Assembly: GCA_017527205.1 (NCBI GenBank)
Contig: JAFXQK010000041.1
Coordinates: forward strand, 62,001-126,000
Origin: Lachnospiraceae bacterium
GTDB lineage: Bacteria; Bacillota; Clostridia; Lachnospirales; Lachnospiraceae
DNA length: 64,000 nt
Direction: 5' to 3'
Positions within the stretch are counted from its first letter, which is position 1; each line of letters begins with the position of its first letter. A program made the position numbers and the translations under genes. Under the pieces are notes generated by a model, which saw only the letters and a list, made by a program, of their open reading frames with translations, searched no databases and had not been told where the DNA came from. Shown in pieces: positions 1-64,000 of the stretch.

Positions 1-516
1 GTTGCCGATCTTCGGGCACCGACGCCCTCTGCGGCTGCAGAACTGGCGGTTTGGAACGTGCGAGAGCTTTTAGATCGGCTGGAAGGATATGACGCAGAGC
101 TTCGAAGAAACATGAACCGCGTATTGACGAGAAAGCGCGATTTCTTAATGAGGCTGGAACGGCAGGTAGGCATGGGCAGTCCGGCGGCCAAGATCCGCGG
201 GTACAGACAGTACCATTCGCAACTGCAGGATCGGCTGGAGGGCAACATGCGCACCATTCTCACGGCGCGGCGCCATGCACTGGAGCTTTACGTGGAAAAG
301 ATGAAAGGGTTGTCTCCCTTAGAAAAGCTTTCGAGCGGATTCTCTTACGTGGAGGATGCAGAGGGGAGAAACGTTAGGTCCGTCGAACAGGTTTGCGTGG
401 GAGATCAGCTTGACATTCAGGTACAGGATGGCAAAATTCAGGTGGAAGTAAAGGGTACTTCAACAGTCAGCTTTACTGACGGCTTCCCAAAAGGTACGGC
501 CGTTCGCGAGGGCTGA
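1..516 (+). CDS. xseA: Exodeoxyribonuclease VII large subunit, C-terminal part (cut by window edge)
   Basis: The reading frame is open from base 1 and encodes the RAPTPSAAAELA motif typical of XseA, so the gene starts upstream of the window. About 170 residues remain: the end of the catalytic core followed by a charged helical region (roughly residues 25-110 of the fragment) that in this family forms the coiled coil binding several XseB subunits. Exonuclease VII degrades single-stranded DNA from both ends in repair. xseB follows after a 111-nt gap. The tail after the KLSSGFSYV motif, the usual C-terminal feature of the family, is normal. Confidence 0.93.
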   Translation, partial: VADLRAPTPSAAAELAVWNVRELLDRLEGYDAELRRNMNRVLTRKRDFLMRLERQVGMGSPAAKIRGYRQYHSQLQDRLEGNMRTILTARRHALELYVEKMKGLSPLEKLSSGFSYVEDAEGRNVRSVEQVCVGDQLDIQVQDGKIQVEVKGTSTVSFTDGFPKGTAVREG

Positions 517-627
517 ATGGCAGCAAGGGCTGAATAAAGAAACTATGATGACGGAATAGAGTCCTGAGTGAGATAAAAGGCTTAGGAGGATGGAAGTAAT
601 CATCCTGAGTGGATTAAGAGGATTGGA

Positions 628-861
628 ATGGAAGAGAAGAAAAAGCTAAGTCTGGAAGAGAATTTTGATCAGCTGGAACATCTGATAGGGGTATTGTCTG
701 ATGCGGACGTTTCTCTTGAGGATGCCTTCCGTGCCTATAGCGAGGGCGTTGCTTTGTTAAAGACCTGTAATGACCAGATTGACCGTGTGGAAAAAAAGGT
801 GTTGGCACTTAGCGCAAACGGCGAGCTGGAAGAGCTGGACGGCGACGAAACGGAGGCGTAA
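628..861 (+). CDS. xseB: Exodeoxyribonuclease VII small subunit
   Basis: A 77-residue acidic helical protein with the family pattern SLEENFDQLE near the N-terminus and a helix carrying LEDAFRAYSEGVALLKTCN. Length matches XseB (about 60-85 residues). It is the small subunit of exonuclease VII and coats the coiled coil of XseA. It sits between xseA and ispA, only 3 nt before the latter, as in many Clostridia, so the three are probably cotranscribed. The upstream gap (517-627) shows no clear promoter or terminator. Confidence 0.93.
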   Translation: MEEKKKLSLEENFDQLEHLIGVLSDADVSLEDAFRAYSEGVALLKTCNDQIDRVEKKVLALSANGELEELDGDETEA

Positions 862-864
862 CCT

Positions 865-1818
865 ATGGAAGAGAAGGAGTTTCAGGCGAAACTGCATAAA
901 AAAACGGAAGAGGTGACGGAGAGCATCTGTACCGTTTTTCATGAATATCTGAAAAAGCAGGAGCACATGCCCTATGTCAAGGTGGTTTTGGATGGCATGG
1001 ATTACAGCTTTATGGCGGGCGGGAAAAGGCTTCGCCCTCTGCTGATGCGGGAGACCTATCGGCTCTTCGCAGGAGAAGAGGCGAAGGAGACCTTGGAGTT
1101 GCAGGAGTTTATGACGGCGCTGGAGATGATCCATACCTATTCGCTGGTGCATGATGATCTTCCTGCCATGGATAATGACGAATATCGCCGCGGTAAGGAG
1201 ACCACCTGGAAGGTTTATGGAGACGGCATGGCCGTTCTCATGGGCGACGGATTGATGAATAGCGCGTTTGAATTGATTTTTTCAACGATTCAGCGGAGCG
1301 TTGCTTCCGGGAAAAGCCCAGAAGAGCTTCAAAGGATCACGCAGTGCGGTGAGATGCTGGCCGTGAAGGCAGGAATTGACGGCATGCTGGGAGGTCAGGT
1401 GGCAGACGTGGAGGCTGAGAAAAAGAACCTTCCCATGGACATGGAGAAGATTCTCTTTATCCATGAAAAGAAGACGGCCGCATTGATTGAGACTGCCATG
1501 GGCATCGGCGCGACACTTGCGGGAGCCACTGCCATGGAGCTGGAGAAGGTTTTGCAAATTGCGAGAAGGGTCGGCATTGCCTTTCAGATTCAGGATGACG
1601 TTCTAGACGTCATTGGAGACAGCGCTGAGCTTGGAAAAACGGTTGGAAGCGATGCAGAGAGCGGAAAAGAGACCTATGTTACGCTCCGCGGATTGGAAAG
1701 CTCCAGGCGCGAGGTGGAAAAGCTTTCGGAGGAGGCCGTGGCACTTTTGCGTGAGCTCCCGGGAGAGCATGCCTTTTTGGAGGAGCTGATTCTTCACCTG
1801 ATTTACAGAAAAAAATAG
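865..1818 (+). CDS. ispA: Polyprenyl (geranyl/farnesyl) diphosphate synthase
   Basis: A 317-residue all-helical prenyltransferase. The first aspartate-rich motif is DDLPAMDND (about residues 97-105) and the second is QDDVLDVIGD (about 243-252). GGKRLRP near residue 52-58 is the substrate-binding motif. It condenses IPP with allylic diphosphates to give C10-C15 precursors for quinones and cell-wall lipid carriers. It lies directly upstream of dxs, the first enzyme of the same MEP isoprenoid route, so the two form a pathway cluster. The exact chain length of the product cannot be read with certainty. Confidence 0.92.
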   Translation: MEEKEFQAKLHKKTEEVTESICTVFHEYLKKQEHMPYVKVVLDGMDYSFMAGGKRLRPLLMRETYRLFAGEEAKETLELQEFMTALEMIHTYSLVHDDLPAMDNDEYRRGKETTWKVYGDGMAVLMGDGLMNSAFELIFSTIQRSVASGKSPEELQRITQCGEMLAVKAGIDGMLGGQVADVEAEKKNLPMDMEKILFIHEKKTAALIETAMGIGATLAGATAMELEKVLQIARRVGIAFQIQDDVLDVIGDSAELGKTVGSDAESGKETYVTLRGLESSRREVEKLSEEAVALLRELPGEHAFLEELILHLIYRKK

Positions 1819-1841
1819 CGTGAGCGAAAAAGAGGTTTTTC

Positions 1842-3701
1842 ATGTACCTAGAGAGCATTGAAAACATAAATGACATAAAGAAGATTGATCCCGAGTGTTA
1901 TCCTGCGCTGGCACAGGAAATTCGTGATTTCCTGATTCAAAAGATCAGCGTGACGGGTGGACATTTGGGATCGAATCTCGGTGCCGTGGAGCTTACCATG
2001 GCGCTTCATCTTGCATTGGATTTGCCAGAGGACAAGATTGTTTGGGACGTTGGACATCAGGCTTACACCCACAAAATCCTGACGGGACGCAAAGAAGGGT
2101 TTGATACCCTGCGTCAGTATCATGGCATGAGCGGTTTCCCGAAGCGCAAGGAAAGCTGTTGTGACTGCTTTGACACGGGCCATAGTTCGACCTCCATCTC
2201 TGCGGGGTTAGGACTCGTGATGGCGCGCGATCATAAGGGAGAAAAGAGAACCATCGTCTCCGTGATCGGTGACGGTTCCCTGACGGGCGGTATGGCGTAT
2301 GAGGCACTGAACAATGCTTCAAAGCTTGAAACCAATTTTATCATCATTTTAAATGACAATAACATGTCCATCTCTGAAAACGTAGGTGGGGTGTCTAAAT
2401 ATTTAAATAACATTCGAACGGCGGGCGGATATTTGGATCTGAAGGAAGGTATCTATAATGCTTTGCTCGGCAGTGCCAAAGGAAATCACATGATTCGCAC
2501 CATTCGAAGGCTAAAGAGCAGCTTGAAGACCTTAGTGATTCCCGGCATGTTTTTTGAGGATATGGGAATTACCTATCTTGGACCCGTGGACGGGCATGAC
2601 GTGCAGGCCATGGTCAACGTCATCCATGCGGCTCAAAGGGTGGAAGGCCCCGTATTGATTCATGCACTCACGAAGAAGGGTAAGGGCTATGCCCCCGCGG
2701 AAAAGCATCCTGCAAGATTCCATGGAACGGAGCCCTTTGACGTCGAGACGGGAAAGCTTCTTCGTCAGAAGGCAGAGCCCTGCTATACGGACGTATTTTC
2801 AACCGTGATATGTACGCTTGCGGAAAAGCAGGAAAATCTCGTGGCGATCACGGCAGCCATGCCGGATGGTACGGGGCTAAAGCGTTTTCGGACGCAGTTC
2901 CCGGATCGCTTTTATGACGTCGGCATTGCAGAGGAGCATGCCGTGACGTTTGCGGCAGGTTTGGCAGCCGGCGGCATGAAGCCCGTCGTTGCCGTGTATT
3001 CTTCCTTCCTGCAGAGGGCATATGATCAGATCCTTCACGACGTATGTCTGCAAAATCTGCCCGTGGTCTTTGCCATTGACCGCGCGGGTCTTGTCGGAAG
3101 CGATGGGGAAACCCATCAGGGCATTTTTGATCTGTCTTATTTATCCGGCATTCCCAACATGCATGTCTGCGCGCCGAAGAATAAGTGGGAGCTTGCAGAC
3201 ATGCTGCAGTTTGCCATGGATTTTGACGGCCCAATTGCCATTCGTTATCCCAGGGGAACGGCGTATGCAGGACTCGAGGAGCATCGGGAGCCCATTGTGC
3301 TGGGAAAGGCGGAATGGATTTTCCGTGAGAGCGGCGTGGCTATTTTTGCAGTGGGAAGCATGGTGGAGGAAGCAGTTAAGATTCGTGAGCTCTTAAAGGA
3401 ACAGGGCGTAAACGTCAGTCTTATCAATGCCCGCTTTGTCAAGCCGATTGATGAAGAGACTCTTTTAGAGGCTGCAAAGGATCATGATCTGATAGTAACG
3501 CTGGAGGAGAACGTTGCCTGCGGCGGTTTTGGGGAAAAGGTTTTGGAGGTTGCCAACGCGCACGGATTCCAGAATCGTATTTTGCCGATTGCCCTGCCTG
3601 ATACCTATGTTGAGCACGGTAACGTCGAGGTATTGAAGGAGCATTTGGGGGTGGATCCCGAGGGGATTCACCGCAGGATATGGGAGGCGCTGAACGCATG
3701 A
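1842..3701 (+). CDS. dxs: 1-deoxy-D-xylulose-5-phosphate synthase
   Basis: A 619-residue thiamine-diphosphate enzyme of normal length. Visible are the GHSSTSISAGLG segment, the ThDP/Mg motif GDGSLTGGMAYEALNN (from about residue 143), and the catalytic glutamate region EEHAVTFAAGLA (about residue 364) that starts the pyrimidine-binding domain. It joins pyruvate and glyceraldehyde-3-phosphate in the first step of the MEP pathway. Its stop codon overlaps the start of tlyA (ATGA at 3698-3701), giving translational coupling. Confidence 0.96.
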   Translation: MYLESIENINDIKKIDPECYPALAQEIRDFLIQKISVTGGHLGSNLGAVELTMALHLALDLPEDKIVWDVGHQAYTHKILTGRKEGFDTLRQYHGMSGFPKRKESCCDCFDTGHSSTSISAGLGLVMARDHKGEKRTIVSVIGDGSLTGGMAYEALNNASKLETNFIIILNDNNMSISENVGGVSKYLNNIRTAGGYLDLKEGIYNALLGSAKGNHMIRTIRRLKSSLKTLVIPGMFFEDMGITYLGPVDGHDVQAMVNVIHAAQRVEGPVLIHALTKKGKGYAPAEKHPARFHGTEPFDVETGKLLRQKAEPCYTDVFSTVICTLAEKQENLVAITAAMPDGTGLKRFRTQFPDRFYDVGIAEEHAVTFAAGLAAGGMKPVVAVYSSFLQRAYDQILHDVCLQNLPVVFAIDRAGLVGSDGETHQGIFDLSYLSGIPNMHVCAPKNKWELADMLQFAMDFDGPIAIRYPRGTAYAGLEEHREPIVLGKAEWIFRESGVAIFAVGSMVEEAVKIRELLKEQGVNVSLINARFVKPIDEETLLEAAKDHDLIVTLEENVACGGFGEKVLEVANAHGFQNRILPIALPDTYVEHGNVEVLKEHLGVDPEGIHRRIWEALNA

Positions 3702-4579
3702 AGGAACGACTAGACGTGATCCTCGTGGAGCAGGGCTATGCCTCCTCCCGAGAAAAAGCGAAGGCCATCATTATGTCAGGAAACGTCTATGTCAATGGAC
3801 AGAAGGAAGACAAGGCGGGAACCATGTTTGACCTGACGAAATGTAAGCTGGAGGTGCGCGGTAACACGCTGAAATATGTCAGCAGAGGCGGACTAAAGCT
3901 GGAAAAGGCAATGCAGACCTGGCAATTTCCTTTGGAAGGAAAGGCCTGCATGGACGTGGGTGCTTCCACTGGTGGCTTTACGGACTGTATGCTGCAAAAT
4001 GGCGCGAGCAGAGTGTATTCCGTGGACGTAGGTCATGGACAGCTTGATTGGAAGCTTCGAAATGATGAACGGGTCGTCTGCATGGAACAAACGAATTTTC
4101 GATATCTAAAGCCGGAGGACATTCCGGAGCAGCTCGATTTTATCAGCGTGGACGTCAGCTTTATCTCCCTGACGAAGATCTTAATTCCCGCAAGAAATCT
4201 GTTAAAGCTTGGCGGGGAGATGGTATGCTTGATTAAGCCTCAGTTTGAGGCAGGGCGCGATAAGGTTGGTAAGAATGGCGTTGTACGCGAGCTTTCCACG
4301 CACAGGGAGGTCATTGAGAAGGTCATTGATTTTGCAAGTCTTACGGGCTTTTCCGTGATGGGCCTTCAGTATTCTCCGATCAAGGGACCGGAGGGAAACA
4401 TCGAATATCTGGTGTATTTGAAGAAGGAAGAAGAGCCGACGGAGGAGGTTCTCGCGCTGACGGAGCGTGAGGCCGAGGAAGCACTCGCCGTGGTGACGAA
4501 GGAGAAGAGCGGTTTGTCTGAAACGGCAAAATGGAAGGACGTCATTACGGGCATCGTGGAGAATTCCCATACCTTATAA
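3698..4579 (+). CDS. tlyA: TlyA-family rRNA 2'-O-methyltransferase (S4 + FtsJ-like)
   Basis: A 293-residue protein. Residues 1-60 form an S4 RNA-binding domain (MKERLDVILVEQGYASSREK). The rest is an FtsJ/RrmJ-like Rossmann methyltransferase with the SAM motif MDVGASTGGFTDC and downstream VDVSFISL and LIKPQFEAG motifs. I chose the ATG at 3698 because it overlaps the dxs stop and sits behind GGGAGGCG; an upstream in-frame ATG at 3680 would add six atypical residues. TlyA enzymes methylate ribose in 16S/23S rRNA; the exact target here is not known. In Clostridia the gene typically lies between dxs and nadK. Confidence 0.9.
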   Translation: MKERLDVILVEQGYASSREKAKAIIMSGNVYVNGQKEDKAGTMFDLTKCKLEVRGNTLKYVSRGGLKLEKAMQTWQFPLEGKACMDVGASTGGFTDCMLQNGASRVYSVDVGHGQLDWKLRNDERVVCMEQTNFRYLKPEDIPEQLDFISVDVSFISLTKILIPARNLLKLGGEMVCLIKPQFEAGRDKVGKNGVVRELSTHREVIEKVIDFASLTGFSVMGLQYSPIKGPEGNIEYLVYLKKEEEPTEEVLALTEREAEEALAVVTKEKSGLSETAKWKDVITGIVENSHTL

Positions 4580-4610
4580 TGGGGCCGGGAGAAAATAGAG
4601 GAGCTATAGC

Positions 4611-5465
4611 ATGGCCATTCGATTTTTGATTTACGTAAATCAATTCAAGGATCCGGAGCTGAAGGTAACGCATCAGATCAAGGAGTATTTAGAGGCTAAG
4701 GGGCAGGAGGTTCGCCTGCTGATCGTGGAAAAGGATTGGAAAAGCGAAGGACGACAGGAGCCAGAGTTCCCGGAGAACGTCGACGTTATGTTGGTGCTTG
4801 GCGGTGACGGAACCGTGTTACAGGCGGCAAGGGAAACCATTCATTCTCACATTCCGCTGATTGGTGTCAATTTAGGCAGTCTTGGCTTTATGACACAGAT
4901 CGAACGAAGTGGCATCGAAACGGCCCTGGATCGACTGATTGAGGGAGATTACCGCAAGGAAAGCCGCATGCTTTTGCAGGGAAAAGCGACGCTGAAGGAT
5001 GGTGAGACCAAGGGCGGACTTGCCTTGAATGACATTGTCATCACTCGAAATGGCGCACTTCGCGTTATCTTGTTTCGCATTTACGTGAATGGTTCCTTCC
5101 TGCATGAATATCAGGCCGACGGCATGATCGTGACGACGCCGACGGGGTCTACGGGGTATAATTTGTCCGCGGGCGGTCCTCTTGTGGAGCCTGGGGCAAA
5201 GCTGATGATGCTGACGCCCATTTGCCCCCATTCCTTAAATCACAGAAGCATTATTCTCTCGCCCGAGGATGAGGTTGTGATTGAAATTCCTTTGGGGAAA
5301 GAAGGGAAGGAACAGGAGGTATCCGCGAGCCTGGACGGAGCAAACACCTTTACCATGGTAACGGGGGATCGCATTTCCATTCGGCAGAGTAAGGAAAGTG
5401 CGGAATTTATTCAACTCAGTAAGGTGAGCTTTCTTGAGGCGTTGCATCAGAAGATGAAGGACTAG
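4611..5465 (+). CDS. nadK: NAD kinase
   Basis: A 284-residue ATP-NAD kinase. Diagnostic motifs are GGDGTVLQAAR (from about residue 64), NLGSLGFMTQIE, and the C-terminal domain motif PTGSTGYNLSAGGPLV. It phosphorylates NAD to NADP and acts in the cytosol. Position between tlyA and argR is the standard clostridial arrangement. A short hairpin (CCTTCG/CGAAGG, 5484-5500) lies just after the stop, ahead of argR, but lacks a clear U-tract. Confidence 0.95.
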   Translation: MAIRFLIYVNQFKDPELKVTHQIKEYLEAKGQEVRLLIVEKDWKSEGRQEPEFPENVDVMLVLGGDGTVLQAARETIHSHIPLIGVNLGSLGFMTQIERSGIETALDRLIEGDYRKESRMLLQGKATLKDGETKGGLALNDIVITRNGALRVILFRIYVNGSFLHEYQADGMIVTTPTGSTGYNLSAGGPLVEPGAKLMMLTPICPHSLNHRSIILSPEDEVVIEIPLGKEGKEQEVSASLDGANTFTMVTGDRISIRQSKESAEFIQLSKVSFLEALHQKMKD

Positions 5466-5520
5466 GTATTGGTTTTGAAGCTTCCTTCGAAAAACGAAGG
5501 TTTAGGAGTGGATTAACAAT

Positions 5521-5982
5521 ATGAAAAAAATCAGACAACGAAAAATATTGGACATCATAGAAAAGTATGAGGTGGAGACCCAGGAGCAGCTTCGGGATTA
5601 TCTGGAAAAGGAAGGCATTCAGGTAACGCAGGCAACGCTCTCGAGAGACATTCGCGAGCTAAAGCTTTCGAAGCTTTCCGTAGATGGAACGGCTGGCGGC
5701 AGACAGCGCTACGTTGCATTTCACAGGGAAGCGGGCGAACGCGAAAATGAAAAGCTGGTGCGCGTCCTTCGAGATGGATTTGTTTCCATGGACATGGCGC
5801 AGAACATCTTGGTCGTTAAAACGGTCTCAGGCATGGCGATGGCAGTTGCCATGGCAATTGACGCCCTGCAGTTCTCGGAGGTGGTAGGATGCATCGCCGG
5901 GGATGATACTATTATGGTAGCCGTAAGAACGGTAGAAGAGACCAGACTGCTGATGAATAAAATGAATGAGATTATGGGGTAA
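5521..5982 (+). CDS. argR: Arginine repressor ArgR
   Basis: A 153-residue protein of family length. The N-terminal winged helix (QRKILDIIEKYEVETQEQLRDYLEKEG...TQATLSRDIRELKLSK) is typical for ArgR/AhrC DNA binding, and the C-terminal hexamerisation/arginine-binding domain ends with the GDDTIMVAVR motif. It represses arginine biosynthesis when arginine is bound. It is followed by recN, a pairing widely conserved in Firmicutes. RBS is TTAGGAG about 10 nt before the ATG. Confidence 0.95.
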   Translation: MKKIRQRKILDIIEKYEVETQEQLRDYLEKEGIQVTQATLSRDIRELKLSKLSVDGTAGGRQRYVAFHREAGERENEKLVRVLRDGFVSMDMAQNILVVKTVSGMAMAVAMAIDALQFSEVVGCIAGDDTIMVAVRTVEETRLLMNKMNEIMG

Positions 5983-6036
5983 TCTGATTCAGAGAATGAG
6001 TACGTAGGATCAAAGAAGGCGGCAGAAGGAGGAGAC

Positions 6037-7713
6037 ATGTTACAAAGCTTACACGTGAAAAATCTGGCGCTGATGGAGGAGACGTTCGTTACCTTCGGGG
6101 AGGGGCTGAATATCCTCACAGGTGAGACGGGCGCAGGTAAATCCCTGCTTCTTGGCTCCGTGAATCTTGCATTAGGTGCAAAATTCGAGAAGGAAATGCT
6201 CCGCAAGGGAACAGAGCAGGCCTTGGTGGAGCTGACCTTTACGGGAAACGAGAAGGTGCGGGAAAAGCTTCTGGCGATGGAGCTGGAGCCGCAGGAGGAC
6301 GGAAGTGTTCTGATCGCCCGCAAAATGCAGGTGGGAAAGAGTGTATTCCGCGTCAATGGCGAGGTGGTTACAGCCAAGCAGGTAAAAGAACTGGCGGAGG
6401 TTTTGATCGACATTCACGGTCAGCATGAGCACCAGTCCCTGCTACACAAGAAAAAGCATTTAGAGATTCTGGATGCTTTCGGCGGAAGGGATGCGCAGGA
6501 GGCCTTAGAGGATGTCTCCAAGGCGTATCACGCCTGGAAAGCCTTGGAGAAAAAGCTTGGGGAAGAAGGTCTGGACGAGAAGGAAAGAGCCCGGGAACAG
6601 TCCCTTGCGGAATATGAAGTGCGTGAGATTGAGGAGGCGACGCCTCGCATCGGCGAGGACGAAGAGCTTGAGGAGCAGTATCGCCGCATGGTCAATGGTC
6701 AAAAGATCATGGAGGCACTGAGTGAGAGCTATTCCTATACAAGCGGGGATGGCGCCGGTAGTGCGCTCAGCAGGGCACTTCGGGCACTGGGAAGCATATC
6801 TGGCTTTGACAAGCGCCTTGCGGAGCTGGAGGAGCAGCTTTCAGAGGTGGATAGCCTGCTTGCGGATTACAACAGGGATCTTGCGGATTATATGGAGGAC
6901 GTCACCTATGATGAGGCGGCGCTTCGCCAGACGGAGGATCGTCTGAACCTGATCAATCGGCTCAAGGAAAAATATGGCAATACCATCGAAGAGATTCTTG
7001 CATATGGTGAGACGCGCAGGGAATACTTAGAGAAATTAGCTGATTATGATGCATATCTTGCTAAGCTCAAGGATGACGAGGCGAAAGCAAAAAAGCAACT
7101 AGATAAGGCATGTGACGTGCTTGGCTCTATTCGAAGGAAAAACGCAAAGACCTTGACGGGACTTCTGACGGCAGCTTTGGAGCAGCTTAATTTCCTGAAG
7201 GTGGATTTTGAAATTCATGTTGAGAAGCTTGAGAACCCTACGGAGAAGGGGGCGGATGACGTGGAATTTCTGATTTCCACAAATCCTGGCGAAGAACGCA
7301 GACCTCTTGGCATGGTTGCCAGTGGCGGTGAGCTTTCGAGAATCATGCTTGCCATAAAGACGGTGCTCGCAAAACGAGACGAGGTGGATGCCTTGATCTT
7401 CGATGAGATTGACGCCGGCATCAGTGGCAGGACGGCATGGCAGGTTTCCAGACAACTCGGGAAGGTATCAACGGCACATCAGGTGATCTGTATTACCCAT
7501 CTTCCGCAGATTGCAGCCATGGCCGATTCGCATTATCTCATCGAGAAGAATACGGATGGGAGCAGTACGGCGACGGACGTAAGACTTCTTACGGAAGAAG
7601 AGGCGACAAGAGAGCTGGCAAGGCTTCTCGGAGGGGACGGTCTCTCAGAGGCAGCCATCACAAATGCCATGGAAATGCGTAAGCAGGCGCACTCCCAAAA
7701 AGAGGAAGACTGA
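6037..7713 (+). CDS. recN: DNA repair protein RecN (SMC-like ATPase)
   Basis: A 558-residue SMC-family protein. Walker A is GETGAGKS (residues 29-36), followed by a Q-loop-proximal head region. The central part (about 150-370) is coiled coil, and the C-terminal head has the signature SGGELSRIMLAIK (about 428) and Walker B ALIFDEIDAGISG. It binds DNA ends and ssDNA during double-strand break repair. RBS GAAGGAGGAG is strong. A rho-independent terminator follows at 7757-7792, separating it from spoIVB. Confidence 0.96.
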   Translation: MLQSLHVKNLALMEETFVTFGEGLNILTGETGAGKSLLLGSVNLALGAKFEKEMLRKGTEQALVELTFTGNEKVREKLLAMELEPQEDGSVLIARKMQVGKSVFRVNGEVVTAKQVKELAEVLIDIHGQHEHQSLLHKKKHLEILDAFGGRDAQEALEDVSKAYHAWKALEKKLGEEGLDEKERAREQSLAEYEVREIEEATPRIGEDEELEEQYRRMVNGQKIMEALSESYSYTSGDGAGSALSRALRALGSISGFDKRLAELEEQLSEVDSLLADYNRDLADYMEDVTYDEAALRQTEDRLNLINRLKEKYGNTIEEILAYGETRREYLEKLADYDAYLAKLKDDEAKAKKQLDKACDVLGSIRRKNAKTLTGLLTAALEQLNFLKVDFEIHVEKLENPTEKGADDVEFLISTNPGEERRPLGMVASGGELSRIMLAIKTVLAKRDEVDALIFDEIDAGISGRTAWQVSRQLGKVSTAHQVICITHLPQIAAMADSHYLIEKNTDGSSTATDVRLLTEEEATRELARLLGGDGLSEAAITNAMEMRKQAHSQKEED

Positions 7714-7756
7714 TACGCTTCATTGACGGGATAAAAAGAGATTGCAGGTACATACT

Positions 7757-7792
7757 AAGAAGGACATCACGATGGTGTCCTTCTTATTTTCT
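7757..7792 (+). terminator. Rho-independent terminator after recN
   Basis: Perfect 10-bp stem AAGAAGGACA (7757-7766) / TGTCCTTCTT (7776-7785), 9-nt loop, followed by ATTTTCTT. It lies between the recN stop and spoIVB, so spoIVB is expected to have its own (sporulation) promoter or rely on read-through. Confidence 0.8.
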
Positions 7793-7844
7793 TGGCGGAA
7801 AAATGAGCTTACGCGAAACAAAAAGAAGTGGCGAGGTATGTGCA

Positions 7845-9125
7845 ATGCAAATCAAGGTGACACACAGGCGGATCAAAAATCTTGCAATAGCTTTTTTTAT
7901 TTTACTTGCCTCTGCGGTGGTGGGGCTTTTATTATATGGAATCACAAGACGTATTCCCTCAACACTGTATTTTCGTGCAAGGCAAAGTCAAAGCATGGAT
8001 CTGGGGGTTCCGGCCACGGGAGAGGTGCGTGCGGCCTTTCAGATTGGTCAAGATTCATCCGTAAAGGCCGTGACGGTCGATTTATCACGCCCCGTTACCA
8101 TGCAGACGGGGCAGCAGGACCGCTATGACATGGAGGTTCGGCTCTTTGGCATCTTTCCGCTGAAAAAGGTAGACATTCGCGTGATTGACGATCAGGAGTT
8201 GATTCCCATGGGAAATCCCATCGGTATCTATCTGGAAAGTCAAGGCGTTTTTGTGGTCGGGATCGCGGAATTTGAGACGATGGATGGTCAGAAGGTAAAG
8301 CCTGCGGAAAATCTGCTACAGGCAGGAGATTATGTCCTGGCGGTCAATGGAATGGCTGTTTCGGATAAAGAGGAGCTCATGCGTCAGATTGAAAGCTCTG
8401 AGGGAAGACCAGTGACAATTACCATTGAGCGAAATGAAAGGCGAGAGGACGTCGTTGTTTGGCCAGTCATGAATCAATCAGGGCAGTATAAGGCAGGCAT
8501 TTGGATTCGAGACAATCTTCAGGGTGTTGGTACCTTGACCTATATTGACGGGGAAGGGAAATTTGGAGCGCTGGGACATGGCATTGCGGACATTGACACG
8601 GGAACCATCGTGGAGGTGGATGGCGGCACGCTGTATCAGACAGAAATAGTAAACCTGCGACGCGGAGAAAACGGGAGTCCGGGAGAGATGACGGGACGAA
8701 TCATATATGATGATGGCTATGTTCTTGGCGAGATACGCTCTAATAGTGACCGCGGCGTGTTTGGAACCTGTAATGAAGCCGGAAGAGAGCTTGCAGAGAG
8801 AAAGGCAATGCCGATCGGCCTAAAGCAGGAAATACAGCTGGGCCCGGCAAAAATCTTTTGCACGCTGGAAGAGGAGGTTGAATGCTTTGAGGTTGAGATT
8901 ACCAGGGTCCGTTTAGAGCATGACAACGTAAATCGTGGAATAGAACTAAAGGTCACGGATGCAGAGCTCCTTAGGCGCACGGGCGGCATTGTTCAGGGCA
9001 TGAGCGGGTCGCCTATCATTCAAAATGGAAAGATTATTGGCGCGGTGACGCACGTATTGATCAATTCGCCAGAGAGGGGCTATGGAATCTTTATTGAGAA
9101 CATGCTGGAGGAGGGAAATTCCTAA
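7845..9125 (+). CDS. spoIVB: SpoIVB peptidase (S55 family, PDZ domain)
   Basis: About 426 residues from the ATG at 7845, which follows GCGAGGT with a good spacing; an in-frame ATG at 7803 would add 14 residues and is the alternative start. One N-terminal membrane segment (LAIAFFILLASAVVGLLLYG), a PDZ domain in the middle (PAENLLQAGDYVLAVNGMAVSDKEEL), and a C-terminal serine peptidase domain with GHGI (candidate catalytic His about residue 244) and the nucleophile motif GMSGSPII (Ser about 387). In sporulating Firmicutes it is secreted into the intermembrane space from the forespore and triggers SpoIVFB processing of pro-sigma-K. Its presence implies a sporulating lineage. The usual downstream neighbour spo0A is absent here. 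Confidence 0.93.
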   Translation: MQIKVTHRRIKNLAIAFFILLASAVVGLLLYGITRRIPSTLYFRARQSQSMDLGVPATGEVRAAFQIGQDSSVKAVTVDLSRPVTMQTGQQDRYDMEVRLFGIFPLKKVDIRVIDDQELIPMGNPIGIYLESQGVFVVGIAEFETMDGQKVKPAENLLQAGDYVLAVNGMAVSDKEELMRQIESSEGRPVTITIERNERREDVVVWPVMNQSGQYKAGIWIRDNLQGVGTLTYIDGEGKFGALGHGIADIDTGTIVEVDGGTLYQTEIVNLRRGENGSPGEMTGRIIYDDGYVLGEIRSNSDRGVFGTCNEAGRELAERKAMPIGLKQEIQLGPAKIFCTLEEEVECFEVEITRVRLEHDNVNRGIELKVTDAELLRRTGGIVQGMSGSPIIQNGKIIGAVTHVLINSPERGYGIFIENMLEEGNS

Positions 9126-9144
9126 TGGGAGTTTCCCTTTTTTT
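9113..9144 (+). terminator. Terminator overlapping the 3' end of spoIVB
   Basis: GGGAAATTCC (9113-9122) pairs with GGAGTTTCCC (9128-9137, one G-T wobble), followed by seven T. The left arm lies within the last codons of spoIVB. Confidence 0.8.
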
Positions 9145-9153
9145 ATGATGCCA

Positions 9154-9182
9154 TGGACGATGCTTGTTCTTTGTGATACAAT
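9154..9182 (+). promoter_or_regulatory. Promoter for the 9300 gene
   Basis: TGGACG (9154-9159), 17-nt spacer, TACAAT (9177-9182). This would give a leader of about 110 nt before the ATG at 9300. Confidence 0.6.
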
Positions 9183-9207
9183 AAAGAAAAATACATGTGC
9201 GAGAGAG

Positions 9208-9272
9208 TGATGGTGCAAGCCAGGTTAGATTTCAAAGGCTTGTGAAATCGTCCTAAGTACTGACAGCCATCA
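9208..9272 (+). promoter_or_regulatory. Structured leader with mutually exclusive hairpins, class unknown
   Basis: An outer stem TGATGG (9208-9213) / CCATCA (9267-9272) encloses two alternatives that cannot form together: CAAGCC (9216-9221) with GGCTTG (9237-9242), or GATTTCA (9228-9234) with TGAAATC (9243-9249). The left arm of the second lies in the loop of the first and the reverse is also true. AGAGAGTGATGGTGCAAGCC recalls T-box stem I, but no T-box antiterminator sequence is present. I cannot assign it to a known riboswitch class. Confidence 0.45.
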
Positions 9273-9299
9273 TAGTTCAAGTATGGAGAGAAAAGATAC

Positions 9300-10379
9300 A
9301 TGAAACGATATCAGGTCTCAAAATATTTTAAATTTACGGTTTTATTGGCAGCGACAAGCATATTCCTTCTTATGCTTTATGTCACCGAGCTTTTAAAATA
9401 TTATTTTCCGAAACAGATCAATGAATTCAATATGAGTAATTTAAAAAACATGCAGTATGTTTCGGTGACAAGCAGTGAGTGTATTCCGGCACCCGGCTCA
9501 AAGGGAAATGCAGCGAATGAAGTTTTTTTAAGTCTAACCAAGGATTATCAAGTATATTGTTTGCGTGTTGGAAAGCAGGGAAGCATTGAGGTTGGTATCT
9601 ATGATAAGGATACCCAACGGATTTTGGAGTCCTGGCCGGAGGGAAAAGGGGAAAGCAGCATCAAGGTCATTGCGAGAGTGACAGTTGACGGCGGAAGGGC
9701 AATTCTATTGCAGGTCACGCCTTCAGAGATGAAGACACGTTACAGCATCCTTTCCTTTCTTGCCGCCGTTTTGCTGGTTGTGACCTTATTTCTGTTTTTG
9801 ACCGTGGGTGGAATCAAGGTAGTTTATGAGAGACCCTTTGAGGATTCCAGGCGGTATAAGGAGATCTATCTAGGGCAGAACTATCATTTGGAGGAAGAAC
9901 TCACCCGCGAGAAAAACATGATGGAACGATACCGGTTGGAGGCTGAAAAGAATAAAACGGACATAAAGCTTGGACTAGGGATGATGCTTGGTGCCTTTTT
10001 GGTAATGACTCTTTGCTTTTCCTTCATGTCATTTGGCTCAGCAATCTCCGTGGTTTCCGGTTTCCTGGCGGGAATTTCCGTGCTGGTTTCCGTACTGGCC
10101 TTTTACGTATTTCTTTGGGGAATCAAAATTCTCTGGAATGCTTATGTCAATTCAGATAGTCCTACGGCACGGAAGATTTCTGAACAATTTATGCTCCATA
10201 CCTTAAGTATTCGCAGGGAGGAATCTGCGAAGCTCATTCGCCTAATGACGATCAAACTGGAAGAGCAAAAGGAGAAAATGAAAAAGCTAGGGGAGGAGAA
10301 CCAAAGGCTTTGGCAGGGCATGGCAGACACAAATCATAAGGAGGCGCTTTCCATAGATGAAAGTAACATTATTAAATGA
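9300..10379 (+). CDS. Membrane protein of unknown function with extracytoplasmic domain and C-terminal coiled coil
   Basis: 359 residues, family not recognised. An N-terminal membrane helix (about 11-31) is followed by an extracytoplasmic domain of about 115 residues, a second membrane helix (about 148-168), a charged cytoplasmic linker rich in E/K, two further helices (about 225-278, very hydrophobic), and a C-terminal charged coiled coil (about 305-345). The layout resembles a sensor or scaffold rather than a transporter. RBS GGAGAG sits 9 nt before ATG. The 3' end overlaps the glycosyltransferase start by 23 nt in a different frame, implying coupled translation and a shared process, perhaps glycolipid synthesis at the membrane. 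It replaces spo0A next to spoIVB. Confidence 0.75.
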   Translation: MKRYQVSKYFKFTVLLAATSIFLLMLYVTELLKYYFPKQINEFNMSNLKNMQYVSVTSSECIPAPGSKGNAANEVFLSLTKDYQVYCLRVGKQGSIEVGIYDKDTQRILESWPEGKGESSIKVIARVTVDGGRAILLQVTPSEMKTRYSILSFLAAVLLVVTLFLFLTVGGIKVVYERPFEDSRRYKEIYLGQNYHLEEELTREKNMMERYRLEAEKNKTDIKLGLGMMLGAFLVMTLCFSFMSFGSAISVVSGFLAGISVLVSVLAFYVFLWGIKILWNAYVNSDSPTARKISEQFMLHTLSIRREESAKLIRLMTIKLEEQKEKMKKLGEENQRLWQGMADTNHKEALSIDESNIIK

Positions 10380-11922
10380 TTCTTTTCCACCCGTCATAGA
10401 CGGCGTGGCGAACGTAGTAATGAATTATGCAAGGATCATGCAGGAGGAAGGGCTTGCGGAGCCTATGGTTGGGACGCCGCGCTATCCTGACGCAAAGTAT
10501 GATGATTTCCCTTATCCCGTGGTGCCATATCACAGCATTGACACGACGGCCATCGTCAGTGGGTATCGCGCGGGAAATCCCTTTGATGGTAAGGCAGCCG
10601 CGGAGATGGCGGAATTTTGTCCTGATATCATACATAGTCATTGTCCCGTCTCATCAACGCTGATGGCCCGCATTCTTCGCAAGGAGACGAATGCCCCGCT
10701 GATCTTTACCTATCACACGAAATTTGACGTAGATATCGCCAGGGCGATTAAGGCAAAGTCCCTGCAAAAGGAGAGTATCAAATTTTTGGTGGATAACATT
10801 TCCGCCTGCGATGAGATTTGGGTGGTCAGCGGAGGCGCAGGCGAGAATTTACGCTCCCTTGGATATGAGGGGCGTTATCGCGTCATGCCGAATGGCGTGG
10901 ATTTTGCCAAGGGACGGGTAGATGCACAGGGCGTCGCGGAGGCAACAAAGGATTATGATCTTCCTGAAGGCGTTCCCGTATTCCTGTTTGTTGGCAGAAT
11001 CATCAAATACAAAGGCTTGCCGTTGATCCTGGATTGCATGAAGCTTTTAGACGGCGAGGGCATGGATTTCCGCATGGTATTTGTCGGAAGCGGACCGGAT
11101 GCGGAGGAATTGCAGGAAAGGACGAAGGAGCTTGGACTTAGTGGCAAGGTATTCTTTACTGGCGCCATCTATGATAGGAACGTACTTCGCGCGTGGAATA
11201 CTCGCGCAGATCTTTTTTTGTTCCCCTCGACCTATGACACGAATGGGCTTGTGGTTCGTGAGGCTGCGGCCTGTGGCATTGCCAGCGTTCTGATTCGGAA
11301 TTCCTGTGCCGCGGAGGGCATTACGGATCTTAGAAATGGGTATCTCATCGAAGAAAGTGCCGAGGCGATGGCTGGGTGCCTCAGAGAGGCCTGCAAGGAT
11401 CTTAACAGGATTCATGAGGTTGGACAAAATGCCATGGATGAGATTTATCTTTCGTGGGAGAGCGCGGTGAGAATGGCAGTAGAACGCTATGGAGAGGTCA
11501 TAGAGCTTCATCGGAGCTGCTCCATGACCGAGCGAAAATATCAGCCGTCGGATCACTTTTTTGACATGGCAGCAGGGCTGTTAAGTGCATCGAACAAAGT
11601 GTCTGAGGCTCCGAGAAAATGGTATGAAGGTATGTTGGAAAACGTATCTGACATGAAGGAGAATCTCTCGGAAGCCAAGGATACCTTTGTGACGGGGGTC
11701 AAAAAGACAAGGGATCATATCGCTGGACATATCCAGGATGCTAAGGATAGTATTGCGGATCACATTCAAGATGCCAAGGATAGCATTACGGATCGCATGC
11801 AGGATGCCAAGGACAGCATCACGGATCGCATGCAGGATGCCAAGGACAGTATCACGGATCGCATGCAGGAGACGAAGGAAAGCGCAATCACTTTAGTTCA
11901 GGACGTGAATGGAATAAAATAA
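10357..11922 (+). CDS. GT4-family glycosyltransferase (glycolipid synthase-like) with 11-residue repeat tail
   Basis: 521 residues. The N-terminal Rossmann domain begins MKVTLLNDSFPPVIDGVANVV; the C-terminal donor-binding domain has FVGRIIKYKGLPLILD, FVGSGPD and the EX7E-like motif FPSTYDTNGLVVREAAACG (about 290-310). This is the organisation of 1,2-diacylglycerol 3-glucosyltransferases and related mannosyltransferases; the acceptor is inferred, not shown. After the catalytic domain (about residue 390) comes an extension ending in five tandem 11-residue units of the type DRMQDAKDSIT (457-511), predicted amphipathic helix that could lie on the membrane surface. The start overlaps the preceding gene by 23 nt; an AAGGAGG lies upstream. 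A GH13 glucosidase follows after 20 nt. Confidence 0.85.
   Translation: MKVTLLNDSFPPVIDGVANVVMNYARIMQEEGLAEPMVGTPRYPDAKYDDFPYPVVPYHSIDTTAIVSGYRAGNPFDGKAAAEMAEFCPDIIHSHCPVSSTLMARILRKETNAPLIFTYHTKFDVDIARAIKAKSLQKESIKFLVDNISACDEIWVVSGGAGENLRSLGYEGRYRVMPNGVDFAKGRVDAQGVAEATKDYDLPEGVPVFLFVGRIIKYKGLPLILDCMKLLDGEGMDFRMVFVGSGPDAEELQERTKELGLSGKVFFTGAIYDRNVLRAWNTRADLFLFPSTYDTNGLVVREAAACGIASVLIRNSCAAEGITDLRNGYLIEESAEAMAGCLREACKDLNRIHEVGQNAMDEIYLSWESAVRMAVERYGEVIELHRSCSMTERKYQPSDHFFDMAAGLLSASNKVSEAPRKWYEGMLENVSDMKENLSEAKDTFVTGVKKTRDHIAGHIQDAKDSIADHIQDAKDSITDRMQDAKDSITDRMQDAKDSITDRMQETKESAITLVQDVNGIK
11725..11889 (+). repeat. Five tandem 33-bp coding repeats (11-residue amphipathic units)
   Basis: Units start at 11725, 11758, 11791, 11824 and 11857. 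Units 3 and 4 differ by a single base, while units 1, 2 and 5 are diverged, which suggests recent expansion. Encoded consensus DxxQDAKDSIT has an 11-residue helical period, as in perilipin/YtxH-like amphipathic helices. Confidence 0.85.
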
Positions 11923-11942
11923 AACAAAAGAAGGTGTAGGAA

Positions 11943-13613
11943 ATGAGTAGCGATTGGTATAAGGAGATGTCCTTTTATCAGATCTGGATCAGAAGCTTTA
12001 AAGATGGAAACGGGGACGGAATCGGAGACTTGTACGGTGTTTATGAGAAGCTGGAGTATATCAAGTCCCTTGGCGTGGATGGAATTTGGTTTTCGCCGAT
12101 CTACCCTTCTCCCAATGCAGATTTTGGTTATGACATCTCTGATTACAAAAACATCCACCCGGATTATGGCACCCTGGAGCAATTCAAGAAGGTGCTGAAC
12201 AAAGCGCATGAACTTGGATTAAAGGTCATTATGGATCTCGTGGTAAATCATACCTCGGATGAGCATCCCTGGTTTCAGGAAAGCCGTAAGGGGAAGGACA
12301 ATCCTTACAGCGATTATTACATTTGGCGTGATAAACCGAATAACTGGGACTCCCTCTTTGAAGGAAAGGCGTGGGAGTATGATGAACTCAGAAAACAGTA
12401 TTATCTTCACATTTTTGCAAAAAAACAACCCGATCTTAACATGGACAATCCCAAGGTTCGCGAGGAGGTAAAGAGTATTCTTCGCTTTTGGCTGGACATG
12501 GGCGTGGACGGTTTCCGCGAGGACGTGATCAACTTTATTTCCAAGAATGAGAAGCTGCCAAACGGACTTCCCTTTCTGCCGGCAGTGAACGGTTTGCCGT
12601 ATTATAAGGATGGCCCGCATATTTATGAGTACATGGATGAATTCCGACAGGTTTGTAAGGAATATGATTGCTTCCAACTGGGGGAAGGACCACTGACCAC
12701 GGTGAAATCCGCGTTGAAATATCTCACGGGGCCGAAAAAGAGCCTTGACATGATGTTCTCCTTTGATCACATGATGGCGGATTGCATTTATACGGAGTAC
12801 ATACATCGTCCGTTTTCGCTGGTGAAGCTGAAAAAGGCTTTCACAAAGTGGCAGCACGCTCTCAATGGCAGGGCTTGGAATGCCCTCTATCTTGAGAACC
12901 ATGATCATCCCAGGGTGATCAGTCGTTATGGAGATGAAAAGTATTGGCGCGCCAGCGGCACCATGCTTGCAGTCAGCTATTTATTTCAGCAGGGAACGCC
13001 CTTTGTCTATCAGGGACAGGAAATTGGCATGACAAACATCAGGCTAAAGTCCATTACGGATTATGTCGACGTGAGTTCTTTAACCAATTTTAATCGGTAT
13101 CATCTTAAGGATTCCATCGAGAAAAGACTTGAGCGCATCTGGCACTCCAGCAGGGATTCCTCGAGAACGCCCATGCAGTGGAGCGCTGGAAAATATGCGG
13201 GATTTTCTAACAAGGAACCATGGTTTCACTTAAATGAAAATTTTCCGACCGTAAATGTCGAAGAGGAAGAAAAGGATCCCTACAGCATTTTGAATTTCTA
13301 TCGCAAATGCTTAAAGCTGAGGAAGTGCAGCAATGTGCTTCTCTGGGGTAGTTATCGGGAGTTTTTCCCCAAGGATCCTCACATTTATATGTATGAGCGC
13401 AGACTTTGTGACGTTTCGTGTCTCATCATTTGTTCCTTCTCGGATAAGCCCGTGCGTGTAAGGCTTCCGAAGGAATATCTCGGGCAAAAGAGAAGACTTA
13501 TCCTTTGTAACTATCCGAAGGAAAGTCATTCTGCGGGAAGGCTTGACGGACTGCCTGAGGGCGAGCAGGGATGGTTTCGGCCTTATGAAGCCAGGGTTTA
13601 TCGGGTACAATAA
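11943..13613 (+). CDS. GH13 alpha-glucosidase (oligo-1,6-glucosidase type)
   Basis: 556 residues, usual length for GH13_31-type exo-glucosidases. Starts WYKEMSFYQIWIRSFKDGNGDGIGDL, the standard TIM-barrel entry. Catalytic residues are visible: nucleophile Asp194 in GFREDVINF, acid/base Glu248 in QLGEGP, and transition-state stabiliser Asp321 in ENHDHPR. Characterised members usually have GFRMDV and GEMPG/GETPG at the first two sites, so the E and GPL substitutions are departures that may affect specificity. It likely acts in the cytoplasm, as no signal peptide is seen. RBS AAGGTGTAGG precedes the ATG. Confidence 0.9.
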   Translation: MSSDWYKEMSFYQIWIRSFKDGNGDGIGDLYGVYEKLEYIKSLGVDGIWFSPIYPSPNADFGYDISDYKNIHPDYGTLEQFKKVLNKAHELGLKVIMDLVVNHTSDEHPWFQESRKGKDNPYSDYYIWRDKPNNWDSLFEGKAWEYDELRKQYYLHIFAKKQPDLNMDNPKVREEVKSILRFWLDMGVDGFREDVINFISKNEKLPNGLPFLPAVNGLPYYKDGPHIYEYMDEFRQVCKEYDCFQLGEGPLTTVKSALKYLTGPKKSLDMMFSFDHMMADCIYTEYIHRPFSLVKLKKAFTKWQHALNGRAWNALYLENHDHPRVISRYGDEKYWRASGTMLAVSYLFQQGTPFVYQGQEIGMTNIRLKSITDYVDVSSLTNFNRYHLKDSIEKRLERIWHSSRDSSRTPMQWSAGKYAGFSNKEPWFHLNENFPTVNVEEEEKDPYSILNFYRKCLKLRKCSNVLLWGSYREFFPKDPHIYMYERRLCDVSCLIICSFSDKPVRVRLPKEYLGQKRRLILCNYPKESHSAGRLDGLPEGEQGWFRPYEARVYRVQ

Positions 13614-13697
13614 ACTAGCGATTGGAAACTAAAATGAATTCTGGAAATGCCGTGACGGAGGGTCTGCGGCTGTATGAGGCGGTGGAGCGCTTTAGGC

Positions 13698-14525
13698 ATG
13701 GAAAAAATGATGAGATTGGATTTGGGACAGCCGGTGACATATCGGTGGTCGGGCAGATTTGTCGCGAAGGATGATCAGTGGAGTCACATGGAGCGTCAGC
13801 TTGTAGATTATGAACTAATCGTGATGGAAAAGGGAACGCTATATGTCGAGGATGAATGGGAAAGATATGAGGTTCGCGAGGGACAATATCTTTTCATGGA
13901 ACCGACAAAGCAACAAAGAGGCTGGAAGAAATCGAAATGTAAGTTTTACTGGATGCATTTCTATACAAAAGCTGTCAAGGCCGAAAGCAAGCCGCTCATC
14001 CTAGAGATTCCAAAACAGGGAGACTTAAAGAATCCGGAACGCCTTTACGTGCTGATGAAGCAATTGCAGGACGCGGACCTGCGGTATATGGATCCCGCGG
14101 GAAGCGGGTATTTTGCTACTACGATTCTCTTTGAACTGCGAAATCAGATCCAACCCAGCTTTGCTGCGGCGGTTGAAAAGCAGGCGGACGATTTGCGGGA
14201 GCGCGTGGATGATTACTTATACAGACACTTGTCAGAGGTTTTGACGGTGGGGATGCTTGCGAAGGAATTTGGATATCACGAAAAGTACTTTTCCACGCTG
14301 TTTAAGGAGAAGACTGGGAGGAGCGTAAAGCAGTACGTGGATGAAAGAAAGGTTGACCGGGCAAAGTATTTGCTGCTGAATACGGATGCCTGGGTCGCGG
14401 AAATCGCTGAGCATTTGGGATACGCGGACGTGCAGAATTTTTATCACCTGTTTAAGAAAGCAACGAATTGTACGCCCAGTGAATATCGGAATTTATATCA
14501 GAAAAAGCAGGATTATCATGTGTAA
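13698..14525 (+). CDS. AraC-family transcriptional regulator
   Basis: About 275 residues from the ATG at 13698, placed 10 nt after GGAG; an ATG at 13674 is an alternative. The N-terminal half is a cupin-like sensor domain (YELIVMEKGTLYVEDEWERYEVREGQYLFMEP), and the C-terminal 100 residues hold two helix-turn-helix motifs (LTVGMLAKEFGYHEKYFSTLFKEKTG and VAEIAEHLGYADVQNFYHLFKKA), which is the full AraC signature. It probably senses a sugar and controls the GH127 gene immediately downstream, which has its own promoter and leader. Confidence 0.92.
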   Translation: MEKMMRLDLGQPVTYRWSGRFVAKDDQWSHMERQLVDYELIVMEKGTLYVEDEWERYEVREGQYLFMEPTKQQRGWKKSKCKFYWMHFYTKAVKAESKPLILEIPKQGDLKNPERLYVLMKQLQDADLRYMDPAGSGYFATTILFELRNQIQPSFAAAVEKQADDLRERVDDYLYRHLSEVLTVGMLAKEFGYHEKYFSTLFKEKTGRSVKQYVDERKVDRAKYLLLNTDAWVAEIAEHLGYADVQNFYHLFKKATNCTPSEYRNLYQKKQDYHV

Positions 14526-14562
14526 TGGATTTTAAATCTTACTTTTTTACACTTGATATTGC

Positions 14563-14593
14563 AAAAAAGGGTTCCCAAGCGGACTCTTTTTTT
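14563..14593 (+). terminator. Terminator after the AraC gene
   Basis: AAAAAAGGGTTCC (14563-14575) pairs with GGACTCTTTTTT (14581-14592) with two G-T wobbles, ending in a seven-T run. It overlaps the -35 region of the next promoter. Confidence 0.7.
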
Positions 14594-14600
14594 GTACAAT
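14572..14600 (+). promoter_or_regulatory. Candidate promoter for the GH127 gene
   Basis: TTCCCA (14572-14577), 17-nt spacer, TACAAT (14595-14600). The -35 lies inside the preceding terminator stem. The weak -35 fits activator dependence on the AraC protein. Confidence 0.5.
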
Positions 14601-14698
14601 CATAGTAGAAGAATTTCGAAGCTTTGTTACCGAATGAAGCTTTACGTGAAACGTGTAATCGGAAAAGGAAATCACGAAAAAACAAGGGAGGATTTGGA

Positions 14699-17077
14699 AT
14701 GTCAAAGGCATATGGTTTGGGACAGGTGTTGCTAAAGGACGCATATCTGGTGAATGCATTTGAGAAGGACGTAGCGTATCTTAAGGATTTTGACGTGGAT
14801 CGGCTCTTGGCCGGATTTTATGAAAATGCCGGGCTGAAGATGAAGAAAATGCGTTATCCCGGATGGGAGAATATGCTCATCGGAGGGCATACGCTCGGAC
14901 ATTATCTTACCGCTGCCGCGCAGGCCTATGCAAATGCACAGATTGATGACAAGGACAGGGCAGTTTTGTATGACAAAATCACTGCGCTGATCGATGGCCT
15001 GTTGGAATGTCAAAAGCATTCGCAAGGCAAGCCTGGGTTTGTGTTTGGCGCAACGATTCAGGATCCTTCGAACGTAGAGCTCCAGTTTGATTACGTAGAG
15101 CAGAACAAGACCAACATTATCACGGAAGCTTGGGTTCCGTGGTATACCATGCATAAGATTTTGGACGGCATTGTCAATGCGTATGAACTCACGGGGTATG
15201 CACCTGCGCTGGAGCTGGGTAGTGGCATTGGCGACTGGACCTACGGAAGAACCTCCAGTTGGTCAGAGGAGACCCACAGAACCGTTCTTGGCATTGAATA
15301 CGGCGGCATGAATGACGCTCTGTATGCATTGTATCAGAATACGAAGAAGGAAGAACACTTGAAGGCTGCTCATGCGTTTGATGAGGAAGCTTTGTTCCAA
15401 AAGGTAGCTTCCGGGGAAAAGAATGTCTTGAACAACCGCCACGCGAACACGACGATTCCCAAATTTGTTGGGGCACTGAACCGGTATCTCACGGTCGGAG
15501 AGGAAGCTAAGGAATATCTTGCGTACGTGGAGGCCTTTTGGGACATGGTAGTAACGCGCCATACCTATGTGACCGGCGGAAACAGCGAGTGGGAGCATTT
15601 TGGCGAGGATTACGTGCTTGATGCAGAGCGTACCAACTGCAACAACGAGACCTGCAATACCTATAACATGTTGAAAATGACCCGAAAGCTGTTTATGATT
15701 ACGGGGAAGAAGAAATATGCGGAGTATTATGAGAATACGCTGATCAATGCCATTCTTTCTTCGCAGAATCCGGAGACGGGCATGACCATGTATTTCCAGC
15801 CGATGGCTACTGGCTTCTTTAAGGTGTATGGGACGCCCTTCGATAAGTTTTGGTGTTGCACGGGCAGTGGCATGGAAAACTTTACGAAGTTAAATGACAG
15901 CGTTTATTTCCATGATGAGGATGCCATCATTGTGAACCTGTTCCTTAGCTCTCAGGTGATGGATGAAAGGCTGGGACTGGGTCTTGTGCAGAAGACCAAT
16001 GTTCCTCTGGAAAATACGGCAGTGTTTACCACGAAGCTGTTTCAGAATTTGGAAGGTCAGGTACCCTGCGAGGTGTCTGCGAAGATCAAGATTCGCAGAC
16101 CTGATTGGGCAGAAAAGGTGAATGTCATTGCGGACTCTGGATGCCCTGCGAAAATTAGCTTAGAAGATGATTATTATGTCGTAGAGGGAACCTGGAAGAA
16201 TGATGATAGAATCAAGGTGACCTTTGACTATCAGGTTCGGACGGTGGGACTGCCGGATTGTGATAATGTCGTTGCATTCAAATATGGACCGCTCCTTCTT
16301 TCCGCTGACCTTGGTACGGAGAATATGATTGACTCTAAGACCGGCGTGGACGTTACGATTCCTTCAAATAAGATGGTAAAGAGCGAGTATTTAACGGTGC
16401 TTGAGGGCAGCAAGGAAGACTTCGTAAAGAATATTGAAAAACATCTGATTCGTCAGGATGGTCTCACCTTTGTACTTGAGGGAACGGATCAGGAGTTGAC
16501 CTTCAGCCCGCATTACTTAAAAACACGCGAGCGCTATGGCATCTATTGGTATTTGCTCGATCAGACGGGAGAGACCGAGGATGCGGAAGCCATTCGCAAA
16601 AAACGTGAGCTTGAGGAGAAGCGCAGAGAAAGCATTCTTGATACCGTGCAGCCTGGGTATGGGCAATATGAGGTGGATGCACTTCATGCGATGGAGGATA
16701 CCGGATCCATTGGAAGTACTGAGCAGGGTACGACGCGCCATGCAACGCCGCGTGGCACCTTTGGTTATCACATGAAGGCTCAACAAGGCGTGGATCACGT
16801 ATTGGAGCTTCATTTTCTGCGAGAGGACAATGGAAAGCTGCTGCGCATCAGTATTGGCGATACGGAAATCTTTAACCGCAGATTGCATTATACGGGAAAG
16901 GATGAAGAATATGTCGTGGAGCTTCCCGTTTCTAAGGAGCTGATCGAAAAGAGCTTAGAGTACCGGGAGGTAGAGGGAGAGCCGGTGACCACGGTTTTTG
17001 TGAAATTCCAGGGCGGCATGTTCGTTGAATCTGCAAGGCTCTTTGGATTTTTATATCTGTTGCGTGAATATCGCTAG
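14699..17077 (+). CDS. GH127 beta-L-arabinofuranosidase-family protein
   Basis: 792 residues from the ATG at 14699, which follows AGGGAGGATTTGGA; an in-frame ATG at 14624 would add 25 basic residues and lacks a ribosome site. The Zn-thiolate catalytic site of GH127 is visible: Glu317 and Cys319 in NETCNTYNM and the pair Cys386-Cys387 in FWCCTGSGMENFTKL, in the same order as in characterised HypBA1 (Glu, Cys, Cys-Cys), where one of the paired cysteines is the nucleophile. The alpha/alpha barrel is followed by beta-sandwich domains. There is no signal peptide, so it should act in the cytoplasm on imported plant arabino-oligosaccharides. It sits between its probable AraC regulator and an acyltransferase. 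Confidence 0.88.
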   Translation: MSKAYGLGQVLLKDAYLVNAFEKDVAYLKDFDVDRLLAGFYENAGLKMKKMRYPGWENMLIGGHTLGHYLTAAAQAYANAQIDDKDRAVLYDKITALIDGLLECQKHSQGKPGFVFGATIQDPSNVELQFDYVEQNKTNIITEAWVPWYTMHKILDGIVNAYELTGYAPALELGSGIGDWTYGRTSSWSEETHRTVLGIEYGGMNDALYALYQNTKKEEHLKAAHAFDEEALFQKVASGEKNVLNNRHANTTIPKFVGALNRYLTVGEEAKEYLAYVEAFWDMVVTRHTYVTGGNSEWEHFGEDYVLDAERTNCNNETCNTYNMLKMTRKLFMITGKKKYAEYYENTLINAILSSQNPETGMTMYFQPMATGFFKVYGTPFDKFWCCTGSGMENFTKLNDSVYFHDEDAIIVNLFLSSQVMDERLGLGLVQKTNVPLENTAVFTTKLFQNLEGQVPCEVSAKIKIRRPDWAEKVNVIADSGCPAKISLEDDYYVVEGTWKNDDRIKVTFDYQVRTVGLPDCDNVVAFKYGPLLLSADLGTENMIDSKTGVDVTIPSNKMVKSEYLTVLEGSKEDFVKNIEKHLIRQDGLTFVLEGTDQELTFSPHYLKTRERYGIYWYLLDQTGETEDAEAIRKKRELEEKRRESILDTVQPGYGQYEVDALHAMEDTGSIGSTEQGTTRHATPRGTFGYHMKAQQGVDHVLELHFLREDNGKLLRISIGDTEIFNRRLHYTGKDEEYVVELPVSKELIEKSLEYREVEGEPVTTVFVKFQGGMFVESARLFGFLYLLREYR

Positions 17078-17089
17078 TTAAGGGGAAGC

Positions 17090-18328
17090 ATGAAAATGCA
17101 AATCATGAAAAAGAAAGAATCACAAGGAATTACCAAACAGGAATCCGCGATGCTGCAGGGCATCGCGGTCCTTTTGATGATCTACCATCATTTTTTCAAT
17201 GATCTTTCCATCCATGGAGAAAGTCTGCGGTTTTGGAATGCGGAAGTTGTGATACGCTTTGCTTGGTTTGGAAAGATTTGCGTTGGCATTTTTGCGTTTG
17301 TGAGCGGCTATGGCATGTTCAAGGTGTTGGAACACAAATCTGGCGGAGCCATTGTAAAGCGTTGCGTCTCGCAGACGTTGGGACTTCTCATCCGGTATTG
17401 GATCGTGCTGCTTGTCTTTATGGGAGCATTTTTTTCGATGGGAAAACGAAGCTTTGAGCCTCGTGAATTTCTTCAGAATTTCTTTTGTGTCAGCGATTCC
17501 TACAACGGCGCCTTTTGGTATGTGCAGGAATATGTGTTTTTCATGCTGTTACTTATCTTGGTCCATGGTTTTTTTGCAGCCTTCTCGAAAAAAGGCGAAG
17601 CTACAAGGGGCAAAGGCATATTGAAGATTTTTTATGGCATCTTAGTAGTTGCCGGCCTGCTTTGGCTTGGCTTATCCGCCGTGCTTCCCTCAGTGAGAGA
17701 GTCTTTAAAGCTTTGCCTTGATACCATTCGCATTGCCTTTGTTCTCGTCTTTTTCATGGGCTATTTTTCTTCGAGATTTCACACCTTTGAGAGCCTTTTT
17801 GATAAGCTTTACATTTTGAGTTTTAGTGCTAAGGATCATGGCGCCAAGAGTAATAATGCTCAGAGTTATAGTACTCAGAACAATAGCTTTATAAATTACT
17901 TTCTTCAAAGGCTCTTGGGATTTCTGCTTTGCGGCGCCGTCATGACTCTTCGGATGCTTCTTGCCGATGCTCCATCCTATGCACGCCTTGACTTTTTGTT
18001 TGTACCGGTCTTTGCACTCGGACTCATCATGCTTTTCTACAAAAGAACCGATGACGGGAAATCCGTACCAGGTCTTCTTGGTGCCCTGTTCGAACGTCTA
18101 GGTCACCTTTCCGTTTACCTTTGGCTCACACATTTATTTGTATTTGATATAACGAAAGACCTTATATATAAAATAACGAACTCACATTTCATCTTCTTTT
18201 TGCTGGAAGCCGCCATCTGTATTTTTGTTGGCTACACCTGCTATCTGGCGGAATACTATGCCAAAAATCTGGCTTCTTCTATCTGCAAAATAACTAAAAC
18301 TACCAAAAACGGCGAAATGTCAAAATAG
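17090..18328 (+). CDS. Acyltransferase 3 (OafA-like) membrane protein
   Basis: 412 residues with about ten hydrophobic segments. The N-terminal MLQGIAVLLMIYHHFFND carries the conserved histidine-containing first helix of the acyltransferase-3 family, followed by FAFVSGYGMFKVL. These enzymes O-acylate cell-surface glycans or peptidoglycan; the substrate here is unknown. A hydrophilic Ser/Asn-rich insert lies near residues 245-265. The last 10 codons run into the first copy of the 62-nt hairpin array (18300-18580), so the C-terminal residues KTTKNGEMSK are repeat-derived. RBS AGGGGAAGC. Confidence 0.85.
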   Translation: MKMQIMKKKESQGITKQESAMLQGIAVLLMIYHHFFNDLSIHGESLRFWNAEVVIRFAWFGKICVGIFAFVSGYGMFKVLEHKSGGAIVKRCVSQTLGLLIRYWIVLLVFMGAFFSMGKRSFEPREFLQNFFCVSDSYNGAFWYVQEYVFFMLLLILVHGFFAAFSKKGEATRGKGILKIFYGILVVAGLLWLGLSAVLPSVRESLKLCLDTIRIAFVLVFFMGYFSSRFHTFESLFDKLYILSFSAKDHGAKSNNAQSYSTQNNSFINYFLQRLLGFLLCGAVMTLRMLLADAPSYARLDFLFVPVFALGLIMLFYKRTDDGKSVPGLLGALFERLGHLSVYLWLTHLFVFDITKDLIYKITNSHFIFFLLEAAICIFVGYTCYLAEYYAKNLASSICKITKTTKNGEMSK

Positions 18329-18580
18329 GTAGCCTTTTCAAAGCGGAATAGATTCGAAAAACTACCAAAAACGGCGAAACGTCAAAATAGGTAGCCTTTT
18401 CAAAGCGGAATAGATTCGAAAAACTACCAAAAACGGCGAAATGTCAAAATAGGTAGCTTTTTCCAAGCACGATCGATTAAAAAAACTACCTAGAAAAGAT
18501 AATCCTTAAATATGGTAGCTTTTCGAAGAAATGGCAAGAAAAAAAGACTACCTACATTTGCGAAAATGCAATGTAGGTAG
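18300..18580 (+). repeat. Five hairpins at an exact 62-nt period
   Basis: CTACC begins at 18300, 18362, 18424, 18486 and 18548, and GGTAG begins exactly 28 nt later each time (18328, 18390, 18452, 18514, 18576). Copies 1-3 are nearly identical over the whole 62 nt. Copies 4 and 5 have different interiors and spacers but keep the spacing and the paired ends. The last is a full 33-nt hairpin. Each GGTAG is followed by several T. Copy 1 lies inside the acyltransferase coding sequence. This is not a CRISPR array, because the intervening parts are also repeated. Confidence 0.85.
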
Positions 18581-18586
18581 TTTTTT
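18548..18586 (+). terminator. Terminator formed by the fifth array hairpin
   Basis: CTACCTACATTTGC pairs with GCAATGTAGGTAG (one-base bulge), followed by six T. It is the only copy with complete internal pairing and probably ends the acyltransferase transcript. Confidence 0.75.
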
Positions 18587-18611
18587 ACTTCCATAGATCC
18601 TAAGGGGAAGG

Positions 18612-18716
18612 GGATCCATGATCTAAAGTGGATCCATGATCTAAAGTGGATCCATGATCTAAAGAAAATCCATAATCTAAAGGGTCCCATAACCCAAAAG
18701 TTAGTCATAACCTAAA
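18612..18716 (+). repeat. 18-nt tandem repeat, degenerate at the right
   Basis: GGATCCATGATCTAAAGT at 18612 and 18630, and with one change at 18648; a fourth, diverged unit follows at 18666, then two more decayed units up to about 18716. No coding function supported. The rest of the gap up to typA (18717-18800) is AT-rich with no feature I can name. Confidence 0.8.
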
Positions 18717-18800
18717 GGGTTGCAGCAAGAAAGCTTTATGCTTTTGCCTTAAGTTTTAGCTTTAAGTTATGGCTTTATATTTTGACGGAATGTCTCAAAA

Positions 18801-20633
18801 TTACTTCTTGAAGCTTGCACGTTTGCGAAGGGTAGGGTCGAGGATCTTCTTGCGGATGCGGAGATTCTTGGGAGTTACCTCGAGAAGCTCATCCGTGTCA
18901 ATAAAGTCCAAAGCCTGCTCCAACGACAAGATCTTTGGAGGTACGAGTCTTAAGGCTTCGTCAGCAGAAGAGGAGCGGGTATTCGTCAGCTGTTTTTTCT
19001 TGCAGACGTTGATCTCGATGTCCTCACTTCTTCCCGTCTGACCAACAACCATGCCGGAGTAAACCTTTTCACCAGGTCCGATAAAGAGCAGTCCGCGCTC
19101 CTGCGCATTAAAGAGGCCGTAAGTGATTGCCTCGCCAGCCTCAAATGCGATCAGGCTTCCCTGCTTTCTATACTGGATGTCTCCCTTGTAGGGCGCATAA
19201 TCATCAAAAACCGTATTCAGAATACCATTTCCCTTGGTATCCGTCATGAACTCGCCGCGATAGCCGATCAGTCCTCTTGCGGGGATGGAGAACTCCAGTC
19301 TGGTGTAGGTGCCGCCGGAAATGGCTCCCATGTTGCGAAGCTCACCCTTTCTCTGACCGAGCTTTTCAATGACCGCACCAGCGTAATCATTGGGAACGTC
19401 AATGTAAGCGAGCTCCATGGGTTCCAAAAGCTTTCCGTTCTCATCATGATGATAGAGAACCTCAGCCTTACTTACGGCGAATTCAAAGCCTTCACGGCGC
19501 ATATTCTCAATTAAAACAGAAAGATGCAGCTCGCCGCGGCCACTAACTTTAAAGCAATCCGTATCCTCTGTCTCCTCAACACGGAGCGATACGTCCGTAT
19601 TCAGCTCGCGGAACAGACGCTCGCGAAGATGGCGGCTGGTGACATATTTTCCTTCCTGACCGGCAAGAGGAGAATCATTTACCATGAAATGCATGGCAAT
19701 GGTGGGCTCACTAATCTTCTGGAACGGAATGGGAACAACATTTTCAGGAGAGCAAAGAGTATCTCCAATGTGAATGTCGGAGATGCCGGAGATGGCTACG
19801 ATGGAACCGATATTAGCCTCCTTTACCTCGACCTTGTTCAAACCGTCGAATTCATAGAGCTTACTAACCTTTACCTTGACCTGTTTGTCAGGCTCATGGT
19901 GGTTACAAATGATAACTTCCTGATTCACCTTAATGGAACCATTATCTACCTTACCAACGCCGATGCGTCCGACATATTCATTGTAGTCAATGGTGCTGAT
20001 CAGTACCTGCGTACCTGCCTCGGGATCTCCTTCGGGAGCGGGAATGTAGTTCAAAATAGTCTCAAACAGAGGCTCCATGTTGGTGCCGGGGGTTCCGGCC
20101 TCCAAAGAGGCGATACCAGCCTTCGCAGAAGCGAAAACGAAGGGGCAATCCAGCTGAGAATCATCTGCATCCAGTTCAAGGAAGAGCTCTAGCACTTCAT
20201 CCACAACCTCGTCAGGACGCGCTTCAGGACGGTCGATTTTATTGATGCAGACGATGACGGGAAGCTTCAATTCCAATGCCTTGCGAAGCACGAACTTCGT
20301 CTGGGGCATGGCTCCCTCAAATGCATCTACAACAAGAATTACACCGTTCACCATCTTTAAGACACGTTCAACTTCACCGCCGAAATCTGCATGACCGGGA
20401 GTGTCAATGATGTTAATTTTTGTTCCCTTGTAGGTAACTGCCGTGTTCTTTGACAGAATGGTAATGCCGCGCTCACGCTCAATGTCATTCGAGTCCATGA
20501 CACGCTCTGCAACCTCTTGACCAGCACGGAACACGCCGCTCTGCTTTAAGAGCTCGTCCACGAGGGTCGTTTTACCGTGGTCTACGTGAGCGATGATTGC
20601 TATGTTTCTGACGTCTTCTCTTTTTTGTCTCAT
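18801..20633 (-). CDS. typA: Ribosome-associated GTPase TypA/BipA
   Basis: A 610-residue translational GTPase of standard length. G1 is AHVDHGKTTLVDELL, G2 region ERGITILSKNTA, G3 DTPGHADFGGEVERVL, G4 NKIDRPEARPDEV. Then come EF-G-like domains and the BipA C-terminal domain (RKGELRNMGAISGGTYTRLEFSIPARGLIGYRGEFMTDTKG). It binds the ribosome and is needed for growth under stress or low temperature. It is alone on the minus strand, with a consensus promoter upstream and a small hairpin (20656-20674, GAGCAGG/CCTGCTC) in its leader. Confidence 0.96.
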   Translation of the reverse strand: MRQKREDVRNIAIIAHVDHGKTTLVDELLKQSGVFRAGQEVAERVMDSNDIERERGITILSKNTAVTYKGTKINIIDTPGHADFGGEVERVLKMVNGVILVVDAFEGAMPQTKFVLRKALELKLPVIVCINKIDRPEARPDEVVDEVLELFLELDADDSQLDCPFVFASAKAGIASLEAGTPGTNMEPLFETILNYIPAPEGDPEAGTQVLISTIDYNEYVGRIGVGKVDNGSIKVNQEVIICNHHEPDKQVKVKVSKLYEFDGLNKVEVKEANIGSIVAISGISDIHIGDTLCSPENVVPIPFQKISEPTIAMHFMVNDSPLAGQEGKYVTSRHLRERLFRELNTDVSLRVEETEDTDCFKVSGRGELHLSVLIENMRREGFEFAVSKAEVLYHHDENGKLLEPMELAYIDVPNDYAGAVIEKLGQRKGELRNMGAISGGTYTRLEFSIPARGLIGYRGEFMTDTKGNGILNTVFDDYAPYKGDIQYRKQGSLIAFEAGEAITYGLFNAQERGLLFIGPGEKVYSGMVVGQTGRSEDIEINVCKKKQLTNTRSSSADEALRLVPPKILSLEQALDFIDTDELLEVTPKNLRIRKKILDPTLRKRASFKK

Positions 20634-20713
20634 AAATTCAAATCCTTTCCAAACGGAGCAGGCAGTTCCTGCTCAAAACATCCCTAAAATTGGCACTTTT
20701 TTCAAACTGTATC

Positions 20714-20742
20714 AGTATAGCACTAATCGTTTTCGGATTCAA
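20714..20742 (-). promoter_or_regulatory. Promoter of typA
   Basis: On the minus strand TTGAAT (20742-20737), 17 nt, TATACT (20719-20714). Near consensus, giving a leader of about 75 nt that contains a 7-bp hairpin. Confidence 0.75.
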
Positions 20743-20974
20743 GCATAAAATTAAGAAAGTTTCACTTCATGAAATGTCTGTTTTTTGCCGTCATAAAATG
20801 TCGCTGGTGTCGGGAAGGACGTAGATGGCGGGCGGCGACATGCGGAAAACGTCAGAATTACGCGATGAGATTTTGTTTTATCCTGAGGGAAAATAGTGTA
20901 TAAATGATATTGCGAAAGGAACAAAAAAGACTGGTTCCGTAAAAGGCAATGTGAGGAAGAAGGGAGAAACAACA

Positions 20975-21631
20975 GTGACGGATAAGGTAATTGAAAACAA
21001 CCAGGTGACGGTGATGGGGGAGATCGTAAGCGATTTTTCCTTCAGCCATGAAATTTTCGGAGAAGGCTTCTACATGGTAGACGTAAGGGTACAAAGGCTG
21101 AGTGAGAGCTATGACGTAATTCCCGTCATGATGTCGGAGAGACTGATTGACGTGACGGCTGATTACAAGGGAATGCTGATCAGCGTTAGCGGGCAATTCC
21201 GTTCTTACAACAGACATGAGGAGCGCAGGAATAAACTGGTGCTTTCCGTATTCGCCAGAGAGATTGAGTTCGTTCAGGAAGTGGAAGAAAGTGCAAAGAG
21301 CAACCAGATTTTTCTGGATGGTTATATATGTAAGCCGCCCATCTACAGAAAAACACCACTGGGTCGTGAGATTGCTGACGTGCTGCTTGCGGTAAACAGA
21401 CCCTATGGAAAATCGGATTATATCCCTTGCATTTGTTGGGGACGAAATGCAAGATACGCTGGCGGTTTTGAGGTGGGAGATCGCTGCATGATCTGGGGAA
21501 GAATCCAGAGCAGGGAATATGTGAAAAAGCTAGATGAAGAGACGGTAGAAAAGCGTATTGCCTTTGAGGTATCCGTGAGCAAGCTGGAGCTTTGCGAAAA
21601 AGAGCGAGAGCTGGAGCTGGATCCTTCCTGA
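20975..21631 (+). CDS. Single-stranded DNA-binding (OB-fold) protein, tandem-domain type
   Basis: 218 residues from the GTG at 20975, preceded by AGAAGGGAG; a GTG at 20951 is a possible longer start. Two OB-like segments can be seen: residues about 8-90 (NNQVTVMGEIVSDFSFSHEIFGEGFYMVDVRVQR) and about 105-205 (NQIFLDGYICKPPIYRKTPLGREIADVLLAVNR...DYIPCICWGRNA), the second resembling SSB/PriB with the typical IPC..WG ending. Proteins of this two-domain kind are common in Lachnospiraceae next to or apart from canonical ssb. DNA binding is inferred from the fold pattern. Divergent from typA. Confidence 0.7.
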   Translation: MTDKVIENNQVTVMGEIVSDFSFSHEIFGEGFYMVDVRVQRLSESYDVIPVMMSERLIDVTADYKGMLISVSGQFRSYNRHEERRNKLVLSVFAREIEFVQEVEESAKSNQIFLDGYICKPPIYRKTPLGREIADVLLAVNRPYGKSDYIPCICWGRNARYAGGFEVGDRCMIWGRIQSREYVKKLDEETVEKRIAFEVSVSKLELCEKERELELDPS

Positions 21632-21636
21632 CAAGC

Positions 21637-21682
21637 CAGAAACCGGAAAAATGGTTTATAGTCAGAAACCAGAAAAATGGTT
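21637..21682 (+). repeat. Two 20-nt direct repeats with internal dyads
   Basis: CAGAAACC(G/A)GAAAAATGGTT at 21637-21656 and 21663-21682. Each contains AACC and GGTT that can pair across 8 nt. They lie just before the -35 of the next promoter, so they could be an operator or weak terminators. Confidence 0.6.
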
Positions 21683-21686
21683 ACAG

Positions 21687-21715
21687 TTGCAAAATTCTAA
21701 CATATTTGTTATAAT
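21687..21715 (+). promoter_or_regulatory. Promoter of the CobO-like gene
   Basis: TTGCAA (21687-21692), 17 nt, TATAAT (21710-21715). The leader of about 80 nt contains two small hairpins (GCTCAT/ATGAGC at 21753-21767 and GCTGC/GCAGC at 21766-21783). Confidence 0.8.
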
Positions 21716-21793
21716 ATTTGCCAAATAGGGTTTTGAAGACGATTACAAAAATGCTCATGGTATGAGCTGCTAAATCCGGCAGCAGTCGGTAGA

Positions 21794-22303
21794 ATGCGAG
21801 GAATGATGAACAAAGGGTACTTAACGATATTTACGGGTGAAGGCAGGGGAAAAACCTCAGCTGCAATTGGCAGGGCGATTCAGGCTGCAGATGCCGGAGA
21901 ACGCGTTGTTATCATCCAGTTCTTAAAGGGCAAGGGGTTGAAGGAATCAGAATTTGTAAAGCGTCTCGAGCCGGAAATCAAACTGTTTTGCTTTGAAAAG
22001 TCAGATGAAAGCTTTGAAAATCTGACGGATGAGCAAAAGCAGGAGGAAGGCAGAAACATTCGGAATGGCCTGAATTATGCAAGAAAGGTTTTAGGAACGG
22101 GGGAATGTGATCTTTTGATTCTTGATGAGGTGCTTGGCCTTGTAGAGAACGAGATCATTACTGCGGAGGAGTTGATTTCCCTGATTGATGCGAGAGAGGA
22201 GACCAGCATGATTCTGACGGGAATCAGTCTGAAGGACGAGATTTGCTTTAAGGCAGATGAGGTTTCCAAGATTGAAACCATAAAGTTCAAAATCTGGGAA
22301 TAA
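21794..22303 (+). CDS. Cob(I)alamin/corrinoid adenosyltransferase (CobA/CobO/BtuR family)
   Basis: 169 residues with the BtuR-type P-loop GEGRGKTSAAIGRAI near the N-terminus, the VVIIQFLKGKG strand and the Asp-rich Walker B-like LLILDEVLGLVE (about 113-124). These enzymes transfer the adenosyl group of ATP to Co(I) corrinoids. It is at the short end of the family (usually 170-200 residues), and no corrinoid pathway genes adjoin it, so a role in salvage is an inference. The start may be any of three nearby ATGs (21794, 21803, 21806). Confidence 0.75.
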   Translation: MRGMMNKGYLTIFTGEGRGKTSAAIGRAIQAADAGERVVIIQFLKGKGLKESEFVKRLEPEIKLFCFEKSDESFENLTDEQKQEEGRNIRNGLNYARKVLGTGECDLLILDEVLGLVENEIITAEELISLIDAREETSMILTGISLKDEICFKADEVSKIETIKFKIWE

Positions 22304-22319
22304 GCAGATAAGAAATAGG

Positions 22320-22348
22320 TTGACGTTCCCCAAAGTTGGTGTTATGAT
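22320..22348 (+). promoter_or_regulatory. Promoter of the lysine riboswitch-dapA transcript
   Basis: TTGACG (22320-22325), 17 nt, TATGAT (22343-22348), placed 15 nt before the riboswitch P1 stem. Confidence 0.85.
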
Positions 22349-22362
22349 ACAGCTGTATTGGT

Positions 22363-22530
22363 GATAGAGGTTGCATTCTTTATCAGTATCCTTTTGGATG
22401 CGGCAGGCGCAGAGGAAAAAAGGAGAAAGGAAAGAGTGCCGAAAGGGTGGATTACCTGAGAATCCAAGCCTTGGGCACGAGGTTAAGAGCCGCGTGACTG
22501 TCATCCGTGAAGAACGGATGGGGCGCTATC
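22363..22530 (+). promoter_or_regulatory. Lysine riboswitch (L-box) controlling dapA-dapB
   Basis: P1 is GATAG (22363-22367) with CTATC (22526-22530). Between them are the class hallmarks: AGAGGTTGCATTCTT, the CAGTATCC turn, GGAGAAAGGAAAGAGTGCC with GAAAGGG, CTTGGGCA and GACTGTCATCC. Lysine binding is known to favour the downstream terminator; here that terminator is at 22562-22598, ahead of dapA, so high lysine should shut off DAP/lysine synthesis. Confidence 0.92.
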
Positions 22531-22561
22531 GGGAACGAAATAAGTGATTTTGCTTTTATTT

Positions 22562-22598
22562 CACCTGTGAGCGCTTCGACGCTTACAGGTGTTTTTTT
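22562..22598 (+). terminator. Riboswitch-controlled terminator before dapA
   Basis: CACCTGTGAGCG (22562-22573) pairs with CGCTTACAGGTG (22580-22591, one wobble), then seven T. A short alternative hairpin GAAATAA/TTATTTC (22537-22562) ends exactly at its first base. Confidence 0.88.
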
Positions 22599-22699
22599 GC
22601 AAGTAAGATCCTTTGTAGGGAGCCCATCATATAATACGACAAGGAAACAAGAAAAATGAATGGCGCAGGCCTGTAAAACAGGCGAAAAGGAGGAAAAAC

Positions 22700-23584
22700 A
22701 TGGCAATTTTTAAGGGTGCTGCTGTTGCAATTGTTACGCCCATGCATGCAGATGGGAGTGTCAATTATGAGGAGTTTCGAAAGCTGATCGAGTTTCAGAT
22801 TGAGAATGGAACGGATGCCATCGTAGTATGTGGAACGACGGGAGAAGCGTCCACGCTTTCCCACGAAGAGCATCTCGACGTCATCAAGTATTGTGCAGAG
22901 GTTGTAAACAAGAGAATTCCCGTGATTGCGGGAACGGGTTCTAATAGCACGGAGACGGCCATTTATCTTTCCAAGGAAGCTGAAAAGTATGGCGTTGACG
23001 GATTGCTTTTAGTGACTCCGTATTATAACAAGGCAACGCAGAATGGATTGTATGCGCATTTTAAGGCAATCGCGGATTCCGTAAAGGTTCCGATCATTTT
23101 GTACAACGTTCCCGGAAGAACGGGCTGCAATTTGCTGCCCGACACCGTTGTTAGACTTTGCAAGGATGTTGAGAACATCGTCGGTGTGAAGGAAGCGAGC
23201 GGCAACATTAGCCAGATCGCTCAGCTTGCTGCACTGGCAAAGGGCTGTGTTGACATTTATTCCGGAAATGATGATCAGATTGTTCCCATCATGGCACTTG
23301 GCGGACTTGGTGTTATTTCCGTACTTTCCAACGTTGCACCCAGACAGACGCACGATATTTGCGCAAAGTTTCTGGAGGGCGACGTTAAGGAGAGCTGCAG
23401 ATTACAGCTGGAAGCGTTGGATCTGTGCGGTTCCTTATTCTGTGAGGTAAATCCGATCCCCGTAAAGAAGGCCGTATCTTTGATTGGCTTTGAGGCAGGT
23501 CCTCTGCGCATGCCGCTGTCTGAAATTGAGGAGAAGAATGAGGCAAGACTTCGCACATCCATGGAGAAGTATGGTTTAATCTAG
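22700..23584 (+). CDS. dapA: 4-hydroxy-tetrahydrodipicolinate synthase
   Basis: A 294-residue Schiff-base aldolase of exact family length. CGTTGEASTLSHEEH binds pyruvate, YNVPGRTGCNL carries the conserved Tyr/Arg region, and GVKEASGNISQ contains the Schiff-base lysine (about residue 161). It condenses pyruvate with aspartate semialdehyde, the first step committed to DAP/lysine. RBS AAAGGAGGAAAAAC. Regulated by the lysine riboswitch directly upstream and followed by dapB. Confidence 0.97.
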   Translation: MAIFKGAAVAIVTPMHADGSVNYEEFRKLIEFQIENGTDAIVVCGTTGEASTLSHEEHLDVIKYCAEVVNKRIPVIAGTGSNSTETAIYLSKEAEKYGVDGLLLVTPYYNKATQNGLYAHFKAIADSVKVPIILYNVPGRTGCNLLPDTVVRLCKDVENIVGVKEASGNISQIAQLAALAKGCVDIYSGNDDQIVPIMALGGLGVISVLSNVAPRQTHDICAKFLEGDVKESCRLQLEALDLCGSLFCEVNPIPVKKAVSLIGFEAGPLRMPLSEIEEKNEARLRTSMEKYGLI

Positions 23585-23675
23585 TATTCACTTTGGACGA
23601 TGGCAAATATTGTTCAAAAAGCAATGGAAAGTCCCGGACATGCGGGAGGAAAGCTACGAGAGAGAGGTTTTGAAT

Positions 23676-24443
23676 ATGGTACGTATTATTATGCGTGGCT
23701 GTAACGGCAAGATGGGTCAGAGCATCAGCAATATCGTTGCTGCGGATCCTGACGCTGAGATGGTCGCAGGAATTGACATACGGGATGACGGAAGAAATCC
23801 TTATCCCGTATTTGCGAATATTCGGGATTGTAACTTGCAGGCAGATTGCCTGATTGATTTTTCCAGCCCGAAGGGCGTGGAAGATATGCTGGACTATTGT
23901 GTGGAAAAGAATCTTCCCTGCGTACTTTGCACGACGGGTCTTTCCCAGGATCAGCTTGCAAAGGTAGAGGAAGCCTCAAAGAAGGTTGCCATTTTGAAGT
24001 CTGCGAATATGTCCATGGGCATCAATCTTTTATTAAAGATGCTAAAGGAAGCTGCGGGCGTGTTGGCACCTGCGGGCTTTGATATTGAGATCGTGGAGAA
24101 GCATCATAATTTGAAGCTGGATGCACCAAGCGGCACGGCACTTGCTCTTGCGGATTCCATCAATGAAGAGCTTGGCAACGAATACGAGTATGTCTATGAC
24201 AGAAGTGGAAGAAGAATGAAGCGTCCCGTAAAGGAGATTGGCATCAGTGCCGTTCGCGGTGGCACAATCGTAGGAGATCATGACGTGATCTTTGCAGGAG
24301 AGGATGAGGTGATTACCTTTTCCCATACGGCATATTCTAAGGCCGTGTTTGGCAAGGGTGCCGTACAGGCGGCAAAGTTCCTTGCAGGAAAAGGCCCTGG
24401 TTATTACAACATGGGAGACGTCATCGATGCAAGTCTTTCCTAA
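23676..24443 (+). CDS. dapB: 4-hydroxy-tetrahydrodipicolinate reductase
   Basis: 255 residues from the ATG at 23676 (MVRIIMRGCNGKMGQSISN, with GAGAGG upstream); an ATG at 23610 would add an untypical 22-residue leader. N-terminal Rossmann fold with the G-x-GKMG motif, LCTTGLSQDQL, and the substrate-binding EKHHNLKLDAPSGTAL motif with the catalytic histidines (about 145-160). It reduces the DapA product with NAD(P)H. Second gene of the riboswitch-controlled transcript, ended by a bidirectional terminator. Confidence 0.96.
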   Translation: MVRIIMRGCNGKMGQSISNIVAADPDAEMVAGIDIRDDGRNPYPVFANIRDCNLQADCLIDFSSPKGVEDMLDYCVEKNLPCVLCTTGLSQDQLAKVEEASKKVAILKSANMSMGINLLLKMLKEAAGVLAPAGFDIEIVEKHHNLKLDAPSGTALALADSINEELGNEYEYVYDRSGRRMKRPVKEIGISAVRGGTIVGDHDVIFAGEDEVITFSHTAYSKAVFGKGAVQAAKFLAGKGPGYYNMGDVIDASLS

Positions 24444-24471
24444 TAGACGAAGCATTCATAAAAAACGGATC

Positions 24472-24505
24472 AAAAGGAGGTCAGCAATGATTGCGGCCTC
24501 CTTTT
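24472..24505. terminator. Bidirectional terminator between dapB and the lipoprotein gene
   Basis: AAAAGGAGG (24472-24480) and CCTCCTTTT (24497-24505) form a 9-bp stem with A-run and T-run on either side, serving dapB on the plus strand and the convergent gene on the minus strand. Confidence 0.8.
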
Positions 24506-24547
24506 ATTGTAGTAGCGACGCCGGCTGTGAAGCAGACGTATTGTTTC

Positions 24548-25072
24548 TTATCTTGGAACGCCGCCGGGAAAATTTCCATTATTGGTAATGCTGGTATTTG
24601 TCGTACTACTTGTTCCTGTCGTTCCGGTTGTTCCGTTAGTACCATTGGTTCCGGTAGTCCCGGTTGTCCCGGTTGATCCATTTGGCGTCATGGTAGAATC
24701 TATGGCTGGATTCGTACCGCCAGGAGTTGTCAGGTCGTCAACGCCGTCCCTGACGTCATCAATCAAGGTTTCGGCAGCGCTGCTTGCATCCTCGCCAAGA
24801 TCGCCAATGACACCGTGATCCGTAGTCGTTTCATCAAGGACGGTGGTTCCGTCAGGATTGATAATGGAAATATTATCGGTAGGATCAGCGCCACCCTTAT
24901 CGAGCACGCTATCCTCGGAGCGGGTGGAACCCGTTCCAGCCATGTCGCCGGAGCTGGTTCCCGTATCCGTATTGTCCGTGCCGCAGGCACTGGCCATACA
25001 AAGCATACATAACGTTAATGCAATTAGCAACGCCTTTTTCAGGCATATAACAGAATGAAGCTTTCTCATCAT
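24548..25072 (-). CDS. Lipoprotein with collagen-like Gly-Thr-Thr/Asn triplets
   Basis: About 174 residues from the ATG whose first base is 25072, preceded by GAAGGAGG; an upstream ATG at 25117 is less likely. A lipoprotein signal (KKALLIALTLCMLCMASAC) puts it on the outer face of the membrane. The mature part is acidic and Ser/Thr/Asp-rich, and the C-terminal quarter has about eight Gly-X-Y triplets (GST, GTT, GTN types) before NGNFPGGVPR. No enzymatic domain recognised. The triplets resemble bacterial collagen-like tails but are too few to predict a triple helix confidently. Convergent with dapB. Confidence 0.7.
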   Translation of the reverse strand: MMRKLHSVICLKKALLIALTLCMLCMASACGTDNTDTGTSSGDMAGTGSTRSEDSVLDKGGADPTDNISIINPDGTTVLDETTTDHGVIGDLGEDASSAAETLIDDVRDGVDDLTTPGGTNPAIDSTMTPNGSTGTTGTTGTNGTNGTTGTTGTSSTTNTSITNNGNFPGGVPR

Positions 25073-25126
25073 CTCAATTCCTCCTTCTATTTCGCTTCTA
25101 TGCCTATTATGAAACAAATTGTTAAA

Positions 25127-25154
25127 ATTATACCTATTTTTCAGATCTTTTCAA
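25127..25154 (-). promoter_or_regulatory. Promoter of the lipoprotein gene
   Basis: Minus strand TTGAAA (25154-25149), 16 nt, TATAAT (25132-25127). Its -35 overlaps the -35 of the divergent hisA promoter. Confidence 0.65.
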
Positions 25155-25176
25155 ATGAAATGTTTTTTGATATAAT
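25148..25176 (+). promoter_or_regulatory. Promoter of hisA
   Basis: TTTTCA (25148-25153), 17 nt, TATAAT (25171-25176), about 95 nt before the GTG start. Confidence 0.6.
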
Positions 25177-25269
25177 AACATAAGGTGTTTATGACATGGT
25201 CTCTTGGACCTGTAAATGACATGTCGAAGGAAACGGTTAGCAAATCATGAAAAAAGTGAGGAAGCATCG

Positions 25270-26058
25270 GTGGAATTTAGGCCTTGTATTGATATTCATA
25301 ATGGTAAGGTAAAGCAGATCGTGGGTGCGAGTCTAAAGGATCAGGGGAATCGTGCTACGGAGAATTTCGTGGCTTCGTTTGATGCGGATTATTATGCAAA
25401 GCTTTATCAAGAGGCAGGCATTCGAGGCGGTCACGTCATTCTTCTAAATTCCGTGGACAGTGAATATTATGAAGCAACGAAAACGCAGGCAAAGAAAGCG
25501 CTGGCGGCATATCCTGGAGGCTTGCAGATTGGCGGCGGCATTCGGGCGGACAATGCCATGGAATTCTTGAACGCGGGTGCTTCCCATGTAATTGTGACCT
25601 CCTATGTTTTTCAGGATGGACGAATCCTGTTTGATCGTCTTCTTGCTTTAAAGGATATTGTGGGAAAAGATCGTTTGGTATTGGACGTCAGCTGTCGCAG
25701 GGTGGGAGAGGACTACTATGTGGTAACGGATCGCTGGCAGAAGGTGACCAGCGAAAAGGTAACGACGGAGCTATTAGATCGTTTGGCGGAATATTGTGAT
25801 GAGTTTTTGATTCATGCCGTCGACGTCGAGGGAAAGAATCGGGGAATTGAGCGAGACCTGGCGGAAATGCTGGGAAACTATGATGGAATTCCCGTGACCT
25901 ATGCGGGCGGCGTACATGCATACGAGGACATTCGTCTCTTGGGAGAGCTTGGCAAGGGGAGACTGAACGTGACGGTGGGAAGTGCCTTGGATCTGTTCGG
26001 CGGAACGCTTTCCTTTGAAAAAATACTAAAAGAATGCAGAGAATTCGCCGTTAAATAA
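25270..26058 (+). CDS. hisA: ProFAR isomerase, eukaryotic (HIS6) type HisA
   Basis: 262 residues from the GTG at 25270, preceded by GAGGAAG; this gives the HIS6 length of about 260. The sequence follows the eukaryotic/plant subfamily rather than the bacterial one: CIDIHNGKVKQIVG, YYAKLY, GGHVILLN, LQIGGGI, HVIVTSYVF, LVLDVSCR, EFLIHAVDVEGK and PVTYAGGV. It isomerises ProFAR to PRFAR in histidine biosynthesis. No other his gene is adjacent, which fits separate acquisition. An in-frame ATG at 25216 is less likely, having no RBS. Confidence 0.87.
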   Translation: MEFRPCIDIHNGKVKQIVGASLKDQGNRATENFVASFDADYYAKLYQEAGIRGGHVILLNSVDSEYYEATKTQAKKALAAYPGGLQIGGGIRADNAMEFLNAGASHVIVTSYVFQDGRILFDRLLALKDIVGKDRLVLDVSCRRVGEDYYVVTDRWQKVTSEKVTTELLDRLAEYCDEFLIHAVDVEGKNRGIERDLAEMLGNYDGIPVTYAGGVHAYEDIRLLGELGKGRLNVTVGSALDLFGGTLSFEKILKECREFAVK

Positions 26059-26105
26059 ACATAGAGGGATTGTTTGGAGGACATTCTTTCACAGGAGGGT
26101 AACAA

Positions 26106-26855
26106 ATGGAAGAGAAGCATCAGAAACGAAGAACCAATCACGTGATTATCGTGACTTCGGATGCAGTGGACGCGAACGTCAGACAGTTTAAGATTCGTAC
26201 CTGGGTTTTGGGACTGATCGTAATTGTTTTATTTGCGGCGTTTGGTGCGCTACTTGGTTTTTTGTTTTATGAGGAGAGAATCTGGCAGGCGGCCATTGAC
26301 AAGAGTAATCAGCAACTGCGTGCCATGACGGAGCTTGCCAATGAAAATGCCAAGGTCAAGACGCAGATGGAGGCAAGGGAGCTGGAGCTGAAAGAGCAAA
26401 TCCAAAACCTGGAGAATGAGGTACAGGTTCTTTCCGCAACCCTGAATGAAAAGATTGAGAATGAGAAGAAGCTAACGGAGGAGATCGAAAGCATCAGTCT
26501 TCCGACAGGCTTTCCCATTAACGGATCTGCGACGGACGTCGTGACGGAGGGCGTTGACAGACCCGTGGCGAAGATTACCGCGACGCCCGGGACGATGGTG
26601 GTTGCTACGGCAAAGGGGACGGTCATTGACGTAAAGGATGACGTGCTCTATGGACACAACGTTTGGGTGGATCATGGAAATGGATATGTTACGATTTATC
26701 GCAATCAGGGAGATCCATTTGTGAAGATCGGAGATGAGGTTTATCAGGGAACGACGATTTTCATGATAGAACCAATCGGGACCAGCGTCGGATATCAAAT
26801 CATGCATGACGGAAGCTACGTAAATCCGCTCGACGTGATTGAAATCAAAGGCTGA
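26106..26855 (+). CDS. LytM/M23-like membrane protein, probably inactive as a peptidase
   Basis: 249 residues: a basic cytoplasmic N-terminus, one membrane helix (about 35-58), a periplasm-side coiled coil (about 65-130) and a C-terminal lysostaphin-fold domain (about 155-245) with YGHNVWVDHGNGYVTIYRN and VKIGDEVYQGTTI. Active M23 enzymes need HxGxD and HLHFE-type zinc ligands. Here the first is absent (the region reads PVAKITATPGTMVVATAKG) and the last reads GYQIMHDG, so zinc binding looks lost. The domain order resembles SpoIIQ/EnvC-like regulators or scaffolds. Role is inferred. Confidence 0.75.
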   Translation: MEEKHQKRRTNHVIIVTSDAVDANVRQFKIRTWVLGLIVIVLFAAFGALLGFLFYEERIWQAAIDKSNQQLRAMTELANENAKVKTQMEARELELKEQIQNLENEVQVLSATLNEKIENEKKLTEEIESISLPTGFPINGSATDVVTEGVDRPVAKITATPGTMVVATAKGTVIDVKDDVLYGHNVWVDHGNGYVTIYRNQGDPFVKIGDEVYQGTTIFMIEPIGTSVGYQIMHDGSYVNPLDVIEIKG

Positions 26856-26889
26856 TCCCTAGTGGAAAAAGATTGTTTCTAAATGCGAA

Positions 26890-27180
26890 TTATTTTTGAG
26901 GGAGTCTGTTGAAAACAAGCTCATAACCATCGTTTCCGTAATTTAGGGAACGATTGACACGACTGATGGTCGCCGTGGAGGCTCCGGTTTTTTCCGCAAT
27001 GTCGAGATAGGTTTTGTGATCCCGAAGCATGGAAGCAACCTCAAAGCGCTGGGACAGGGAGAGCAGTTCATTTACGGTACAAAGATCTTCGAAGAACGCA
27101 TAGCATTCATTTCGGTCCTTCAAGGTCAGTATGGCATCAAATAAAGAATCAACGGCTTCCGTTTTGATTTTCTTATTCAT
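26890..27180 (-). CDS. YerC/YecD family TrpR-related regulator
   Basis: 96 residues with the TrpR-superfamily helix-turn-helix: CTVNELLSLSQRFEVASMLRDHKTYLDIAEKTGASTATISRVNRSLNYG. Length and the whole pattern match the Firmicute YerC/YecD group. Target and co-repressor are not known. It is encoded against hisA-LytM and divergent to the DUF1836-type gene. The intergenic region carries a perfect 10-bp inverted repeat that could be its operator. Confidence 0.87.
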   Translation of the reverse strand: MNKKIKTEAVDSLFDAILTLKDRNECYAFFEDLCTVNELLSLSQRFEVASMLRDHKTYLDIAEKTGASTATISRVNRSLNYGNDGYELVFNRLPQK

Positions 27181-27195
27181 GATTTTTCCTCCAAA

Positions 27196-27262
27196 GCTTT
27201 ACTTTGATACTGTAAAGTTTTACATAACTGTATTTTAGCATACTAAAGTTTGAAAGTAAAGC
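27196..27262. promoter_or_regulatory. Perfect inverted repeat upstream of yerC, candidate operator
   Basis: GCTTTACTTT (27196-27205) and AAAGTAAAGC (27253-27262) are exact reverse complements 47 nt apart, with additional AAAGTTT words at 27214 and 27245. A minus-strand promoter (TTTACT-17-TAAAAT) can be drawn between and across the arms, so looping repression is plausible. Confidence 0.45.
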
Positions 27263-27301
27263 CCCCGTGGCAGAGAAATCTGAAAAAAACAAAACAAAAT
27301 C

Positions 27302-27330
27302 TTGCCACGTCGTTTTAAATACTATATAAT
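27302..27330 (+). promoter_or_regulatory. Promoter of the DUF1836-type gene
   Basis: TTGCCA (27302-27307), 17 nt, TATAAT (27325-27330). It covers the start of the longest open frame (27302), which rules out that start and supports the ATG at 27353. Confidence 0.8.
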
Positions 27331-27352
27331 AAGCTTCAGGGAGGTGCCCAAG

Positions 27353-27955
27353 ATGACAATCAATGGAGATGACCTGCTGGGCAGCATACTTGCCAGCTTA
27401 GAGAGAATACAATATATAGAGCCGGAGGACATTCCGGGAATTGACTTATACATGGATCAGGTGACGAGTTTTATGGACAAGCGCCTTCGGTCAACGGTGA
27501 GAAATCCCGGTGATGACAGGATTCTGACGAAGACCATGATTAACAATTACGCGAAGAATGATTTGATTCCACCCCCGGTAAAGAAAAAGTATACCAAGGA
27601 GCACATCTTGCTTCTGATCTTTATCTATTATTATAAGGGGATCTTGTCCATAAATGACATCCAGAAGCTCTTAGAGCCCGTGACAAAGGAGTATTTCCAA
27701 TGTGGGGAGGAGTTTAATCTGGAGAGCGTTTATCGTGAAGTATTGCGTCTGGAGAAGGGGCAGCTTGAGGGACTCAAGGAGGATGTCATCAAGAAATACA
27801 AGGAAGCGGAGCAGACCTATGGGGATGCGCCGAAGGAAGGCAAGGATTTTCTTCAGAAATTTGCATTTATCTGCATGCTGAGCTATGACGTATACGTAAA
27901 AAAGCTCATGATCGAAAAGATGATTGATGAAATGATGTCGCAAAAAAAGGAGTGA
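27353..27955 (+). CDS. DUF1836 domain protein
   Basis: 200 residues from the ATG at 27353, just after GGGAGGTG. The central segment DRILTKTMINNYAKNDLIPPPVKKKYTKEHILLLIFIYYYKGILSINDIQKLLEPV is the DUF1836 pattern, a winged-helix-like (MerR-like) domain that occurs in Firmicutes. DNA binding is likely but not proven. It converges with the HTH gene on the opposite strand and shares a terminator with it. Confidence 0.75.
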   Translation: MTINGDDLLGSILASLERIQYIEPEDIPGIDLYMDQVTSFMDKRLRSTVRNPGDDRILTKTMINNYAKNDLIPPPVKKKYTKEHILLLIFIYYYKGILSINDIQKLLEPVTKEYFQCGEEFNLESVYREVLRLEKGQLEGLKEDVIKKYKEAEQTYGDAPKEGKDFLQKFAFICMLSYDVYVKKLMIEKMIDEMMSQKKE

Positions 27956-27975
27956 CCGCATAAGCGATCACTCTT
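27946..27975. terminator. Bidirectional terminator
   Basis: AAAAGGAGTGACCGC (27946-27960) pairs imperfectly with GCGATCACTCTTTT (27964-27977 region), giving A- and T-rich flanks for both convergent genes. Confidence 0.6.
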
Positions 27976-28456
27976 TTATTTTGACGTTTTTCATGGCCCA
28001 AATCTTTAGGGCATTTGCATTTGCGCTAATTTTATCCAGCGAATCCAGAATGCCTTGGAAATCCTGCTTTTCCCATTCTTGAACGACGCCGTCCTCAGAG
28101 ATGGAGATGAGCGTTGCGCGAATGGATTCGATATCCTTTAAGGAACCTAAAACCTTGAGCGCAAGTCTGTCAAAATCATCAATTTCGACTTCCTGTACGG
28201 TTCCCTTGCCAAGGGGACACTCCCTTGCACAATAAGCATTGCAAAGCTCTGGCGTATTATAAGCCTCTGCCATGGCCTTTACTTCCTCGGGATAGGGCAT
28301 AATGGCGTCTAATTCAATTCTTGCCAGTCTGGTCCGGTCGATGCCAATGAGTTCGGCAGCCTTCTCACGACTCGAGAATTCCTCGTTGCTTTCAGCGGCC
28401 TCGCTTCTTGCCTGATAATACATGTTGTCTGCTGCTTTCGTAGCTTTCTTTCCCAT
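27968..28456 (-). CDS. XRE-type helix-turn-helix protein
   Basis: About 162 residues from the ATG with first base 28456, preceded by GGAGGATACGACGG. An N-terminal HTH reads REKAAELIGIDRTRLARIELDAIMPYPEEVKAMAEAYNTPEL, followed by a Cys-containing stretch YCARECPLG (two cysteines four apart) and a C-terminal helical domain. No known family name. Similar proteins with the NAYCxxxCPLG motif occur widely in Lachnospiraceae. Divergent from potA. Confidence 0.75.
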   Translation of the reverse strand: MGKKATKAADNMYYQARSEAAESNEEFSSREKAAELIGIDRTRLARIELDAIMPYPEEVKAMAEAYNTPELCNAYCARECPLGKGTVQEVEIDDFDRLALKVLGSLKDIESIRATLISISEDGVVQEWEKQDFQGILDSLDKISANANALKIWAMKNVKIKE

Positions 28457-28579
28457 TTTCCGTCGTATCCTCCACCCATAATCAATATCAAATTTGTCAT
28501 TCCTTCTCAAAATGAACCCTTTCTATTTTACCCTTATTTTTGTATCTTGTAAATACATAATTATTGTGAATTTAAGGAT

Positions 28580-28608
28580 TGTACTTACACATGAAACATG
28601 ATAAGATA
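28580..28608 (+). promoter_or_regulatory. Promoter of the potABC operon
   Basis: TTGTAC (28580-28585), 17 nt, TAAGAT (28603-28608), about 37 nt before the GTG start of potA. Confidence 0.65.
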
Positions 28609-28645
28609 ATCGTGATTTGCGTAAGAAACCAGGGAGGAAACGACT

Positions 28646-30106
28646 GTGGATAATAAAAAGGATACGCTGATAGAGTTAAAGCATGTTAAGAAGGTTTTTA
28701 AGGATGGCGTGACGATTATTGAGGATCTGAATCTGGAAATTAAAAAAGGGGAATTTGTAACCCTCCTCGGCCCCTCGGGATGCGGAAAAACGACCATTCT
28801 GCGTATGATTGGAGGCTTTGAAAAGATTTCGGCGGGCGAACTTTTATTAAACGGAAAGGACATCAGCAACCTTCCGCCCAATGAGAGACCGATCAACACG
28901 GTCTTTCAGAAGTATGCTCTTTTTCCTCACCTGAACGTTTATGATAATATTGCCTTTGGACTAAAGATCAAGGGAGCGGATAAAAAGACCCAGGATGAGA
29001 AGGTAAAAAAGGTTTTGGAGATGGTAGACCTTGAGGGCTTTGAGAAGAGAAGCATCAGCACGCTTTCTGGTGGTCAGCAACAGAGAATTGCCATTGCGCG
29101 CGCCATCGTCAATGAGCCTGAGGTACTGCTTTTGGATGAATCCCTAAGCGCATTGGATGCAAAAATGCGTAAGGAGATGCAGATTGAATTAAAAGAGATG
29201 CATAAAAAGCTTGGCATCACCTTTATTTTTGTAACGCATGATCAGGAGGAAGCCCTAACCATGTCTGACAAGGTCGTTGTCATGTCTGACGGCGAGATTC
29301 AGCAAATTGGTACGCCTGAAGATATCTATAACGAGCCCAAGAATCTTTTTGTGGCAGATTTTATTGGTGAGAGCAATATCTTTAAGGGAAAAATGGTCGG
29401 GAAAAAGAAGGTGCAGTTTGACGGCGCCGTATTTGAGTGCGTGGACGATTATCCCGTGGATACCGTCATTGATGCTGTGGTTCGGCCTGAGGACGTGGAG
29501 ATCACGGAGGCGGGAAAGGGGCGCATTCAGGGAGAGGTTATTGCGTGTGACTTTAAGGGAATCTTTTACGTGACGGCCGTGAAAACGGATCGCGCGGAGA
29601 TAGAGATTCATAACCTGAAATCCTTTAAGATTGGGGAAAAGGTTGGCTTGGATTTGGCTCCTGACAGTATTCACATTATTCCTTACGATACCACCATCAA
29701 CCATTATGAGGGAACCTTAGAGAGCTATATTGTCGGTAAGGGCTTCCTTGTGAAGTTTGAGGATTTCGAGCTTTCCGACGTTCCGGCAGCACGCATTTTT
29801 GCAAATTGCACGGAAAAGGAAGAGGGGACAAGCCTGCTTGATGCAGCCGGGAAGGAGATTTCCTGGGAGGGCAGAAAGGTCGTTGCTTCTTTTAAACCGG
29901 AGGATGCCAAGCTCAGTGATGATGCCGAGGCAGGCTTTGTAGCGGGTGACATTAACAGCTTTATTTTCATGGACAATTATTACCATTATCGCGTAAGAAG
30001 CGAATCTGAGGAGGAATACATTGTAAACGACGAGTATCTCTGGAATAGCGGAGACCATGTCAGCATCAGCGTTCCCTTGGAAAAGTTTCAGTTTGAGCTT
30101 AGCTAA
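28646..30106 (+). CDS. potA: Spermidine/putrescine ABC transporter ATP-binding protein, long form
   Basis: 486 residues beginning with a GTG after GGAGGAAACGACT. Walker A is GPSGCGKT (42-49), signature LSGGQQQR (about 140), Walker B LLLDES, H-loop FVTHDQEEAL. A TOBE domain follows (about 280-350). Classical PotA ends near residue 370; here about 120 further residues (from HYEGTLESYIVGKGFLVKF) look like a second regulatory TOBE-like domain. It energises polyamine import with potB and potC, which follow at 17 and 27 nt spacing. Confidence 0.92.
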   Translation: MDNKKDTLIELKHVKKVFKDGVTIIEDLNLEIKKGEFVTLLGPSGCGKTTILRMIGGFEKISAGELLLNGKDISNLPPNERPINTVFQKYALFPHLNVYDNIAFGLKIKGADKKTQDEKVKKVLEMVDLEGFEKRSISTLSGGQQQRIAIARAIVNEPEVLLLDESLSALDAKMRKEMQIELKEMHKKLGITFIFVTHDQEEALTMSDKVVVMSDGEIQQIGTPEDIYNEPKNLFVADFIGESNIFKGKMVGKKKVQFDGAVFECVDDYPVDTVIDAVVRPEDVEITEAGKGRIQGEVIACDFKGIFYVTAVKTDRAEIEIHNLKSFKIGEKVGLDLAPDSIHIIPYDTTINHYEGTLESYIVGKGFLVKFEDFELSDVPAARIFANCTEKEEGTSLLDAAGKEISWEGRKVVASFKPEDAKLSDDAEAGFVAGDINSFIFMDNYYHYRVRSESEEEYIVNDEYLWNSGDHVSISVPLEKFQFELS

Positions 30107-30123
30107 CCTGGGAGGAGAAAAAG

Positions 30124-30942
30124 TTGAAATACACCTTTCATAGAAAACAATTGGCCATTCCCTACGCCATCTTTTTGATCCTGTTTGTTATCCTGCCGCT
30201 TTTGGTCATCATTTTTTATGCCTTTACAAATGATAATGGGCAGGTATCCTTTCATAATTTCATCGCCTTTTTTCAAAGTGGAAAGACGGTTGGCACCCTG
30301 CTTTACAGCATCGTGATCGCCGTGCTGACAACGCTGATCTGCCTTTTGATTGCTTATCCGACGGCCTTTCTTCTTGCAAAGACGGGGATGCGTTCCGGCT
30401 CGGCGCTGCTTTTATTATTCGTGCTTCCCATGTGGATCAACTTTACGCTGAGAATCACGGCGCTCAAGGAAATCCTGACGCTCATCGAGGGGAATCTGGC
30501 GCTGCATCCCTTTGCAAATACCATCATCTGTATGGTTTACGATTTCCTGCCGTTTATGATTATGCCGTTATACAACACTCTGACGAAGCTGGATGACAGC
30601 TATATCGAGGCGGCACAGGATCTTGGCGCGAAAAAGTCACTCGTTTTTTGGAGAGTCATTTTACCCTTGTCGGTGCCCGGTATTGTCAGCGGCGTGACCA
30701 TGGTGTTCCTGCCGTCCATGACGAACTATGTAGTGCTTGACATGGTTTATAACAGCACCTATATCATGGGAAGTCTGATCGGAAGCTATTTTAGTGCCTA
30801 TGACTGGCACAATGGTTCCGTCATTTCCATCATTCTGCTCCTGATCATCTGTGTGATCACCTTTATTTCAAACCGCTATGCGGAGGGAGAGGAAGATTCA
30901 CACGTCAATCCGCTGAAAAAGGCGGAAGCAAGGAAGGGCTGA
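30124..30942 (+). CDS. potB: Spermidine/putrescine ABC transporter permease PotB
   Basis: 272 residues with six membrane segments and the EAA loop EAAQDLGAKKSLVFWRVILPLSVPGI (about 160-185) that contacts PotA. It starts with TTG, six nt after GGGAGGAG; no nearby in-frame ATG fits the N-terminus. Second gene of the potABC operon. Confidence 0.93.
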   Translation: MKYTFHRKQLAIPYAIFLILFVILPLLVIIFYAFTNDNGQVSFHNFIAFFQSGKTVGTLLYSIVIAVLTTLICLLIAYPTAFLLAKTGMRSGSALLLLFVLPMWINFTLRITALKEILTLIEGNLALHPFANTIICMVYDFLPFMIMPLYNTLTKLDDSYIEAAQDLGAKKSLVFWRVILPLSVPGIVSGVTMVFLPSMTNYVVLDMVYNSTYIMGSLIGSYFSAYDWHNGSVISIILLLIICVITFISNRYAEGEEDSHVNPLKKAEARKG

Positions 30943-30969
30943 CTTTTCGATTCGAGGAGGGAAACAACG

Positions 30970-31776
30970 TTGAAGACTCTGAAATTTTTTCAAGGCTTTT
31001 GGATATGGCTGGTGCTCTTGTTTTTATACGCTCCGATATTAATTCTGGCGTTCTATAGCTTTACCAGTGCAACCATGATCGGAAGCATCAGGGAGTTCTC
31101 CCTGGATAATTACGTGACGCTCTTTACGACGCCTGAGCTGGTTGACATGATCATTGGGACATTGCTCCTGGCTGTCGGGGTTGCTTTGCTTTCGACCATT
31201 TTAGGAACCGTAGGTGCCATCGGTAGCTTTTATTCGAGTAAAAAGGTGCGCGGCGCCATTGAACTGAGCAATCAGATTCCCGTGGTCAATGCGGATGTTG
31301 TGACGGGTTTTTCCGTCTGCATCCTGATGATCGCGATTTTTCACGTTCGCAAGGACACCTATGTTCCTTTGGTGATCGGACAAACCGCGCTCTGCGTACC
31401 CTTCGTGTATCTGTCCGTGATTCCGAGATTAAAGAAGATGGATCACCAGCTCTATGAGGCTGCAAGAGACCTTGGATGTACCGTTGGCATGGCCATCTGG
31501 CGCGTCACCATTCCGCAGATCGTGCCTGGTATTACCTCGGGCTTTATGACGGCGATCACATTGTCATTAGACGATTATTTCATTGCAACCTACACGAAGC
31601 CTGCTACCTTCAACACCATCAGTACCTATGTGGTCAATGCGACAAGAGGCTCCCAAACCTCCATCAAAACGGCACTTTGGGCCCTCTCGGCGATTATCTT
31701 TTTGGTAGTTGTACTTTGTGTCGTAGGAGCCAATGTATTCGGAATGCGTGACAAACAAAAAAACGAAACATCCTAA
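30970..31776 (+). CDS. potC: Spermidine/putrescine ABC transporter permease PotC
   Basis: 268 residues, six membrane segments, EAA loop EAARDLGCTVGMAIWRVTIPQIVPGI. Start is TTG behind CGAGGAGGG. The operon's solute-binding protein does not follow directly: a 242-nt gap (31777-32018) intervenes, consisting of an AT-rich stretch with repeated ATAAAA/TCATAAA words and the 73-nt hairpin element. Confidence 0.93.
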   Translation: MKTLKFFQGFWIWLVLLFLYAPILILAFYSFTSATMIGSIREFSLDNYVTLFTTPELVDMIIGTLLLAVGVALLSTILGTVGAIGSFYSSKKVRGAIELSNQIPVVNADVVTGFSVCILMIAIFHVRKDTYVPLVIGQTALCVPFVYLSVIPRLKKMDHQLYEAARDLGCTVGMAIWRVTIPQIVPGITSGFMTAITLSLDDYFIATYTKPATFNTISTYVVNATRGSQTSIKTALWALSAIIFLVVVLCVVGANVFGMRDKQKNETS

Positions 31777-31913
31777 CGAATAACAAAAACGACAATGTTA
31801 TAAAAACAAGTACTAACATTACAATGTCATAAAACAACAAGCTCATAAAATGATAAATTCATTAAATGAAAATTTATAAAATGCTAAATTCATAAATTTA
31901 CAACTGCCAACAC

Positions 31914-31986
31914 CTCGAGGGGAAGGTTTGGACAGTCTTTCTAGGTCAAATGGTTAGTAGAAAGACTGTCCAAACCTAGCCCCGAG
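31914..31986. repeat. 73-nt dispersed hairpin element, copy A
   Basis: Left end CTCGAGGGGAAGGTTTGG, right end CCAAACCTAGCCCCGAG; the arms pair through GGTTTGGACAGTCTTTCTA and its complement around a short loop. Copies with the same 73-nt length lie at 49106 and 51464. It separates potC from potD and could attenuate or stabilise mRNA ends. Confidence 0.85.
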
Positions 31987-32018
31987 TTTAGCGGCTTGAC
32001 ATTGGAAAGGATACGTTC

Positions 32019-33464
32019 GTGAAGAATACAAAAGGAATCGGTAAGAAGAATATGCTAAAGAAGTGTCTTCCTTGGATTCTGGGGCTTGGGCTTTCGCTGG
32101 GGCTAACCGCCTGTGGACAGGAGGGGGAAAGCGAGGTCATTACCTTACGTGTGGCAAACTGGGAAGAATATATCGACGAGGGCGAATGGGACGAGGAGGA
32201 TGCCTATGAATTCTCTGACGGAACGGTAATCTGCCCCGAAAATAGCATCGTTGAGGACTTTGAAGAATGGTATTATGAGACCTATGGACAAAGGGTTGTA
32301 GTGGAGTATTCGACCTTTGGTACAAATGAGGAGCTCTATAACCAGATTACCATTGGCGACGTTTATGACCTTGTTTGTCCTTCGGAGTACATGATCATGA
32401 AGATGCTTCGTGAGGGAATGCTGACACCGTATTCTGAGGCATTTTTTGACACAAGGAAGCCTGAAAACTATTATGCAAATGGCGTGTCGCCCTTTATTGC
32501 TGAGGTGTATGACGGACTCACCATAGACGGGCAAAAGGTGAATCAATACGCTGCAGGCTATATGTGGGGAACCCTTGGACTTGTTTACAATCCTGAGGAA
32601 GTGACGGCAGAGCAGGCCTCTTCCTGGAAGCTTCTTTTGGATAAGGATTTGTATCGCCGCATTACCGTTAAGGACAGTGTCAGAGATGCCTTTTTTGCCG
32701 CTGCCAGCATTCATTTTCATGACGAGATTACGGCACGGGAATTCGTAAATCAGGAAAACTATTCAGAGGCACTGCACGAATATTTAAATCGCACGGATCA
32801 GGAGACGGTGGATGCTTCGGAGGAGATTTTAAGTGCGATCAAAAGAAACGTTTATTCCTTTGAGACGGATGCAGGTAAGGCAGACATGGTGACGGGGAAG
32901 GTTGTGGCAAATCAACAGTGGTCCGGCGATGCCGTGTACACCATGGACCAGGCGGAGGAGGATGATCTGGAGCTTTGCTACAGCGTGCCCGAGGAGTCCA
33001 CGAACCTTTGGTTTGATGGCTGGGTTATGCTGTCAGAGGGCCTTGGCGAGGATTCCAGAAAGCAGCAGGTTGCCGAGGCGTTTGTCAACTTTGTATCCAT
33101 GCCTAAAAATGTCATTCGAAACATGACATATATCGGTTATACATCGGTTATTTCCGGCGGTGAAAGCAATCTGGTTTTGGAATATGTTGAGGAAACCTAT
33201 GGCGCGGATCACGAGGAGGAAGAGGAAGAACTGGTGGAGTATGACGTCAGCTATTTCTTTGGGGAGGATAAGGATGCCGTGATTTTGACAACGGAGGATC
33301 AGACAAGGCGTCAGCTGTATGCACAGTATCCCAGTCAGGACGTAGTTGACCGCAGCGTCGTCATGGAATGCTTTGACAAAGAGGGCAATGAGAGGATGAA
33401 CCGTATGTGGACCAACGTCCGTTGCTTTGACCTGAAGAATTGGTTCGAGATATTGTTTCAGTAG
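32019..33464 (+). CDS. potD: Spermidine/putrescine-binding lipoprotein PotD, long form
   Basis: 481 residues, GTG start after GGAAAGGA. A lipoprotein signal ends in LGLGLSLGLTAC, anchoring the mature protein outside the membrane. The periplasmic-binding-protein fold starts LRVANWEEYID and contains YSTFGTNEELYNQI and NQQWSGDAVYTMDQA, typical for PotD. It is about 130 residues longer than E. coli PotD, with an acidic insert near residues 50-70 and an acidic stretch EEEEEELVEYDV before an extended C-terminal segment. It captures polyamines for potABC. Also starts with a non-ATG codon, like the other three pot genes. Confidence 0.9.
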   Translation: MKNTKGIGKKNMLKKCLPWILGLGLSLGLTACGQEGESEVITLRVANWEEYIDEGEWDEEDAYEFSDGTVICPENSIVEDFEEWYYETYGQRVVVEYSTFGTNEELYNQITIGDVYDLVCPSEYMIMKMLREGMLTPYSEAFFDTRKPENYYANGVSPFIAEVYDGLTIDGQKVNQYAAGYMWGTLGLVYNPEEVTAEQASSWKLLLDKDLYRRITVKDSVRDAFFAAASIHFHDEITAREFVNQENYSEALHEYLNRTDQETVDASEEILSAIKRNVYSFETDAGKADMVTGKVVANQQWSGDAVYTMDQAEEDDLELCYSVPEESTNLWFDGWVMLSEGLGEDSRKQQVAEAFVNFVSMPKNVIRNMTYIGYTSVISGGESNLVLEYVEETYGADHEEEEEELVEYDVSYFFGEDKDAVILTTEDQTRRQLYAQYPSQDVVDRSVVMECFDKEGNERMNRMWTNVRCFDLKNWFEILFQ

Positions 33465-33542
33465 TTTGGCAAATTGCAATGCCAATACGGCAATACAAGT
33501 ATAGTAAAACATAGAAAGAATTTGAGAGTAGGAAAAGATAGA

Positions 33543-35942
33543 ATGAGTATTTATGATACCTTAAATCCAGAACAAAAGGAGGCGGTCCAGACAACGGACG
33601 GCCCCCTTTTAATCCTGGCAGGGGCAGGATCAGGAAAAACACGTGTTTTGACGCATCGCATCGTTTATCTCATTGAGGAGATGGGCGTGAATCCTTGGAA
33701 CATTCTTGCCATTACCTTTACGAACAAGGCGGCAGGAGAGATGAGAGAGAGAGTAGATAAGCTGGTTGGCTTTGGGGCAGATCAGATCTGGGTCAGCACC
33801 TTTCACTCCACTTGTGTCCGCATTCTTCGCAGATACATTGATAAGCTGGGCTTTGGCAATAACTTTACCATCTATGACACGGATGATCAGAAGACGGTCA
33901 TGAAGGGAATCTGTAAGAGATTAAACGTCGATACCAAGCAGCTATCCGAGAGAACGCTGATGAGTTATATTTCTTCTGCAAAGGATGAATTGATCGATGT
34001 CAGGGAATATGAACTGAGCGCCATGGGAGACTATCGAAAGACGACCGTCGCCAAGGTGTACCGCGAGTATCAGGAGACGCTGAAGGCAAGCAATGCCTTG
34101 GATTTTGACGATATTATCGTAAAGACCGTTGAACTGTTCAAGACGCAGCCAGAGGTGCTTGCGTATTATCAGAACCGTTTTTTGTACATTATGGTAGACG
34201 AGTATCAGGACACGAACACGGCACAGTTTGAACTGATCCGGCTCCTTGCGGACAGAAATCGGAACCTTTGCGTGGTGGGAGATGATGACCAGAGCATTTA
34301 TAAATTCCGCGGTGCAAACATTCGAAACATTTTGGATTTTGAATTCCATTATCCTGAGGCGACAGTCGTAAAGCTGGAACAAAATTATCGTTCCACACAG
34401 AACATTCTGGATGCGGCAAATGCCGTGATTCACCATAATGTCGGAAGAAAGGACAAGGCCCTTTGGACAAGTGAAGGACCTGGAGAGCCCGTACACTTCC
34501 ATCAGTTGGAAAATGCCTATGAGGAGGCGGAATATATTGCGGACGACATTACGCGCAGGATCCGCAGGGATGGCGCTTCTTATGGAGACTTTGCCGTTCT
34601 TTATCGCACAAATGCGCAGTCGAGACTGCTAGAGGAACGCATGGTCGTTGAGGGGATTCCCTATAATGTCGTAGGAGGCGTAAACTTTTATTCCAGAGCA
34701 GAAATTAAGGATGTCTTGGCCTATTTAAAGACCATTGACAACGGACGGGATGAGGTGGCTCTGCGCCGCATTATCAATGTTCCGAAGCGCGGGATTGGCG
34801 CGGCCAGCATTGAAAAAATTGCAAGCTACGCGCAGTCAACGGGGCTTACTCTGTTTGATGCCATGTGCGATGCAGATAAGGTTCCCGGCCTTGGAAAGTC
34901 GGCCGGAAAAATTCGGGAGTTTGTCAATATGATTCAGGTGCTTCGGTCAGGACTTTCCTCCTATGGTATTGTTGACCTGATCAGTGCCGTCATGGAGCGG
35001 ACAAACTATGCAGAGTACCTGACGGAGCAGGATGAAGAAAGCGCGGAGGACAGGCTTGCGAACATTGATGAATTGATCACCAAAGCCACGGGATATGAGG
35101 AGACGCATGACGAAATCCTGCTTTCCGAATTCTTGGAAGAGATTGCGCTTGTGACGGATCTTGATAACGTCGAGGATGCGGAAAATCGTGTGCTGCTTAT
35201 GACGCTGCATGGGGCCAAGGGTTTGGAGTTTCCGTATGTTTACCTTGCTGGAATGGAGGATGGGCTATTCCCGAGCTATATGACGATCACCTCCGATGAC
35301 AATGAGGATTTGGAGGAGGAGAGAAGGCTTGCGTATGTTGGCATTACCAGAGCCATGCGGGAGCTGACGCTGACCTGTGCCAAATCCCGCATGATCCGCG
35401 GGGAAACGCAGTATAATCCCTTAAGCCGATTTGTCAGAGAGATTCCTGCCAAGCTATTGGATCAGGAGATGCCAAGCTCATCCAGACGCGTGGATCCGAA
35501 AGTTTTCGGCATTTCCCTCGGTGGAGGTCGCGGAAATGAATATGCGCGGGAAAACTATGGTGGCTACGGGAATGCTCGGTTAGGTAGTGGTTACAATAGT
35601 TACGACAATGGTCGGTCTGGCGAGGGCCATGGCAGCGGAAGGAGCGGTGGTATCAAGCCGCAGGTTTCTGTAAAAAAGGTGACTCCAGAGGTTAAAAAGC
35701 CATTCATTGCGCAGCAAGCAAGCCAGTTGAATGCGCTGGCGGGACTGAAAAAAGGGACAGACTTGACTACCGGTGCGGAACCGGCCTATAGCGTTGGTGA
35801 TCGCGTGTCACATACAAAATATGGCGAAGGAACCGTGAAAGCCATTGTCAAGGAGCCGCGGGATTATAAGGTAACCGTTTCCTTTGATGGTGCCGGAGAG
35901 CGCATCATGTATGCTTCTTTTGCAAAATTAAAGTTATTGTAA
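33543..35942 (+). CDS. pcrA: ATP-dependent DNA helicase PcrA/UvrD
   Basis: 799 residues from the ATG at 33543 (MSIYDTLNPEQKEAV); an upstream frame from 33474 has no typical sequence. SF1A motifs in order: GAGSGKTRVLTHR (about 27-39), VDEYQDTN (about 218), GDDDQSIYKFRGA, LEQNYRST, LMTLHGAKGLEFPYVYLAG, YVGITRAM. A Gly/Tyr/Asn/Arg-rich linker (about 660-710) leads to the C-terminal Tudor-like domain (YSVGDRVSHTKYGEGTV) that in PcrA binds RNA polymerase. It works in repair and clears transcription-replication conflicts. Confidence 0.95.
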   Translation: MSIYDTLNPEQKEAVQTTDGPLLILAGAGSGKTRVLTHRIVYLIEEMGVNPWNILAITFTNKAAGEMRERVDKLVGFGADQIWVSTFHSTCVRILRRYIDKLGFGNNFTIYDTDDQKTVMKGICKRLNVDTKQLSERTLMSYISSAKDELIDVREYELSAMGDYRKTTVAKVYREYQETLKASNALDFDDIIVKTVELFKTQPEVLAYYQNRFLYIMVDEYQDTNTAQFELIRLLADRNRNLCVVGDDDQSIYKFRGANIRNILDFEFHYPEATVVKLEQNYRSTQNILDAANAVIHHNVGRKDKALWTSEGPGEPVHFHQLENAYEEAEYIADDITRRIRRDGASYGDFAVLYRTNAQSRLLEERMVVEGIPYNVVGGVNFYSRAEIKDVLAYLKTIDNGRDEVALRRIINVPKRGIGAASIEKIASYAQSTGLTLFDAMCDADKVPGLGKSAGKIREFVNMIQVLRSGLSSYGIVDLISAVMERTNYAEYLTEQDEESAEDRLANIDELITKATGYEETHDEILLSEFLEEIALVTDLDNVEDAENRVLLMTLHGAKGLEFPYVYLAGMEDGLFPSYMTITSDDNEDLEEERRLAYVGITRAMRELTLTCAKSRMIRGETQYNPLSRFVREIPAKLLDQEMPSSSRRVDPKVFGISLGGGRGNEYARENYGGYGNARLGSGYNSYDNGRSGEGHGSGRSGGIKPQVSVKKVTPEVKKPFIAQQASQLNALAGLKKGTDLTTGAEPAYSVGDRVSHTKYGEGTVKAIVKEPRDYKVTVSFDGAGERIMYASFAKLKLL

Positions 35943-36043
35943 GAAAGCTATGGTATTTTTTTAAGAAACGTGGTACAATAGTTTTGATTATGAGAGACTT
36001 CCATTTCTCTCCGAAAGAACAAAACACAAGAAAGGAAGAGAGT

Positions 36044-36394
36044 ATGATGAGTAAATTTGAGAATTTTATTGACATGAAGAAATTAAACGATCTCCTTAGC
36101 AAGAAGGACGCTGAGCTTGCAAAGCTTTATAAGCTTCTTGGAAAGAAAGAAGTTGTTCAGGAGGAAAAGGAAGACAAGAAGTTCAATACGGTTGTCCTGA
36201 TCCTTGCGATTATCGGTGTTGTTGCAGCCGTTGCAGGCATCTGCTATGCACTGTATCGTTACTTTACGCCTGATTATCTGGATGATTTTGATGATGAGTT
36301 TGATGATGAATTCGACGAACTCGAGGCAGAGGATCAGGAGGATGAAGAGAACGAAGAAGACGATGATTCTCTTTATGAGGATGAAGAGGAGTAA
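36044..36394 (+). CDS. Small membrane protein with highly acidic C-terminal tail
   Basis: About 116 residues from the ATG at 36044, preceded by GGAAGAGAG. A charged N-terminal helix with a KKLNDLLSKKDAELAKLYKLLGKK pattern, one membrane helix (VVLILAIIGVVAAVAGICYALY), then a tail almost entirely of Asp and Glu (DDFDDEFDDEFDELEAEDQ...). Family unknown. A weak promoter with TACAAT at 35975 lies upstream, and a strong terminator follows, so it is probably monocistronic. Confidence 0.8.
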   Translation: MMSKFENFIDMKKLNDLLSKKDAELAKLYKLLGKKEVVQEEKEDKKFNTVVLILAIIGVVAAVAGICYALYRYFTPDYLDDFDDEFDDEFDELEAEDQEDEENEEDDDSLYEDEEE

Positions 36395-36412
36395 GTCGAG
36401 GGCGAGGTAGAT

Positions 36413-36452
36413 AAGCCTGATTCTGACTTTATGGCCAGAATCAGGCTTTTTT
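36413..36452 (+). terminator. Strong terminator between the acidic-tail gene and rlmD
   Basis: Perfect 13-bp stem AAGCCTGATTCTG (36413-36425) / CAGAATCAGGCTT (36436-36448) followed by six T. An ATG at 36431, in frame with rlmD, lies in its loop and so is not a plausible start. Confidence 0.9.
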
Positions 36453-36496
36453 ATGGTGTTATGAGTGATGATTCAGAGATGAAGGAGGAACATGCT

Positions 36497-38050
36497 TTGA
36501 AAAAGGGTACCATCCTTGAGGGCATTGTAGAAAGAGTAAATTATCCGAATAAGGGCATTGTGCGGACGGAGGAAGGGGAGATCACGGTAAAGAACGTTCT
36601 TCCTGGTCAGCGCATTCGTTGCAGCGTGACAAAATCCAGAAAGGATCATGCGGAAGGAAGACTTCTGGAGGTTTTGGAGAAATCTCCGCGGGAGACGGGC
36701 AAGGTATGCAAGAACTTTGGCATTTGCGGGGGTTGTACCTATCTTTCGCTTGATTATTGTACGCAAAAGGCCATTAAGGAAGGACAAGTCAAGGGAGCCC
36801 TTGACAGGGCACTTTCAGAGCAGACGACACCATATATTTGGGAGGGAGTACAAGTAAGCCCAAACAAATATGAGTATCGGAATAAGATGGAGTTCACCTT
36901 TGGAAATGAATTTAAGGATGGTCCCCTGACGCTTGGCATGCATAAGCGAGGGAGTTTTTTTGACGTGGTGCCCGTGGAGGATTGCCTGATCGTGGACGGG
37001 GATTATCGGCTCATTCTGAAAACCGTTCGAGAGTACTTTGCAGAAAAGGGAATTTCTTTTTTTCACCGAATGACGCACGAAGGGTATTTAAGACATTTAT
37101 TGGTTAGAAAGAGCAGGGCGGAGAATACCATTCTAGTTGCTTTGGTCACGACTACGCAGATTTCGGATGATGCCGAGCTTCTAGATGGTTTTGTAAAAGA
37201 ATTGCTGCTTTTGGAAACAGAAAACAATAGGTCAGAAATCAATGGCACAGAAGGAGGTGCCTTTGTAAATGAGCTTGATACGGAAAAGCTGTCTGGAAAA
37301 TTCGCTGGTATTTTACACATTTTGAATGATTCTCCGGCGGATGTCGTAAAGAGTGATCGCACGGATATTCTTTATGGCAAGGATGGTTTTGGAGAGAAGC
37401 TTCTTGGTCTGGATTTTCAGGTGAGCACCTTCTCCTTCTTTCAGACGAATTCTGCGGGGGCGGAAGTCATTTACAAAACAGTACAAAGATATGTGGAATC
37501 TGCAGGAATTTTGAGACATGGCAGTGGAGATGAGAAAAAGCCCGTGGTTTTTGATCTGTATTCCGGGACGGGAACGATTACGCAGCTGATGGCGCCCGTT
37601 GCCAAGAAGGTCATTGGCGTAGAGATTGTAGAGGAGGCCGTAGAAGCGGCAAAGCGAAGCGCGAAGGCAAATCATCTTGAAAATTGCGAATTCATAGCGG
37701 GCGATGTTTTGAAGGTATTAGACGAAGTAGAGGAGCATCCTGACTTTATTATTTTGGATCCTCCGAGGGAGGGCATTCATCCGAAGGCCCTGCCGAAGAT
37801 TTTGGATTATGGCGTTCAGAATCTGGTTTATGTATCCTGCAAACTATCTAGCCTGATAAATGATCTCAAGGTATTCAGAGAACGTGGTTATGAGGTCGTC
37901 AGGGCCACGGCAGTAGATCAATTCCCTTGGACGGCAAATGTTGAAGTCTGTTGTTTGCTTGAAAAATTAAGATCATCAAAGGAGCATATCGAGAGCACAA
38001 TTGATGCTGAGGATTATTACAGGATAAAGGATTCTGAGAAGGAGGAATAA
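36497..38050 (+). CDS. rlmD: 23S rRNA (uracil-5-)-methyltransferase, RlmD/RumA type
   Basis: 517 residues from a TTG at 36497, 8 nt after AAGGAGG; in-frame ATGs upstream fall in or near the terminator. N-terminal TRAM domain (KGTILEGIVERVNYPNKGIVRTEEGEITVKNVLPGQRIR), a four-cysteine Fe-S motif (CKNFGICGGCTY and a further Cys in DYC), SAM-binding FDLYSGTGTITQLM, IILDPPREG with the DPPR motif, and the nucleophile motif YVSCKLSS. It methylates U of 23S rRNA; exact position is uncertain (RlmCD, RlmD). The C-terminal tail from VEVCCLLEKL is duplicated at 41700, after the accessory block. Confidence 0.9.
   Translation: MKKGTILEGIVERVNYPNKGIVRTEEGEITVKNVLPGQRIRCSVTKSRKDHAEGRLLEVLEKSPRETGKVCKNFGICGGCTYLSLDYCTQKAIKEGQVKGALDRALSEQTTPYIWEGVQVSPNKYEYRNKMEFTFGNEFKDGPLTLGMHKRGSFFDVVPVEDCLIVDGDYRLILKTVREYFAEKGISFFHRMTHEGYLRHLLVRKSRAENTILVALVTTTQISDDAELLDGFVKELLLLETENNRSEINGTEGGAFVNELDTEKLSGKFAGILHILNDSPADVVKSDRTDILYGKDGFGEKLLGLDFQVSTFSFFQTNSAGAEVIYKTVQRYVESAGILRHGSGDEKKPVVFDLYSGTGTITQLMAPVAKKVIGVEIVEEAVEAAKRSAKANHLENCEFIAGDVLKVLDEVEEHPDFIILDPPREGIHPKALPKILDYGVQNLVYVSCKLSSLINDLKVFRERGYEVVRATAVDQFPWTANVEVCCLLEKLRSSKEHIESTIDAEDYYRIKDSEKEE
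37940..37994 (+). repeat. Left copy of the rlmD 3'-end direct repeat (attL-like)
   Basis: This 55-nt stretch recurs at 41700-41754 with 50 of 55 bases identical and no gaps, including exact runs GTTGAAGTCTGTTGTTT and CAAAGGAGCATATCGAGA. The two copies bracket the Fic, beta-lactamase and NUDIX genes. Confidence 0.8.
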
Positions 38051-38053
38051 GCA

Positions 38054-39136
38054 ATGGACGATATAAAAAAAGACCCTTTTGAGGAATATATAAAAAATTT
38101 ACCTCCTTCAAAAAAGGAAATAGGACAGGCATGGTCTGCGGCAATCGGGCTGCAGGACGTTGATGGCCTAAAAACTTCAGAATATTTGCATGCAACGGCT
38201 AAGAAAAATATAGACGGTGAGATTACGATCGATGAAGCCGGAGACCTTATCAATTCATATTATGAGGGTAAAAACGGTAGGGTTGAACACGAGACGGAAG
38301 AAGCCGACAAGGTATCACAGAGAATCACAAAACTGTTATCAGACAAATCATTTGTTTTTTCACCAGCCCAGTATATTTCTATACATAAGGAATTATTCAG
38401 AGGCATCTATTCTCATGCCGGTAAACTAAGGGATTACAATATTACCAAAAAGGAATGGGTTTTAGATGGGGATACAGTATTATACGGCTATGCCATCGAT
38501 CTTAAGGAAACTCTTGATTATGATTTTTCTCAGGAAAGAGACTTTCACTATAATGGACTTTCCATGCAGGAAGTTATAACACATTTGGCTAGATTTGTCT
38601 CCAGATTGTGGCAGATCCACGTGTTTGGAGAGGGCAACACTCGAACAACCGCTGTTTTCTTCATTAAATATTTAAGACAACTTGGTTTTGATGTGGACAA
38701 TGATCTGTTTGCAGAGCATTCTTGGTATTTCAGAAATGCTTTGGTTCGTGCCAATTACAACAACATAAAAAAAGGAATATATGAAACTACGGAATATCTG
38801 GAGCTGTTTTTGCAAAACTTGTTGTTGGATCAAAAGAATGAGCTTCATAACAGGGAAATGCATGTCAGTGGAAGGTTTTCGCGAAAACAGGACATTGACC
38901 CAATAAAACAGGATATTGACCCAATAAATGACCCAATAAAATACAAAGATCTCAACGAAAGGGAAAAGAAAATAGTTGGTTTATTGAGAGAAGAACCAAC
39001 ACTGACCAGATCAAAAATGGCAGAAATCCTTGGATGTTCTGATGCAACAATAAAAAGAGCATTACAATCCATGGTACAGAAGAATATAATTTGCCGTATT
39101 GGGTCAAATAAGAAGGGTGAATGGATCATTAATTAA
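38054..39136 (+). CDS. Fic-domain AMP-transferase-like protein with VbhA-like N-terminus and C-terminal winged helix
   Basis: 360 residues. The Fic core motif is HVFGEGNTRT (His189 to about 198), the catalytic loop that in Fic enzymes transfers AMP or other groups to target hydroxyls. The N-terminus SEYLHATAKKNIDGEITIDEAGDLINSYY resembles the small antitoxin VbhA (GEIT.DEA...Y pattern), suggesting built-in inhibition. After a linker with three repeats of (K)QDIDPI(N) comes a C-terminal winged helix (ILGCSDATIKRALQSMVQKNII). ATG sits behind AAGGAGG within the rlmD end, 3 nt after its stop. Probably a self-regulated toxin-type Fic; target unknown. Confidence 0.85.
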   Translation: MDDIKKDPFEEYIKNLPPSKKEIGQAWSAAIGLQDVDGLKTSEYLHATAKKNIDGEITIDEAGDLINSYYEGKNGRVEHETEEADKVSQRITKLLSDKSFVFSPAQYISIHKELFRGIYSHAGKLRDYNITKKEWVLDGDTVLYGYAIDLKETLDYDFSQERDFHYNGLSMQEVITHLARFVSRLWQIHVFGEGNTRTTAVFFIKYLRQLGFDVDNDLFAEHSWYFRNALVRANYNNIKKGIYETTEYLELFLQNLLLDQKNELHNREMHVSGRFSRKQDIDPIKQDIDPINDPIKYKDLNEREKKIVGLLREEPTLTRSKMAEILGCSDATIKRALQSMVQKNIICRIGSNKKGEWIIN

Positions 39137-39162
39137 GAACCAGTACGGGGAAAGAGTTTTTT

Positions 39163-40167
39163 ATGAAAGTGGAAATGGACAAGGACTTCAGAGGAAATGC
39201 TTATATCGTTCACAATGACGAAGTGATTTTGAGTTACAGCGGTGGGTATGCAGAGATGGCGAATGAGATACCGAATACGCTTAACACAAAATTTGCAACA
39301 GCATCCATGGGCAAGACTTTTGTTGCCGTGGGAATCCTTCAGCTGATAGAAGCGGGGAAACTGAAATTTGAGGATACTCTTGGAACTATTCTTGATATCG
39401 ATCTGAAAAGCATTGATCCGGATGTCACGGTAAAGCAACTTTTGAACCACACTTCCGGCGTTCCGGATTATTTCGATGAATCAGTCATGGATGATTACGA
39501 GGCGCTTTGGACAGATTATCCTAATTACAGGATAAGACATAATAAGGACATGCTCCCGTTGTTTATAGAGAAATCCATGATGTATCCAAAGGGTGAAAGA
39601 TTTCAATATAATAATTCCGGGTATGTACTGCTTGCTATGATCATAGAAAAGATCACGGGGCTGGATTTCGACATATATCTGAAAAGAAATGTTTTTGATG
39701 CATGTGGGATGGATTCCACAGGATATTTCGCATTTGATAAGCTGCCCGCAAGGTGCGCAAACAGCTATATCTATTGTTCGGATACAAAAGACTACCGCAC
39801 AAATATTTATTCTGTTGGTGCCAAGGGCACCGGTGACGGAGGGGCATTTGTGACAGTAGGGGATATCGTGAAATTCTGGAACGCCCTGATCAGACATGAG
39901 TTGCTTTCAGAGAAAATGGTATCGGAGATGTTTTCCAAACAAAGCGGTGACGGGAAGGATCCGGAAGAAGGGTATTACGGCTACGGAGTATGGATTATCG
40001 ACAATCCGGATGGGCAGGACTATGTTTATATGCAGGGCTGCGATGATGGAGTGAGTGCAATTTCAGAATATAATCCAAATAACGGAATGATTACAGTCAT
40101 TCTCAGTAATTACGGTGATAATGTGTGGTCAAGAATGAGGAAAATCCGAGAGGAAGCGTATGTCTAG
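39163..40167 (+). CDS. Serine hydrolase, beta-lactamase/DD-peptidase fold (class C-like)
   Basis: 334 residues, no signal peptide, so intracellular. SxxK is Ser48-Met-Gly-Lys51 (ATASMGKTFVAVGIL), and the YxN motif is Tyr149-Asn-Asn151 (FQYNNSGYVLLAMII). LNHTSGVPDY is the typical segment between. Such proteins include esterases, aminopeptidases and DD-peptidase-like enzymes; no resistance role is implied. It overlaps the following NUDIX fusion by 8 nt, which carries a second domain of the same fold, so the two likely act together or arose by duplication. Confidence 0.88.
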   Translation: MKVEMDKDFRGNAYIVHNDEVILSYSGGYAEMANEIPNTLNTKFATASMGKTFVAVGILQLIEAGKLKFEDTLGTILDIDLKSIDPDVTVKQLLNHTSGVPDYFDESVMDDYEALWTDYPNYRIRHNKDMLPLFIEKSMMYPKGERFQYNNSGYVLLAMIIEKITGLDFDIYLKRNVFDACGMDSTGYFAFDKLPARCANSYIYCSDTKDYRTNIYSVGAKGTGDGGAFVTVGDIVKFWNALIRHELLSEKMVSEMFSKQSGDGKDPEEGYYGYGVWIIDNPDGQDYVYMQGCDDGVSAISEYNPNNGMITVILSNYGDNVWSRMRKIREEAYV

Positions 40168-41677
40168 GCGGAAAGCGGAGAAGGCTATGAAGACGGTAGA
40201 TATTCTGGGAGCGAACCGGTTTGATAATTATACAAAGACACGCGACGGCAGCAGAGCGATCATCATACATGACGGAAAGATTCTTCTTACGCATGAATCA
40301 AACTCCGGTTGGTGGCTGCTTCCGGGTGGAGGAATTGAACAAGGAGAAAGTCCTGCGGACTGCGTGATTCGCGAGGTCGAAGAAGAGACTGGTCTGATCG
40401 TTCGCCCGACAGAGCAATTTTTGACGATGCACGAATATTATGAGGAATACCTCTATACGGGATATTTCTTTGTCTGTGAAGTGACAGGAAAAGGCCGGAT
40501 GAGGCTTACCGATGTTGAAAAGCAGCGCGGAGTACAGCCGGAATGGATTCCGTTGCAGGATGCAATCGAACTGTTCTCAAAACACGAATCATACGCGGAC
40601 GTAAGCGAGGAAAAAAGAGGCTCATATCAGCGGGAATATATAGCGCTTAAAGACTATATGAATCATGAGTCCGAAAACTCTGAGAGACAAATATTTGAAC
40701 GCTTCCCGGGGGTGAGCTGTGCTTACAGGGATGCAGCGGGAAGAGAAACTTTAAAATATGACGGGGTTGCCGACAAAGAAAGCGGTATTCCGGTGGATGG
40801 CGACACTGCTTTTCCGGCCTGTTCGATATCAAAGTTTGTTACTGCCATAACCGTGATGAAGCTTCAGGAACAGGAGCTTTGCAATATCGACGAACCTGTC
40901 AACCGCTATCTTCATCAGTGGAAGCTGCTTGCTTCTGACGGAAAAGAAAGCAACGCAACCATAAGATCGATTCTTAATCATACCTCCGGGATAGTTGATG
41001 GGGAAGATTCTTTTTACGGGCTTTGCCGTAACGACCCTCAGGTCAGTGTATTGGATGTTTTGGAGGGCAGAACTCCATATAATAAGCGACGCGCCGCATC
41101 GGAAAAACAGCCCGGAACAGAATTTGAATACAGCGATGCGGGCTATTGTGTGCTGCAATTGATGATTCAGGAGGTTATGCAAGCCGACTTTGAAGAAGTC
41201 GTTACCAAACATGTTTTTTCACAGTTAGGACTTAAGAAGACGTTCTTTGCTTCACTTAAAACTATAGAACTTCGGGAAAAAGAACGGAATATGGCTGCAG
41301 GATATGACGGTGAAGGTTTATTAATCCCCGGTAAATACCCGCAGATTCCGGACCTTGCCGCTTCAGGCTTATGGAGTACGCCTTATGAACTGATGATGAT
41401 TGCAAAAGAATTTAATGAGGCGGTAAATGGCAGAAACTCGTTTTTGAGCAGGGAATCTGCCCGGGAGATGATTAAGCCGACAGAAGATTTTTCGTGGGTT
41501 GGACTTGGTCTGTTCCTGCGAGGCAATGACACGATGGTGTCGCAGGGCTGGGGAGAAAACGGACAGAGCATGCTGAAAATGAATTTCGTGACAGGAGAGA
41601 TTTCTGTTGTTATGACAAACCGAAATCCCGAGGTAGATCAGTCTGAGTCCGGAGTAGAGCAGCTTACGGCATTGTAA
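40160..41677 (+). CDS. NUDIX hydrolase fused to a beta-lactamase-fold serine hydrolase
   Basis: 505 residues. Residues about 20-165 are a NUDIX domain with a complete box, GGGIEQGESPADCVIREVEEETGLI in the pattern Gx5Ex7REVxEExGL (about 55-79). Residues about 180-500 are a beta-lactamase/DD-peptidase-fold domain with Ser222-Ile-Ser-Lys225 and LNHTSGIVDG; the YxN position reads Tyr324-Ser-Asp, a departure from Asn. The frame is continuous, so this is a real fusion. Start at 40160 follows GAGGAAGCGT; an ATG at 40187 is the alternative. The substrate combination is unknown. Confidence 0.87.
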   Translation: MSRRKAEKAMKTVDILGANRFDNYTKTRDGSRAIIIHDGKILLTHESNSGWWLLPGGGIEQGESPADCVIREVEEETGLIVRPTEQFLTMHEYYEEYLYTGYFFVCEVTGKGRMRLTDVEKQRGVQPEWIPLQDAIELFSKHESYADVSEEKRGSYQREYIALKDYMNHESENSERQIFERFPGVSCAYRDAAGRETLKYDGVADKESGIPVDGDTAFPACSISKFVTAITVMKLQEQELCNIDEPVNRYLHQWKLLASDGKESNATIRSILNHTSGIVDGEDSFYGLCRNDPQVSVLDVLEGRTPYNKRRAASEKQPGTEFEYSDAGYCVLQLMIQEVMQADFEEVVTKHVFSQLGLKKTFFASLKTIELREKERNMAAGYDGEGLLIPGKYPQIPDLAASGLWSTPYELMMIAKEFNEAVNGRNSFLSRESAREMIKPTEDFSWVGLGLFLRGNDTMVSQGWGENGQSMLKMNFVTGEISVVMTNRNPEVDQSESGVEQLTAL

Positions 41678-41684
41678 GTTTTTG

Positions 41685-41777
41685 CCCACTGCAAACGACG
41701 TTGAAGTCTGTTGTTTACTTGAACAATTAAAATCTGCAAAGGAGCATATCGAGATTACAGTTAGAGATCATAAGTAG
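41685..41777 (+). pseudogene. Fragment of an rlmD-type 3' end (attR-like)
   Basis: Reading from 41685 gives PTANDVEVCCLLEQLKSAKEHIEIT... to a TAG at 41775, matching the RlmD tail PWTANVEVCCLLEKLRSSKEHIEST. Nothing upstream encodes the rest of an rlmD gene. It marks the right edge of the accessory block. Confidence 0.8.
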
Positions 41778-41788
41778 AGGGGTTAATT

Positions 41789-42754
41789 ATGGAGCACGAC
41801 TGCATACAAGAGGCGTTAGCCAATTACAATATCAATGCGTCGGAAATAGAATTGCTGAGACACAATGAGAATCTGACCTGTCGTGTGGGAAAGGACTATT
41901 TGTTGCAGATTCATGAGCCGGCAGAGGGGTTCACGGCAGATTTTTTTTATGACGGTTTTGATCGTATCGAGATTTATAAAGTAGAGCTTGCATTTCAGGA
42001 ATACTTAAAGAACCGGGGCATGCAGATCCGTGAAGCAGTTGAGAATCGTTGGGGTGAACGCATAACGAAATTGCATAATGGTACGTATGTTACGCTTTCA
42101 AAATGGATCGAAGGCGAATCGTTAGACAAACTTGAATTGAATGATGAGACATGTTATCAGATAGGCGGGATGCTCGCATGTTTGCATCAGAATGCAAAGG
42201 GTTTCCAGGCATCTCCGGTAAAATCATACGGTAAGGAACATTGTGAATGTACGAAAAAAAGAATACAGGCGTTGGAAAATCTGGAGTTGAGTACTGAGTA
42301 TTCGGCGATCATGCAAAAGTGCTGTGACCATGCCGGGACAGTATTGGAAAAAGCGCGGGATGAATTTCATATGATCCATGGTGATCTGTCTGTGTCAAAT
42401 ATCCTGCAAACACCTGGAGGGCTGGTGCCTATTGATTTTTCGTTTTTCGGAATGGGACATCCGATGTATGATCTTGCAGTTCTGTTTGGGAATATCAGCG
42501 GATTGGTACGCAGACAACAAATGGCAGAAGGCTATCGGAATGCAGGCGGAACAATCCGTTATGACGTGCTAGATGCTTGTTTTATACTTTCGTTGTTAGA
42601 TTGTATCGGAATTCATTATGAACAGTGGGGTAAGCAGGAATGGTTTGTGCCCAGAATGGTACGGTGGCATAAGGAAAACCTGGAACCGTATGTGCAGGGA
42701 GAACGCATATATGCGGATGATTTTTATCTGTTGCACGTGCAGAGCACAGGTTAA
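41789..42754 (+). CDS. Aminoglycoside phosphotransferase (APH)-fold kinase
   Basis: 321 residues of the choline/aminoglycoside kinase fold. The catalytic loop is MIHGDLSVSNIL (about 197-208) and the metal-binding motif is PIDFSFFGMGHPMYDLA (about 214-230). The N-lobe is present (LTCRVGKDYLLQIHEP). Family members phosphorylate antibiotics, homoserine, choline or sugars, and the substrate cannot be deduced here. It starts just after the rlmD fragment; RBS AGAGGGG. A terminator follows at 42811. Confidence 0.85.
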   Translation: MEHDCIQEALANYNINASEIELLRHNENLTCRVGKDYLLQIHEPAEGFTADFFYDGFDRIEIYKVELAFQEYLKNRGMQIREAVENRWGERITKLHNGTYVTLSKWIEGESLDKLELNDETCYQIGGMLACLHQNAKGFQASPVKSYGKEHCECTKKRIQALENLELSTEYSAIMQKCCDHAGTVLEKARDEFHMIHGDLSVSNILQTPGGLVPIDFSFFGMGHPMYDLAVLFGNISGLVRRQQMAEGYRNAGGTIRYDVLDACFILSLLDCIGIHYEQWGKQEWFVPRMVRWHKENLEPYVQGERIYADDFYLLHVQSTG

Positions 42755-42759
42755 GAATA

Positions 42760-42804
42760 TTCGCAAGCAGTGCATCTCGGGCCCGAGATGCAATTTCGCA
42801 AGCA
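42760..42804. repeat. 22-bp palindrome flanked by 10-bp direct repeats
   Basis: TTCGCAAGCA at 42760-42769 and 42795-42804 flank the perfect palindrome TGCATCTC GGGCCC GAGATGCA (42771-42792). The arrangement looks like a small inserted element with target-site duplication, or a protein-binding site. Confidence 0.7.
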
Positions 42805-42810
42805 ACACGT

Positions 42811-42839
42811 GCGTCCGTGAGAAATCATGGACGCTTTTT
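42811..42839 (+). terminator. Terminator after the APH-fold kinase gene
   Basis: GCGTCC-G-TGA (42811-42820) pairs with TCA-T-GGACGC (42825-42834) around GAAA, followed by five T. Confidence 0.75.
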
Positions 42840-42857
42840 GTTTGTCAGGTTGTTCTC

Positions 42858-42886
42858 TTGAATAAGTATGCTAAACGTGATACTAT
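42858..42886 (+). promoter_or_regulatory. Promoter of the GGDEF gene
   Basis: TTGAAT (42858-42863), 17 nt, TACTAT (42881-42886), about 90 nt before the start codon. Confidence 0.6.
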
Positions 42887-42977
42887 TTACGCATAAGTGA
42901 ATGGTTGTATATTGCTAATGGAATCAGTAGGTCAGTGGATCTAAGCGTTTTACTGAAACGCAAAAAGAGGAAGAAAA

Positions 42978-44057
42978 ATGATCAAGAAATTAATTCTGCA
43001 GAACTGGGCGCTCGTTCTTATATTGATTGCTTTCGCGGTTTTGGTAAAAATTAATGTTTTTCTGGACAATAAAACAAGAAATCGGATGTACAATTTGATC
43101 GTTTCCGTTTTTTTGCTTTCCATCATTGTTTTTGTTGAATTTTACCTGGAAGAGCTTGGAGTAATGAGTGATTTAAGGGTTGTTTTAATGGCGATCAGGT
43201 ACAGCGCCACGCCTTTAGTCATTGCAATGACGCTCTATACTATGTCGAAAAAAGAAAGGTGGCAGGTATTTATTCCCGCCATGCTGATCACGGTTGTTCA
43301 TTTTATCTCGATATTTAATGGCATAGTGTTTAGCTTGGAGGATGATGGTACGCTGCATCGTGGCCCGCTGGGTTATTTGCCTTATATCGCCGTAGGATTC
43401 TATTGCCTTTTCCTTGTTTACACCTTGTTTAAGCAGGGGAACAAGCAGGCGGCAGAGATCATTCCCACGGTTTATCTCTGCTTTGTATTTGCTTCCGGCT
43501 TGATCCTGCCGTTTATTCTTGGCAAGGATTATTCCCGGATTTTCTGTACCAATATTGCCATAGCGCTGTTTGTTTATTATGATTTCTCCATTTTGCAAAT
43601 GACCAAAAAGGATACGCTGACAGGACTGCTGAATCGTCAGGCCTATGATTCTGCAATTAAGGACGAGCAAAAGGAAATTAGCGCCTTAGTGTCCATTGAC
43701 ATGAATGGATTGAAAGAAATCAATGATAAACAAGGGCATGGCGCCGGAGATGAAGCACTAAAAACGCTGGCACTTTGCTTTACGCATGCTTCAAAACCGA
43801 AACAGCTGATTTACCGGGTCGGAGGCGATGAATTCATGATTATTTGCTGGAAATCCCCTGAAAATGAAATCCTGCGTCTGATAGAGCGTATTGAGAAAAA
43901 TGTTGGCAAAACACCATACCATTGCGCCATTGGCTATAGCTATTCTGCTGATGGGAAAAAGACGATTGATGAGATGGAGACGGAAGCGGATAAAGAAATG
44001 TATGCACAAAAGGATCTTTTTTATGCAGCTCCTGGCAGAACAAGATATCGCGGATGA
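42978..44057 (+). CDS. Membrane-anchored diguanylate cyclase (GGDEF)
   Basis: 359 residues: about six or seven N-terminal membrane helices (to about residue 200), then a GGDEF domain starting DTLTGLLNRQAYDSAI with the intact active-site motif RVGGDEFMI (282-286). It should make cyclic di-GMP; the membrane part may sense a signal. No RxxD inhibitory site is visible at the usual place before GGDEF. RBS AAAGAGGAAG. No c-di-GMP effector is evident nearby. Confidence 0.9.
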   Translation: MIKKLILQNWALVLILIAFAVLVKINVFLDNKTRNRMYNLIVSVFLLSIIVFVEFYLEELGVMSDLRVVLMAIRYSATPLVIAMTLYTMSKKERWQVFIPAMLITVVHFISIFNGIVFSLEDDGTLHRGPLGYLPYIAVGFYCLFLVYTLFKQGNKQAAEIIPTVYLCFVFASGLILPFILGKDYSRIFCTNIAIALFVYYDFSILQMTKKDTLTGLLNRQAYDSAIKDEQKEISALVSIDMNGLKEINDKQGHGAGDEALKTLALCFTHASKPKQLIYRVGGDEFMIICWKSPENEILRLIERIEKNVGKTPYHCAIGYSYSADGKKTIDEMETEADKEMYAQKDLFYAAPGRTRYRG

Positions 44058-44134
44058 GTGGAACGGCGCGATATGGAGCAAGAGGAAGTATGTGCTGATA
44101 CATAAAGCGTATCACGGGGAGATAGGCAAACCAT

Positions 44135-45229
44135 ATGGGCAATCAGGATGAAATGAGTCGTCAGATCGCGAATATCAAAAATTTAAAGATGGTGAACATA
44201 TATCATCTGTTTGGAGAGGATGCTCCCGTGTTAGGGATTCTCGCGTATTATCAGGACAAAACAATCAACCTTTGCAATGCGGATCCTCACTTTCAGGAAT
44301 TGTTTGACAAGCTTGTAGAGGTATATGCGAAGGAATCGGAATATACCTATGCGGAGATTATCGCGGATGAGGAGACGCAAAGAATATTAGATTTAGCATG
44401 CGACTTCCCAACGGACAAATATGAAAAAAGGCTTGCAAAGTATGAGGAGGCCAAGGCGCCGCTGTTTTTGCCGAGGGCCTTTAGTCATGCCTATGTCATG
44501 CCAATAGTAAAGTTTGTTTGTGAGGCGCTTTATCGGCAAAAGCAGGAGACCATACGCTTCGAGGAGACGGTGCGTCAATGGTTTGGACAGGGAATGCTGG
44601 ATGCCGTGGTCATGGATCGGCCGATGCAGTTATCCTTTATGATTCATGAAACCACGGAGGACACCTATGAGGTCACGGTCCGTAATGTCTTGAAGCTGGG
44701 AAATCTTTTGAAGCTGACCATACGCTTTGGGGATCGAGGCGTTTCTGCTTCATATAGTGATATTATGTTTGGCTTTCAAGGCGAGTTGCTTTTGCATATT
44801 ACGGAAGGACAGGTGACGGTTTCGCATTTGCTAAAGGAACTCGGCGAGATTGTTGAAACCTATGAGAAGGGCTGTGAGCTGGCAGAGGGATTTGACCCGA
44901 CGGAGCGGACAAAGGAACTGATGGGAGCGGAGAATATGGAATGGAAATCATATCGGCTCCCTTGGGGAGACATGGTTCTTCTGGGAAGGCAGGATGGTGA
45001 GCTTTGTCAGGTCTATGCCTCTCGAGATCGGGGCGTGGACGTCAGTCGTGGAACATGCTTTCGGGATCTGATCAGGGAAGACGGCGATCAAGCGAGATTT
45101 GGCGTTTTGGCCTTTCGGTTATATGAGAGGGAGGACGTCACGGAGGTCCATCTTTTGGGCCTTGGGTATCCGGGAAATGCAATATGGCGCGAAAAGTATG
45201 CGGGAAAGTACTTTGACTTGAAACGATAA
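44135..45229 (+). CDS. Conserved hypothetical protein, first gene of the AAA+ operon
   Basis: 364 residues, family not recognised, no signal peptide or membrane helix, so cytoplasmic. N-terminal part (about 1-120) is helical and acidic; the central part has alternating strands (MQLSFMIHETTEDTYEVTVRNVLKLGNLLKLTIRF), and the C-terminal part is mixed alpha/beta. Start is uncertain: ATG at 44135 or at 44153, both with weak ribosome sites. It ends 18 nt before the ATPase start, which places it in the same transcript. Confidence 0.65.
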   Translation: MGNQDEMSRQIANIKNLKMVNIYHLFGEDAPVLGILAYYQDKTINLCNADPHFQELFDKLVEVYAKESEYTYAEIIADEETQRILDLACDFPTDKYEKRLAKYEEAKAPLFLPRAFSHAYVMPIVKFVCEALYRQKQETIRFEETVRQWFGQGMLDAVVMDRPMQLSFMIHETTEDTYEVTVRNVLKLGNLLKLTIRFGDRGVSASYSDIMFGFQGELLLHITEGQVTVSHLLKELGEIVETYEKGCELAEGFDPTERTKELMGAENMEWKSYRLPWGDMVLLGRQDGELCQVYASRDRGVDVSRGTCFRDLIREDGDQARFGVLAFRLYEREDVTEVHLLGLGYPGNAIWREKYAGKYFDLKR

Positions 45230-45247
45230 GGGATGAGGGGAAAGAAG

Positions 45248-47521
45248 ATGGCAAGGGTAGGAGATTTTGGGAAAGATACCATTCAGAAGAGATTGAATAA
45301 GATCATTGAGGACTTGGCGAAAAAGCCTCAGAACGATTCACTGGAGCGATTTGTTGATAGGCTGGAGGATGTCCGAAACGGGAAGGAGGACTATAAGATT
45401 AAACCGCTTCCTGTTTTTCTGGACGTGATTGAGGTCATCAAGGATGGGCCGGCAAGCACGACCAGCTATGAAAGTATGCTACAGAGGGCAGAGGCCATTT
45501 ATGATGATCTCTTTATCTTAGGACCTGATACGCCGAATTTTGAGTATAACATGGCGATTTATAAGTCCCTGATCAGAGAAAATGATATGGTTCTGCGGGA
45601 CTATTTTGACTTATCCCTGTACTATACCTTCAGCGAGAAAAAGAATTATCTGACGCTGATTCAGGCAATTGCACCTATGAAGAATGCGCGTCAGATCTTT
45701 GATAAGGTCAGAGGTCATGCAATGAACGTGCGTGAGCTTTTACTTGATGATTATGCGTATTTGACGCATCTTTTGAAGGTGACGGAGCTCCTTGGTCAGA
45801 TCAGTCCTGAGGATTATGATAAGGCTCTGGAGGCAGAGCTCCTTAGGATGCGCCGCAATAATGGCATTTATGACGTGGATCCGGTAAGACTGGCACAGGT
45901 GGAAAAAAACGTTCATGAGGCTGCATTGACCATTGAATCAGGAAAAAACATTTTGGAGATGCTGGATCGCAAGTGTCAGAGCATTGAGCGCCTGACTTCA
46001 GAGCTGGACAGTAAGGCGCAGGAGATTTGTCGTGCAACGCAAAACTTTTTAGAGACCACGGCGGAGAATGCAAAGAGCAGCGTGGAAAATTCCATCAAGG
46101 AATACGAGGAAGGACAAAAGAAAGCTGCTTATCTGGAAAAGGAGATTTTCTTAAAGCAGGTGTTCTCGGATGCAGAGTCTGAGATCACGAAATATCAGTC
46201 GCGTGCAAAGGCAATCGCGGCAACTGCCTCCGCTGATCTCGCATCCTTTAGTAAAAATGCGGACAGTGTCATTAAGCGGCTGAAAAATGCCATGGAAAAT
46301 GATGATACGATCAAGAGATTTGCGGAAGGGGCAAGATCAGATGAGGAGCTTCTGGAAAAGATACAGCGGCTTGCCATCTTGAATGATTCCATGATCGAGC
46401 GTTTAGGCAAGGAAGCATTTGGCGATGACGGTGACGGATTTGATGGGCAAAGACGCGGAGAGGGAAGAAGAGGCGTGCCTGGAGAAGAACTGCCCATGCC
46501 TGGAGGGCAGTCTGGTCATGGAGAGCCACCCATGCCTCCGCATGGACCACATGATCCGCATGGACCTCACGGAAGAAGGCCTTCTCTTCCCATTCCTGCA
46601 GTGAATCCCTTGCTTGACAGGAGAGTGCCATTTAAGGAGCGTTTCGCGATCGTCATGAAGGAGAAGGAACGGCGCATGGCGGAGGGAGAATTATTCCATG
46701 AAAACTTTGATGACGTCATCACGGCCATTATGGAGGACGTAAATCCCTATCTGATCGGGCCCTCCGGATGTGGAAAGACATATATGGTAAAGCAGATCGG
46801 TGAGCTTTTGAATATTGAATGCACCGATATTGGATACATCAATGAGGAGTATGACATCCTTGGCTACGTAACGGCCATGGGTGATTATAATGAGTCAAAT
46901 TTCTACAGACTATACAAATATGGTGGCATCGCCTTCTGTGATGAGCTGGACAACGGTAATGCCAAGGCAACGGTCAAGCTGAATTCGTTTTTGACCAATC
47001 AGGAGGATTCCTATTATTTCTTCCCGGGCGGTGAGCGCGTGGATAAGCATAAGAATTTCCGCGTGGTTGCGGCTGGTAACACGGATGGCAGCGGTGCCGA
47101 CATCAATTATAATACGCGTGAGAGAATTGAGGAGTCCGTTCAGCAGCGTATGATCCCGATTTTTGTGGACTATGATAATCGTGTGGAAAAAGAGATTTTG
47201 AAGGATTATCCAGATTGGTTTGAATTTGCCTGCTATTTCCGCAAGGCGACAAGTCGCTGGGGAGAAGTCAGCGGCATGCCGGCACAGGGTATTTTCACGA
47301 CGAGAGATGCCTTCCGCGTAAGGCAGTATCTGGACAACGGCAGCTTTATGCCAAGGAATATCATAAAGTATGAGTTTATTCAGACGAAGGAGCCGGAATA
47401 CTTAGGATTCCTGGAGGAAGAAATTTCAAAATTGTTGAAGGCAGAGAAGAAGACAAACAAGATCTATAGTTTGTTTGCACAGGAAGTGGAAGAAATCAGA
47501 AAAAGGGGTAAGAGGACGTAA
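45248..47521 (+). CDS. CobS/MoxR-like AAA+ ATPase with long coiled-coil N-terminus
   Basis: 757 residues from the ATG at 45248, 8 nt after GAGGGG (an in-frame ATG at 45233 precedes the RBS). Residues 1-330 are helical, with a coiled coil about 210-330 (ILEMLDRKCQSIERLTSELDSKAQEI). Residues about 390-465 are a Gly/Pro/His/Met-rich linker. The AAA+ module follows: Walker A GPSGCGKT (504-511), Walker B IAFCDELDN (Asp565, Glu566), sensor 1 FRVVAAGNTDG, and the arginine-finger region ERIEESVQQRMIPIFVDYDNRVEKEI, which resembles CobS. Such ATPases normally remodel complexes with a vWA partner. Its stop overlaps the next gene's ATG (TAATG), so the two are coupled. Confidence 0.83.
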   Translation: MARVGDFGKDTIQKRLNKIIEDLAKKPQNDSLERFVDRLEDVRNGKEDYKIKPLPVFLDVIEVIKDGPASTTSYESMLQRAEAIYDDLFILGPDTPNFEYNMAIYKSLIRENDMVLRDYFDLSLYYTFSEKKNYLTLIQAIAPMKNARQIFDKVRGHAMNVRELLLDDYAYLTHLLKVTELLGQISPEDYDKALEAELLRMRRNNGIYDVDPVRLAQVEKNVHEAALTIESGKNILEMLDRKCQSIERLTSELDSKAQEICRATQNFLETTAENAKSSVENSIKEYEEGQKKAAYLEKEIFLKQVFSDAESEITKYQSRAKAIAATASADLASFSKNADSVIKRLKNAMENDDTIKRFAEGARSDEELLEKIQRLAILNDSMIERLGKEAFGDDGDGFDGQRRGEGRRGVPGEELPMPGGQSGHGEPPMPPHGPHDPHGPHGRRPSLPIPAVNPLLDRRVPFKERFAIVMKEKERRMAEGELFHENFDDVITAIMEDVNPYLIGPSGCGKTYMVKQIGELLNIECTDIGYINEEYDILGYVTAMGDYNESNFYRLYKYGGIAFCDELDNGNAKATVKLNSFLTNQEDSYYFFPGGERVDKHKNFRVVAAGNTDGSGADINYNTRERIEESVQQRMIPIFVDYDNRVEKEILKDYPDWFEFACYFRKATSRWGEVSGMPAQGIFTTRDAFRVRQYLDNGSFMPRNIIKYEFIQTKEPEYLGFLEEEISKLLKAEKKTNKIYSLFAQEVEEIRKRGKRT

Positions 47522-48456
47522 TGAACGTTAGACCCATTTCCCACATTAGTGATGAGGGCAAAACCTATAAGCTATATCGCGTCGATTTCCATTCGCTGAC
47601 GGATCTTGAGGTCTGGCTGTCTGGTGATCCTCCCGTTAACGAGAAGGTTTTTCCGTCGCAAAAAAGCACCTATATGCCGGAAAGCTTTGCGGGTGCGCCG
47701 CTGGAGGAGGCCATACGGTATTGCCATGGCGGATATGACAAGGAATTTCAGCTGTTTATTCAGCTGAAAAAAGAGATTGAAAAGGCCAACGTAAAGCTCC
47801 TGAATATCAGGCGATCCGTGCCTTCCGTCGTGGGATCACGGCCGCACGTACCGAATTTTGTCGCGGGAACGCCGAAGACCATGTTCCGTTTGGACAAGGC
47901 AAAGGAGAAGAAGTTTGTCGATATCGTGATCAATCTCGCATACACCGGTGAGACTACGGAATCACAGATCAGGAATCGCGGGATTTTAACGCTGAATCTG
48001 ATCAATCTTTATGAGCACAATAACGTCGGCGTAAATTTGTATGCCTTTGAAGCCAGTTATTTCATGAACGAGATCTTTATCGCGGAGATTCAGTTAAAGC
48101 GCCCTGGGGAGGTCTTGAATGTCGGTAAATGCTATTATCCTCTGTGCGGCAAGGAATTTATCCGCCGCGTTTTGGTGCGCGTTAAGGAATCCATGCCCTT
48201 TCAGCAGAGATGGGGCATTGGCTATGGCGGCGTTCTCCCGGAAGAATTGCTTCGGAAATGTATGAACGTGAAGGAAGAAACCATCATGATCGGGGAACCG
48301 GATAAGATGGGAATTCGAGGCTATGATCTTTATCAGGACGCAGATGCTTTTTTTGAACACCTAAAGCTCTCGGATGAAATTCGGGTACCCAAATATTCAG
48401 AGTATATGAGGAAAGAAGATGAAAGACGACAAAAGGAAAGCGCAAGAAAGAAATAA
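47521..48456 (+). CDS. Conserved protein, candidate vWA-like partner of the ATPase
   Basis: 311 residues, cytoplasmic, family not named with confidence. The core KKFVDIVINLAYTGETTESQIRNRGILTLNLINLYEHNNVGVNLYAFEAS has the alternation of a vWA domain (strand, helix NRGILTLNLINLYE, strand), but the MIDAS DxSxS motif is not visible, so it would be metal-independent or degenerate. Conserved-looking patches are VWLSGDPPVNEKVFPSQKS, SVVGSRPHVPNFVAGTPKTM and KCYYPLCGKEFIRRVLVRVKES. Begins in the TAATG overlap with the ATPase stop, and its end overlaps the next gene by 38 nt, so the ratio of the three products is probably controlled. Confidence 0.6.
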   Translation: MNVRPISHISDEGKTYKLYRVDFHSLTDLEVWLSGDPPVNEKVFPSQKSTYMPESFAGAPLEEAIRYCHGGYDKEFQLFIQLKKEIEKANVKLLNIRRSVPSVVGSRPHVPNFVAGTPKTMFRLDKAKEKKFVDIVINLAYTGETTESQIRNRGILTLNLINLYEHNNVGVNLYAFEASYFMNEIFIAEIQLKRPGEVLNVGKCYYPLCGKEFIRRVLVRVKESMPFQQRWGIGYGGVLPEELLRKCMNVKEETIMIGEPDKMGIRGYDLYQDADAFFEHLKLSDEIRVPKYSEYMRKEDERRQKESARKK

Positions 48457-49087
48457 TATCAAATTTCATGACATGTCTTCCATACTGAATTTTGGGCTGG
48501 GGAGTCAGAATGGGGTCGCTGACCTAAACCGCGTGACGACAAAGATCATTAAGAGCAGGGAATATGATGAGCTTATGGAGATGTTTAAGGAATTGTCTTC
48601 TTTTGCAAGCAATGAAGGAGAGGAGCTGCTGCCGGAGAGGGAAAAGCGAATGGATGAGATGGAGGAGGTCATGAAAAGACTCCATATGGAAATCCTGAAG
48701 GAAAAGCAGCTTTTGCAGGAGCTCCGTCATACGAATGATTTTTACGCGCGAAGATTGGATGAGGAGATTTTGTATGCGGAGGGCTGGATCAAGGCAGGAA
48801 GTGTCGGAGGAAGCACCGTGGACATTCGTGACAGGATCCGCGCCATGGAAAAGCGTATTCAGGAGCTTCGGACGACGCGAACCGTTGCGGACAGCTTTTC
48901 TGCGCAGATAAAGCTTTCGGAGGACAACTGCGGCTCCATGGCGGACAGGATCTGGAAGATCTTAGTAGACGTTTTGCCGCTTCTTCGCGGAAGGCTGGCG
49001 GTTCAGACAAATAAGCAGACGCAGACAGAGGTCAGAAGGCTTTTGCGAGAGAATGAAAGCGAACTAAAGAGATTGAGTGTGCGTTAA
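48419..49087 (+). CDS. TelA-like (toxic-anion-resistance family) coiled-coil protein
   Basis: 222 residues. Residues about 80-200 follow the TelA/KlaA pattern: LRHTNDFYARRLDEEILYAEGWIKAG, then ERIxxLRxTRT-like KRIQELRTTRTVADSFSAQIKLSEDNCGSMADRIWKILVDVLPLLRGRLAVQTN. TelA proteins are usually 330-400 residues, so this is a short version lacking part of the N-terminal helical region. TelA is found in tellurite/phage/stress loci with Ter proteins; its biochemical role is not settled. Overlaps the preceding gene by 38 nt with its own RBS GAGGAAAG. Confidence 0.5.
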   Translation: MKDDKRKAQERNNIKFHDMSSILNFGLGSQNGVADLNRVTTKIIKSREYDELMEMFKELSSFASNEGEELLPEREKRMDEMEEVMKRLHMEILKEKQLLQELRHTNDFYARRLDEEILYAEGWIKAGSVGGSTVDIRDRIRAMEKRIQELRTTRTVADSFSAQIKLSEDNCGSMADRIWKILVDVLPLLRGRLAVQTNKQTQTEVRRLLRENESELKRLSVR

Positions 49088-49105
49088 ATGTTATTAGGTT
49101 TAGAA

Positions 49106-49178
49106 CTCGGGGCTAGGTTTGAGTTGTCTTTCTGGTAGACTTTTAACCCAGAGAGATAACCCAAACCTTCCCCTCGAG
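49106..49178. repeat. 73-nt dispersed hairpin element, copy B (inverted)
   Basis: In the opposite orientation to copies A and C: starts CTCGGGGCTAGGTTTG and ends CCAAACCTTCCCCTCGAG. The ends match the other copies but the inner stem differs on both arms, keeping most pairing. Lies between the TelA-like gene and the promoter of the zinc-ribbon gene. Confidence 0.8.
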
Positions 49179-49225
49179 GAGATAGACAGCGTAATTAATG
49201 AATTTGAACGCACACTAAATTTTTT

Positions 49226-49254
49226 TTGCAACAGAGTGAGACGTGTGGTAGAAT
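49226..49254 (+). promoter_or_regulatory. Promoter of the double zinc-ribbon gene
   Basis: TTGCAA (49226-49231), 17 nt, TAGAAT (49249-49254). The predicted transcript begins at or just inside a perfect hairpin. Confidence 0.75.
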
Positions 49255-49257
49255 AGT

Positions 49258-49282
49258 CTGAGAATTATGAAATAATTCTCAG
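49258..49282 (+). promoter_or_regulatory. 5'-terminal hairpin in the zinc-ribbon gene leader
   Basis: Perfect 11-bp stem CTGAGAATTAT (49258-49268) / ATAATTCTCAG (49272-49282) with a GAA loop, at the expected transcription start. A second hairpin GTGCC/GGCAC follows within 49302-49318. May stabilise the mRNA 5' end or bind a regulator as DNA. Confidence 0.6.
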
Positions 49283-49365
49283 ATCCCGAATGAAATGAGG
49301 GACGTGCCGAAGGGCACCCCAAAAAAGTTTTGCAATTAGCAAATAACAAAATGGGGGTACAAAAG

Positions 49366-50670
49366 ATGGGAGATTTAAATCAGTTTCAATGTCCATGCTG
49401 TGGCGCAAAGCTGACGTTTGACGGCGAGAAGCAAATGATGAGCTGTATGTACTGTGATTCTACATTCTCCATGGAGCAGATCATGGCCGAAGAGAAGGCG
49501 AAGGAGGAGATGTCTGGCGGCTCTAACATGGAATGGTCGAGTTCAGCTTCTTCCGTAATCACTGGTCAGGACGGAAAGATCGAGGGGTACAGTTGTCCTG
49601 CCTGCGGCGCACAGATGGTTGCTGATGAGAATACGGCGGCTACGGAGTGCCCGTACTGCGGTAATTTCTCCATCATTAAAACCTCCTTTGAAGGCATGTA
49701 TCGTCCTGAGGTGGTCCTTCCCTTTATCATCACAAAGGAGAAGGCAAAGGAAGCATTGAATAATTTCACCAAAGGAAAGAAGCTTTTGCCGGATGCCTTT
49801 GTCAATCGGAACAGAATTGATTCCCTGACGGGTCTGTACGTGCCCTTTTGGCTTTATAGCTGTCATGCAGACGGTACGATTTATTATGAGGGCGTAAAGT
49901 CGAAGACCTGGGAGGATGAAAATTATAAATATACGAAGAAGGATCATTATCGCATGATTCGCAGCGGCGGAATGGACTTTGACCGTATTCCCGTGGATGC
50001 CTCCACGAAGATGGATGACGCCATCATGGATTCCCTGGAGCCCTTTGATCTCAGTAAGGCAGTTGGATATGATGCGGCATATTTCAGCGGATATCTGGCG
50101 GATCGCTATGACGTACAGGAGGTTGACGCAAGACCTCGCGCGAATGAGCGCGTAGAGAATTCCTTCCGTGACAGATTGCGCGAGGAAGTAAAGGAATACG
50201 AAGAGATTCAGGCCACCTCGGAGAAGATCAATTTGTCGAACGCCAAGGCAGAATATGCCATGCTACCCGTTTGGATGATGACCACGGAGTATGAGAATCA
50301 GAAATATGTTTTTGGCATTAATGGTCAGACGGGACAGATGACGGGATCCTTGCCGATCGACAAGAAGAAAGAAGCAACACAGTTTATGTTGACGGGAGCA
50401 ATTGCCGCAGCCGTGGCCTTTCTCATCATTCGACTTGTCATGGGGGCATTTACTCTTGGATATAGCATCGCAGCGGTTGTCATTGCTTTGATTGTGGCAT
50501 TTATACGGGATTCCAGTCTGAGGGCAGCGATGAATACGATACACAAGAAGACGACGGCGAGAGCATACATGGTACAAAATTCCGTGAAGCTTGGACGCCG
50601 AGAGGATAATTTCCTGTACAGTAAAACGGAAAAACGCGAAAAGCCAAAACAACAGCAGACTTCTAACTAA
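49366..50670 (+). CDS. Double zinc-ribbon membrane protein (TFIIB-type zinc ribbon family)
   Basis: 434 residues from the ATG at 49366 (MGDLNQFQCPCCG), following GGGGGT. Ribbon 1: Cys9-x-Cys11/12 with Cys27-x2-Cys30. Ribbon 2: Cys77-x2-Cys80 with Cys95-x2-Cys98. A central globular region contains LTGLYVPFWLYSCHADGTIYYEG and YAMLPVWMMTTEYENQKYVFGINGQTGQMTGSLP, followed by two close membrane helices (about 340-385) and a basic tail. Proteins of this type occur in Clostridia near TelA/Ter-type genes; molecular role unknown. Own promoter, but adjacent to the AAA+/TelA-like operon. Confidence 0.8.
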   Translation: MGDLNQFQCPCCGAKLTFDGEKQMMSCMYCDSTFSMEQIMAEEKAKEEMSGGSNMEWSSSASSVITGQDGKIEGYSCPACGAQMVADENTAATECPYCGNFSIIKTSFEGMYRPEVVLPFIITKEKAKEALNNFTKGKKLLPDAFVNRNRIDSLTGLYVPFWLYSCHADGTIYYEGVKSKTWEDENYKYTKKDHYRMIRSGGMDFDRIPVDASTKMDDAIMDSLEPFDLSKAVGYDAAYFSGYLADRYDVQEVDARPRANERVENSFRDRLREEVKEYEEIQATSEKINLSNAKAEYAMLPVWMMTTEYENQKYVFGINGQTGQMTGSLPIDKKKEATQFMLTGAIAAAVAFLIIRLVMGAFTLGYSIAAVVIALIVAFIRDSSLRAAMNTIHKKTTARAYMVQNSVKLGRREDNFLYSKTEKREKPKQQQTSN

Positions 50671-50699
50671 TGCCGAACATGGCTTTCCAGAGGTAAAGA

Positions 50700-51359
50700 A
50701 TGAATCATCAGCAAAAGAAAATTTTAAGCGGCGTGCTGACCGTCGTTATGATCTTGGTTATTTTCTTCCTTCGCCAATCCATCTTTCAAAACGGGCTAGG
50801 GAATGGCGCAGGAGAGGGTGAGGATGGCAGCGTTGTAATCCTTCAAACCTCAGAGGCAACCTATCAAGAGGAATCGCAGGAAGCAAAGGCGAAGACGGAG
50901 CAGACGGCGAAGCCAGAGCAAACGGTCAAACCGGAAAAGACGGCGAAACCAGAGCAAACGGTCAAACCGGAAAAGACGGCGAAGCCAGAGCAATCGATCA
51001 AACCGGAAAAGACGGCGAAGCCAGAGCAAACGGTCAAACCGGAAAAGACGGCAAAACCCGATCAAACGACAAAATCAAGCGAAACAGAACAATCGCTCAG
51101 GTTTCGAAGCAAGAAGCTCTTAAATCAACACTATGAAAAACATGGAATTGAGATGGGCTTTGAATCTGCGGCAGATTACGAGGCCGCTGCTGCGGCGGTC
51201 GTAGTCAATGAAGACGCGCTACACAAGACGGAAAAAGAAGACGGTGATGATATCTACTATCTCGAAGAGACCAACGAATTCGTGGTTGTCTCCAAGGACG
51301 GATACCTCCGCACCTACTTCCTCCCCGACGCAGGCATCAAGTACTATAACAAGCAATAA
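50700..51359 (+). CDS. Membrane-anchored repeat protein with toxin-like C-terminal domain
   Basis: 219 residues. An N-terminal anchor (KKILSGVLTVVMILVIFFLRQS) suggests export, then a Lys/Pro/Glu/Thr-rich spacer of 12-residue repeats (TAKPEQTVKPEK, about 69-128), then about 85 residues with the pattern LNQHYEKHGIEMGFESAADY, HKTEKEDGDDIYYLE, TNEFVVVSKDGYLRTYFLPDAG. That layout, with an early His pair and a late DGxxRTYF strand, resembles BECR-fold RNase tips of polymorphic toxins. Activity is an inference. RBS AGAGGTAAAG. No obvious immunity gene follows. Confidence 0.6.
   Translation: MNHQQKKILSGVLTVVMILVIFFLRQSIFQNGLGNGAGEGEDGSVVILQTSEATYQEESQEAKAKTEQTAKPEQTVKPEKTAKPEQTVKPEKTAKPEQSIKPEKTAKPEQTVKPEKTAKPDQTTKSSETEQSLRFRSKKLLNQHYEKHGIEMGFESAADYEAAAAAVVVNEDALHKTEKEDGDDIYYLEETNEFVVVSKDGYLRTYFLPDAGIKYYNKQ
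50904..51047 (+). repeat. Four 36-bp coding repeats
   Basis: Units start at 50904, 50940, 50976 and 51012, each encoding TAKPEQTVKPEK with few base changes; a fifth decayed unit begins at 51048. Good site for copy-number variation by slippage. Confidence 0.88.
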
Positions 51360-51380
51360 GCTTTCTTGAAATGCAACTAC

Positions 51381-51453
51381 CTCGAGGGCAGGCTTGGCTG
51401 ATTTTTGGGGAATACAGTTATCTCAAGAGTCGTGCTTAGATAACCTTTTTAGA
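51381..51453. repeat. Decayed left half of the 73-nt element
   Basis: ACCTCGAGGGCAGGCTTGG resembles the left end of the element, but the matching right end is not recognisable. Located 83 nt before copy C. Confidence 0.4.
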
Positions 51454-51463
51454 ATGCATTTAC

Positions 51464-51536
51464 CTCGAGGGGAAGGTTTGGACAGTCTTTCTAGGTCAAA
51501 TGGTTAGTAGAAAGACTGTCCAAACCTAACCCCGAG
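51464..51536. repeat. 73-nt dispersed hairpin element, copy C
   Basis: Identical to copy A (31914-31986) except for one base near the right end (CCTAACCCC instead of CCTAGCCCC). Same orientation and exactly the same length. Intergenic, between the toxin-like gene and yqeG. Confidence 0.9.
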
Positions 51537-51565
51537 TTCTGCAAGTTAGTCTTTGAACCTGCAAG

Positions 51566-52069
51566 TTAGCCTTTTTGCCTGCGATGGTAGAAGAAGAGTA
51601 CGATCCGCTCGAGGCGGCGCTTTAAGACAATCTGGATTTCCTCCTTGGGATGAATGGGCTTCACCAGATAGGAATCGATGCCGGCGTTTTTGGCCCCCCA
51701 AACATCCGTAAAGAGCTGATCGCCAACAAAAATAGTGGATTCAGGCGTCGTTCCCATTTTATCCATGGCCTTCTCATAACCGGCGCGGCCAGGCTTTCCT
51801 GCCTTAAAGATATAAGTGCTTCCAACGGCATCACTGAAGGATTTTACGCGAGGCTCCTTATTGTTAGAGAGAAGAAGCGTATGGTATCCAAGCGCATGGA
51901 GCCTTTCAAATAATTCCTTGGCGCGGTCATCGGCAGGAGCACCATGGGGAACCAGCGTATTGTCCACGTCAAAAATCACGGCGCGTTTGCCGGTCTGATA
52001 TAGGGCGGAATAATCAATGGAATATGCGGAATCAACTTCGTGATTCGGATAAAAACGCTCCAAAAACAT
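51566..52069 (-). CDS. yqeG: YqeG-family HAD phosphatase
   Basis: 167 residues from the ATG with first base 52069, preceded by GAGGAGC; longer in-frame starts lack this. HAD motif I is VIFDVDNTL, motif II LLLSNN, motif III KPGRAGYEKAM, motif IV VGDQLFTDVWGAKNAG. YqeG in Bacillus acts on phosphatidylglycerophosphate-like substrates or is of unsettled role. Minus strand, divergent from secG. Confidence 0.9.
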   Translation of the reverse strand: MFLERFYPNHEVDSAYSIDYSALYQTGKRAVIFDVDNTLVPHGAPADDRAKELFERLHALGYHTLLLSNNKEPRVKSFSDAVGSTYIFKAGKPGRAGYEKAMDKMGTTPESTIFVGDQLFTDVWGAKNAGIDSYLVKPIHPKEEIQIVLKRRLERIVLFFYHRRQKG

Positions 52070-52121
52070 GGACTGCTCCTCGCTTTGCTCGAAATATTGT
52101 ATCCATAATATCAAAAAATAG

Positions 52122-52150
52122 TTGAAATCGCAAGACCAATGTGTTATACT
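52122..52150 (+). promoter_or_regulatory. Promoter of secG
   Basis: TTGAAA (52122-52127), 17 nt, TATACT (52145-52150), about 70 nt before the ATG. Confidence 0.8.
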
Positions 52151-52219
52151 AACTTCGCTTGTAATTTGAACGGGTGAAATAACCATTCATCGTGAGCGAG
52201 TCTATTCGGAGGTAAGGAC

Positions 52220-52459
52220 ATGGGAGTCATTAGAATTATTTGTTCGATCTTATATATTATTGTGAGTGTTGCTTTAGTTATTTTGGTGTTGATGCAGGAA
52301 GGCAAGGCGCAGGGCCTTGGATCCATCAGTGGCGCGGCAGAGAGCTACTGGGGAAAGAACAAGGGCCGTTCCATGGAAGGCATGCTGGTAAAGATTACGA
52401 AGGTTTTGGCATTCTTCTTCTTGGCGCTGACGATTGTATTAAACATGAACATCATCTAG
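52220..52459 (+). CDS. secG: Preprotein translocase subunit SecG
   Basis: 79 residues with two membrane helices (about 4-24 and 54-76) joined by a glycine-rich loop containing MQEGKAQGLGSISGAAESYWGKNKGRSMEG, the family hallmark. It assists SecYE in protein export. Followed by a terminator and then rnr, smpB and ssrA, a conserved Firmicute order. Confidence 0.95.
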   Translation: MGVIRIICSILYIIVSVALVILVLMQEGKAQGLGSISGAAESYWGKNKGRSMEGMLVKITKVLAFFFLALTIVLNMNII

Positions 52460-52468
52460 AAAAGATAA

Positions 52469-52495
52469 ACACTCTTGCAAAAGGGTGTTTTTTTT
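52469..52495 (+). terminator. Terminator after secG
   Basis: ACACTCTT (52469-52476) pairs with AAGGGTGT (52481-52488, one wobble), then a run of eight T. Read-through may feed rnr. Confidence 0.75.
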
Positions 52496-52532
52496 CGCGC
52501 GTTTTTTGTAGAATAAAGGATAGGTTTGAAAA

Positions 52533-54512
52533 ATGAAGGAATTAGAAACATTGACTGGGACGTTTACCAGTCATTCCAAGGGCTTTGGCTTTGTCACGGT
52601 CGAGGGATATTCGGAGGACTTTTATATCCCCGCAGAACAGACGGGAAATGCCTTCCATATGGACGTTGTTGAAATTCTGCCGGATCCGGGGCCGAAACGA
52701 GGCCAGAGAAGGACGGCCAAGGTGCTTTCCATTAAGAGTCATGGCATTACGCGGCTGATTGGAACCTTTGATCAGGCGAAAAACATGCATTTTGGTTTTG
52801 TGATTCCGGACATGGCAAAGCTTAGTCAGGATATTTTTGTCCCTGGCGAGGCATCCATGGGAGCCGTTACGGGCCATAAGGTGGTGGTTGAGCTGACCAG
52901 CTATGGCAGTCGAAATCCGGTGTCGGGCTTTCGTAGCCCTGAGGGAAAAATTGTAGAGATTTTAGGACACGTGAATGATCCTGGCGTAGACGTTTTATCG
53001 ATCGTGAAGGGCTATGACATTCCCATGGAGTTTGAGAAGGCCGTCCTTGACCAAGCGGCAAGAGTGGCAAAGCCTGTTTCGGATGCTGATCGGGCAGGAC
53101 GCAAGGACCTGCGAAGTTTAAGAATGGTGACGATTGACGGAGAGGATGCCAAGGATTTGGATGATGCCGTCAGCGTTTCCTATGACGGAACGTTTTATCA
53201 TCTTGGCGTGCATATTGCTGACGTGTCGAACTATGTGCAGGAAAATTCTGCACTGGACAAGGAGGCAAAGCGCAGGGGAACCAGTGTATACTTGGTAGAT
53301 CGCGTGATTCCGATGCTTCCTCATGCATTGTGTAATGGAATTTGTTCTTTGAATGCGGGAGAGGACAGGCTGGCGCTAAGCTGTCTGATGAAGATCAATG
53401 ACAAGGGCGAAATCGTGGACTATGAAATTACCGAGACGGTGATCAACGTCAATCAGCGAATGAGCTATACCGTCGTGAAGGAGCTACTTTCGGATGAAAC
53501 AGCCATTTCCAGGGAAGAATACCAGAAATATGCGTATCTTCTGGAGGATTTTCGCCTGATGGAGAAGCTGGCGGGACTTCTTCGCGCGAGGAGAAGGGAG
53601 CGTGGCGGAATTGATTTTGACCTGCCTGAATGCCAGATTTTATTGGATGAAAAAGGCTTTCCGTCCTATGTCGGACCATATGATCGCAATGAGGCGACAA
53701 GGATTATCGAGGATTTTATGCTAGCGGCAAATGAGACGGTGGCCGAGCATTTTTACTGGCTGGAGGTGCCTTTTGTCTATCGAGTGCACGGGGCGCCGGA
53801 GGAGGATAAATTCCGTATGCTGTCGGGCATGATCAGCAACATGGGTTATTCCCTGAAGACCACGGATCGAAGCGGAAATAAGGTGGGGAGCGGTGAAATT
53901 CATCCCAAGGAAATTCAAAAGCTATTGGACAAAATCGCTGGAACGCCGGAGGAGGCCATGATCAGCAGGATGGTACTTCGGAGCATGAAGCAGGCAAAGT
54001 ATAGTGACGTCTGCAGCGGACATTTCGGCTTGGCTTGTAAGTATTATTGTCATTTTACCTCGCCGATTCGTAGGTATCCTGATCTGCAGATTCATCGGAT
54101 CATTCGGGAACAGCTCCGCGGTAGACTGAATGAGGAGCGCATGGAGCATTATCGTGAGATTCTCCCGGGGATTGCGGAGCATTCGTCCAAGATGGAAAGG
54201 CGTGCGGACGAAGCAGAGCGCGAGACGGACAAGCTGAAAAAGGTACAGTTCATGTCCATGCATTTGGGAGAGGAATTTGAAGGCATTATTTCCGGCGTCA
54301 CGGCATGGGGATTGTATGTGGAGCTGCTGAATACCGTAGAGGGGATGATTCACGTATCCAAGCTCCCGGGGGACTATTATTATTTTGAGGAAAAGTCAGG
54401 CGACATGGTGGGCGAGGCCACGGGAAAACGATTCCAGCTGGGCATGCCCGTCAAAGTCATTTTGGACGAGGTTGACGAAGCGGCAAGAACGATCGATTTT
54501 TCACTTGCGTAA
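52533..54512 (+). CDS. rnr: Ribonuclease R
   Basis: 659 residues, at the short end of the family because the N-terminal helix-turn-helix extension is missing. Two cold-shock-like domains lead (TGTFTSHSKGFGFVTVEGYSEDFYIP and GTFDQAKNMHFGFVIPD), then the RNB catalytic domain with DGEDAKDLDDAVSV (from about 202) and CHFTSPIRRYPDLQIHR, and a C-terminal S1 domain (EFEGIISGVTAWGLYVEL). It degrades structured RNA and, with SmpB-tmRNA encoded next, defective mRNAs. 104 nt upstream of smpB. Confidence 0.95.
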   Translation: MKELETLTGTFTSHSKGFGFVTVEGYSEDFYIPAEQTGNAFHMDVVEILPDPGPKRGQRRTAKVLSIKSHGITRLIGTFDQAKNMHFGFVIPDMAKLSQDIFVPGEASMGAVTGHKVVVELTSYGSRNPVSGFRSPEGKIVEILGHVNDPGVDVLSIVKGYDIPMEFEKAVLDQAARVAKPVSDADRAGRKDLRSLRMVTIDGEDAKDLDDAVSVSYDGTFYHLGVHIADVSNYVQENSALDKEAKRRGTSVYLVDRVIPMLPHALCNGICSLNAGEDRLALSCLMKINDKGEIVDYEITETVINVNQRMSYTVVKELLSDETAISREEYQKYAYLLEDFRLMEKLAGLLRARRRERGGIDFDLPECQILLDEKGFPSYVGPYDRNEATRIIEDFMLAANETVAEHFYWLEVPFVYRVHGAPEEDKFRMLSGMISNMGYSLKTTDRSGNKVGSGEIHPKEIQKLLDKIAGTPEEAMISRMVLRSMKQAKYSDVCSGHFGLACKYYCHFTSPIRRYPDLQIHRIIREQLRGRLNEERMEHYREILPGIAEHSSKMERRADEAERETDKLKKVQFMSMHLGEEFEGIISGVTAWGLYVELLNTVEGMIHVSKLPGDYYYFEEKSGDMVGEATGKRFQLGMPVKVILDEVDEAARTIDFSLA

Positions 54513-54616
54513 TATTATAAACAGCTATAGTATTATTTTGTTTGTCGGATTGAGGATGGCACACCAAGCTCTCTTAGGCGAGGAGGCTGCGCCATGGGGC
54601 GAGAAGGAGAAAGGAA

Positions 54617-55090
54617 ATGGGTAAGAAGGAGCCAAGAAAGCTAGTTGCAAATAATAAGAAGGCCTACCATGATTACTTTATTGATGAGACCTATGAGGCA
54701 GGCATTGCGCTGCATGGTACGGAGGTAAAGTCCATGCGCCTTGGAAAGTGCAGCATTAAGGAGAGCTTTATTCGCATAGAGAATGGTGAGGTGTATGTCT
54801 ATGGCATGCACGTCAGTCCTTATGAGAAGGGGAATCTTTTTAACAAGGATCCCCTGCGTGTCAAGAAGCTCTTGCTACATCGGGCTGAAATCAATAAGCT
54901 AATGGGACGCATCAAGGAAAAGGGATATACGCTGGTTCCCTTGGAGGTCTATTTTAACGAGGGAAAGGCAAAGGTACAAATTGGACTTGCACGAGGCAAA
55001 AAGCTTTACGACAAGCGAGAATCCATCGCGAAAAAGGACCAGATGAGAGAGGCCGAGAAGGAATTCAAGGTTAAAATGAATGGTTATTGA
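54617..55090 (+). CDS. smpB: SsrA-binding protein SmpB
   Basis: 157 residues: [54 protein letters not shown] is the OB-fold core and the basic tail [26 protein letters not shown] enters the ribosomal decoding site. It pairs with the tmRNA encoded 84 nt downstream. Its stop codon lies within the -35 box of the ssrA promoter (TTGACG at 55087). Confidence 0.96.
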
Positions 55091-55115
55091 CGAAAACGAT
55101 AAAAAAAGATATACT
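55087..55115 (+). promoter_or_regulatory. Promoter of ssrA, overlapping the smpB stop codon
   Basis: TTGACG (55087-55092), 17 nt, TATACT (55110-55115). The TGA inside the -35 box (55088-55090) is the smpB stop. Confidence 0.85.
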
Positions 55116-55174
55116 AAACTTAAGATAGAAGCAATATGCTTATGTATAGATTTCTATCCAATTTCTATCCATCA

Positions 55175-55554
55175 GGGCTAGTAAAGGTTTCGACAGGGGC
55201 TTTGCAGCTGGAGAAGCTATCCGCACGTCATGCGTTAAATGACAACCTAAATATAAACGCTGATAATAAAACTCAGTTAGCATTCGCAGCGTAAGCTGTG
55301 GATGACGTCGCCCTAGGGCGGCTTGTCCCGCCCGTCGCACTCACACGATGGGGTCGGGGCATCATGCTTGTGAGAAACGACACGTGCTAAGCTTTGCGCA
55401 CGCGGGCGTAATATGAAGCTACCGAGCTTGGCAGATTGTTCCTTTTCTGCCTTGGGAGGGAACAGGGGGCTTCGGGCTTCCAAGAAAAGGAACTATGATA
55501 GTAGAAGGACAGGGAATGGGCTTTTGGACACGGGTTCGACTCCCGTCTAGTCCA
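55175..55554 (+). ncRNA. ssrA: tmRNA (SsrA)
   Basis: The 5' arm GGGCTAG (55175) pairs with CTAGTCC ending at 55553, followed by the discriminator A; CCA is not encoded. The conserved GGTTTCGACAGGGG follows the 5' end and the T-arm GGGTTCGACTCCC lies near the 3' end. The tag frame after AAATGACAACC reads NDNLNINADNKTQLAFAA then TAA, preceded by the tRNA-borne alanine. The tag ends in LAFAA rather than LALAA. Length about 380 nt. It rescues stalled ribosomes together with SmpB. Confidence 0.93.
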
Positions 55555-55559
55555 CGGAA

Positions 55560-55591
55560 GGCAACCAATGAATGTAATATTTTTGGTTGCC
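55560..55591 (+). terminator. Hairpin after ssrA
   Basis: GGCAACCAA (55560-55568) and TTGGTTGCC (55583-55591) form a perfect 9-bp stem with an AT-rich loop. The U-tract is poor, so it may act in 3' end processing as well as termination. Confidence 0.55.
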
Positions 55592-55639
55592 TTGAAACTT
55601 ATTGGAAAAGATTCAAAAGAAAGTAAGGGGAGATGAAAA

Positions 55640-57541
55640 ATGTTCTGTTCAAATTGTGGTAAGGAACTGCCGGAAGGAACAAAATTCTGCGGATTTTGTG
55701 GGACACCTGTAAAGGAAGAGGAATCAGCGGCGCAGGAGCCTGTAAAAGCAGAAGAGCCCGTAGTGGAAGCACCGGTTAAGGCAGAAGAGCCGGTTGCACA
55801 GGAGCCTTCAGCCGTGCAGCCTGCATACGAGGCACCCCAGCCCGCATATTCACCGATTCCGGAGGAGCCGGCAGAAAAAAAGAAGGGTAAGGGCGGCAAG
55901 ATCGCAGCGATCGTCCTTTCCTGCGTTGCACTAATTGCAGTGATCATCGGCGGTTGCCTGTTTTTTGCAAAGGATAAGTTAGGTAATACGATTCATAAGA
56001 CCTTTGACAAGCCGAAGGATTATTATTCCTATGTTGAAAAGAAGAATCTTTCCAACCTGTCAGAAAAATCTGGCGCGGAATATGCGACCAAGGTCTTGGA
56101 TCAGATGAAAACCGATAACCGTACCATTACGGAGACGATCAAGGTTAAGGTTGGCCCCAGAGGTAAGGATTTTACGGCACTTGCCAGCACGGCAGGCATA
56201 GATCTTTCCTGGCTTGACAGTGTCGGACTTACGTATGTTGCCGGCGCACAGGATTCGAAGTTCAAGTTGAGCATGTCTCCTATCCTGAATGATACGAAGA
56301 TTGCCACGGTTTTGATGCTGATGGATTTCAAGGAAGGCAAGATTTTGGGAAGCGTTCCTGAACTGACGGATAAATACCTTGGCTTAAGCCTTGGCGACAG
56401 CGCTCAGTTTGAAGACTCTGCTGAACAGTTTGAAAAGATATTTGGCATTTATGAAGAGATGGCAAAGGCCATTCCGTCTCCTGAAAAGATAGAGGAAATG
56501 GCACTCAAGTATTATGAGATCGTCATGGAGCAGGTTGAGACGATGGAAAAATCCAAGTCTAAGCTTGAGGTCGATGACGTCAGCGAAGAGTGCACTCTGC
56601 TTACGATGGAACTGAGCTCTAAGGAACTGCAAAAAATATTAAAGTCGCTTACGAAGGAGCTTTCCAAGGATAAGGACGTTGAGAAGATTTTTACGGATCT
56701 CTATGATTCCATGAGTGAGATTGATGAGAGCATCAGCGGCGAGAAAATGTATGAGGATTTCCAAAAGAGCCTCGAAAAGCTTGATCAATCGATTGAGGAC
56801 GTTGAGATCGAGAAATTTATCATGGAAACCTATGTCAACAAGGAAGGCGAGATCGTTGGCAGAACTGTTACCATCAAGGCAAATGGCGAGTCCGTTACCG
56901 TGATCTATGCAAATCCCAGAAAGGATGACAACGTTGGCCTTGAACTGTCTGTAAAGGCCAGCAAGGAGGAAACCAGCTTCTCCCTCACGGCAGTAGGTAA
57001 GGAGAAGGACGGAAAGTATAACGGAGACATGAAGCTTAAGGTTGGTGACAAGAAGGTTGCTACCTGTAGCATTGAGGATTACGACGTCGAAGAGGCTAAG
57101 AAGGGGAACTTCTCCGGCAACATCACCATCAAACCCGGCAGTGACGTAGACCTCAATGACTTGATTCGCTCCGCATTTGGCAGAAGCGCTTCTGAAAATC
57201 AGATTGTCAGCATGCTTGGCAACATGGATCTTGCGCTGAAGCTTTCCGGTGAAATGAAGCTTGAGCAGCATGACATTACCCTGTCCGTTCTCGATGGCAG
57301 CAGCGAAATTGTTTCCTTGATCTTTACTGGGACGATTGGTGAGGGTGAAAGCATCAGCTTACCAGAAAATTACCTTGAGATTTCCCAAAATGGCTCTTAT
57401 GACGAAGCAGAGCTAAAGGATTTTGTCAAGAATTTGAACTTTAACGTCGTATTTGATAATCTTAGAACTGCTAAGCTTCCTGAAATGTGGATCAGCATGG
57501 CGGAATCGTATATCAAGCAGATGATGAATCAGTTGAGATAA
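55640..57541 (+). CDS. Zinc-ribbon membrane protein with large extracytoplasmic domain
   Basis: 633 residues. An N-terminal zinc ribbon has Cys3/Cys6 and Cys17/Cys20 (CSNCG...CGFCG), followed by a Pro/Glu/Ala linker containing repeats of PVKAEEPV (about 33-85), one membrane helix (about 88-110), and about 520 extracytoplasmic residues. That part is rich in beta-strand-like alternation and Lys/Glu, with KVGDKKVATCSIEDYD and NGSYDEAELKDFVKNLN. No enzymatic motif recognised. The zinc ribbon is cytosolic in this topology. It lies 11 nt before an ABC-2 exporter, suggesting a shared envelope function. Confidence 0.75.
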   Translation: MFCSNCGKELPEGTKFCGFCGTPVKEEESAAQEPVKAEEPVVEAPVKAEEPVAQEPSAVQPAYEAPQPAYSPIPEEPAEKKKGKGGKIAAIVLSCVALIAVIIGGCLFFAKDKLGNTIHKTFDKPKDYYSYVEKKNLSNLSEKSGAEYATKVLDQMKTDNRTITETIKVKVGPRGKDFTALASTAGIDLSWLDSVGLTYVAGAQDSKFKLSMSPILNDTKIATVLMLMDFKEGKILGSVPELTDKYLGLSLGDSAQFEDSAEQFEKIFGIYEEMAKAIPSPEKIEEMALKYYEIVMEQVETMEKSKSKLEVDDVSEECTLLTMELSSKELQKILKSLTKELSKDKDVEKIFTDLYDSMSEIDESISGEKMYEDFQKSLEKLDQSIEDVEIEKFIMETYVNKEGEIVGRTVTIKANGESVTVIYANPRKDDNVGLELSVKASKEETSFSLTAVGKEKDGKYNGDMKLKVGDKKVATCSIEDYDVEEAKKGNFSGNITIKPGSDVDLNDLIRSAFGRSASENQIVSMLGNMDLALKLSGEMKLEQHDITLSVLDGSSEIVSLIFTGTIGEGESISLPENYLEISQNGSYDEAELKDFVKNLNFNVVFDNLRTAKLPEMWISMAESYIKQMMNQLR

Positions 57542-57552
57542 CACGAGATAAC

Positions 57553-58200
57553 ATGAAACTTGAGATCAAAGAGCTTCGAAAAACCTATGGTAAAAAGGTC
57601 GTTCTAGACGGCATTAGCTTTACGGCCAAGGAAGGAACCTGCATTGGGATCTTAGGCGGGAATGGTTGTGGTAAATCAACGTTGCTTTCCATTCTCGCCG
57701 GGATTGTCAGAGCGGACTCCGGCAGCTTTACGGTAGAGGGCGGCGAGAAAACTGCCATCAGCTACGTGCCGCAAGGTACACCGCTTTTGGAGGAATTATC
57801 TGCAAAGGATAATCTGATGCTATGGTATGATAAGGGGAGCCTGAAGCGTGAGCTGGAGAGCGGCGTTTTAAAGCTTTTGGGCGTGGATGAGTTTTTGAAG
57901 GTTCCCGTAAGGAAAATGTCTGGGGGCATGAAAAAGCGCCTTTCCATTGGATGCGCCGTTTCCGGTGCGCCGAAGGTGCTTCTCATGGACGAGCCCACGG
58001 CGGCTCTGGACATTGCATGTAAGGATAATATCTACACTTATATCAAGGATTTTAAGGCGAAAGGCGGAATCGTCCTGTTGGCAACGCATGACGTGCATGA
58101 AATCGAGCTGTGCGATCAATGCTACGTGATCAAGGACGGGAAGCTTATGGAGTATCATTATGATGGCGACGTGCATAAGCTCGCCCAGTGGATCAAATGA
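57553..58200 (+). CDS. ABC transporter ATP-binding protein
   Basis: 215 residues from the ATG at 57553; ribosome site is weak (ACGAG), consistent with coupling to the upstream gene that stops at 57541. Walker A GGNGCGKST (about 36-44), signature MSGGMKKRL (departing from LSGGQ), Walker B VLLMDEPTAALD, H-loop ATHDVHE. Pairs with the two ABC-2-type permeases that follow, the first beginning at the ATGA overlap at 58197. Confidence 0.88.
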   Translation: MKLEIKELRKTYGKKVVLDGISFTAKEGTCIGILGGNGCGKSTLLSILAGIVRADSGSFTVEGGEKTAISYVPQGTPLLEELSAKDNLMLWYDKGSLKRELESGVLKLLGVDEFLKVPVRKMSGGMKKRLSIGCAVSGAPKVLLMDEPTAALDIACKDNIYTYIKDFKAKGGIVLLATHDVHEIELCDQCYVIKDGKLMEYHYDGDVHKLAQWIK

Positions 58201-59423
58201 GATACTTTAAATATTTTATTGTACAACTGAAAAGAACCGTTAAGCTTGCAGTAGGCGTGTTCCCTACTGCAATGCTTTTATTTGCGTGTCTTGGCATCGC
58301 CGCCTATATCTTTATGAACCATGGGCCGATGATGCAAAACCAGAAGAAATATCAGATCGGAATCGTGGGAAATATTGAGGATTCGTATCTTGGCTTTGGC
58401 ATTTTTGCCGTTCAGACACTGGATGATTCCCGGTTTATGGTGGATTTTATTCCCATGACGGAGGAGGAAGCGCAGAAAGCCTTCCGCAAGGCGGCGCTTG
58501 CTGCCTATGTTATCATTCCGGACGAATTCTTAGCCTCCGTCATTTCCGGGGCAAATGATACGCCGATCACCTATGTCGCATCAGAGGGACAAAAGGGAAT
58601 TGCCGGATATCTGATGGATGAGCTGGCCGTTGTCATTTCGGAGCTGGTGACGAGTTCGCAAGGAGTTATCTACGCGTTTGAAGACGTGGTGATGGAAGCG
58701 GGCGAGAGGGAAAAACTGTATGAATGGGCAGAGAATATCAATCTTCAGCTGATTGAAAACGTTCTGACGCGAACCCGAATGGCGGAGGTGGAGGAACTAG
58801 GCCTGGCAAAGGGGCTCAATACCAGACAGTATTATTTCTGTGCCATTTTGCTTTTGTTTTGCTTTTTGTTTGGCATCAGCAGCGCCTCCTTTTTCCTCTA
58901 TCGCAATGCGGATCTCGGTAAATGGATGAAAATGCGAGGCATTGGTCCCGTTGCACAGGTGCTTTGTGAATACTTTGTATATTTTCTCTTGATGCTGCTG
59001 TGTGTGTTCTTGCCGTTGGGCGTTATGGCGGTCATCACGAAAAACTTTGCCTTTCTAATGACGAGAGTCTATTTAGATGAACTGTTTGGGGCGCTGATTC
59101 CGATTCTGATGATGATTTCCGCCATGCATTTTGTACTGTATGAGACCGTTAGAAACCCTGTCGCTAACTTGTTGTTTCAGTTTTTGGGAGTCATTGGCAT
59201 GGGATATATTTCCGGCTATGTTTATCCATCTTCCTTTTTCCCGGATGGAATTGCCATGGTCGGAAAGCTTCTTCCGACGGGCATTGCCCTGGAGTCCTTT
59301 TCGGATGCCGTTTTGGGAGAACAAAACGGGAAGATTCTTGGAGTGGAGTTATTGTTCTTCGCCGTCTTTATGATCCTTTCCATTTGGACAAGAAGACAGT
59401 CAATTGTGAGGGAAAACAGATAG
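58197..59423 (+). CDS. ABC-2 type permease
   Basis: 408 residues from the ATG at 58197, overlapping the ATPase stop (ATGA). One N-terminal membrane helix, an extracytoplasmic domain of about 180 residues (KKYQIGIVGNIEDSYLGFG...), then about five helices in the C-terminal half. This is the ABC2_membrane_3 (YhgE/NodJ-like) layout. It exports an unknown substrate with the ATPase upstream and the second permease downstream, which starts immediately after its stop. Confidence 0.8.
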   Translation: MRYFKYFIVQLKRTVKLAVGVFPTAMLLFACLGIAAYIFMNHGPMMQNQKKYQIGIVGNIEDSYLGFGIFAVQTLDDSRFMVDFIPMTEEEAQKAFRKAALAAYVIIPDEFLASVISGANDTPITYVASEGQKGIAGYLMDELAVVISELVTSSQGVIYAFEDVVMEAGEREKLYEWAENINLQLIENVLTRTRMAEVEELGLAKGLNTRQYYFCAILLLFCFLFGISSASFFLYRNADLGKWMKMRGIGPVAQVLCEYFVYFLLMLLCVFLPLGVMAVITKNFAFLMTRVYLDELFGALIPILMMISAMHFVLYETVRNPVANLLFQFLGVIGMGYISGYVYPSSFFPDGIAMVGKLLPTGIALESFSDAVLGEQNGKILGVELLFFAVFMILSIWTRRQSIVRENR

Positions 59424-60545
59424 ATGAGACGACTAATGGTCTGGTGCCTGCTCACCGAAAAAAGATTATTGAAGAAAATAAGTTATATTGCCGTCCTTCT
59501 GATATTGCCGATTCTGGTGCTCGGGCTTCAGCGCGGGTCAACGGAGGAAGCAGGAATGGTGTCGATTGGACTGTATACTCCTGCGAAGGCGGGGAGCCTT
59601 TCCGACAAGGTGATTCAGAGATTCCTGACAGAGAAAAGCGTACTTCGATTTTATCGCTTTGAAGGGGAAGAAGAGGCGCTGCAGGCATTATATTCCCAAA
59701 AGGTGGATGCCGTCTGGATTCTCCCCGAGAATCTGGAGGCGGATTTGGAAAGGCTCGCGAAGAGAGGAGCATTGAAGCCCATTGTCAGGGTTGTGGAGCG
59801 GGAGGATGACATTGCGCTGACCTTTACGCGGGAAGTCCTTTGCAGCAAGATTTTTCCGGAATATGTTTACGCGGTTTATCAGGAGCATTTAGTAAAACGC
59901 CTTGGAGAGAATGTACCGTCCGAGGAGGCGCTTTTGGCGGCCTATGATCGCCGCCGCTGGAAGGGAAATCTGTTTCAGGCGACGTACATGGATGGCTCCG
60001 AAGGGACGACGGAAAGCTATTTTCTGGCACCGATTCGCGGGCTTCTTGTAATTTGGCTTGTTTTGGCGGGCTTTGCGGCGGTTTTATATCAAAAGATGGA
60101 CGAAAGTCGCGGCGTCTATGACGGCATTCCGGGACGTAAAAAGATCCGATATGCCTTGGGATTGCAGGCTGTCGTGCTATTTAACGGAGGTCTGATCTAT
60201 CTTGTGGCGTGTAAGATTTTGGGGGTGTTTACGAGCCTTGGCTGGGAGCTTTTATTACTTGTGCTGTTGCAGATCATGATTGCACTCTTTTGTACCAGCA
60301 TCGGTTTATTGGTAGACCGAATCGAGGCGATCGGCATCATGATTCCCATCATGACGCTGCTCATGGTGGCACTTTGCCCGATCTTTATTAACATTCGCAG
60401 ATTCTGGATGCTACAAAGTCTGATGCCGCCATATCTCTATCTAAAGGCGCTGCATGGGAGCAGCTATTTGAAGTTTATGATGATGTATTTGCTTGGCGGC
60501 ATCGTTGTATGTATGACGCTAAATCGAATTAAATATCGGAAATAG
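59424..60545 (+). CDS. Second ABC-2 type permease
   Basis: 373 residues with the same layout as its neighbour: N-terminal helix (ISYIAVLLILPILVLGL), an extracytoplasmic domain (about 40-195) and about five C-terminal helices. Starts at the base after the previous stop. The two permeases probably form the heterodimeric channel. They show only topological similarity, without obvious sequence repeats. Confidence 0.78.
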   Translation: MRRLMVWCLLTEKRLLKKISYIAVLLILPILVLGLQRGSTEEAGMVSIGLYTPAKAGSLSDKVIQRFLTEKSVLRFYRFEGEEEALQALYSQKVDAVWILPENLEADLERLAKRGALKPIVRVVEREDDIALTFTREVLCSKIFPEYVYAVYQEHLVKRLGENVPSEEALLAAYDRRRWKGNLFQATYMDGSEGTTESYFLAPIRGLLVIWLVLAGFAAVLYQKMDESRGVYDGIPGRKKIRYALGLQAVVLFNGGLIYLVACKILGVFTSLGWELLLLVLLQIMIALFCTSIGLLVDRIEAIGIMIPIMTLLMVALCPIFINIRRFWMLQSLMPPYLYLKALHGSSYLKFMMMYLLGGIVVCMTLNRIKYRK

Positions 60546-60582
60546 GTTCTAAAATATAGGCAAGGATTGGACAGACGGGAAA

Positions 60583-62937
60583 ATGACGCTTAGAGAATTA
60601 GAAATTGGACAAACTGCAGAGATTTTAGAGGTACAGGGTGAGGGTGCGCTCAGGCAGCATCTTTTGGACATGGGACTGCTCCCGGGGGCGGAGATTCGGA
60701 TAGTCAAGTACGCGCCTATGGGAGATCCCATGGAGGTACAGATTCATGGATATGAGCTTACGCTTCGTCTTGCGGATGCAGAGCAGATTCTTGTGAGCAT
60801 CCAAAAAAATGACGGTGAAAAAAACGCTAAGTTGCAAGGCGGCGAGACTCGGAAAAAGAAAATTGAGCATCCTGGTCTTGGCGAGGGCGGCAGATATCAC
60901 GTCAAGGAGGGCGAGACGCCTCTGGCAGAAGGGACGACTTTGACCTTTGCCTTGGCTGGAAATCAGAACTGCGGAAAGACGACGCTGTTTAATCAGTTGA
61001 CAGGCTCGAATCAGCACGTAGGCAATTTCCCGGGTGTTACGGTAGATCGTAAGAGCGGTGCCATTAAGGGAACGACAAACACGGAGATCACGGATCTTCC
61101 CGGCATTTATTCGCTCTCGCCCTATAGCAGCGAGGAAATTGTGACTCGTCAGTTCCTGATTCAGGAAAAACCGACGGGTATTATCAATATCGTGGATGCA
61201 ACGAACATCGAGAGAAATTTGTATTTGACCATGCAGCTGATGGAGCTAGAGGTTCCGATGGTGCTTGCGCTGAACATGATGGATGAGGTTCGGGGAAATG
61301 GCGGTTCCATTGACGTAAACCGCATGGAGGCGGCATTGGGAATTCCCGTCGTACCCATCTCTGCTGCGAAGAATGAAGGCGTGGATGAGCTGGTGACTCA
61401 TGCACTTCATGTTGCAAAATATCAGGAGAAGCCGGGACGAACGGACTTTTGTGATTCCGGGGACAATGGAGGTGCAGTGCACAGGTGCCTCCACGGCATT
61501 ATTCATTTGATCGAGGACCATGCGAAGATGGCAGGGATTCCCGTCCGTTTCGCGGCAACAAAGCTGGTGGAGGGGGATTCGCATGTCTTAAAAGCGCTGA
61601 ACCTGGATCAGAATGAGCAGGAGATGTTAGAGCATATCATCAGCCAGATGGAACAGGAGAGGGGACTTGATCGCGCGGCAGCCATCGCAGACATGCGCTT
61701 TTTGTTCATTGAAAAGCTGGTCAAGGAATCCGTGGTGAAGCCGAGAGAGAGCAAGGAGCATGAGCGAAGCAGAAGAATTGATAAGCTGCTCACCGGCAAA
61801 TATACGGGTATTCCGCTGTTTGTCCTGATTATGGCGCTTGTATTTTGGCTGACCTTCCATGTCATTGGTGCGTTTTTCCAAGGACTTTTGGAACAGCTTG
61901 TGGAGCTTGGGGCGGCATGGACGGAAAAGGCGTTCACTGCGTGGGACGTCAACGAGACGGTGCAATCCCTTGTCTTGGACGGCATTTTTGCAGGCGTTGG
62001 CAGCGTGATCAGTTTTTTGCCGCTCATCGTTACGCTGTTCTTTTTCCTGTCACTATTGGAGGATACGGGATATATGGCCCGCGTGGCCTTCATCATGGAT
62101 AAGCTGCTTCGAAGAATAGGACTGTCGGGGCGAAGCATTGTTCCCATGCTGATCGGCTTTGGCTGTACGGTGCCTGGCGTTATGGCGACGAGGACCTTAC
62201 CGTCAGAGAGAGACAGAAAAATGACGATTTTGCTGACGCCGTTTATGAGCTGCTCGGCAAAGCTGCCGATTTATGGCTTCTTTACCGCAACCTTCTTCCC
62301 AAAGTATGCGGGACTGATTATGGTAGGCCTGTATTTTCTGGGAATTCTTGTTGGCATCTTGACGGCGCTGGTGTTCAAAAACACGCTGTTCCGCGGCGAG
62401 GCCGTGCCGTTTGTGATGGAACTGCCGAATTATCGTCTGCCAGGTTGGAAGAATGTCATGCAGCTTCTCTGGGAGAAGGCGAAGGACTTTTTGCAGAGGG
62501 CATTTACGGTGATCTTTTTGGCCACCATCATTATCTGGTTCCTGCAGACCTTTAATCTGAAGCTTTCCGTTGTGACAAATTCCAAGGACAGCATTTTGGC
62601 AGGAATTGCGGGCTTGGTTTCACCGATCTTTCTGCCTTTGGGCTTTGGAGACTGGCGGATTTCAACGGCTCTGATCAGCGGCTTTATGGCGAAGGAGAGC
62701 GTAGTTTCAACGCTGTCGGTGCTGTTTGGCTCCGCAGAGGCACTAAGAAGTGCGCTGGCGCCTTCAGCGGCGGGCGCGTGCCTGACATTTTGTCTTTTGT
62801 ATACGCCCTGCGTGGCGGCCGTGGCTTCCGTTCGCAGGGAGCTTGGAAAGAAATGGGCGCTGTTTATGGTGCTGGGCCAGTGCGGCATTGCATGGGTATG
62901 TGCGCTGATCATGAGAGGCATTATGATGATATTTTAA
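60583..62937 (+). CDS. feoB: Fused FeoA-FeoB ferrous iron transporter
   Basis: 784 residues. Residues 1-75 are a complete FeoA SH3-like domain (MTLRELEIGQTAEILEVQGEGALRQHLLDMGLLPGAEI). After a charged linker comes the FeoB G-domain: G1 GNQNCGKTTLFNQLTG (from about 126), G3 DLPGIYSLSPYSSEE, G4 NMMDE. Then comes the membrane channel with about nine helices and the two Gate motifs (LIGFGCTVPGVMATRTL; LLYTPCVAAVASV). It imports Fe(II) across the cytoplasmic membrane. Fusion removes the need for separate FeoA expression. No FeoC or Fur site seen. Confidence 0.94.
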   Translation: MTLRELEIGQTAEILEVQGEGALRQHLLDMGLLPGAEIRIVKYAPMGDPMEVQIHGYELTLRLADAEQILVSIQKNDGEKNAKLQGGETRKKKIEHPGLGEGGRYHVKEGETPLAEGTTLTFALAGNQNCGKTTLFNQLTGSNQHVGNFPGVTVDRKSGAIKGTTNTEITDLPGIYSLSPYSSEEIVTRQFLIQEKPTGIINIVDATNIERNLYLTMQLMELEVPMVLALNMMDEVRGNGGSIDVNRMEAALGIPVVPISAAKNEGVDELVTHALHVAKYQEKPGRTDFCDSGDNGGAVHRCLHGIIHLIEDHAKMAGIPVRFAATKLVEGDSHVLKALNLDQNEQEMLEHIISQMEQERGLDRAAAIADMRFLFIEKLVKESVVKPRESKEHERSRRIDKLLTGKYTGIPLFVLIMALVFWLTFHVIGAFFQGLLEQLVELGAAWTEKAFTAWDVNETVQSLVLDGIFAGVGSVISFLPLIVTLFFFLSLLEDTGYMARVAFIMDKLLRRIGLSGRSIVPMLIGFGCTVPGVMATRTLPSERDRKMTILLTPFMSCSAKLPIYGFFTATFFPKYAGLIMVGLYFLGILVGILTALVFKNTLFRGEAVPFVMELPNYRLPGWKNVMQLLWEKAKDFLQRAFTVIFLATIIIWFLQTFNLKLSVVTNSKDSILAGIAGLVSPIFLPLGFGDWRISTALISGFMAKESVVSTLSVLFGSAEALRSALAPSAAGACLTFCLLYTPCVAAVASVRRELGKKWALFMVLGQCGIAWVCALIMRGIMMIF

Positions 62938-63019
62938 TGACTCGGGACGTGGATGGACAGGTGTCGTGACAATAAGGAAATTAAGGCTTGGAAGATACGG
63001 GATATGAAGGAGTGGCGTG

Positions 63020-63979
63020 ATGGCGGAGAAGTGGAGTAAGGAGAAGGATAAGGAGCTGCGGAAGTGGACCAAGAAGAGGATCTTTGACATTATTCAGATT
63101 GGGACGCAGGTTGACTTGTTAAGTACGTTTTTTGACATTTTCATTGTCATAATGATTGTGACAAGTATTGCCGTGACCTTTTTGCAGACCTTTGATCAGA
63201 TGGATCCGTATGATCCAATTCTGAAAAGGATTGAGTTTTTCACGATCGTTGTTTTTATTATTGAATATATCCTCCGCATTATCACGAGTGATTTGTTGTA
63301 TCCTGAGAAAAGCAAGGGGATGGCGGTGCTGTCGTATGCCATTTCCTTCTATGGACTCGTGGATCTTTTGACGATTATTTCGTATTTTTCCGTGCTGGAT
63401 TCGAATGGTATCGTGGCATTTCGTATGATTCGTGCCGTGAGAATTTTGCGACTCTTTAAGGTCAACAAAACGATTGACGCCTTTAATGTTGTTTCGGAAG
63501 TGTTAAAAGAACGAATGAATCAAATTCTTTCTTCCCTGTTTATGATCAGCCTGCTCATTATGGCATCGTCACTTTGTATGTATGGCTTCGAGCATGACGT
63601 TCAGCCGGAGGCATTTAATAATGCGTTCTCAGGCATCTGGTGGTCAATGTCAACCATTTTGACGATTGGTTATGGTGATATTTATCCCATCACGATCGGG
63701 GGAAGAATCGTTGCTATTTTTATTGGCTTACTTGGTGTCTGTGCAGTTGCAATTCCTACCGGTGTCATCAGCGCGGGCTTTGTGGATTATTATGCGAGAT
63801 TAAAGCGTGCAGAGGGAGAGGTGAAGCTATCGCCCGACGTCAATGCTATGCTGCTAGTGCAGGCTGCCAAGGCAGGGCTACAGCCAGATACTTATATGGA
63901 ACAGTTAATTCTGGAGAAGGATAAGGAACGAAAGGAAAGAGCAAACGAAGGGCGCGCTAGTAAAAAGAACGAAAAATAA
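63020..63979 (+). CDS. Voltage-gated-type potassium channel (ion transporter family)
   Basis: 319 residues from the ATG at 63020 (AAGGAG 8 nt upstream; a GTG at 63017 directly precedes it). Six membrane segments; S4 carries regularly spaced arginines (FRMIRAVRILRLFKV), and the selectivity filter is TIGYGDIYP (about 214-222), a K+-type filter. The basic/acidic C-terminal cytoplasmic tail is about 75 residues. K+ selectivity is inferred from the filter. Last gene in the window; the stop is 21 nt before the end. Confidence 0.9.
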   Translation: MAEKWSKEKDKELRKWTKKRIFDIIQIGTQVDLLSTFFDIFIVIMIVTSIAVTFLQTFDQMDPYDPILKRIEFFTIVVFIIEYILRIITSDLLYPEKSKGMAVLSYAISFYGLVDLLTIISYFSVLDSNGIVAFRMIRAVRILRLFKVNKTIDAFNVVSEVLKERMNQILSSLFMISLLIMASSLCMYGFEHDVQPEAFNNAFSGIWWSMSTILTIGYGDIYPITIGGRIVAIFIGLLGVCAVAIPTGVISAGFVDYYARLKRAEGEVKLSPDVNAMLLVQAAKAGLQPDTYMEQLILEKDKERKERANEGRASKKNEK

Positions 63980-64000
63980 AAGAAATTCGTGAATATTCGT

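Follow-up and report, generated by a model that had tools for sequence, protein, structure and literature searches.

Intergenic tandem hairpin arrays with kept spacing and pairing and variable sequence in a Lachnospiraceae genus

Between two convergent genes of a Lachnospiraceae bacterium, five short inverted repeats follow one another at a period that is exact to the base, even where the sequences within and between them differ. The locus raises the question of what is being kept, whether a sequence, a transcription signal, or a geometry, and by what process. We addressed this question in a 64,000-nt window (the whole stretch of DNA that was analyzed, positions 62001 to 126000 of contig C45 of the genome designated G000), in the rest of that genome, and in its relatives.

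The array between the acyltransferase and typA genes

The motif CTACC-N23-GGTAG occurs five times at the window locus, with starts at 18300, 18362, 18424, 18486, and 18548, giving an exact 62-nt period with a 23-nt loop and a 29-nt gap in every copy. With up to one mismatch allowed, these five occurrences compare with a mean of 0.59 and a maximum of 3 in dinucleotide shuffles. The 33-nt units lie at 18300 to 18332 (unit 1; folding energy, −7.1 kcal/mol on the plus strand and −9.7 on the minus strand), 18362 to 18394 (unit 2; −10.8 and −12.8), 18424 to 18456 (unit 3; −11.5 and −10.7), 18486 to 18518 (unit 4; −6.9 and −12.4), and 18548 to 18580 (unit 5). The 29-nt spacers between them lie at 18333 to 18361, 18395 to 18423, 18457 to 18485, and 18519 to 18547. 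Copies 1 to 3 are nearly identical. Copy 4 has the arms and spacing of the others and an interior unlike that of copies 1 to 3, and the third spacer has diverged in sequence; copies 4 and 5 have other loops and spacers yet retain the lengths of 23 and 29 nt. T-rich stretches lie 3′ of copies 1 to 5 (CCTTTT, CCTTTT, CTTTTT, CTTTT, and TTTTTT, respectively).

The array is flanked by a plus-strand open reading frame (ORF) for a membrane acyltransferase (17090 to 18328; Pfam match to Acyl_transf_3) and by a convergent, minus-strand ORF for the typA/bipA GTPase (18801 to 20633; Pfam BipA_C). The acyltransferase stop codon, TAG at 18326 to 18328, falls within copy 1, and the last residues of the protein (about TTKNGEMSK) are therefore encoded by the array. 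Only this first unit overlaps an ORF end; the array is otherwise extragenic. On all of these points (the recurrence of CTACC every 62 nt with GGTAG at a fixed offset, the spacing held by the divergent copies 4 and 5, the T-runs, and the absorption of copy 1 into the acyltransferase C terminus), the first-pass annotation of the locus proved accurate.

The same annotation had described the hairpin interiors as covarying, and this description did not survive. Interior pairing among 30 dissimilar G000 units was not above that of arm-swapped controls (p = 0.25), and the interior covariation score was matched by 49 of 500 shuffles. Most hairpins thus have a 5- to 10-bp stem closing a long loop and are of low stability; folded alone, copies 1 to 4 reached −7 to −11.5 kcal/mol on the plus strand. 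Copy 5 alone folds into a hairpin that is both perfect and strong (−23.7 kcal/mol; z = −8.8, listed as −8.75 / −8.02), with an 11-bp stem that has an A-run on its 5′ side and T6 on its 3′ side on the plus strand. Taken as a whole, the array is more stable when folded than its shuffled versions, whichever strand is considered (z = −6.1 and −6.7), as expected from inverted repeats. The 31-nt spacing of dyad centers was rejected as added evidence because any one arm pair repeated every 62 nt produces it; the geometry evidence counted here consists of the period and the arm offset only. Membership in a known Rfam family (Rfam 15) was also rejected, there being no array match above the gathering score.

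A family of arrays in one genome and its relatives

A search of the genome and its relatives for CTACC-N23-GGTAG, as the first-pass annotation had proposed, found that the array is not unique, contrary to the single occurrence that would have counted against the geometry reading. Twelve further intergenic loci in G000 have the arms and spacing of the window array: C7, C8, C10, C13 (two), C32, C33, C38 (three), C55, and C76. The genome holds about 65 units, from one per locus (C7 and C55) up to eleven; a similar solo hairpin is present in C35. CTACC-N23-GGTAG was found 41 times per strand in G000 versus 14 times for the reversed control, and the array pattern 49 times in the forward direction versus 0 for the control. 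With a covariance model derived from 35 units, 80 matches were obtained in G000, and those listed all lay within known loci. Every period-62/63 array detected by TRF over 464 kb of G000 was a member, indicating that the family is not motif-driven. The 13 loci lie between convergent genes (C45 and C13a), divergent genes (C8, C76, and C13b), or codirectional genes (the other eight).

Units are homogenized within G000 arrays, the edges of which are degenerate, and many of these arrays have a recognizable common consensus, most units reading AAAAGCTACC...GGTAGCTTTT. When loci are compared, unit sequence other than arms and A/T tracts has a mean identity of 49% (26 to 83%), no better than random for some pairs; identity in the arms is 98%, a figure that is partly by construction, most loci having been found via the arms. 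The C33 array shows near-random identity outside the arms and still holds seven copies at exact spacing, and the C10 array has five copies of CAACC/GGTAG with one mismatch.

We searched 138 genomes of the genus with two arm patterns and wider groups with the CTACC double unit only. Across 19 arrays from six genomes (G000, G069, G100, G128, G133, and G155), 78 of 84 gaps measured 29 nt and the other 6 measured 28 nt; two misread arms excepted, the loop was 23 nt (52 units), 24 nt (32), or 22 nt (7). Units within an array are not independent, and the fair sample size is the number of arrays. The period ranged from 61 to 63 nt, so the "invariant" 62 nt of the first-pass annotation applies to the window and not to all 19 arrays. 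A family unit is thus a 33-nt stem-loop (an arm of about 5 nt, a loop of 22 to 24 nt, and the second arm) plus a 29-nt spacer, with arms of alternating orientation recurring about every 31 bp.

The arms themselves change between relatives. G155 has CAACC/GGTTG arms at a 62-nt period, and G069 has CAACA/TGTTG arrays along with GACTACC/GGTAGTC arrays at other sites. CCTC/GAGG arms (G128, G152, and G100) and CGGCG/CGCCG arms (G133) show a span of 33 and a gap of 29 nt in nearly all units; these two types were spotted beside GCAAC arrays and not by an unbiased scan. Of random 62-nt tandem units, 6% would contain an arm pair of 5 bp with a 33-nt span. In G100, the first unit of the array at the orthologous typA locus is CAACATA/TATGTTG (33 nt) where G000 has CTACC/GGTAG, two of the five core pairs being changed on both sides. 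Across the family, therefore, arms stay complementary and the spacing is held, whereas the sequences of arms, loops, and spacers vary, and the central claim that geometry is kept without sequence extends from the window to the 12 other loci and to relatives with unrelated complementary arms.

The exact double-unit CTACC pattern, sought in 84,980 species, was found in one other record, the metagenome-assembled genome of Acetatifactor sp. Tb.RUG.447 (G069; JAEEVF010000005.1; genus Acetatifactor, Lachnospiraceae), and G000 is in the same genus group; in this search, which covered the CTACC double unit only, the CTACC arm type seems to be limited to the clade. G069 also has a single mixed-arm unit, CAACA/GGTAG, at C7:830570-830610, between trpF-like and trpB-like genes in operon-like order.

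The layout of most units, an A-tract, a stem-loop, and a T-tract, resembles that of intrinsic terminators, and the arrays could be tandem bidirectional terminators in which each unit stops transcription and duplication raises efficiency. Window copy 5 and the last G100 unit are strong hairpins with T-runs, and close relatives have a plain terminator at the typA locus. Against this, the arrays have short, weak stems and loops of about 23 nt. Copy 5 approaches the intrinsic-terminator form (GC-rich stem, short loop, and T-run) but copies 1 to 4 do not, and a terminator scan flagged none in 18300 to 18580. The window array lies at 3′ gene ends, but three of the 13 loci (C8, C76, and C13b) lie between divergent genes. 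Arrays in G133 and G069 lack the T-run, with tails such as GGTAGTCATTTGCGC; at C13a and C38c the upstream G000 gene keeps its own terminator-like hairpin besides the array; and a fixed 29-nt gap is unnecessary for termination. The divergent loci, the T-run missing in some relatives, and the separate terminators at two array sites indicate that termination is not the general role, and the tandem terminators suggested by the first-pass annotation are, as such a role, unlikely. Unit 5 (18548 to 18580) is nonetheless a candidate bidirectional terminator, given the A-run before and the T6 after its 11-bp stem, and transcripts of both convergent genes probably also end at this last unit.

Gain and loss of arrays

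Array loci differ between close relatives. The closest genome found, G128, is 92% identical to G000 over rimP-nusA. In G128, eight sites (C13a, C8, C38b, C38c, C55, C76, C7, and C32) have the two flanking genes without an array between them, and the typA locus has one ordinary hairpin and no array, so that arrays are missing at 9 of 9 comparable sites. The C38a site (L285 in G128) was left out of the comparison because the contig ends too early. The 35-unit covariance model gave no match in G128. The typA locus also lacks an array in G011, G133, G152, G155, and G069, most of which have a simple terminator-like hairpin there. G100, compared at seven sites, has an array at the typA locus only. 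A near-perfect long hairpin with 26-nt arms lies between the G100 array and typA (L125 in G100:C134, 2925 to 2988) and was not seen at the locus in G000.

G128, G152, and G100 have in common a homologous composite array, about 415 nt long, in which four GCAAC units precede three CCTC units. These seven units are 71 to 83% identical among the three genomes, and arm positions are 76% invariant versus 59% elsewhere. The neighbors of the array, named by inspection, are not the same: G128 has the S10 operon, G100 a BlaR1-like gene, and G152 another gene. These differing contexts fit either movement of the array in one piece or rearrangement of its margins; because two of the three copies are near contig ends, the context is incomplete. 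More generally, the assemblies are drafts in which arrays are often at contig ends (G155:C28 end, G133:C56 start, G133:C108 end, G069:C5 end, and G100:C309 start), making the copy numbers minimal; hairpin arrays seem to break assembly, so that copy number is underestimated.

A non-autonomous mobile element, REP/BIME- or MITE-like and moved by a hairpin-recognizing transposase, would be in keeping with the dispersed intergenic copies, the lineage-specific loci with none at the matching G128 sites, and the different genes that adjoin the homologous composite array. However, the Y1 transposase domain PF01797 is missing from the 99.4% complete G000 (control genomes were positive), inspection of neighboring ORFs showed no transposase, no target duplications were identified, and the double-unit pattern was not found in viral contigs. 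We consider movement of this kind quite unlikely. A phage origin was rejected because the double-unit GCWAC pattern had no match in viral contigs.

Alternatively, the arrays may be a neutral satellite, in which an ancestral 62-bp repeat dispersed and diverged with few indels while homogenization and templated quasi-palindrome correction kept the arms paired without selection. The near-identical copies inside arrays with degenerate edges, the consensus common to many G000 arrays, and the absence of arrays from the closely related G128 would all be expected of such a repeat. The composite array has 1 to 2 gap runs per 69 to 118 substitutions, which is not clearly below the 5 per 171 in alignable non-coding flanks; this is compatible with neutrality, and the shortage of indels was rejected as proof of selection. 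The retention of arms where the remainder is at random-level identity (a contrast due in part to the construction of the search) and the occurrence of unrelated arm types with one span and gap argue the other way, and we judge the neutral account unlikely.

Differing short tandem arrays repeatedly adjoin the hairpin arrays. Directly 3′ of the window array is an 18-nt tandem array (GGATCCATGATCTAAAGT; about 4 copies; 18608 to 18682); degenerate copies then continue to about 18714, and a 13-nt repeat occupies 18732 to 18777. The composite array upstream of the S10 operon is flanked by 22-nt (CTCGTGTTTTTAGCTGATAATC) and 13-nt tandem arrays (L171 in G128:C8, 1206 to 1403 and 1999 to 2089), and a 16-nt array, GATAAGGCATTGGCAG, abuts a CAACA/TGTTG array (L169 in G069:C8, 1167 to 1263). 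Elsewhere in the window, tandem repeats of 36 bp (50902 to 51068) and 33 bp (11734 to 11870) have units that are multiples of 3 and are probably coding.

A proposed role and comparison with known systems

Our tentative preference is for the arrays as a BIME-like extragenic tandem hairpin family of one Lachnospiraceae genus, kept for pairing and spacing through recognition of shape. The arrays would grow and shrink through slippage or unequal exchange and occasionally disperse to new intergenic sites, while selection or templated copying would preserve pairing and spacing. The first-pass annotation had invoked selection on geometry rather than mere slippage: with 12 other loci, the window array is not a lone slippage product, but its homogenized copies indicate that slippage or unequal exchange takes part. 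The phased hairpins, whether as cruciforms, single-stranded DNA, or duplex with arms on one face, may be recognized via shape and spacing, by analogy with BIME-2 arrays serving gyrase and other DNA-shaping factors. Successive arms, about 31 bp apart, are separated by nearly three turns of B-DNA and would thus all face one side, and the exact gap is more than an RNA role alone would need. A factor reading CTACC would hardly tolerate CAACA, CCTC, or CGGCG, which favors shape reading; the phased protein binding of the first-pass annotation is thus difficult to reconcile, in its sequence-specific form, with arms of changing sequence, but a factor that reads the shape of phased DNA may be involved. 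Common descent with few indels could account for some of the constancy in spacing. A more specific version, which we think rather unlikely, is that an enzyme or architectural factor measures the hairpin geometry (33-nt stem-loop and 29-nt gap) and not the sequence and builds or maintains the arrays throughout the chromosome, with the paired arms drifting freely.

If the shape-recognition reading is right, Firmicutes gain a class of repeats that conserve spacing and pairing but not sequence, whereas ordinary repeat families do the opposite. The existence of several arm types at one geometry, together with one locus at which arms changed in matched fashion, would provide a natural experiment on whether bacterial extragenic arrays act through DNA shape and on whatever builds them, and such families would be split or missed by sequence-based repeat finders. 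The open-access literature yielded nothing relevant on comparable arrays in Lachnospiraceae or Firmicutes.

CRISPR arrays have a similar period (about 61 to 62 nt, as about 29 plus 33), but here both segments are homogenized, there are no unique spacers, and no repeat is exactly common across loci. Type III toxin-antitoxin RNA repeats (ToxI-like) are likewise short, tandem, and structured, with repeats shorter than the 62-nt units; no toxin-like gene was recognized beside the arrays by ORF inspection, and the window array, lying between the convergent acyltransferase and typA genes, has no toxin gene immediately downstream. Among the traits of REP/BIME elements is binding by gyrase, IHF, or Pol I. 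These elements, especially BIME-2, are extragenic, palindromic, tandem, and regularly spaced, with alternating orientation; they are unevenly distributed between close strains and species, and complementary stem changes have been reported in them (PMC2817692, PMC3733652). GTAG REPs have an unpaired GTAG tag beside a compact hairpin with a loop of 2 to 20 nt, usually number more than 100 copies, and often occur with a RAYT (PMC2817692, PMC3733652); their survey lists no Firmicutes, and some REP hosts have lost the cognate RAYT (PMC3733652). The hairpin arrays share with REP/BIME elements the extragenic location, palindromic units, alternating orientation, regular spacing, tandem arrangement, uneven occurrence among relatives, and complementary stem changes. 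They differ in that GTAG belongs to the base-paired 3′ arm, GGTAG (the ends of other arms being GTTG, GAGG, or CGCCG), in having about 65 units, no Y1 transposase, and a 22- to 24-nt loop, and in their fixed 33/29 geometry; a RAYT-driven REP was rejected because PF01797 is not in the genome. BIMEs are the nearest known kind, from which these arrays are set apart by the position of GTAG, the absence of Y1, the long loop, and the host group.
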